IMG/VR virus record: IMGVR_UViG_3300012363_000019
Coordinates: 1 to 26,605 of that record
From: a virus
Length of the DNA stretch: 26,605 nt
Strand: one strand, 5' to 3'
Shown here: positions 1 to 26,605 of the stretch, in pieces
How the letters are laid out: each line of letters starts with the position of its first letter
How positions within the stretch are numbered: the stretch's first letter is position 1
Made by a program: the position numbers and the translations under genes
Notes under the pieces: generated by a model
Seen by the model: only the letters and a program-made list of their open reading frames with translations
What the model was told of the DNA's origin: nothing
The model's database searches: none

Positions 1-311
1 ACCAACTCCACCCGCATCCGTTGGGCCGCGCGCACCACCGTGCAGCGCGCAATCCCCAGCGCCTCGGCCGCTCGTCCCTGATTCCCGAAATGATCCAAGG
101 CGCGCCAGATCACTTCGTCGCGCGCCGTCTCCAGCGCCATCGCCCAATCCGTCTGCACTGTCGGATGCTTGCCTTTCTCGTAATCGTCCTCGCGCCGCAG
201 CCGCCACAAGGCCGTGAAAAGCGCCGGTCCGTCCGGATCGTTCAACAGCAGTTTCACCAGTGTGGCAGTCGCGCGTCCTAACCGCCCGTTTTCCTCGGCG
301 TCATAACTCAT
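1..311 (-). CDS. Fis-type helix-turn-helix protein, partial (C-terminus outside window)
   Basis: The minus-strand frame is open from an ATG at 311 to the window edge, giving about 103 residues. The protein begins MSYDAEENGRLGRATATLVK. Its last visible part holds the segment GNQGRAAEALGIARCTVVRA, which matches the pattern of the Fis C-terminal helix-turn-helix (GNQ-RAA--LGI-R-T). This suggests a DNA-binding protein. Before it lies an acidic and basic helical region containing REDDYEKGK. It is the last gene of the leftward operon visible here, 52 bp after the fibre gene. That gap holds a perfect inverted repeat. A weak AGG lies 4 bases before the ATG. Role options are a late regulator, a nucleoid-type protein or a small terminase-like protein; the sequence does not decide. 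Confidence 0.72.
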   Translation of the reverse strand, partial: MSYDAEENGRLGRATATLVKLLLNDPDGPALFTALWRLRREDDYEKGKHPTVQTDWAMALETARDEVIWRALDHFGNQGRAAEALGIARCTVVRAAQRMRVEL

Positions 312-322
312 AGTGCCTGCAA

Positions 323-345
323 TTTTGGCATACCACGCGCCAAAA
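323..345. promoter_or_regulatory. Perfect 7-bp inverted repeat, possible operator or hairpin
   Basis: The arms TTTTGGC (323-329) and GCCAAAA (339-345) are perfect complements around a 9-base spacer. The repeat lies in the 52-bp gap between the end of the 441-aa fibre gene (364) and the start of the Fis-type gene (311). No T-run follows on the minus strand, so a classical intrinsic terminator is not supported. An operator for the adjacent DNA-binding protein or an RNA hairpin near its ribosome binding site are both possible. Confidence 0.45.
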
Positions 346-363
346 TCCGCATAGAGTCCCGCG

Positions 364-1689
364 TCACTCGATTATCTGCGTCGTGGTCCCGCCCGCCGGT
401 AGCGTCGCCCCGATCGCAAACTGAAAGCCCAGAAAACCGCCGGTGTTGCTGCCGGCCTTGCCCACCACCGCGCTCGTCGTGCCGGCCGCCGCCTGATAAA
501 CATAAGCATTCGGCAAATTGCTCTCCGCCACCGTATCAATCGCCACCGTCTGGCCGTCTTGCAGCGTCTGCGCCGCTGCCACGCCCCCGAATTGCGGTGA
601 CATGACTAAATCACCGTTCTTGACCGTGGTCAGCGTCGGACCGGTAAAAGTCGTCCCGCCGGCGCCAAACGTCACTTGCGGCGTCCCATCCACCAGGATA
701 GTCCCGCTCGAGACCGTAAACGCCGACATCTGGGCGGTGTATGCCGTCGAGGCTGAAAAGCTGACAGTGTAACTGCCCGGTTCCGAGCTCGCCGTCCGCG
801 TAAACAGATAGCCGACATACGCATTCGCCGCGGAGGACGAAGCCGCCAATACCCAGCCGCTCGGGGTAGTCACAGTCTGCGGATTGTTGACCCGTTCGAT
901 CATGATCAGCTGGTCGCCGTTCACCACTCCGGCGGGTACGCTGACACTGACGGACGCCGCCGTCCCGCTCGTCGAGGTGGTGCTCCGCAACGTGGCGTTG
1001 GGCGCATACGCCGCGGTGGCACCCTTGACGCACACCGCCGAAGTCTCCCACGTCGCCGCGGATCCGGCGCTTAGCCAAGTAGGATTGGTATAGGATTGCG
1101 TGGCACCTAACTGGAGAAACGCCCCTACCAGATTGTTGGTCGTCTTCGCCTGATTGATCGACTGTGAATCTTCCGTCCATGCCACCGGAATCACGACGTC
1201 GGTGCCGCTGCCTTTTTCGAGCTGGATAATTACTGCGTCGAAGTTCTGCGTCGGGGAGCAGGTCGCAGCCGCAGCGGAGGTCGCACTCGCCGGGCCGGAA
1301 AACCCTGACGCATCGACGCTCAAAGCATTCGCCGCGTTGTCATAGAACGATGCCATCTGGCAGGACGGAAACGATACCGAGCCGGAGAACGTGACGGTGT
1401 AAGAGGCCGGTTCCGAGCTCGCCGTGCGCGAGAAGGTCTTCCATAAAATATTGGTGCTGTTGCTGCCCACCGCCGACCACCCGGTCGGCGTCGTGATCGT
1501 GTGTGACGAATCCGTGCCGCAGGTCAGCAGCATCAAATCGCCATTGGTTGTGCCGGCAGGCACGTTGACCACCAGACTGCTGACGCTGGCGGTAAAGATC
1601 CCGGTCGAAGCGCCCCGCGTCAGCACATAAGCCCAACTCGGCGGGCACCACAACGCGACCAGCAAGAGCGCACGGAGCAGCGTCTTCAT
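364..1689 (-). CDS. Fibre/adhesin-like protein with signal peptide and two tandem beta-domain repeats (441 aa)
   Basis: The start is an ATG at 1689 that overlaps the stop of the upstream gene as TGATG. An in-frame extension further upstream only mirrors the neighbouring gene. The N-terminus MKTLLRALLLVALWCPPSWA has a basic n-region, a hydrophobic core and a likely signal peptidase site after SWA. The mature protein is rich in Ser, Thr, Ala and Gly. It contains two related beta-rich units of about 90 residues. Each has VPAG-x-x-NGD, then T-TTP-GW, then RTASSEP-SYTV-FS; the units are separated by about 150 residues. A beta-rich tail ends in TTTQIIE. Residue pattern and position beside other fibre-like genes suggest a surface or receptor-binding protein. 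An exported adhesin-like product is the alternative, because virion proteins usually lack signal peptides. No family was recognised. Confidence 0.75.
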   Translation of the reverse strand: MKTLLRALLLVALWCPPSWAYVLTRGASTGIFTASVSSLVVNVPAGTTNGDLMLLTCGTDSSHTITTPTGWSAVGSNSTNILWKTFSRTASSEPASYTVTFSGSVSFPSCQMASFYDNAANALSVDASGFSGPASATSAAAATCSPTQNFDAVIIQLEKGSGTDVVIPVAWTEDSQSINQAKTTNNLVGAFLQLGATQSYTNPTWLSAGSAATWETSAVCVKGATAAYAPNATLRSTTSTSGTAASVSVSVPAGVVNGDQLIMIERVNNPQTVTTPSGWVLAASSSAANAYVGYLFTRTASSEPGSYTVSFSASTAYTAQMSAFTVSSGTILVDGTPQVTFGAGGTTFTGPTLTTVKNGDLVMSPQFGGVAAAQTLQDGQTVAIDTVAESNLPNAYVYQAAAGTTSAVVGKAGSNTGGFLGFQFAIGATLPAGGTTTQIIE

Positions 1690-3038
1690 CAGCGCGTGCC
1701 CGAGATTACGATCGCGATATTGGCCCCGCTCACCGTCGCCGGCGCGTCCACTTCGATCCGCTGCGTCGCCGTGCAGGTCTTGGCCACATGGCTCACCGTC
1801 GTCAGGGTCGCGACGCAGCTCGTGCTGAGACTCACATCGCCGATCTGCGTACCCGCGACCTTCACCAAGTAATCGTCGGTCTCTGACGGATTCGTGCCGC
1901 AACTCGCCACCGAGGTTGCCGCACCGTTCGCCGCAGTGAAATCGGCGGGAAAGGTTAGTGTACGCGTGCAGGCTGACGGCAGGATCTGACTCGCGGTCGG
2001 CGTGCCGCTGATGCCGAACAGCAGATCGACCGGCTGCGTCCCGGCGATATCCGTGTAATTGGGCTGCGTGCAGGTCGGCGCTGCATCGCTGTTCAGCGTA
2101 CTCGCCCAGGTGCTGGCGCCACACGCACCCGTCCCCGAAGCCGAGCCGGACGACGTATTCCAGTTCGTGCCGTCGCCCTTGAAATAGCGCCCCGAGGTCG
2201 CCGTACGCGTCCCCGCATCGGGCGCAGTTAGTGTGTTCAAAGTCTTCGCCAGCGGATAGGTGAATTGCGCATAAGAGATCGCGTCAGTCCCGACTGTCGC
2301 GACGGCCGTGGTCTGGCGCCAGCTCGTGCCGCCGTTGGTCGTGCCGGTACCAACCGCGATCACGGTACCGATCAGAATATCGCTCGCCGTGTCGTAGTCG
2401 AGCGCGCGCGTCAGCGTATAAAACGCCGCGCCACCGCCCGTTGCCGTAACGGTGTAAAGTCCCTGTTGCGCCGGTGCCGCCTGATTCTTGACCAATACAT
2501 AGTCGCCCACCGCCGCGGTGATTCCATCGACTGTCAACGCCCCGAAGCTGGTCGAGATCAGCGTTGCGCCCACGCCCGCCGCGCCGTTCAGATACGCCGG
2601 TGTGAACGGCAGCACCGTCGTCGTCGCATAGAGCGCCGAGAGCGCCGGATTCAGCGCCGCCACCGCATTCGCGACAAAGGCGGTCGTCGAAAGCTTCGTG
2701 CTGCTATCACCCGCCGCCGGCGAGGTCCCCGTCGCGCCGCTCTGCACCGAGTTGACCGCGACTACCCCGGTCGAGCCGATCGTGGCATCCCCGCTCATCG
2801 TTACCGCCACCCACGCCGTCGCCCCGGCATTCATCAGCATCACTTGCGCCGCAGTGCCCGTCGGCAACGAGACCGCCGGTGTGGTCGTCGGATTCGTAAC
2901 GGTCAGCCCCAAAGCGCCGCTCACGCTGGTCACCGTGCCGCTGCCCGCACCGCTGGTCGGGATCCCGGTGTTGCCGCCCATCCCCGTGCACACCGCGAAG
3001 ACCAGAAGGAGGCCGCTCAGCCTCAGAATGTTTTTCAT
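1689..3038 (-). CDS. Tail-fibre-like protein with signal-peptide-like N-terminus (449 aa)
   Basis: The ATG at 3038 has AGGAAG six bases upstream. The N-terminus MKNILRLSGLLLVFAVCTG looks like a signal peptide; the cysteine at the end of the hydrophobic core is not in a good lipobox. The body is low-complexity Ser/Thr/Gly/Ala beta sequence of the kind seen in phage tail fibres. It includes a DGITAAVGDYVLVKNQ module followed by GLYTVTA and TNGGTSWRQT, a combination I know from tail-fibre and tail-collar proteins. Several paired cysteines (CGAS, CTQ, CTRT, CGTN, CVA, CTA) in the C-terminal third could form disulfides if the protein is exported. It overlaps the next gene by TGATG. Its start region is shared with a divergent plus-strand promoter, and the gene lies downstream of a plus-strand cassette, so its own transcription must be read-through or an unseen promoter. 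Confidence 0.78.
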   Translation of the reverse strand: MKNILRLSGLLLVFAVCTGMGGNTGIPTSGAGSGTVTSVSGALGLTVTNPTTTPAVSLPTGTAAQVMLMNAGATAWVAVTMSGDATIGSTGVVAVNSVQSGATGTSPAAGDSSTKLSTTAFVANAVAALNPALSALYATTTVLPFTPAYLNGAAGVGATLISTSFGALTVDGITAAVGDYVLVKNQAAPAQQGLYTVTATGGGAAFYTLTRALDYDTASDILIGTVIAVGTGTTNGGTSWRQTTAVATVGTDAISYAQFTYPLAKTLNTLTAPDAGTRTATSGRYFKGDGTNWNTSSGSASGTGACGASTWASTLNSDAAPTCTQPNYTDIAGTQPVDLLFGISGTPTASQILPSACTRTLTFPADFTAANGAATSVASCGTNPSETDDYLVKVAGTQIGDVSLSTSCVATLTTVSHVAKTCTATQRIEVDAPATVSGANIAIVISGTR

Positions 3039-3040
3039 GC

Positions 3041-3069
3041 TTGACTTCCTAGCGACTCTTCCTTATTAT
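3041..3069 (+). promoter_or_regulatory. Sigma70-like promoter for the plus-strand cassette
   Basis: TTGACT at 3041-3046 and TATTAT at 3064-3069 are separated by exactly 17 bases; each differs from consensus by one base. The expected transcription start, about 7 bases after the -10 box, is at or next to 3076, the A of the first ATG of the cassette. No Shine-Dalgarno site lies before that ATG. The -35 box overlaps the ribosome binding site of the divergent 449-aa fibre gene. Confidence 0.7.
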
Positions 3070-3075
3070 CATCAT

Positions 3076-3219
3076 ATGGCAATTAAGCGGCTGGCTGGAG
3101 CGGAATGTACTTGTGAACGCTGCGGTAAGGTGTGGCTCTCGCGAACGCGGCGACCCGTCCAATGCCCACGCTGCAAATCTGAGAACTGGAACACCCCCAA
3201 AAAGGCGAAGGCGAAGTAA
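3076..3219 (+). CDS. Small zinc-ribbon protein, probably leaderless (47 aa)
   Basis: The product has two CxxC knuckles, C13-x2-C16 and C30-x2-C33, in the arrangement CERCGKVWLSRTRRPVQCPR, followed by a KSENWN segment and a Lys-rich tail. This is the pattern of small single-zinc ribbon proteins, which may bind nucleic acid or protein. It opens a three-gene plus-strand cassette within a minus-strand operon. The ATG sits where transcription from the adjacent promoter should start, so translation may be leaderless. The next gene begins one base after the stop. The specific role is unknown; an independently expressed moron gene fits best. Confidence 0.75.
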   Translation: MAIKRLAGAECTCERCGKVWLSRTRRPVQCPRCKSENWNTPKKAKAK

Positions 3220-3220
3220 C

Positions 3221-3370
3221 ATGTGGAACTGGTTCGGCCTGCTGCTCGTCGCAGGACTCTACTTCTATCCCCCAACGCCCTTCGTGCCCACGGAAGCGCT
3301 GATCGTGGGATGGGGTATCGGACTGCTCTGCGCCGGGATGCAACATCTTAACGAAGACTCACTGCACTAA
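3221..3370 (+). CDS. Small membrane protein (49 aa)
   Basis: The ATG lies one base after the TAA of the zinc-ribbon gene; AAGGCGAAG upstream is a poor ribosome site, so translational coupling is likely. The protein MWNWFGLLLVAGLYFYPPTP has a first hydrophobic helix at about residues 4-17. A second hydrophobic stretch (IVGWGIGLLCAG) lies near residues 28-40, followed by a short polar tail. Two membrane segments or a hairpin in the inner membrane are plausible. No family was recognised. In such cassettes, small membrane proteins may affect lysis or exclusion of other phages, but nothing here shows which. Confidence 0.65.
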   Translation: MWNWFGLLLVAGLYFYPPTPFVPTEALIVGWGIGLLCAGMQHLNEDSLH

Positions 3371-3381
3371 GGGAGATTTCC

Positions 3382-3585
3382 ATGAAACGTTTCGTTCCTG
3401 TTTTGTTCGGCTGGTTCTTCATCTTCGTCTCACCCGTCAACAAGGACGGTCGTACCAACGCCCATCCATTCGTCTATACATCGCCATCATTCGCTTCCGC
3501 CGATGACTGCCAGTTCACGGCAGAGAACTTTCACCAATACCTCTTCGCCTTCAAGGGCCAACTCTACGGCTGCTATCAACAGTGA
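3382..3585 (+). CDS. Small exported protein with two cysteines (67 aa)
   Basis: A GGGAG ribosome site lies 7 bases before the ATG. The N-terminus MKRFVPVLFGWFFIFVSPVN has a basic start and an aromatic hydrophobic core like a signal peptide or anchor. The remaining 40 residues hold the pattern SADDCQFTAENFHQYLFA...YGCYQQ, with one cysteine in each half that could form a disulfide in the periplasm. It ends the plus-strand cassette and converges with the 1033-aa fibre gene, with 10 bases between the stops. No family was recognised. Confidence 0.65.
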   Translation: MKRFVPVLFGWFFIFVSPVNKDGRTNAHPFVYTSPSFASADDCQFTAENFHQYLFAFKGQLYGCYQQ

Positions 3586-3595
3586 TAGTGCGTAA

Positions 3596-6500
3596 TCACC
3601 ACGTCGCCAGCACCGCGCCATCTTCCCCGCCGCTGCCGTTCTGAGTTCCTCCAGTACCGGCTGTCCCGCCAGCGTTAATGGTCACGGTGAACGTACTGGT
3701 AGGGGTGGTCGCGGCGATGTTTTCCACGTAGCCACCGCCGCCGCCACCACAAGCCCCTGTAGTGTTTAGATATGGACTGCTCCCGCCACCGTTGCCGCCG
3801 TTGCCGGCGAATCCACCGCCACAGCTTGGGCTAAATGCGGGCGCGCCACCACAGTTGAACCCTCCTGACATTCCGGGACCGCCAGCAATGGCCACCGTCC
3901 CATGTAACCCGCCACTACCACCACTGTTAGAGCATTGCGCCAAACCCGACGCGATGCTTACTCCGGCGCCGCCGGCCGACGGGCTTAAGTTGTTCCCGCC
4001 AATGCCCGCACCAGTAACGGTAGTTGTACCGCCCGAGCCGCCGTTAACAGGAGTGCTGCCAAAGCCGCCCCCACCACCGCCACTGCCCCATACTTGAAAC
4101 ATCACGGCATAGACATTGGTTGGAACGGTAAAGGTCCCACTCGACGTGAATAGTTGCTGCCCATGCGGCTGTAAGGTGGGGAGCGACTGCCATGTCGCTG
4201 CGGTAGCGCTCGACGCAAAGGGAAGCTGATTCGCGACCGGGATTCCCGTCACCGTCACTCCATCGAAGCCTGGCACTTGCGACGCCGCCAACAAGCTCCA
4301 CGCCGGAGCCTGCGCGACATTCGCGGTGCTCGGCGTGCTCGCCAGGAATTCCTTGATCGCCGTGGTGTTCGCGACCGGCGCTGTGTACGCGCTGCTCGCA
4401 GCCCCTTGATCGTTGTAGAAGCCTGTCGTGTTCGCCAGCGAGACACTATGTGCGGTGTCCACTTTGAGCACGTCGAACGAGACGCATCCCAGTTCGGTCG
4501 GGAACGTGACGACGTTGTAGTTAGTCGAGTTCAGCGTCGCGTTGCCGGTGGTCGTCGCGCCGCTCGATGACGCTAACGTCTTGCCGCCGAACGCATCGTT
4601 GCAGACCAGAAAATAGGTGTAGGTCGTCGCGCCTGTGGTGCCGACATTCGTGATGACCGGCACCGAGGGTGTCGCTAGTTGCGTTGTGTTTCCAGCCAGC
4701 CGCGCATTCGCGGGCGTGCCGTTCTCGTAGAGTAAATCACCCAGCGTCGTCAGCGTGCGCGTATTGCCGATGATATCGCCGATCACCGCCGCCATCGTGC
4801 TCGTCGTCGGTGGTGCGGCTCCCACTCCTGCGCTCCCGTCGTCGTTATACGAGGTCGCAGTACAGTTGCCGCTTGTGCCGGTGCAGGTCGCGAGCAGACC
4901 GAGCGCCCCGCCAATCCGACCGTAGACCCCATAGCCGCCGTAGCAGCCGGTGCCGGCGGTCCACGAAACTAAGTTGTGATTACCAACCGATAGCGCTGCC
5001 GCATTCGTCGCCGTCACCGTCCCCCCTGGCACCGTATGCGTCGAGGCATCGCCGTTGCAGACTAATTCGTAGGTGTAAGTCGTCGCGCACGTCCCCGAGC
5101 AGGTCCCCACTGCGGTCGGCGTCGGCGATGTGTAGGTCCCCATCTGGAGCGTGTTGATATTGATCCCGCTGTAATTGTTGAAATTGGCGGTCGCGCTCAG
5201 CGGAAACGTTCCAAGACTCAATGACGAGATATTGCCCGCGAGCGTGGTCGAGTTGACCGCTGCGAATTGCCAGATATTGTGCGCATTCGCGGTCGTGCTC
5301 GGCAGCGCAGGCTGACTCCCGGCCCCCGGCCACGTCAGCGTCCAGCCACCAGGGACCGAAAAGACCGGGGTTGTCCGTCCCCCGGTGCCATCTTCCGTCG
5401 TATCGATTATGAAATTCGCGCCGCTGGCGAAGTTGGTCAGGCTGATCGCCACGGCATTCCCGCCCAGAATCACCTGCTGCACATTGCCGTTGAGCCCGAT
5501 ATTCACCGTCGCAGCACTGGCCTGCGTCTGCGAAAAGGCCGCTGGTGCGGTAATCGTCGCCGTCCCGATCGTGCCCGCCGGTGGATTCGTCACCGTCGTC
5601 CCCGCGAACAGCGGGCCTGCTACCGCGACCGCGCTCACCACTTCGGGTGGATCGGTCTGCGAGAGCATGATCGCCGTCAAGTCGCAGCTGCTTGAAAAGG
5701 GAATCACCAAGGGAATCGGCGGCCCGTTACCGACACTCAGGTTGACGTGCGCGCCCTGCTGCACTTGGCAGCCGGCCTGAATCGTCCCGGTCGCATCCGT
5801 CGTACAGACCAGCGTCGATCCCGCAATCGGCAGATTCGATCCGCCGCCGGGCAGTTGCAACGCCGTCGTCTTGAAGGTCAGCTTCGAATTGGCAAAGGCT
5901 TGCGCCGTCGCCGGATTCAACGACGCAAGTTGATTCGCAAAGCTGCAATAGCTGTTCGTGATCGCGGCGGGATTACCGCCCGTCAGCGTAATCCCCTGCG
6001 CATCCGTCAGCTGCGTGCCGGTCCATGCCGCGAAGGTGTAGAGCGACCCATTGAAGTAGGACTCGCTCGGGGTCAGCGGCCAGTTCGCCGTATTGATCCC
6101 GCCGAAAAACCACTTGCCGTTAACGAAATTCGCGAGTGTCACGTTGCGGCTCGCCACCAGCGCCCCGTCCACGTAAAGCTTCATACCGGCCGCGCCGATA
6201 CTGACTACCGCCTTATGCTCGTTGCCGTCCGCATAGGCGATTGGCGATTGGAGCACGTCAGTCGCACCGAAGTTGTTGACCCCGAAATTCAGCTTGCCGT
6301 GCGTGTCGAGAAACAACACGTAGTAGGCGTTTGCGGTTTGCACAGAGGTCGCGGCGAGTTGCGCAATGCCGCCGGAGGTCCCCGCGAAATCAACGTAGAG
6401 GGTGGCAGGTTGCGGATTGCTGTACTGCGTCGGGGTCGTGATCGAGCAGCCGGTTCCGCTCGCATTGCTGCAAGCGATCGCGCCGTTCTGATTCAGCGTG

Positions 6501-6697
6501 TAGCCGCCGGAGATCGTCCCGCTATTCGCGTCGATCGTGTCCGTGATCGCGGTGCCACTTGTTTCCTGGAGCGGCCAGCACGACGTTGCCGCGGGACTCG
6601 TTCCCGTCACCGCCGCCGGACAGGTCAGCGCGCCCGCACGCGACGCGCTGAGGCACAGAAGAAACAGAAGCCCTAACGCTGCCCCCCTTCGCTTCAT
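3596..6697 (-). CDS. Large tail-fibre/receptor-binding protein with signal peptide, LamG-like domain and Gly-rich tip (1033 aa)
   Basis: The ATG at 6697 directly follows the stop of the 78-aa gene. Residues 1-23 (MKRRGAALGLLFLLCLSASR, then AGA) form a signal peptide. Residues about 95-240 have the concanavalin/LamG pattern: DGNEHKAVVSI, LYVDGALVASR and FNGSLYTFAAW. Two related beta domains follow, each containing TTYTY-LVCN and a second cysteine about 40 residues later. The link between them carries LTTLGDLLYENGTPANARLA, a module common in phage fibres. The C-terminal part begins with QLFTSSGTFTVPTNVYAVMF and VWGSGGGGGG and continues about 160 residues with Gly-rich runs. This is the fibre-tip type, comparable in composition to the polyglycine tips of some adhesins. 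Probable role: host recognition. The signal peptide is odd for a fibre assembled in the cytoplasm. Confidence 0.85.
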   Translation of the reverse strand: MKRRGAALGLLFLLCLSASRAGALTCPAAVTGTSPAATSCWPLQETSGTAITDTIDANSGTISGGYTLNQNGAIACSNASGTGCSITTPTQYSNPQPATLYVDFAGTSGGIAQLAATSVQTANAYYVLFLDTHGKLNFGVNNFGATDVLQSPIAYADGNEHKAVVSIGAAGMKLYVDGALVASRNVTLANFVNGKWFFGGINTANWPLTPSESYFNGSLYTFAAWTGTQLTDAQGITLTGGNPAAITNSYCSFANQLASLNPATAQAFANSKLTFKTTALQLPGGGSNLPIAGSTLVCTTDATGTIQAGCQVQQGAHVNLSVGNGPPIPLVIPFSSSCDLTAIMLSQTDPPEVVSAVAVAGPLFAGTTVTNPPAGTIGTATITAPAAFSQTQASAATVNIGLNGNVQQVILGGNAVAISLTNFASGANFIIDTTEDGTGGRTTPVFSVPGGWTLTWPGAGSQPALPSTTANAHNIWQFAAVNSTTLAGNISSLSLGTFPLSATANFNNYSGININTLQMGTYTSPTPTAVGTCSGTCATTYTYELVCNGDASTHTVPGGTVTATNAAALSVGNHNLVSWTAGTGCYGGYGVYGRIGGALGLLATCTGTSGNCTATSYNDDGSAGVGAAPPTTSTMAAVIGDIIGNTRTLTTLGDLLYENGTPANARLAGNTTQLATPSVPVITNVGTTGATTYTYFLVCNDAFGGKTLASSSGATTTGNATLNSTNYNVVTFPTELGCVSFDVLKVDTAHSVSLANTTGFYNDQGAASSAYTAPVANTTAIKEFLASTPSTANVAQAPAWSLLAASQVPGFDGVTVTGIPVANQLPFASSATAATWQSLPTLQPHGQQLFTSSGTFTVPTNVYAVMFQVWGSGGGGGGFGSTPVNGGSGGTTTVTGAGIGGNNLSPSAGGAGVSIASGLAQCSNSGGSGGLHGTVAIAGGPGMSGGFNCGGAPAFSPSCGGGFAGNGGNGGGSSPYLNTTGACGGGGGGYVENIAATTPTSTFTVTINAGGTAGTGGTQNGSGGEDGAVLATW

Positions 6698-6934
6698 CTA
6701 TTTCCCGTCATCCTCACGGTAGTAGTTCATCCCCCGATGACGCATCGCGGGCGCTTGCGTCATGCCCTCGCCGCTCCCACCTCCGCTGCCCCCGCTGAGG
6801 TAGTCACGGATCTTCCCGACTTCACCCACGCCGGTGAGATTCTTGACGACATTCGCCGCCTTACTCCCGACGGACTTCGCGGTGTCGAGCGCGTCCTGGC
6901 CCATCTGTTCGGCTTGATCTGTATAAGAAGCCAT
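6698..6934 (-). CDS. Small helical hypothetical protein (78 aa)
   Basis: The ATG follows the TAA of the upstream gene at once (TAAATG). The first 45 residues are predicted helical and amphipathic (DQAEQMGQDALDTAKSVGSK). A Gly/Ser-rich linker (GGSGGGSGEG) and a polar tail ending YYREDDGK follow. The lack of a signal peptide sets it apart from its neighbours. Its place between two fibre-like genes suggests a small virion or chaperone-like partner, but this is inference. No family was recognised. Confidence 0.65.
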   Translation of the reverse strand: MASYTDQAEQMGQDALDTAKSVGSKAANVVKNLTGVGEVGKIRDYLSGGSGGGSGEGMTQAPAMRHRGMNYYREDDGK

Positions 6935-7564
6935 TTATTTACCTATGCAGAGTAGTGAGAAGGTATCCGTGCCCGCCGTGGTGACCACGACCGAGCCTGT
7001 GCCTTCTGCGGAAGTCTTGCAGCCATCGGCCGCGGTCGTGCCGTTCGAACATACACAGACCGGCGCCACCGCAAACGCTGTATGAAAAGTCACGGTCACC
7101 GGACTCGTCCCGCCACTCACACGCATCGCGGTATCTGTGCCGCCCGCCGCTACGGTTCCCGTGCCCACGGTTGGGAGGGTCCCGCTGCCGAGCGGATTCG
7201 AGATATGCCCGCCATTCGAGACGTTGAGCGCCTTATCGGTCTGCGCCGCCGAGGCGACAAATCCAGTCGTCGCCGTGATCGTAGTGCCGGTCACGGTCGT
7301 AAAGGCCCCCGTCGATGGCGTTGTGCCGCCGATCGGACCAGGTGCGGTCGAATCAAAGTTGCCCCCCGGTGACGCAACAAAAGCGGTCCCCGACCAGTAG
7401 TAAAACAGATGCGTCGCCGTATCGAAGCAGAACGGCATCCCGCCAAAGTCGGGTGAGGTCAGACACGCTACTGAGATCATCGCGAACGGTGGTTGATCCG
7501 CCTTCGCACTTCGCGGCAGCACAAAGGCCGCCAGCACCAAAAACAAAGTCAAATATCGTTTCAT
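6935..7564 (-). CDS. Fibre-like exported protein (209 aa)
   Basis: AAGGAG lies 6 bases before the ATG at 7564, which fixes the start. The signal peptide MKRYLTLFLVLAAFVLPRSA ends with a classical AKA site before DQPP. The middle holds GPIGGTTPSTGAFTTVTGTT, a motif widespread in phage tail fibres and collar proteins. The C-terminal part is beta-rich, with VTVTFHTAFAVAP-VCVCSNG and two or three further cysteines, somewhat like small phage adhesin domains. It follows the HNH endonuclease gene. The joint presence of a fibre motif and a signal peptide is the same oddity as in its neighbours. Confidence 0.78.
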   Translation of the reverse strand: MKRYLTLFLVLAAFVLPRSAKADQPPFAMISVACLTSPDFGGMPFCFDTATHLFYYWSGTAFVASPGGNFDSTAPGPIGGTTPSTGAFTTVTGTTITATTGFVASAAQTDKALNVSNGGHISNPLGSGTLPTVGTGTVAAGGTDTAMRVSGGTSPVTVTFHTAFAVAPVCVCSNGTTAADGCKTSAEGTGSVVVTTAGTDTFSLLCIGK

Positions 7565-7581
7565 CGAAATCTCCTTACTGT

Positions 7582-8049
7582 TTATTCTGTGTGTTTCCAT
7601 GTCCTGCCACTCAGTAGGTCCGCCACTGCCCGAACACTCACACCATACGAACGAGATAGCGCCGACTTGGTCGCACAGCCCCCAGCATACCTTTGCCGAA
7701 TCTCGCGAACCTGTACTTCGTTCAACAGATGATTCCCGCAATTCTCACCAGAGAATAAAAGATTACGTCCCTTACGGCGGCGGTCCTCCATGTTGTCCGC
7801 TACCGTGCCAAGGAATAGATGGTCGGGATTCACACAAGAACGCGTATCGCACGTATGCAGTACCTGCTGCTCATCAGTAAGCCCGCCGTGCGTGAATAAC
7901 CACATCAAGCGATGGGCGCGCCATTCACGCATACGATATTTCTGCGCACCGTAGCCGCGATCCGTCAGATGCCTAGTCCACAACCAGCATCCAGTGTTCG
8001 GCTCCGGCGTATACCTATCGTGAAATTGCGCTTCCGTGATCGGTCGCAT
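7582..8049 (-). CDS. HNH endonuclease, probable free-standing homing enzyme (155 aa)
   Basis: The protein shows the phage HNH pattern in order. GCWLW is at residues 20-24, a GYG and an AHRLMW segment lie at 32-50, and the core H65-T-C67-D68, C72-V-N74-P75 and H77-L78 is complete. A GTVADNMEDRRRKGR segment follows. The last 45 residues (LNEVQVREIRQRYAGG and SALSRSYGVSVRAVADLLSG) look like a helix-turn-helix DNA-binding tail, typical of homing endonucleases. The pattern predicts a metal-dependent DNA-nicking or cutting enzyme. It sits between two signal-peptide genes, and neither is visibly interrupted. The start ATG lies 2 bases after the previous stop. Confidence 0.92.
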   Translation of the reverse strand: MRPITEAQFHDRYTPEPNTGCWLWTRHLTDRGYGAQKYRMREWRAHRLMWLFTHGGLTDEQQVLHTCDTRSCVNPDHLFLGTVADNMEDRRRKGRNLLFSGENCGNHLLNEVQVREIRQRYAGGCATKSALSRSYGVSVRAVADLLSGRTWKHTE

Positions 8050-8052
8050 TAG

Positions 8053-8454
8053 CTATCTCGCACACGCGTCAACAGTAACGGCTGTGACACCACTGGCCAG
8101 AACGGCAGCAAAGCCCTGCCCCAACGCGTCTTTGCAGGTCGGCTCACTGCAGGTGATCCCGTCAAAGAGATACGACCCGGCCGCCACTTCCATTACGCCC
8201 GCCGGTGAAGGCGTTGCCGCCGGCACCGTATTCCCGACGTAGGGAAAAATCAGTGCCGACACTGCCGCGCCACTCCGCGTATGGAACGTCCACGTCGTCA
8301 GGCGTCCCGGGGTCATAATCGCTACCGGACTCGACGCCGACGCGACCGAAGTCGTCACACAGGTGTAGCCGTTGCTGGTCTGCGCACGCACCAGAGCCGC
8401 CGCCACCAGCCCCAGCACGATCGCGAGCACGATAAACCGCGTCCACTTCTTCAT
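8053..8454 (-). CDS. Exported beta-rich protein of unknown function (133 aa)
   Basis: The ATG at 8454 overlaps the stop of the ejection-protein gene as ATGA. The N-terminus MKKWTRFIVLAIVLGLVAAA with LVRAQ has the form of a signal peptide or single anchor. The rest is Ser/Thr/Ala/Val-rich with beta character and four cysteines (CVTT, CSEPTC, ACAR), able to pair if exported. It ends the group of internal virion genes and opens the run of signal-peptide genes. No family was recognised. A small decoration of the fibre assembly or an exported phage factor are options. Confidence 0.7.
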   Translation of the reverse strand: MKKWTRFIVLAIVLGLVAAALVRAQTSNGYTCVTTSVASASSPVAIMTPGRLTTWTFHTRSGAAVSALIFPYVGNTVPAATPSPAGVMEVAAGSYLFDGITCSEPTCKDALGQGFAAVLASGVTAVTVDACAR

Positions 8455-10733
8455 TGCTCTTCCTCGTCCTGTCCCTGCCCGTGCGCCAAGGCCGCCGCGA
8501 CCATCCCGCGCGCCAGCTGCGCGCCGTGAGCGCCCGCATTGAGCTTGTTCGGCGCCAGCGCAATCGAACGCCAGTACGCCGTCGCCGCCTCAGGCGTGGC
8601 GAGTGACGGTTGCAGTAATTTGCGGAGACTCTCCGCCCCCATCATGCCGACGATCATCCCCGAGATGCCGGTCTGATAACCCGCCACATGCCCCATCAAC
8701 GCGCCGCCCATCAGCATCGGCAGATGCCACGCGAAGAGCCGCCGCTTGAGACTGTTCAGCAGTACGTTCGACCCACCTTTCATCAGCGCACCGACCGCCG
8801 CATCCTCACGCGCGCGGTTAATATCGAGTCCCTTTTCGAGCTGCTTGCCCTCACGAAACGAGGTCAGCGACTGCCGCGCCGGTTGCGCTTGCGCCTGCCG
8901 ATAGAGTTGCTGCGCCTGTTCGGGCGAGAACGGAAATTCCTGCTCGACAATCTTAGCGGCTGCTACCGGGTCTTTCTGCGCGAGAATCCGCCCGAGCTTG
9001 CCGCGGCCTGCCACTCCCATCTTTTCCGCCAGCTCGATTCCGGCCTTGCGCAGCGCCCCGGCTTTCTCCGTCGTAATATTCTCCAGCTCCCGTTGCGCGC
9101 CCTGCTTGACCAATGCCTCAGCCTGCGGGTCGGTCTGCCGGAAATGCTGCCACGCCACCGCCTTCGGCTCCGTCTCCAGCCACGGCTTGATCTGCGCGTA
9201 GGGCGAATCGCCGAACATCTGCTTCATCACCGCAGGATCGACCCGCTTGCCCAGTTGCAACGGCTTGAGTTTGTTGGCGTTGACGTAATCGCCGAAGAGC
9301 TGCCGCAGATGGCCCTGCTCGTCGGGGGTAGCCGCCTTCCAGACCTGCAATCCGCGTTGCGGCTGCTCGAAGAGCGCCTTGCCGTACTGCACAGGGTCGG
9401 CGGCCGTTGCCACCTGATGGCGAAACTTGGAATTAAAGGTCGCCTTGTAGCCGCCCCACCGCTCGCGCAGCGCGGGCGAGATTTCCACGCCGGAATCCAT
9501 CAACGACTTATCCAGCGCGTCGCGTAGTTCGAGCGCCACCACCTGATTATGATCGGCGGTAGCGCCCACCAGCTTGGTCGCTGCGGTGCGCCAGCCGAGC
9601 AGTTGCCCGACCGTCGGCTTTGCATTGGTCTTGCCCCCCATCGCCCGCACTGCCATCCCCTTCAGATCGTCCGACTCCATCTTGGCGCCCGGATTCTTGG
9701 TGTCCCATTCCTTCAGGATTCCCGTGAACCGCGCCTGTGCCTCTTTGGGACCCTTGCCGCGGAGTAACTCCGGGACTTGCGCTTCGAGCGCGCTATCCAC
9801 TTCCCCCACCGGCATTTCGGCAATCAGGTCGCGGACCGGCTTCGCCAGTTCGCTGTTGTGGTCCGTGAGCCATTTCTGCTCAGAGGCCACCGCCTTTTCG
9901 ACGTGACCGATCTGCGCTTCGTTGCCGAGCTTGCCTTCGGTGGCAGCCTGGAATTCCTGCCCCAATTCGTCGCCGACTCGACTCGCCGGCCCCATCACGA
10001 CTTGCCGCATTCGCGCGCGCCTTGCGGCGAATTCCTGCGGATCTGCTGTACGTGCCGCCGCCGTATCTTCGGGCGTGCGGCCCGTGAACTTCTCCAACTC
10101 GCGCTGCGCCAGTTCCGGGGCCATCGCCTCAGTCGCTTGCTTCTGGACCTTCTCGACCGCAGACGCACCTTTCTCGCCGAGGGTCTTGATTGCGCCGGTT
10201 TCTTTCTCCGTCGCGGCCTGTACTTTCTGACCGTAGTCGTAAAGCTGCTTCGGTGCCTTCTCGTAAACACTCTGCTCGGCCGCCTCAGCGGCATCCCGAG
10301 CGGCAGTGACCGACGCCTTCGGTACGCTGCTGAGATAGTGCGTGGCGCCGCCCACCAGCGATGGTGCGATTAAGCCTGGTATCAACCCGAGATAGGGATG
10401 CTCCGGGCCCGCCAGCTTCTGCCCTTCCTCGGCGATCTTCTGATAGGCCATCTGCTCGCCGGCGCCCAGCGCTGCCCCACCCAGTGCGGTACCTGCTCCA
10501 GGCACCGCAGCTAATGCCTCCGGCCCCAGTGCCGCGCCCAGTACGCCCGCTGTGATATAAGGATGCTTCGCCATCGTGCCGATCGGATCGGCGAAGGTCG
10601 GGGATTGCAATGCTTCCTGCTCTGCCGTCGGAACGCCCGCCGGAATGACCTCTTTGGCGTGAATGAATCGCCCGCCACCGCTTTCTGCGGGAGCGTTGCT
10701 GGCCGTCACGGCGTCTGTGCTCAAAAAGCCCAT
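8451..10733 (-). CDS. Large internal virion / DNA-ejection protein candidate (760 aa)
   Basis: The preferred start is the ATG at 10733, which overlaps the previous stop as TGATG; a TTG 15 bases upstream is possible. Residues about 45-115 form a Gly/Ala-rich hydrophobic region (AGVLGAALGPEALAAVPGAG). A long charged helical and coiled-coil body follows, from about 130 to 660. A second Gly/Met hydrophobic region near the C-terminus contains HLPMLMGGALMGHVAGY and GMIVGMMGAESL. Two membrane-active segments around a helical rod, large size and position after the tail genes resemble podovirus ejection proteins, which leave the capsid to form a DNA channel through the envelope. No lytic-enzyme motif was seen. 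The family assignment is inferred from architecture and context. Confidence 0.8.
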   Translation of the reverse strand: MGFLSTDAVTASNAPAESGGGRFIHAKEVIPAGVPTAEQEALQSPTFADPIGTMAKHPYITAGVLGAALGPEALAAVPGAGTALGGAALGAGEQMAYQKIAEEGQKLAGPEHPYLGLIPGLIAPSLVGGATHYLSSVPKASVTAARDAAEAAEQSVYEKAPKQLYDYGQKVQAATEKETGAIKTLGEKGASAVEKVQKQATEAMAPELAQRELEKFTGRTPEDTAAARTADPQEFAARRARMRQVVMGPASRVGDELGQEFQAATEGKLGNEAQIGHVEKAVASEQKWLTDHNSELAKPVRDLIAEMPVGEVDSALEAQVPELLRGKGPKEAQARFTGILKEWDTKNPGAKMESDDLKGMAVRAMGGKTNAKPTVGQLLGWRTAATKLVGATADHNQVVALELRDALDKSLMDSGVEISPALRERWGGYKATFNSKFRHQVATAADPVQYGKALFEQPQRGLQVWKAATPDEQGHLRQLFGDYVNANKLKPLQLGKRVDPAVMKQMFGDSPYAQIKPWLETEPKAVAWQHFRQTDPQAEALVKQGAQRELENITTEKAGALRKAGIELAEKMGVAGRGKLGRILAQKDPVAAAKIVEQEFPFSPEQAQQLYRQAQAQPARQSLTSFREGKQLEKGLDINRAREDAAVGALMKGGSNVLLNSLKRRLFAWHLPMLMGGALMGHVAGYQTGISGMIVGMMGAESLRKLLQPSLATPEAATAYWRSIALAPNKLNAGAHGAQLARGMVAAALAHGQGQDEEEQ

Positions 10734-11776
10734 CAATCGGCCGACCAATACCGCTTGCTGGCCGGAGCCAGCGGGTTTTCATAGAGTGCCTCGCCCTTGG
10801 GGCCGCGTGTCTTACTGACCACGTAACCTTTCGGCGGGGACACCTCAGATGCACCGCTGCTGGAAGCGCTCTCTTCCGTTTTCGTTTTGCTGCCCTTCGG
10901 TGCATTGTCAGGAATCGCCGAGAGCGTCGCATCAATATCCGAAGCGGTAGCTCCTTGGCCTTTCAGCCAGGCGCGCGCCCCCGTTTTCCATTCGCGCATG
11001 TCGCGGTTGATCATCGACACCCCGAACGGCAGCGGATGAAGCTTCTGATACTTGTCGAGCGAATCTGCGGCCGCCTGCTGCTTGGCCTGTGCCGCCGTGT
11101 CGGCCTGCTGCTGCGCGATGCCGACGCGCTGCTCACCTAGAATCATCTGCGCGGGTTTGCCCACGGGAATCTGCGTGGTCTCACCGCTCATCCCCAACCC
11201 CATCATGTAGTAACCGCCCTTCCCGTCCTCGTAAGGGCCATGCACGCCGCCGGGATACTTTCCGCTCTGCGAAGCTTCGAGATACTTGGTGAACACCTGT
11301 TCACCGTGCTTCGGATCGAGCGCGGCGATATCATCGATGATCTTCGGGTCTTTGATTCCGATCGACGCGGCAAACTGCGGGTCACCCTTCAACGTCGAAA
11401 TAGTGTGCCCCCACTGCCTCGCCGCGATGTAATTCGTCGAATAGCCTTGCGGGTCCTTGCGCGCGATAGCCCGCTCATCGGCGGGGAGTTCTTCGGTATA
11501 GTTCTGCCACTCCGCATCGTCGCGCATGGCGAGTTGCATCTTCTGCTTCTCGATGCCGAATTCCTGCCATTTCAGCGCGAGTTCGGACTGCTTAGCTTGC
11601 GCCTCTTCGTTACCGCCCGCTGCCATCGCGAGTCCCGCCCCCGCGCCCATCCCACCGCCCATCGCCGCTCCCATCGCGGCTGGAAGCGCATAAGGGAGAG
11701 CCTTCCCGATACCCGAAGCTATCCCTGACAGGATCCCGCCGGATTGCGGCTGTTGCTGTGTCGAATCGTCCGCCAT
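10733..11776 (-). CDS. Internal virion / ejection protein candidate (347 aa)
   Basis: The ATG at 11776 begins MADDSTQQQPQSGGILSGIA; a TTG two codons earlier is less likely. A Gly/Ala-rich hydrophobic stretch (YALPAAMGAAMGGGMGAGAG) at about residues 28-55 precedes a helical, Gln/Lys/Glu-rich body. A second helical stretch contains QQQADTAAQAKQQAAADSL, and a Lys/Ser linker near the C-terminus precedes a short basic end. Composition and neighbours suggest it acts with the 760-aa protein in DNA ejection. No specific family was recognised. The next gene begins inside its stop codon. Confidence 0.72.
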   Translation of the reverse strand: MADDSTQQQPQSGGILSGIASGIGKALPYALPAAMGAAMGGGMGAGAGLAMAAGGNEEAQAKQSELALKWQEFGIEKQKMQLAMRDDAEWQNYTEELPADERAIARKDPQGYSTNYIAARQWGHTISTLKGDPQFAASIGIKDPKIIDDIAALDPKHGEQVFTKYLEASQSGKYPGGVHGPYEDGKGGYYMMGLGMSGETTQIPVGKPAQMILGEQRVGIAQQQADTAAQAKQQAAADSLDKYQKLHPLPFGVSMINRDMREWKTGARAWLKGQGATASDIDATLSAIPDNAPKGSKTKTEESASSSGASEVSPPKGYVVSKTRGPKGEALYENPLAPASKRYWSAD

Positions 11777-11778
11777 CG

Positions 11779-12384
11779 TCAATACTGCGGCATCGCGAAT
11801 TGGAGTTGCGGGAGTTGACTGAACTGCGGCGGTGCGCCGCCCGCGCTGGAATGCGCCGGGGCATAGGCGGTCTTCTGCCGCTGCGCTTCGAGTTTCTTCT
11901 GATTCACGTAGTTCAGATAGGCCGACCCCACATCACCCGCACCTGACCACGACGGCATCGAACCGCCGCCGGGACCCGCTGGCGCCGCGGAAGCGGCCGG
12001 ACCACCCGCCGGAGGTCCTCCGGAGACCCCCGTTACCTGTCCGGGATTGATTCCCGCCAGCGCCGGATTACCCTGCAGTGCCGCCCCGATCGTGCCCATC
12101 GACGGCGTGCCCATAGCTCCGGGTGCCGCGAATCCCGCCGGCATGCCACCGCCGCCCCCCGCCGGACCGCCCATGCCCATCATCCCGCCGAGACCGCCCA
12201 GCATGCTCCCAAGGCCGCCACCCATCGCCTGCCCCCGACTCCCACCCGCCGCACCCCCGGCCAGCTGACCGCCCCCGCCCATCATCAGCGGAATACCGAT
12301 TTCCGGCGCACCCATCGCGGTCGCACCGGCGCCACCGAGCATCTGCATCGCGGGCATCACGTATTTCTGCATGGTCCCGCTCAT
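11779..12384 (-). CDS. Gly/Met-rich internal virion protein candidate (201 aa)
   Basis: The ATG follows the TAG of the previous gene directly, with GGAAG just before it. The first 100 residues are extremely rich in Gly, Met and Ala (MGGGLGSMLGGLGGMMGMGG), a hydrophobic flexible sequence. A Pro/Ala/Ser linker and a short helical segment (SAYLNYVNQKKLEAQRQK) follow. The adjacent genes have the same style, so this is probably part of the ejection set, and its Gly/Met helices may insert in membranes. Low complexity prevents a firm family assignment. Confidence 0.68.
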   Translation of the reverse strand: MSGTMQKYVMPAMQMLGGAGATAMGAPEIGIPLMMGGGGQLAGGAAGGSRGQAMGGGLGSMLGGLGGMMGMGGPAGGGGGMPAGFAAPGAMGTPSMGTIGAALQGNPALAGINPGQVTGVSGGPPAGGPAASAAPAGPGGGSMPSWSGAGDVGSAYLNYVNQKKLEAQRQKTAYAPAHSSAGGAPPQFSQLPQLQFAMPQY

Positions 12385-13215
12385 CTACTTCCCTCCACTT
12401 TGCGCGGGCGGCCCCGTCGAGATCGTATTCCCCGCACCCATCCCGGCTTGACCAAGGGCTCCCCCCATCTGCGACAACATGTTGAACGGCCAATTCGCCT
12501 GCTGCTGCGCGTTCTGGGTCGCCACGTTGTACTGATTCTGCTGCTGCTGTTGTTGCGCCGCCCCGATGTTGTAAAGGTTCTGTCCCGGTGCATAGAGCCC
12601 CTGAATCGCGCCCGGCATCCCCTGCGCCGCATTGAGCATCTGGCCGCTCTCGAACTGATAGGCCGGCTCATAAATATTTGCGCCCAAGGTCGCGAGACTC
12701 TGCCCCAATCCGTACTGCGAGAGGCCCTGCGCCTCGTTGAAGCCCGACGAATCCATCGCCCCCGCCCGCTGGAACTGCGCCTGTAACGCGGGCTGCGTGC
12801 TGAGCATGTAGTTCTGCATGTCCTGATTCGCGGCCTGGTTGTAATACTGATTCAGATAGGGATTCGGCCCCATCATCCCGCCCGCCGCGTACATTCCCTG
12901 CGTCCCGGCGCCGAGATTCGCGAGACTCTGCGCCGCCCCGCTGACGTTCTCGCCCATCTGCATCGCATTGGTCTGATCCGGCGAGAAGCCCGCCACTTGC
13001 TGATTCAATCCGGCCGGCATCCCGGCAATACCGGGATAGCCGCCACCCCCGGCGCCACCCTTGATCCCGAGACCGCCAATTCCCGGCAGACTCACGCCGG
13101 GGAAAATCTGACTTGCTTCCTCCCCCAGAAACAGCTTGGCGTACGGCGTCAGCCAGGCCGGCGGCCCCGTCGTTGTCTTCGAGGTGCTGGAACCGCTGCC
13201 GCCCCCGGAACCCAT
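12385..13215 (-). CDS. Internal virion / DNA-injection-type protein (276 aa)
   Basis: The ATG follows the TAG of the GNAT-like gene directly; AAAGGATG lies about 10 bases upstream. The first 20 residues are Gly/Ser-rich. A PPAWLTPYAKLFLGEEASQI segment follows, then NPYLNQYYNQAANQ, ALQAQFQRAGAMDSSGFNEA and EPAYQFESGQMLNAAQGMPG. A Gln-rich stretch (AAQQQQQQNQYN) comes last. The order 'xxAxQAxFxRAGxxxSSGxNEAxG' followed by Gln/Asn-rich helices is one I associate with internal virion or injection proteins of short-tailed phages. Its neighbours downstream are the other ejection candidates. Confidence 0.78.
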   Translation of the reverse strand: MGSGGGSGSSTSKTTTGPPAWLTPYAKLFLGEEASQIFPGVSLPGIGGLGIKGGAGGGGYPGIAGMPAGLNQQVAGFSPDQTNAMQMGENVSGAAQSLANLGAGTQGMYAAGGMMGPNPYLNQYYNQAANQDMQNYMLSTQPALQAQFQRAGAMDSSGFNEAQGLSQYGLGQSLATLGANIYEPAYQFESGQMLNAAQGMPGAIQGLYAPGQNLYNIGAAQQQQQQNQYNVATQNAQQQANWPFNMLSQMGGALGQAGMGAGNTISTGPPAQSGGK

Positions 13216-13731
13216 CTAGACCACATCCTTTCTAAACAGCACTTGATGCTCCCGGTAGCCGTGCTTCCCGAGGCGCCGCCCCCACGGCTTGATCCGTGAA
13301 CTCAGCCCATCGACGTAGCGGAAGCCCATCTCACGCGCGCGCTTGTCGAGCACTTCGTGCTTCAGCAAATAGTCCGTCGCCTGCCAGCTGGTGCAGTACG
13401 CAATCCAGACAAACAGCGCCACCGGCACTTGGATAAATTCGTCGGGATACGCCTTCAGCACCATAAAGCCCACGGCGCGGCCCTCGGATTTCGGCACCAC
13501 GATATGGCATTCGCAGAACATCCGCCCGGCGAGTCCCGCCTCAATCGACTGCCGCACATGCTCCGGCTGCCAAAAACCCGAATCGGGGTCTTTCCGCTTG
13601 AGCACTTTCAGACCCGGCAGGATCAGCGTCGGCCACAGCACCCGCACAGCGTCACGGTCGGCGAGCAGCAGCGAGAATTCCGCCGGCCTAGCGGTCTGGA
13701 CCTTGCCGTTGATCGTGGGCGTCAGTTCCAT
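13216..13731 (-). CDS. GNAT acetyltransferase-like protein (171 aa)
   Basis: The start overlaps the previous stop as TGATG. The sequence runs through alternating beta and helix elements: RMFCECHIVVPKSEGRAVGF, MVLKAYPDEFIQVPVALFVW, then KRAREMGFRYVDG and GRRLGKHGYREHQVLFRKDV. The GF(x)VL core, the helix before GFRYVDG and the final GY...VLFRKDV follow the layout of GNAT-fold proteins. The acetyl-CoA loop (Q/RxxGxG/A) is not clearly conserved, so catalysis is uncertain. Similar GNAT-like proteins occur in podovirus structural clusters. A modified virion or host target cannot be named. Confidence 0.6.
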   Translation of the reverse strand: MELTPTINGKVQTARPAEFSLLLADRDAVRVLWPTLILPGLKVLKRKDPDSGFWQPEHVRQSIEAGLAGRMFCECHIVVPKSEGRAVGFMVLKAYPDEFIQVPVALFVWIAYCTSWQATDYLLKHEVLDKRAREMGFRYVDGLSSRIKPWGRRLGKHGYREHQVLFRKDVV

Positions 13732-14342
13732 CAGACCGGCACTTCCTCCCAGAAAATCGCACCGAGCCCGGTAATCGCCGTCAATGCGCCAATCGCGAGA
13801 AAGCCGCCGGGCGCAATCACAATCGCGCCTTCTAAGTCGTAGGGTGGCGACGGCGCGGGCAGCGAGAGCGCGGTGAAGCCGTCCGCCAATTCAAACATCC
13901 AAGTCGGTGTGACGATCGTCGCTGCGGAGAGCGCGATACCCACGCCTTTCGCACTGCCGATTTTGTTATTGATTACCGTCAGCGGAGTCGTTTGCGCGGT
14001 CACTCCGCCGGTCGCTGAAAAGCCCTGAATCAGCCCGATCGTCGCCACCGCAGCGGGCGCAGCGGAGAGCGCAAACTTGACCTTGTTCGGGACCAGGTTG
14101 AAGCCCGAGTTTGGCGGATTGTAGAGCGCGAGCCCAGTGTAGGTGGTCGTCAGCGCTACCGAGACGGCCTGCGCCGCCTGATTCGCGGCCGAAAACATGT
14201 GCCCGCGATAAACGGTCTCGTAATAACGTCCGTGCAGCTCCTGCACGACCGATTCGGCGTTGGCGCCGGCGCGCGAGACCACCAGCGTATTCGACGCGAG
14301 ACTGAGCTGCTCACCGACTTGTAATTGGATAGGTGTTGGCAT
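13731..14342 (-). CDS. Structural beta-rich protein of unknown role (203 aa)
   Basis: A TAGGAAA ribosome site precedes the ATG at 14342. The protein is mostly short beta strands with Ala/Gly/Thr/Val, including ALYNPPNSGFNLVPNKVKFA and a final AIVIAPGGFLAIGALTAITG then GAIFWEEVPV. There is no signal peptide. Composition and place in the tail module suggest a virion component such as a decoration or fibre-anchor protein. No family name can be given with confidence. Confidence 0.7.
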   Translation of the reverse strand: MPTPIQLQVGEQLSLASNTLVVSRAGANAESVVQELHGRYYETVYRGHMFSAANQAAQAVSVALTTTYTGLALYNPPNSGFNLVPNKVKFALSAAPAAVATIGLIQGFSATGGVTAQTTPLTVINNKIGSAKGVGIALSAATIVTPTWMFELADGFTALSLPAPSPPYDLEGAIVIAPGGFLAIGALTAITGLGAIFWEEVPV

Positions 14343-14350
14343 GCGGTTTC

Positions 14351-14542
14351 CTACGCGCTGGGTAGATTAGCGAGTTCGTCGAGCACTTCCGCCGGATCGA
14401 CGTAGCCCTTGCCCATCTCGCCGAGCGTCTTCAGAATCGCTAGCAGCAGCATATTGTTGCGCGCGAGCAGATCCTCCAGCGTCAGTTCCTGTACGGGTAA
14501 GTTGCCCGCGATATTGGCGGCGGTGATCAGTGTCTGTGCCAT
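14351..14542 (-). CDS. Small helical protein (63 aa)
   Basis: AGGAAG with suitable spacing precedes the ATG at 14542. The protein MAQTLITAANIAGNLPVQEL is followed by LTLEDLLARNNMLLLAILKT, a strongly amphipathic helix, and an acidic end (DPAEVLDELANLPSA). This resembles a small oligomerising or chaperone-like protein. It lies between the paralogous fibre-module genes and the 203-aa gene. The function is unknown. Confidence 0.65.
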   Translation of the reverse strand: MAQTLITAANIAGNLPVQELTLEDLLARNNMLLLAILKTLGEMGKGYVDPAEVLDELANLPSA

Positions 14543-14544
14543 CT

Positions 14545-14937
14545 TTACTTCCTGTAATCGCAGATCAGAGCGTCGCCGGTCTGCGGAATATTGCCCGATA
14601 GAAACGTGATCGTCAGACCACTGATCGTGTAGTCATTGCCAGCGCCCGACGTCTGGCGCAGACCATTCTTAAAGAGATGCTCGGTTCCCGCGACCGGTGT
14701 GTTGGCTAACGTAAAGGTCGCGTTCGCGCCATTGATCGTGCCCGCCGGAACCTCGTTATCGACAAAGTTGGATGCGCTCAGGCCAGTCCCACTACTCGCC
14801 GCCGTGAGCCGCCCCTGCTGATCAACCGTAAGGCTCGCGTTGGTGTATGCACCCGGCGTGACAGCCGTGTTCGCCAGCTTCGGCGCGGTAACCGCAGCGG
14901 CGGCGATATCCTGTGTGTTGATTGCGGTTTTAGCCAT
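14545..14937 (-). CDS. Small fibre-module protein, paralogue of the upstream gene (130 aa)
   Basis: The start overlaps the previous stop as TAATG. The N-terminal half (INTQDIAAAAVTAPKLANTA, then TPGAYTNASLTVDQQGRLTA) is a motif known from phage tail-fibre and neck proteins. The C-terminal half, GANATFTLANTPVAGTEHLF then KNGLRQTSGAGNDYTISG, aligns closely with the gene just upstream. It is therefore the second of two tandem copies, with an extra N-terminal fibre repeat. Likely a minor tail or fibre-attachment component. Confidence 0.75.
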   Translation of the reverse strand: MAKTAINTQDIAAAAVTAPKLANTAVTPGAYTNASLTVDQQGRLTAASSGTGLSASNFVDNEVPAGTINGANATFTLANTPVAGTEHLFKNGLRQTSGAGNDYTISGLTITFLSGNIPQTGDALICDYRK

Positions 14938-15212
14938 TAGAACAGATGAACCGCGAACATGTCGCCGGATTGCGGCAGGTTCTCCGCCGCGAACGTGATC
15001 GTCACGTTACCGTCGTAGATATAGTCGGTCCCCGACCCCGGATGCTGAATCATGCCGTTCTTGTAAATCACCACGCCGTTAGTCGGCTTCGCCGGTAACG
15101 TAAAGGTCGCATTCACCCCGTCCTTGACCCCGCTCAAGCTGCCGATACTGATACCGCCGCCCGTACCACTTGGCGCGGAGGATAAGCCTTGAGCGATAGG
15201 GTTGTAGGACAT
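14937..15212 (-). CDS. Small fibre-module protein, first tandem copy (91 aa)
   Basis: The start ATG at 15212 overlaps the stop of the 155-aa gene as TGATG. After a short Gly/Ser N-terminus, residues 28-91 carry GVNATFTLPAKPTNGVVIYK, NGMIQHPGSGTDYIYDG and TITFAAENLPQSGDMFAVHL. These match GANATFTL...KNGLRQTSGAGNDYTISG...NIPQTGDALICDYRK of the next gene. This 'N-ATFTL ... KNG ... YTI ... GD' domain is seen in many phage tail proteins. Probably a virion component. Confidence 0.75.
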   Translation of the reverse strand: MSYNPIAQGLSSAPSGTGGGISIGSLSGVKDGVNATFTLPAKPTNGVVIYKNGMIQHPGSGTDYIYDGNVTITFAAENLPQSGDMFAVHLF

Positions 15213-15679
15213 CAGAATTTCCCCCACGCGCCCTGCAGATAGTCGATATACGAGACCGCCGCCCACTGCATCGTGATGGCGTCCGGACCCGTCGCCCCAT
15301 CGATCACATCCGTCACCACCACGGGCGTCACCGCGATATTGTGCGGGTTCGCGTCCACCTTCTTCACAATGACGATCCGTCCGCTGCCGACGGCCGCCGG
15401 TAAGTTGACGACCGTATCGGCCCCCGCCCCCGCACTAGCCGCAATGAAGGTGTCGGTGGACTGGATAGCGTAGGGGGAGAGGGAGAAATCGATATTCGTG
15501 GGAGCAAACTGAGTCGGCACCACGAACTGATAAATCGAATACAAATACTGCTGGAGATAAAGTACCAGCGAGCGCAAATACGTATCGTTGCCCGTAAACG
15601 CCTGCGCAATACCCGCCCAATTCGCGATCTTGCCGGTGTTGACCGGAGTTGGTACTTGAGGCTTGCGGAGGGTAGGCAC
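15212..15679 (-). CDS. Tail-associated protein of unknown role (155 aa)
   Basis: The start is GTG at 15679 (MPTLRKPQVPTPVNTGKIAN), just after the TAG of the previous gene; an ATG two bases upstream is out of frame. The N-terminal half is helical (NDTYLRSLVLYLQQYLYSIY). The C-terminal half is beta (TDTFIAASAGAGADTVVNLP, then GRIVIVKKVDANPHNIAVTP), a fold-like pattern seen at the ends of phage fibre subunits. It may join fibre to tail hub. This is inference from pattern and position. Confidence 0.7.
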   Translation of the reverse strand: MPTLRKPQVPTPVNTGKIANWAGIAQAFTGNDTYLRSLVLYLQQYLYSIYQFVVPTQFAPTNIDFSLSPYAIQSTDTFIAASAGAGADTVVNLPAAVGSGRIVIVKKVDANPHNIAVTPVVVTDVIDGATGPDAITMQWAAVSYIDYLQGAWGKF

Positions 15680-15681
15680 AT

Positions 15682-17094
15682 CTAAACTTCCCCGCCTTGC
15701 AGAAGATCTACGGCGCCCGCCGCCACTTCGCCGATCCCGTACATATCCAAGCGGAACCTTTGCAAACGAGCGGTATTGAGTAAATTCGCCCAGCCATCAT
15801 CACTGATCGCGACCTGCGTTCCCGGCGTCGGGGCAACACCATTCAGCGTCATCTGATTCAGCGGCGTCACACGCGCCGGTGGTGCACCGCTCGCCGAGGG
15901 GGTCGGATACAACGTAAAGCCGGGACGGATCCGGCGCGTCTGCCACACCGATTGCCGATCACCGAAGTCGTTCGACGTGATAAATGTCCCGGAAACGATC
16001 CGCACCGCGTTCAACTCGTCATAGACGTAAAGATTATGATCAGGCAACATCACTGCGCTGTCCGGGGTGGTCGTCGCATGCAGCGAATTCTGCACCGGCG
16101 TCGGCATCGGCAGGTCGATCGTCAGGCGGCCGAAAAACCACTTGCCTGTGCGCTGATAAAACCCGATATAGCTGTCCAGCGCCCCCGCCCCTGATGCGGT
16201 CGAGGGGTAATGCCAGATCACTAAGTCGCGCAGCACGTCGTAACGCCCCGCGATCTTGGCGACGAAGCTTTGATTCAGGTCGCGGAAAAACCATTCCTTG
16301 CAATGATTCGGCACGCGACTCAGGTTGTAGCCGTCGAATTGCCAGAAATCGTCCGGCCCCACGAAGTAGTGAAAATCGCCGGTGTTGATTACGCATTCGT
16401 TGCCCGCCACCCCGACCGACAACGAGATCGTGCCCGGCTGCCCGAAGTCCCAGCCAATCTGGCCGCCGACAAAGGTCCCGCACTGCAACGCCTGCTGCCG
16501 GTAGATCGCGAGCAAGGAGCGCGACCGATGCGCTCCCGTAATCACTCCGGGAATGGTGGTCAGGTCGATGCGATATACCTGCGCCGCCAAGTTCGGCGTC
16601 CACGACGCGGTATCGGACAGGTTGCTCCAAATTTCTTGGCTGTTCGGCGGCACCAGAATCACCGCCCAGTCGGTAGTTTCCACGATCGCAGCCACCGGCG
16701 GCGCTCCGGGCAGTACCGCCCAGACCCCGTTCGAGAGCCGGAAGTAGTAGGGCACATCGACCCCATCAACCCCGATAATGTCCTGTCCGTAGCCTGCAAA
16801 GCGCCAGCGATTCAGCGTGTTCATGAGCCCCGTCACCTGCGGTTGAAAGGTCCCACTCACATCGAGATAGAGCCCGTCCACGGTCGCGGCCACGATTGTC
16901 GGCGTCCCCAGCAGGTCGGCTGTGAAAGCGCCGAAGCAGGTCGCGGGGAGCTGTCCCGCCAGCTTGGCGAGCGCCGGGAGGACACGAAATCCCTTCTCCA
17001 CCGGAAACACGTTGCCCATATCCTGGCACGCCCCCGGACTGAGCGGGTCCAAATCCGGCGCGTAGTCCTCGAAGATCAGCGGTTGGAGGCCCAA
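15682..17094 (-). CDS. Tail hub / gp10-like stabilisation protein candidate (470 aa)
   Basis: The start is TTG at 17094 (MGLQPLIFEDYAPDLDPLSP). GAGG lies 10 bases upstream, and the gene overlaps the 56-aa gene by 19 bases. The protein is beta-rich with repeated short units containing FAGYGQDIIGVDGVDVPYYF, WDFGQPGTISLSVG and FHYFVGPDDFWQFDGYNLSR. The DG-x-D and GW/FW elements repeat every 40-60 residues, as in a beta-propeller. P22 gp10-type proteins that plug the portal-tail channel have this layout and sit after the adaptor gene, as here. Homology was not tested. Confidence 0.72.
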   Translation of the reverse strand: MGLQPLIFEDYAPDLDPLSPGACQDMGNVFPVEKGFRVLPALAKLAGQLPATCFGAFTADLLGTPTIVAATVDGLYLDVSGTFQPQVTGLMNTLNRWRFAGYGQDIIGVDGVDVPYYFRLSNGVWAVLPGAPPVAAIVETTDWAVILVPPNSQEIWSNLSDTASWTPNLAAQVYRIDLTTIPGVITGAHRSRSLLAIYRQQALQCGTFVGGQIGWDFGQPGTISLSVGVAGNECVINTGDFHYFVGPDDFWQFDGYNLSRVPNHCKEWFFRDLNQSFVAKIAGRYDVLRDLVIWHYPSTASGAGALDSYIGFYQRTGKWFFGRLTIDLPMPTPVQNSLHATTTPDSAVMLPDHNLYVYDELNAVRIVSGTFITSNDFGDRQSVWQTRRIRPGFTLYPTPSASGAPPARVTPLNQMTLNGVAPTPGTQVAISDDGWANLLNTARLQRFRLDMYGIGEVAAGAVDLLQGGEV

Positions 17095-17246
17095 TTCTCG
17101 ATAACCTCATCAGCAATCGATTCAGCGCTATCATGCGGATGGCGGTCGATCTCGGCGGCAATTGCCTTGCCGAGTAATACCCAATCGGGCCGACGCACCT
17201 TCTGCGCACAAAGCTCCATCACCTTGGCCGCCAGTTCCGTATTCAC
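17076..17246 (-). CDS. Small helical protein (56 aa)
   Basis: The GTG start at 17246 overlaps the adaptor stop as GTGA, and the 3' end overlaps the next gene by 19 bases. The protein is helical and charged: VMELCAQKVRRPDWVLLGKA and AESIADEVIENWASNR. Its coupling on both sides supports it as a real gene. No family was recognised; it may be an assembly cofactor for the adaptor or hub. Confidence 0.65.
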   Translation of the reverse strand: MNTELAAKVMELCAQKVRRPDWVLLGKAIAAEIDRHPHDSAESIADEVIENWASNR

Positions 17247-17878
17247 AAATGCTGTCTCATCAAACTGGGTTGCGACATCGCGTGGACGTTCTGCATCAGC
17301 TTTTCCAGCGCTTCCGCCTCGTTCGCGCGATAGATCTGGATCCGTGGTGAGTTGGGAACGGCGATATCCAGATACTCCGCGCAAATCTCCGCGCAGGTCG
17401 CATTGATCAGCAGCATCCGCCCGTCCGTCACCCAGAAATTCGTGTCGTCGGTGTCGACCGTCGGGGCTCCGATCGTGCCGAGCAGCGTCAGCTCAACCGG
17501 ATACTGCGCATTCGGCGTAGGGAAGAGGCGGAGCTGATTCCCGTACACGCGGCAGAGCGAGACCGGCAGCGACGTGAACGGCGGCTGCAACACGTCCACC
17601 GCGAGAAGCTGGTTGTAGGAATCCGCGATCGGAACCGGAATCCAGACCCCGTTGTACAACAGCCGGACGAAAGTAACTTTCTGGGTGCCCGCCGGAAGCC
17701 GATAAAAATACTGCCCCGGCTGCGTGATTATCGAATCGTCAGTCTGCTCGGAGGGTGTGAAGAGCTGTGGGGCGTAAAAATCGACCCGCTCGAACGCCAT
17801 CTCCTCGACAAACGCGTCCGGTAAATCCGGACGGTTCAGTCGAAACGGGATCGTTTGCTTCAGGTCGCCCCAATTCAT
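17243..17878 (-). CDS. Head-tail connector (adaptor) candidate (211 aa)
   Basis: The ATG at 17878 (MNWGDLKQTIPFRLNRPDLP) is preferred. The N-terminus, with an LNR-x-D-L motif and a helix rich in Phe/Val/Glu, followed by ITQPGQYFYRLPAGTQKVTF and a C-terminal helical bundle (INATCAEICAEYLDIAVP), is the layout of short-tailed phage adaptors such as T7 gp11 and P22 gp4. These bind below the portal to join the tail. Position just before the hub candidate fits. The assignment is by pattern and context. Confidence 0.72.
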   Translation of the reverse strand: MNWGDLKQTIPFRLNRPDLPDAFVEEMAFERVDFYAPQLFTPSEQTDDSIITQPGQYFYRLPAGTQKVTFVRLLYNGVWIPVPIADSYNQLLAVDVLQPPFTSLPVSLCRVYGNQLRLFPTPNAQYPVELTLLGTIGAPTVDTDDTNFWVTDGRMLLINATCAEICAEYLDIAVPNSPRIQIYRANEAEALEKLMQNVHAMSQPSLMRQHL

Positions 17879-17893
17879 TCATGGGTCCCGCGC

Positions 17894-18085
17894 TTAGAAA
17901 TAGCGCATCGTCTTACTTTGGCTTTTCGCCGGATGACTGCCGGATTGCGTACCACTGCCGTCGATCTGCTCCAGACCACCATCGAGGTTATCGATCGCGT
18001 CCACCAAACCGGTCCCGGTAGTCATCCGCGAATTGATCTTCTCGGGCATCGGATAATCGGGGTTGAAATCGGGTTTGCTCGCCAT
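17894..18085 (-). CDS. Small hypothetical protein (63 aa)
   Basis: The ATG follows the TAG of the 90-aa gene directly. The protein MASKPDFNPDYPMPEKINSR continues into a Gly/Ser/Gln-rich end (GSGTQSGSHPAKSQSKTMRY). It is polar and probably disordered in part. It belongs to a run of four small genes before the adaptor. No family was recognised. Confidence 0.6.
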   Translation of the reverse strand: MASKPDFNPDYPMPEKINSRMTTGTGLVDAIDNLDGGLEQIDGSGTQSGSHPAKSQSKTMRYF

Positions 18086-18358
18086 CTACCTATGCCTCCA
18101 TCCCTGATAGCCATAGGGCTCCTGCGGCCCGTGTGCGGAACGCCCCGGTCCCATGTACGGATCCGCCTGTCGTCCAATCGGGCTGAACGGATGTTGCAAC
18201 GGCGCAGGCGGCGGATTGTGCTGCATGCCGCCACCCGGAGGCTGCAACGGCCCTTGCGGAATCGTCGGAGGACCGGTAGGTCCGGTAGGCCCTTGCGCGG
18301 GACCAGTGGGCATACCACCGCCCAGCGGCTTGACCAATGGTTCAGGCACCATCGCCAT
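18086..18358 (-). CDS. Pro/Gly-rich, partly collagen-like small protein (90 aa)
   Basis: AAGGGG lies 7 bases before the ATG at 18358. The protein is very rich in Pro and Gly, with a short collagen-like stretch (GPAQGPTGPTGPP), and then PLQPPGGGMQHNPPPAPLQH and a Tyr/Gly end. No hydrophobic segment is seen. Such sequences occur in virion linkers. Small size and low complexity limit the call. Confidence 0.6.
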   Translation of the reverse strand: MAMVPEPLVKPLGGGMPTGPAQGPTGPTGPPTIPQGPLQPPGGGMQHNPPPAPLQHPFSPIGRQADPYMGPGRSAHGPQEPYGYQGWRHR

Positions 18359-18363
18359 GACCG

Positions 18364-18747
18364 TTACCCCTTCTGCTTCAGGCCGACGCGATTATAGGTC
18401 TGCGGCGCTAGATCCGTGGACTTGCCGCCCACCGTCATCGCCGGGGATCCGCCATCACGTGATGCGCCCCCTTCCGCCGCCATCATCCCGATATGCCCGT
18501 TGGCCTTCGGGTCGTCCATCGAGAATGTGGTCATGCCGCGCTCCTCGCCCATCGGGTCGAGGTCATACTGATTCCCGACTTCGGGACCGCCGAACATATC
18601 CCACTCGTGCGGGGCGCCGCCGGTCAGCATCTCGACGCTGGTCGTATAGCCCGCCCGATCCGACAACATCACGTCGTCGTTCATGCCGGGTTCCCAGTTA
18701 TAAGCTGGAAGGTACTCGGTCCCAGACTTCAGTTTCAGATCAGCCAT
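18364..18747 (-). CDS. Small acidic Met/Gly-rich protein (127 aa)
   Basis: GGAG lies 7 bases before the ATG at 18747 (MADLKLKSGTEYLPAYNWEP). Many Asp, Met and Gly residues follow, with DLDPMGEERGMTTFSMDDPK in the middle and NRVGLKQKG at the end. There is no signal peptide or membrane segment. It lies between capsid and adaptor genes and may be a minor head component. No family was recognised. Confidence 0.65.
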   Translation of the reverse strand: MADLKLKSGTEYLPAYNWEPGMNDDVMLSDRAGYTTSVEMLTGGAPHEWDMFGGPEVGNQYDLDPMGEERGMTTFSMDDPKANGHIGMMAAEGGASRDGGSPAMTVGGKSTDLAPQTYNRVGLKQKG

Positions 18748-18751
18748 TGTG

Positions 18752-19042
18752 TTACTCCGGTCCCGGCTTGCGGCCGGTGACATTGCCCACGCTCAGGTTG
18801 AAGCCTCGAGCGCGCGCTTCCAGTTCATACGACTCCCGCCCACTCGCCGGATCCGTCCGCTCGGGATAGATCGCGCAGTCCAGCCAGTAGTCCGTCGGCG
18901 CTTCGATATGCGTCCCGCCGGGGGCGCGATTCCGATAGCCGTCGCCATAGTGTGGAGAGGGCGGATTATCGCCGCTCTGCACATCGTTGTCCGGCCACGG
19001 GCCGTATCCGCCGAAGCCGGTAAAATCAGGCCCCTTCGCCAT
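18752..19042 (-). CDS. Small Pro/Gly/Tyr-rich protein (96 aa)
   Basis: AAGGAG with good spacing lies before the ATG at 19042 (MAKGPDFTGFGGYGPWPDND). The site sits within the end of the previous gene, so the two overlap by 17 bases. The first 50 residues are rich in Gly, Pro and Asp; the second half contains DYWLDCAIYPERTDPASGRE and a basic end. Its start resembles that of the 63-aa gene at 17894 (MASKPDFN). No family was recognised. Confidence 0.65.
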   Translation of the reverse strand: MAKGPDFTGFGGYGPWPDNDVQSGDNPPSPHYGDGYRNRAPGGTHIEAPTDYWLDCAIYPERTDPASGRESYELEARARGFNLSVGNVTGRKPGPE

Positions 19043-19202
19043 TGTCGGCCTCCTTAGCGCACGGCTCTGGTGCGGGAGCGCGCGTTGCCCCCGAGTCGGG
19101 AATGTCGCCATAGGCCGCTTTATGATGAGCGACGAGCCACTCCAGCGACTCCGCGATCCGCTCCAGCGCCATCACCGAGCGCTTATCCAGCATCAACGCC
19201 AT
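19026..19202 (-). CDS. Small helical protein (58 aa)
   Basis: The ATG at 19202 overlaps the previous stop as TGATG. The first 30 residues form an amphipathic helix (MLDKRSVMALERIAESLEWL). The rest is Pro/Ala/Glu-rich and disordered. Overlaps at both ends support expression by coupling. No family was recognised. Confidence 0.6.
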   Translation of the reverse strand: MALMLDKRSVMALERIAESLEWLVAHHKAAYGDIPDSGATRAPAPEPCAKEADNGEGA

Positions 19203-19741
19203 CAGTACGTTACCGAGCTGGTGCCCAGCGGCTGCATCAGCAGATAGCCCTTGATCACGCCGGTCGTGGTTGCCGTAGTCGGCGCTGTCGTCACCTTGAG
19301 TTGGAACGAGACCACCCCGCTCGTCGCCGTCGCCGTGGTGTATTGTACCGGCACTGCCCCGCGCACCGGGGCCGTCGCGGTGGTGCCGCTGAAACCCATG
19401 AGCGGATTCAGTACGCCCGCCGCATTGATCCCGATGGCAACGGCGCTAAAGAACGTCGCTTGGAAAGCCCCGGCCGTGCCGTTGGTATCGCCGAGACTGA
19501 GTCGCACAGCAGTGCCGGTATCGAGCGACGGGATTTCGACGTTGTAGCCCAGCACCAACGATCCGCCGGCGCCGCTCTTATGCGGAATGTCGCAGAGCGT
19601 CACCGTGTCGTTAACCACGAAGCCCAACCCGCTCAACGTATTCGTCAGGTTGAACTTAAACGGACGAACAAAAGCGCCAATGATCCCCGGAATGAAAAAC
19701 GGGGTGTCGTTATAGTTGTCGGCCAAGAGTGCGGTTGCCAT
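19202..19741 (-). CDS. Probable minor head or decoration protein (179 aa)
   Basis: This gene follows the capsid gene after 29 bases containing GGAAGGA and a weak GCAGG site. The protein MATALLADNYNDTPFFIPGI then FVRPFKFNLTNTLSGLGFVV is beta-rich throughout, with Ala/Thr/Gly/Val and no signal peptide. Location right after the major capsid gene is the usual place for a head decoration or fibre protein. No family was recognised. Confidence 0.68.
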   Translation of the reverse strand: MATALLADNYNDTPFFIPGIIGAFVRPFKFNLTNTLSGLGFVVNDTVTLCDIPHKSGAGGSLVLGYNVEIPSLDTGTAVRLSLGDTNGTAGAFQATFFSAVAIGINAAGVLNPLMGFSGTTATAPVRGAVPVQYTTATATSGVVSFQLKVTTAPTTATTTGVIKGYLLMQPLGTSSVTY

Positions 19742-19770
19742 AACTTTTTACCTGCTTGTCCTTCCTTCCC

Positions 19771-20916
19771 TTATGGAGCCGCATACGTGGATACGACGAT
19801 CGTCGCGTAGTTTTGCGCCGTGCCGCCGATCGTCACCTGCGGCTGTGCGCAGCCCCAGATAAAACCGCCGGTCACCCGCAACTGATTTCCCGCGTCCAGC
19901 AACTCCTCGTACCAGCGCACTCGCAGCGGCCGGCCCTCGACGTTATCCGCCGAGCCGAACGCGATACTCAGCGCCTGCGCGCCCATAAACACCGCGCGTG
20001 CCACCGAGGTCGTGCCAAGCACCGTCGGCGACGCTACTAGGGTGCCGTTGGCGAGCATCATCTGGTTCTGTGACGACGTGCCCCACGGCACATTGGCGTC
20101 AGCGTGCATCACGACATTCTCGTAAACCCCGATCGCGCCGGTGAAAATCGGATTACCCGTCACCTGCCCGCCCTGCATCGCCATGCCGAAAATGTTGCCC
20201 CACTCGCCCGGCTGAAAATTGTTCTTCAGATCGCGGACTTGGGTGTGATGCATGAACAACATGCCTGCCACTTCGACGCCCTTGATCACTGGCGGCTTGA
20301 TCGGAAAAATCAGCGTGCTCTGCGCCTTCGCGACCGCCGCCGAGATCAGTTCGAGGTCCATGATCTGCGTCGAAGTCAGCGCCGCTTCGTTGGCGGCGCC
20401 GCCGGACAACAGCTGATGCGACGAGTCGAGCGTCGGCGGCGTGTTCAGTCCGGTATAGGCCACGTTGGTCTGGTTGGTGTTGCAGGCCGCCTGATTCAGC
20501 AGCCCCGCATCGATAATCGTCTTGGTCCAGTTCGCGAGCTGCGCATAGGCCGCGTCACGCATCGACCACGGAATTCGTTGCTGCGACATCTTGCCGACGA
20601 TCAGCGCGGCGTTACGTTGCTGGTTGATCACAAAGCTGGTGGTCTGCCAGGTGAGCGGCGTTTCCTGGCCGGAAACCGGCGCATCACCAATCACGCCCGG
20701 ACCCACCAAGTTGGGGAGAAAATCAAATTTGACGGTGTCGCCCGGACCCTTCAGCGGCTCATCAAACAACTGCACGATGCTGGTCTGGTCACGAGCGTTC
20801 AGCCCCGGAGCCATCAGCTTCGCGAGGACTGGGGTATGAATTGCCTGTATAAAGACGCGGCGAGAATAAATTACGACAGCTGCGCTATCATTCGCAGCTA
20901 CGACGGTTTCGGCCAT
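19771..20916 (-). CDS. Major capsid protein, N4-gp56 family (381 aa)
   Basis: The ATG at 20916 is the only possible start, because an in-frame TAG lies 9 bases upstream. The sequence has the N4-gp56 (DUF4043-type) layout. VKFDFLPNLVGPGVIGDAPV is followed by SFVINQQRNAALIVGKMSQQ, the helix RDAAYAQLANWTKTIID, and VEVAGMLFMHHTQVRDLKNN with NPIFTGAIGVYENVVMHADA. Length is usual for this HK97-fold family. It forms the head shell. It follows a scaffolding-type gene and has its own leader region with promoter-like boxes and a GGGAG site 10 bases upstream. Seen: motifs and order. Known: this family replaces the capsid in N4-like phages. Confidence 0.92.
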   Translation of the reverse strand: MAETVVAANDSAAVVIYSRRVFIQAIHTPVLAKLMAPGLNARDQTSIVQLFDEPLKGPGDTVKFDFLPNLVGPGVIGDAPVSGQETPLTWQTTSFVINQQRNAALIVGKMSQQRIPWSMRDAAYAQLANWTKTIIDAGLLNQAACNTNQTNVAYTGLNTPPTLDSSHQLLSGGAANEAALTSTQIMDLELISAAVAKAQSTLIFPIKPPVIKGVEVAGMLFMHHTQVRDLKNNFQPGEWGNIFGMAMQGGQVTGNPIFTGAIGVYENVVMHADANVPWGTSSQNQMMLANGTLVASPTVLGTTSVARAVFMGAQALSIAFGSADNVEGRPLRVRWYEELLDAGNQLRVTGGFIWGCAQPQVTIGGTAQNYATIVVSTYAAP

Positions 20917-20933
20917 TGGCGGCTAACTCCCAT
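20898..20933 (-). CDS. Putative 11-residue leader mini-ORF overlapping the capsid start
   Basis: The strongest ribosome site of the leader, AAGGAGG at 20942-20948, is followed after 8 bases by an ATG at 20933. This reads MGVSRQWPKPS and a TAG at 20898-20900, crossing the capsid ATG (20916) in another frame. Either this is a leader peptide that controls capsid translation by coupling, or the ATG is chance and the capsid uses the GGGAG at 20927-20931. Confidence 0.3.
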   Translation of the reverse strand: MGVSRQWPKPS

Positions 20934-21172
20934 TTTCCCGCCCTCCTTGAGGCGAGAAAGCAGATTAGTTTGTGCCGCTCGATTGTCGTCCGAGAGGATG
21001 ACGCAACAGGCATTATGGCTGCCGCGACCTTTGGTTTTAGAGAATGCGAACCAACAAACGCACTTGCTGCTTTAGAGTCTTACCAGCGTTGACTCCCCGT
21101 TACTGTCGCAGGGCGGGGGCCTCGGTCTGTTCTAAGAAGTAGAACCAACTTTTATTCTTTGTCAATAGCGGG
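20917..21172 (-). other. Untranslated leader region before the capsid gene
   Basis: This is the largest gap in the minus-strand operon. It holds a promoter-like pair near its upstream end and a stem CGGGG (21114-21118) with CCCCG (21095-21099). That stem encloses a small CTG-TCG-CAG hairpin. The AAGGAGG site lies near the capsid start. No convincing gene or tRNA was found in it, though T-loop-like GGTTCGCATTC was inspected. Confidence 0.5.
21138..21165 (-). promoter_or_regulatory. Possible promoter for the capsid gene
   Basis: A perfect TTGACA -35 box (21160-21165) is followed after 16 bases by TCTACT (21138-21143), a 4/6 match to TATAAT. Transcription would begin near 21130 and give a leader of about 210 bases. 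A dedicated promoter for the most abundant virion protein is reasonable, but the -10 is weak. Confidence 0.4.
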
Positions 21173-21445
21173 TCATCGCACATCCCGCAAATTGTACTGG
21201 CCGCTCAGATGGTCGCGCGTACCAGTGCGCTGCCAGAATTCACGATCGGTCCACGCCTGCTTGTGACACCAGATGCACCGCGGTCCCGTGCCGCCGATAA
21301 ACCAGCCCATCACCATCGGCGCGCCATCGCGGTTCTGATTCAAACCGTGCTTCTTGCTCAGCTTCTCCTTGCAGAAAATGCAGATGCTTTCGACGTGGAT
21401 CGGGTACATCCCGACCGCGCCGTAGGCGCTCGGATTGATACTCAT
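21173..21445 (-). CDS. Small zinc-binding-type protein (90 aa)
   Basis: The ATG at 21445 overlaps the previous stop as ATGA (MSINPSAYGAVGMYPIHVES). Two CxxC pairs, C22-x2-C25 and C57-x2-C60, could bind one zinc ion. Between them lie a basic loop (KKHGLNQNRDG) and GWFIGGTGP. The C-terminus is polar (REFWQRTGTRDHLSGQYNLR). Position between scaffold and capsid genes suggests a head-assembly or regulatory role, but this is not shown. No family was recognised. Confidence 0.72.
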   Translation of the reverse strand: MSINPSAYGAVGMYPIHVESICIFCKEKLSKKHGLNQNRDGAPMVMGWFIGGTGPRCIWCHKQAWTDREFWQRTGTRDHLSGQYNLRDVR

Positions 21446-21618
21446 TGTGTATCGCCGTTCATGCTTGCCCAAGTCGAGCGCCGCTTAGATTCGGGTGGGA
21501 GAACGATTTTCGGTGGCGTATCTCCGCGATAGACCATCACTTCCCAACCCTCGTCCCGGAGCCGCGCGATCTGTTGTTCCGTCATCGCCCCGAGATGGAT
21601 TTGGATAATCGGCTTCAC
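21442..21618 (-). CDS. Small hypothetical protein (58 aa)
   Basis: The GTG start at 21618 overlaps the previous stop as GTGA, and the stop overlaps the next start as ATGA. The protein MKPIIQIHLGAMTEQQIARL continues with RDEGWEVMVYRGDTPPKIVL and a basic end. The pattern strand-helix-strand suggests a tiny alpha/beta fold. Overlaps on both sides support it. No family was recognised. Confidence 0.65.
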   Translation of the reverse strand: MKPIIQIHLGAMTEQQIARLRDEGWEVMVYRGDTPPKIVLPPESKRRSTWASMNGDTQ

Positions 21619-21860
21619 GACACCAGACTCACCGGCTTTTCGATCTCCGGCGGGAGTTGCTGCGCCACCGCCAGCAGCGCCTGCCCCAACGCGCCGCAGA
21701 CCTTGGCGTTGTCCACGCGCACGTCCGCCATCGCGATCACTTCCGGCACGCCACCCACAATCGCCGAGGGCAACAGCAATACGATGTTGAATTGGAAGGA
21801 GCCGTCGCTGCTTCTATACGGACCCTTCACCACAAAGGCCGCCTGCGCCATTTGGTCCAT
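21615..21860 (-). CDS. Small beta-rich protein (81 aa)
   Basis: The start overlaps the scaffold stop as TAATG. The protein MDQMAQAAFVVKGPYRSSDG continues with SFQFNIVLLLPSAIVGGVPE and a helical, hydrophobic end (GALGQALLAVAQQLPPEI). It is probably soluble. It lies among the head genes. No family was recognised. Confidence 0.65.
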   Translation of the reverse strand: MDQMAQAAFVVKGPYRSSDGSFQFNIVLLLPSAIVGGVPEVIAMADVRVDNAKVCGALGQALLAVAQQLPPEIEKPVSLVS

Positions 21861-22939
21861 TACTGAAGCTCCCGAAAAGTGCCGCTCTTGATCATCGCGT
21901 CGAGTTCATCATCGTTGAGCTGCAGCACCTGATTCCGATTCCGTATCACCTTGACCGGCGCTGCACTCTCCGCACTTGCCACGTCACTCAGGCTCTCCGC
22001 CGCCTTGGATACCTCTCTGGCCTGCTGGACGCGCGCGCGCGCGGCTTCCGCCGCTTCGGTCTGCGCTTTTTCCGCAGGCGTCTGCAGATAACCGCGCCCC
22101 TTCGCCAATTCGTAAGCGATCGCGGCGGGATTCTGCCCCGTCGCCTCAGCGGCGCGCCAGACCAGTTGCCGCCGTGAGGTCAGATAGGTATCGCGCGTCA
22201 CCAGAAACGCCGCCACGTCCTCGGGGTCCTGATTCTGCTTCTCCGCGAGCTGCATCACGTCGGCACGACTCGCGATCCGTTCCAGATGGTCGGCGTACAC
22301 CTTGAAGCGTGTATCGCCGGAACGACAGCGGGCTACGGACAGTTTCAGGTCGCGTATATCCGCCGCCGCCATCCCGGTCTTTTGCCATTCGTTGACTTCC
22401 GCCGTCTCGATATACTTGAGCGCCTCGGGATAATCCGCCTGCTTGGTTTGAAAGTCGCGCTCCTGGTTGCGGATATTTTCGAGAAACTCGTCCTGCGTCT
22501 GCTTGGCCTTGAGCCGCGCGATCTCGGCGTCTGTGTTTTCATACTTGCGCCGCAGATATTCCGCCGGATCATCGTCATAAGTCGGTTCCTTCGGCTTGAC
22601 CTCCGCCGCCGGCTTGTCGCGTTCCGCCATCTGCTTGCGCAGATCGGCCAGTTCGCGCTCTTTCTGCCGGAGCAGCTTCCACGCCGTGCCGTCTGGCTTC
22701 TGCTCCTCAACAGCAGGCTTGACCTCTTCCGGCTTCTTCGCTTCGGCCGGTTTTGCCTCAACCGCTTCTTTGGGCTTGACCTCTTCGGGCTTACCCTCAA
22801 TCGATGCGGTGATCGGGTCATCGACCGGAGCGGGCGCCGGGGTCGAATCGGCCTTCAACTTATCGAGCGCGACCTTCAGCTCCGCCTCATCGGCCGTCGC
22901 CATTTTTTCGAGATCAAGCTTTTCCGCTTCGTCCGCCAT
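21860..22939 (-). CDS. Scaffolding protein candidate (359 aa)
   Basis: AAGGAGA lies 6 bases before the ATG at 22939. The protein is highly charged. Residues about 35-85 are a Pro/Glu/Lys/Ala-rich disordered region. Long helices and coiled coils follow (WKLLRQKERELADLRKQMAE; ENTDAEIARLKAKQTQDEFL). A C-terminal segment contains KVIRNRNQVLQLNDDELDAM and a basic patch. Between portal and capsid genes, a helical charged protein of this size is typically the assembly scaffold. Known scaffolds vary greatly, so identity rests on architecture and position. Confidence 0.82.
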   Translation of the reverse strand: MADEAEKLDLEKMATADEAELKVALDKLKADSTPAPAPVDDPITASIEGKPEEVKPKEAVEAKPAEAKKPEEVKPAVEEQKPDGTAWKLLRQKERELADLRKQMAERDKPAAEVKPKEPTYDDDPAEYLRRKYENTDAEIARLKAKQTQDEFLENIRNQERDFQTKQADYPEALKYIETAEVNEWQKTGMAAADIRDLKLSVARCRSGDTRFKVYADHLERIASRADVMQLAEKQNQDPEDVAAFLVTRDTYLTSRRQLVWRAAEATGQNPAAIAYELAKGRGYLQTPAEKAQTEAAEAARARVQQAREVSKAAESLSDVASAESAAPVKVIRNRNQVLQLNDDELDAMIKSGTFRELQ

Positions 22940-22949
22940 GTCGCTCTCC

Positions 22950-23171
22950 TTAATTCGCCGCTAAGGCCGGGCCGATCCGATCCACCATCAGCCGGATCGG
23001 CGCGCCGTTGGTGGCGCGCGCCTCGATCACACTCGGCCCGCCATGCAAGGCCTGCTCGATCGCCGCACAGAGATTCTGCAATTCGTCGGCACTGCCGTGA
23101 ATCGTCATATAGATTTGCTTGGGCGGCGCCGTCGGCGAATCACCCGGCACGCCGAACGAGATAAATTCCAT
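22950..23171 (-). CDS. Small hypothetical protein (73 aa)
   Basis: The start overlaps the stop of the ATP-grasp gene as TAATG, with GGAG before it (MEFISFGVPGDSPTAPPKQI). A longer upstream reading only mirrors the ATP-grasp gene. The body YMTIHGSADELQNLCAAIEQ and ARATNGAPIRLMVDRIGP gives a beta-helix-beta pattern. Tight coupling to the ATP-grasp gene suggests a partner, but this is inference. No family was recognised. Confidence 0.68.
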   Translation of the reverse strand: MEFISFGVPGDSPTAPPKQIYMTIHGSADELQNLCAAIEQALHGGPSVIEARATNGAPIRLMVDRIGPALAAN

Positions 23172-24451
23172 TAAAACTCCACGCCTAGTTCGCGGCCTTC
23201 GTCGATAGCTTTCATCGCGGCGTCGAAGACGTCTTCCGACCAGCGCAATTCGAGACATTCGATCTGCTCGACGCGCCCTTTTGCCGCTTCGATCGCTTCC
23301 TCCACTGTGTCGCCTAGTCCCACCACCGCACCGAATTCAGGATAGATCGTGCCGGGCAGGAAGGTCGGCACCGGCACCACGTACCACTGCCCATCGATAT
23401 TGCAGGCGTCGTGCAGTTTGATCCACGGCGCAAGCTCCGCGGGAAACGTCACCGGCAGAAACTTCTCGCGCACCAGCCAGTCCGACTTGAGCACAATCTG
23501 CGCGGAAAACTTCGCTACCGGTTCGAGATCCACCAGCTCCCCGTGCGCGCCCGCCCAGATCACTTCGGGCCAGTTGGTGAAAAGTTCGATGTAGGATTCG
23601 GACGGCGGCGATCCGCAACGCATCGTCGGGTCGATCAGGTAGGCCGTGCGATCTTCCCCGATACGCACTTCCGAAGAATAAAAACCGCGACACCCCAGGC
23701 GTCCGAGATCGCCCGCAATCGCGCTGTTGGTGGAGCGCAGTGCTTCCGGCAGTTCATCTTGGCGGGCGACGCGGCCGATATAGCCGGCGTCCTTGATCTC
23801 GTAGCCATAACTCGCCGTGTGCGGGAATTGCCCCAAGATATTGAAGCCGTCGTAGCCGATTTCGATACCCCTGATCGGCTCCTCGACGACGAACTCGATA
23901 TGCTGGTCGCGCGGCCCCAGCCGATGGGACAGGTCCTTCAGCCAGTCCTCGGTGAGATGCCAGTTGACGTGATGGAAGGTTTCGAAATCGCCGCGCGTGA
24001 TCGAGGTTTTGATGTAGCGGTCAGTGTTGGCTGGATCTTCCAGATACTCGCGCAGATCGTCCACGCCCTCGATCAAGATCGCCGGCACCACCGGCATGTC
24101 GAGTTCGCGCAGCAGCAGCTTGGTCTTCCAGCGCTCCAACTCCAGCATCTCCGCCCGCCCCGCACCCCACACCGGCTTGCCCAGTTCGCGACAGTGCTCG
24201 ACGACATCGAAGGAATACACATCGGGGCAGACCACTAAATCAACTTCCTTCAGCACGGAAAGCCAGGAATAGGTGCGCGTGACCCCCGGCAGGCCGCAGC
24301 CGATATTGCGGAGCGTGGACGACGGATAGGCATTCGTGATCCACGGCACCCAATAGAACACTCCGCCGAACGATTCCGCCAGCTTGGTCGCGACGTGCGG
24401 ATAATTGCCGTTGTCCACCACCAAAGCGATTTTAGTGCTGAGTTCGTTCAC
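23171..24451 (-). CDS. PurD-like ATP-grasp ligase in the head module (426 aa)
   Basis: The GTG start at 24451 overlaps the micro-ORF stop as GTGA. Residues 1-90 form a pre-ATP-grasp domain (KIALVVDNGNYPHVA; VDLVVCPDVYSFDVV). Residues 92-115 hold GKPVWGAGRAEMLELERWKT, typical of the ATP-grasp start. YIKTS-x-RGDFE (147-157), HIEFVVEEPIRGIEIGYDGF (184-203) and LIDPTMRCGSPPSE (272-285) follow as ATP and metal regions. The last motif aligns with PurD-type E-x-N-x-R-x-GDPE, but E is D and the metal-binding N appears as T. The family makes carboxylate-amine bonds using ATP. Substrate is unknown; a virion or peptide target is possible. Confidence 0.82.
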   Translation of the reverse strand: MNELSTKIALVVDNGNYPHVATKLAESFGGVFYWVPWITNAYPSSTLRNIGCGLPGVTRTYSWLSVLKEVDLVVCPDVYSFDVVEHCRELGKPVWGAGRAEMLELERWKTKLLLRELDMPVVPAILIEGVDDLREYLEDPANTDRYIKTSITRGDFETFHHVNWHLTEDWLKDLSHRLGPRDQHIEFVVEEPIRGIEIGYDGFNILGQFPHTASYGYEIKDAGYIGRVARQDELPEALRSTNSAIAGDLGRLGCRGFYSSEVRIGEDRTAYLIDPTMRCGSPPSESYIELFTNWPEVIWAGAHGELVDLEPVAKFSAQIVLKSDWLVREKFLPVTFPAELAPWIKLHDACNIDGQWYVVPVPTFLPGTIYPEFGAVVGLGDTVEEAIEAAKGRVEQIECLELRWSEDVFDAAMKAIDEGRELGVEF

Positions 24452-24513
24452 GCCAGCCAGATTTCAAGTGAGGTCAGTTCTTCCTCGCCCAGAATGATAA
24501 TCCAGTTCGCCAT
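24448..24513 (-). CDS. 21-residue micro-ORF between portal and ATP-grasp genes
   Basis: The ATG at 24513 overlaps the portal stop as TGATG, and its stop overlaps the ATP-grasp GTG as GTGA. It reads MANWIIILGEEELTSLEIWL and a final Ala. Overlap on both sides indicates translational coupling. It may be only a coupling device, or a peptide substrate for the adjacent ligase. It has acidic residues (EEE) and Thr/Ser, but no known graspetide core motif. Confidence 0.45.
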   Translation of the reverse strand: MANWIIILGEEELTSLEIWLA

Positions 24514-26387
24514 CAGCCATTACCGAGCCCCTGCGCGGCCTTGATCCCCTCGAACATCTTGCCCAGCGCCTCGAGACTCACCTTCGCATCGCCGTGCCGA
24601 TTCTCGCGGTCTTCCTTGTGCGCCGCTAGCAGCCGGTCGAAAATCGCGGCAAGGTCGTCGCGTTCCGACGCACTGCGGCTGTTCGCCGAGTTGGTGATAA
24701 CCGCCTTGGCCTTGGCGAAATGCTCCACCGACCGCGCCGTCTTGAGCAGATTGTCGCTCTCCACGTCCTGCTTGCCGCGCGGCTTGCCGCGCCCGCCCGC
24801 CGCCAATCCCTCCTGCGCCATTTCGGCTTTCTGCTTCTCGCTCGAGGCCATCCCCTCCTTGAGTTTCTGGCGGATCTGCACCGGCAGATTGACGTAATCC
24901 AGCAGCTCGGGAAAGAAATTGCCGGTGCGCACCAGCATCGGCGCAATCTGCAGGATCGAATCGGTATAGAACTGGCGGAGATTCGGGTCCTGATCGTTCT
25001 CGTCGAGCACAATATCGTAGTCGATCGCGAACGGGTCCTTGGTCATGCGGATCGCCTGACCATCGAACGCACCGCCGATACGAATCACGCGGTTGTCGGC
25101 GATCAACTTCATGAAGTCGAAAATCAGCGCCCCCTCGCGTTTGCGAAAGCGCGAGAGCGAATCGAACTCGGCCGCCAGCAGCACCATCCCCTGCGTGAGA
25201 CGGCGGCGTAACGAGACCCCCGGCGTGTTGCTCTGGTCGGTGCCCAGCAACGAGGTCGAGAGGCCTATGATCTTCTCCATCATATCGATACAGAACGACA
25301 GCACCGCCAACGAGCCCTGCGGCATTTGCGGGATCGCCTTGGGCAAGATGCGATTACCCTGAATCGCGCCGGCCTGCACGATATTCACGCTGCCCGCGCG
25401 CGCGCCGGTCTCCTCGATATCGCGCTTCTGGGCGAGCGTAATCGCGCCGGTCTCCGCCAAATAGCCGCCCTTCGTCGACGCCCCCATGATCTCCAGCACC
25501 TGCCGGAACATCGCGTTCGCGTAACGCTGCGGCGCCATCAACGCCCGCAGCAGCCCGTAGAACACCTTGTCCTTGCGGTCCCACGTGCCGGTCATCACGT
25601 TCCACGTAAAGCCACCCGACTGCGTGACCAGCTTGGTCTCGTCGCCCAGCAAGATGCGGCGCTGGAGCATAAACATCCGCTTGTAAACGCGCTTGTCCTG
25701 CTGATCGAAGTCGGTGATCGCCTGATGGTAAAGCGCCTTCAGCCGCGACCGATACTTGCGGAAGTCGGCCTCGTTCAGCCACGTATCGTTCTGTTCGAGT
25801 GGGTCGAAAAAGTAGTAGCCGTCCTCCGTATCGTAGAACTGGAATTCGGTGATTGGCACCTTGCCCGGCTTCCCCGATGAACCGCCGCCATTCTTGTTGA
25901 GCGGTTCCGTCATAATCCACGGCACCACATAATTGATCGGGCGCCCCGCGCCGCGGCCGAAGTCGGGGATCTGATCCTCGTTAGCCGCTCCTCCCGCTGC
26001 CGCGCGGATAAACATGCCCTCGTCGGGCCATTTGCGAATCGCCTCGTCCACATCCATGAAGGATTCACGGGCGAGCCAGCGCGGCCCCCCGCCAGGCTGA
26101 TCGAGACCGAAATTCATCGCGTCAGTCTCCGGCCACCACATCTGCTCCGGGGGTGTCCGACGATAACGCGGGTCGCCTTGCGGATTCGAGGCGCGGGTGA
26201 TGCCGATATCCACCCAGCCCAGACCGCCTACCAACTTGTCCTCGAACGCGGCCGAGCGCTCATAGGTGCCGGCCGAGCGGTCCACGAACCACTCAGCGAA
26301 TTTGGTGCAGTTGTGTGCTATAATGCCGTTGGCGGTATAGAAACCCTCGCTGGTCTCCAGATTGAAAACAGGAATAGTTTGATGCAC
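24513..26387 (-). CDS. Portal protein, C-terminal part, preceded by an intein C-terminal segment
   Basis: After the intein segment the C-extein runs from Cys (26307-26309) to 24513, 598 residues. It begins CTKFAEWFVDRSAGTYERSA followed by FEDKLVGGLGWVDIG. This matches P22-type portals, where a helix precedes a conserved 'G-G-GW' strand. Later parts include TGTWDRKDKVFYGLLRALMA, the long helix PQRYANAMFRQVLEIMGAST, and a C-terminal helical tail rich in Lys/Glu. The portal is the dodecameric DNA gate of the head. About 100 N-terminal residues expected for the family are missing here and must lie beyond the window. The frame stays open to the window edge. The GTG at 26387 with GAGG 8 bases upstream is a possible separate start if the gene is fractured. 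Confidence 0.85.
   Translation of the reverse strand: MHQTIPVFNLETSEGFYTANGIIAHNCTKFAEWFVDRSAGTYERSAAFEDKLVGGLGWVDIGITRASNPQGDPRYRRTPPEQMWWPETDAMNFGLDQPGGGPRWLARESFMDVDEAIRKWPDEGMFIRAAAGGAANEDQIPDFGRGAGRPINYVVPWIMTEPLNKNGGGSSGKPGKVPITEFQFYDTEDGYYFFDPLEQNDTWLNEADFRKYRSRLKALYHQAITDFDQQDKRVYKRMFMLQRRILLGDETKLVTQSGGFTWNVMTGTWDRKDKVFYGLLRALMAPQRYANAMFRQVLEIMGASTKGGYLAETGAITLAQKRDIEETGARAGSVNIVQAGAIQGNRILPKAIPQMPQGSLAVLSFCIDMMEKIIGLSTSLLGTDQSNTPGVSLRRRLTQGMVLLAAEFDSLSRFRKREGALIFDFMKLIADNRVIRIGGAFDGQAIRMTKDPFAIDYDIVLDENDQDPNLRQFYTDSILQIAPMLVRTGNFFPELLDYVNLPVQIRQKLKEGMASSEKQKAEMAQEGLAAGGRGKPRGKQDVESDNLLKTARSVEHFAKAKAVITNSANSRSASERDDLAAIFDRLLAAHKEDRENRHGDAKVSLEALGKMFEGIKAAQGLGNG
26310..26387 (-). other. 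Intein C-terminal splicing segment (IntC) in the portal gene
   Basis: The residues VPVF-type VHQTIPVFNLETSEGFYTAN followed by GIIAHN, then Cys, fit the intein C-terminal blocks: a beta strand with VFNLET, an aromatic/Ala-Asn turn, and the terminal His-Asn before a Cys +1 nucleophile. Splicing would cut after the Asn and join the Cys to an N-extein. The N-terminal intein blocks are not in the window. Whether it is contiguous or split cannot be decided; a separate start would make an IntC of about 26 residues, short compared with usual 35-40. Confidence 0.88.
26316..26324 (+). promoter_or_regulatory. Extended -10 promoter for plus-strand ORF
   Basis: TGCTATAAT on the plus strand has the TGn extension and a perfect TATAAT (26319-26324). 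No clear -35 box is seen. Transcription would begin near 26331, about 50 bases before the ATG at 26382. It lies antisense to the codons of the intein's terminal motif, so partial coincidence with coding cannot be excluded. Confidence 0.45.
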
Positions 26388-26605
26388 ACATGTCGCCTCG
26401 GTCACACGCACTGCGGGAAGCACGGCTCCGCGATCACGACGGACTATCTGGCCGGACTCTATTTCCGCGACCAGCTCTCGACGCCGAAGATCGGCGCGCT
26501 GGTCGGACTGGATAGTTCCGCCGTACAGTATCGTCTCAAGCAGGTGGGCTACACCATGCGCGGCGGCGGCTGCGCGCGGGATCAAGAGCGGCGACGCCGC
26601 AGTAA
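26382..26605 (+). CDS. Helix-turn-helix protein, homing-endonuclease-like, partial
   Basis: AGGA lies 8 bases before the ATG at 26382 (MHTCRLGHTHCGKHGSAITT). The frame is open to the window edge, 74 codons. Residues 18-60 read ITTDYLAGLYFRDQLSTPKI, then GALVGLDSSAVQYRLKQVGY and TMR. This is a clear helix-turn-helix of the type found with intein- or intron-associated endonucleases. Cys/His residues at the N-terminus (C4, H8, H10, C11, H14) may bind metal. The minus-strand reading of the same bases is Arg/Ala-rich and has no recognisable domain. It probably encodes part of a homing enzyme or a regulator placed in inverse orientation beside the intein segment. The catalytic part, if any, lies outside. 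Confidence 0.6.
   Translation, partial: MHTCRLGHTHCGKHGSAITTDYLAGLYFRDQLSTPKIGALVGLDSSAVQYRLKQVGYTMRGGGCARDQERRRRS

Follow-up and report, generated by a model that had tools for sequence, protein, structure and literature searches.

Intein C-terminus in a P22-type portal gene

The window analyzed here is the whole of IMG/VR record IMGVR_UViG_3300012363_000019, a linear fragment of 26,605 bases, and because the record ends at the window's right edge, sequence further right lies beyond the data. The following features lie at that edge:

24513..26309, minus strand: portal protein C-extein, P22-type (Pfam P22_portal, E 6e-40; phrog_156; alignment with 84 uninterrupted relatives)
26309-26307, minus strand: Cys, the +1 residue of the portal C-extein
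26310..26408, minus strand: intein C-terminal region (IntC) RVTEATCVHQTIPVFNLETSEGFYTANGIIAHN, blocks F and G (HMM of related inteins, E 4e-12)
26409..26603, minus strand: open frame in register with IntC, probable antisense-coded intein linker
26316..26324, plus strand: predicted extended -10 promoter TGCTATAAT for the antisense ORF, inside the IntC codons I-I-A
26370..26373, plus strand: Shine-Dalgarno core AGGA, 8 nt before the antisense ATG at 26382
26382..26605, plus strand: N-terminus of the antisense ORF, 74 codons, helix-turn-helix (HTH), probable homing endonuclease (codon bias, weak HTH matches, family-like position, promoter and start)

Minus frame 24513..26603 reads from RVTEATCVHQTIPVFNLETSEGFYTANGIIAHN directly into CTKFAEWF, with the IntC-to-portal junction HN/C at 26310/26309 and blocks F and G intact, bearing out the initial annotation's placement of this junction immediately before a P22-type portal C-extein. 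An HMM built from related phage inteins gave one match among the 668 window ORFs (six-frame), at residues 66-99 of this frame (E=4e-12), and assigned the window IntC to the NLETxxGxYxANG class. TIGR01443 (intein_Cterm) scored the same region below threshold (13.8 bits vs 15.6), and PF14890 gave no match to it. The P22_portal match to the frame (E=6e-40) begins at profile position 85 of 594, meaning that the portal N-terminal domain is absent from the window.

We aligned 84 portal relatives with the window, comprising 4 named phages and 80 IMG/VR portals. All 84 are uninterrupted at the insertion point wherever the locus reaches that far, and HN/C occurs there in the window only; the closest relative (L005, 62% identity) has a normal portal N-domain with no break at this point. 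Portal scans and DNA patterns for HNCT-portal junctions found no intein-bearing portal relative, single-sequence scans returned no close relative of either the portal or the plus-strand ORF, and Rfam gave no match to a group I or II intron or other known RNA. Since the intein HMM match is unique in the window and the portal is uninterrupted in 84 relatives, we consider an intein C-terminus in the window's portal gene a solid call on sequence grounds, as the initial annotation had proposed.

That the contig stops inside the element, and is a single sequence without reads, would fit a decayed or chimeric end, in which the insert is what remains of a dead intein or results from an assembly join and the portal is unspliced. 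Such an end is highly improbable given the intact C-extein (approximately 598 codons without an internal stop, normal codon bias), the intact blocks F/G and HN/C junction, and a conserved promoter in its expected place (described below).

Two further observations concern other genes. PF14890 finds inteins upstream of the portal in the records of two relatives of this phage, L015 and L054 (G009, 26123-27973; G024, 6460-6687), where the large terminase gene is expected, with two inteins in one 1116-aa frame. Within the window, a separate minus-strand ORF at 7582-8049 resembles, by sequence only, an HNH endonuclease with an HTH.

Coding on the strand opposite the intein

The plus-strand ORF starts at ATG 26382 and runs off the contig end. 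When codon usage was scored with the window's own genes as the training set, the plus strand received +0.10 per codon over 26382-26603 vs -0.19 for the minus strand (difference 0.29). A preference for the antisense strand was seen in none of 512 equal windows inside known genes, and by this score the coding strand changes from minus to plus at approximately 26382. The inverted HTH ORF noted in the initial annotation is therefore a genuine coding sequence by this measure.

Minus frame 26409..26603 has no stop up to the contig edge; it is open over the 74 visible codons, as are 58% of equal windows in the window's ordinary genes. The minus-strand peptide in this region had been described as Arg/Ala-rich and unlike intein or endonuclease sequence. 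A peptide of this kind has the appearance of a double-coded linker, and the inteins of relatives run contiguous through the corresponding overlap.

A family of inteins with a probable antisense endonuclease

We identified at least 111 non-redundant phage or prophage inteins, each contiguous, with a Vsr/I-Bth0305I-like endonuclease in codon register on the opposite strand, including inteins in cultured Jersey-type Salmonella phages. Their host genes are mostly MuF head genes, a naming that rests on annotated relatives and extein sequence, and none is a portal. A DNA-pattern search of IMG/VR for NLETxxGxYxANG returned 59 inteins, again mostly in MuF-type head genes, and in 42 of the 59 the opposite strand has a complete ORF, 224-355 codons long and in codon register with the intein, across which the sense frame is free of stops. 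The antisense proteins align along their length, contain N-terminal HTH segments and show weak REase_MTES_1575 matches. When one of them was used as a tblastn query, 122 phage records were matched, most often Jersey-type Salmonella phages, with matches typically inside genes annotated as head morphogenesis or structural and antisense to them in the examples examined. Because the records examined either annotate just one head gene, on one of the strands, or list the antisense ORF as hypothetical, these enzymes have been overlooked.

The geometry of the overlap is regular: the antisense gene spans a median of 92% of the intein, and of 104 loci, 95 have its start 20-22 residues before the intein end and 68 have its stop opposite residue 2. 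Bacterial genome contigs, presumably representing prophages, also carry such inteins (L239, L244, L247, L248 and others; Rubellimicrobium, Micromonospora, Lamprocystis, Ornatilinea). Three members of the nuclease family look different and are possibly free-standing or decayed: L197 and L245, with 5 and 2 stops, respectively, and L253, in which the frame is open and IntC is missing.

Expression signals within IntC codons

Across 87 family loci, we redrew the IntC codons at random from the codon usage of each locus with the protein kept (300 redraws) and compared the expected counts of antisense expression signals with those observed. All four signals were in excess in the real sequences: the Shine-Dalgarno core (63 of 87 vs 29.7 expected), ATG (52 of 87 vs 28.4), exact TATAAT (29 vs 3.5) and TGnTAnAAT (25 vs 0.6). 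For each of them, the real count was reached by none of the 300 redraws. Their positions are also conserved, with TATAAT at offset 12 from the +1 codon in 24 of 31 cases and TGnTAnAAT at offset 9 in 25 of 26. Synonymous codon choice in IntC, as judged by these comparisons, sets up predicted signals for antisense expression, namely an extended -10 promoter, a ribosome site and a start codon; the promoter with its Shine-Dalgarno sequence is a feature of many family members, though not of all.

The window follows the same pattern. Its putative promoter, TGCTATAAT, is the single match of its kind in the window (0.18 expected), uses ATA, which accounts for 8 of the 271 Ile codons in the window, and lies at offsets of exactly 9 (extended -10) and 12 (TATAAT) from the +1 codon, as in the family. 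The window's antisense ORF is in codon register with the intein. Its ATG faces H74, which precedes N98 by 24 residues (18-29 in the family); the usual family start lies 4 codons closer to the intein end. Because the HTH of the window ORF is only generically similar to the family, we take the predicted promoter at the family offset to be the strongest link between the two.

HMM homology of the plus-strand ORF to the endonuclease family was considered and dropped as evidence: against 37 family sequences, phmmer gave E 0.004, and an unrelated HTH from the window scores equally, a non-specific result reflecting generic HTH likeness. Only the HTH part of the ORF is visible, and its best Pfam match, a weak one, is to HTH_AsnC, as might be seen if the ORF encoded a small HTH regulator rather than an endonuclease. 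This seems improbable to us, as a family endonuclease occupies the same place in more than 100 related inteins, many of them with the same promoter, and the ORF also shows a weak PHROG match to an HNH endonuclease N-terminus (E 0.25). Together, the plus-strand coding signal and the family arrangement support the earlier suggestion that an inverted gene of endonuclease type takes the place of the remaining intein.

Both strands of the overlap are under constraint

To assess double coding, we assembled 141 nuclease loci from nuclease-family scans of viral and genome contigs, IntC-pattern loci and 3 annotated phage loci. The nuclease is antisense in an open intein frame in 135 of these, lies in a one-stop intein in 3, and is placed otherwise in the remaining 3. 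Among 101 non-redundant loci, taken regardless of frame openness, 351 sense-frame stops would be expected opposite the nuclease from each locus's own codon usage and 8 were observed, with no stop at all in 98 loci; in the subset found through the nuclease, 214 were expected and 8 observed.

Substitutions in the overlap between related pairs fall at enzyme codon positions 1:2:3 in proportions of 0.33:0.19:0.47, and enzyme third positions change more slowly than those of the free extein at comparable divergence (L131/L159, 0.30 vs 0.56 per codon). This substitution pattern and the third-position rates suggest that the enzyme frame is the more constrained of the two, and that the sense frame appears to add a second constraint. 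Sense-frame conservation such as FHGDG was left uncounted for the sense frame, as it is largely a shadow of the enzyme's AVE core.

An AF2 model of the nuclease from a family member (pLDDT 84) has a catalytic domain that matches I-Bth0305I and Vsr (probability 1.00, TM approximately 0.6 by target length, E 0.003-0.007). The modeled sense intein has Hint-like ends, with Foldseek matches that are almost all to inteins and related Hint proteins, and in this low-confidence model the linker is unstructured (pLDDT approximately 25).

These contiguous relatives bear directly on whether the window's intein is split. In a fractured gene, the portal would be made by protein trans-splicing of two products, one from an N-portal-IntN gene and the other from an IntC-portal gene that begins at GTG 26387, with a separate, inverted endonuclease gene between the two. 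The inverted coding ORF does lie directly upstream of IntC, the GTG (26387-26385) with a GAGG (26399-26396) 8 nt upstream exists as the initial annotation described it, and fractured phage genes that combine split inteins with Vsr-like endonucleases were reportedly described by Dassa (2009; cited in PMC10448857 and PMC7090010). We nonetheless consider a fractured portal gene unlikely. An IntC beginning at this GTG would be approximately 26 aa long, shorter than the HMM-matched region; the window's minus frame reaches the contig edge without a stop; and relatives that have the same IntC class and antisense promoter, together with an inverted nuclease, are contiguous. With the sense frame unbroken in 98 of 101 double-coded relatives of the same arrangement, and nothing in the window to contradict it, the split intein inferred in the initial annotation finds no support.

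A proposed cis-splicing intein with an enzyme on its other strand

Phage and prophage inteins of this widespread family are, we think, very likely coded twice, once as a splicing element and once, antisense and in codon register, as a Vsr-like endonuclease whose expression signals lie in the IntC codons, with the window showing the same arrangement at a new site, the portal gene, its enzyme possibly different or diverged. For the window itself, the likely reading of the sequence is that the portal intein splices in cis and has its homing endonuclease encoded antisense, and its IntN, N-extein and nuclease domain would lie beyond the contig.

Under this model, one contiguous cis-splicing intein would sit just before the conserved T-x-x-x-E-W helix of the portal, and splicing would join the portal N-half, beyond the contig, to CTKFAEWF. 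The homing endonuclease would be encoded in codon register on the opposite strand of the intein and expressed through an extended -10 promoter and a ribosome site of its own, both placed in the synonymous codons of IntC. Read in the sense direction, the overlap would give a loose linker at the point where endonucleases usually insert into the intein fold; read antisense, it would give a folded enzyme. That enzyme may cut intein-free portal genes, with the whole element then being copied in.

Relation to known systems

Canonical bifunctional inteins share with the arrangement described here the Hint fold, blocks F/G and an endonuclease at the canonical insertion point; they differ in that their endonuclease is in-frame in the precursor, whereas here it has a start and a stop of its own on the opposite strand. 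The fractured genes attributed to Dassa and colleagues (2009) reportedly combine phage genes, split inteins and Vsr-like (EDxHD) endonuclease genes. The likeness is a phage gene with such an endonuclease in the intein region, but there the intein is in two genes around the endonuclease gene, while the window's relatives are contiguous and their endonuclease overlaps antisense. The catalytic domains of the relatives' enzymes have the fold of I-Bth0305I and Vsr (PDB 3r3p, 1vsr, 1cw0), to which they add N-terminal HTH repeats and antisense coding within inteins.

Three published systems are similar in other respects. The ShiLan domain, an insertion in a phage methylase that hides a same-strand HNH endonuclease, is likewise a phage insertion that leaves the host frame stop-free with an endonuclease hidden in another frame; no intein splicing domains were found in it, whereas the inteins described here are recognizable as such and carry antisense enzymes, of EDxHD type in the relatives (PMC11855218). 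The group I intron Didymium L2066 has a homing endonuclease gene antisense to its splicing element, but as this is an RNA intron in rDNA, the overlap yields no second protein (PMC9548176). Inteins in the portal gene of a phage are known from cluster C1 mycobacteriophages, and antisense coding is not reported there in the passages covered (PMC5050341). The literature covered gave no account of antisense endonucleases in inteins; the likeliest source, the preprint 10.1101/2025.01.02.630785 ('Non-Canonical Architecture'), lies outside that coverage, and the novelty of these inteins is accordingly uncertain.

The antisense overlap is seen repeatedly in many phages, and signs of selection are visible on each strand as well as in the expression signals. 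In bacteria and their phages, it is generally considered very unlikely that two conserved protein genes overlap antisense in codon register over a long stretch. As a present-day example, antisense-endonuclease inteins also bear on ideas that early genes were coded on two strands. Their presence in easily cultured Salmonella phages makes the sharing of DNA between intein and endonuclease directly testable, along with the spread of a selfish element while its host gene stays essential.

Finally, inteins in helicase-like genes from IMG/VR (L103, L121, L136, L160) carry a different overlapping ORF of approximately 220-250 codons, located on the same strand in another frame and encoding zinc-finger-like and Vsr-like motifs (IAIEVDG..H...D.RK...L...GW.V). 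This seems to be another, independent way in which inteins carry an endonuclease coded in overlap.
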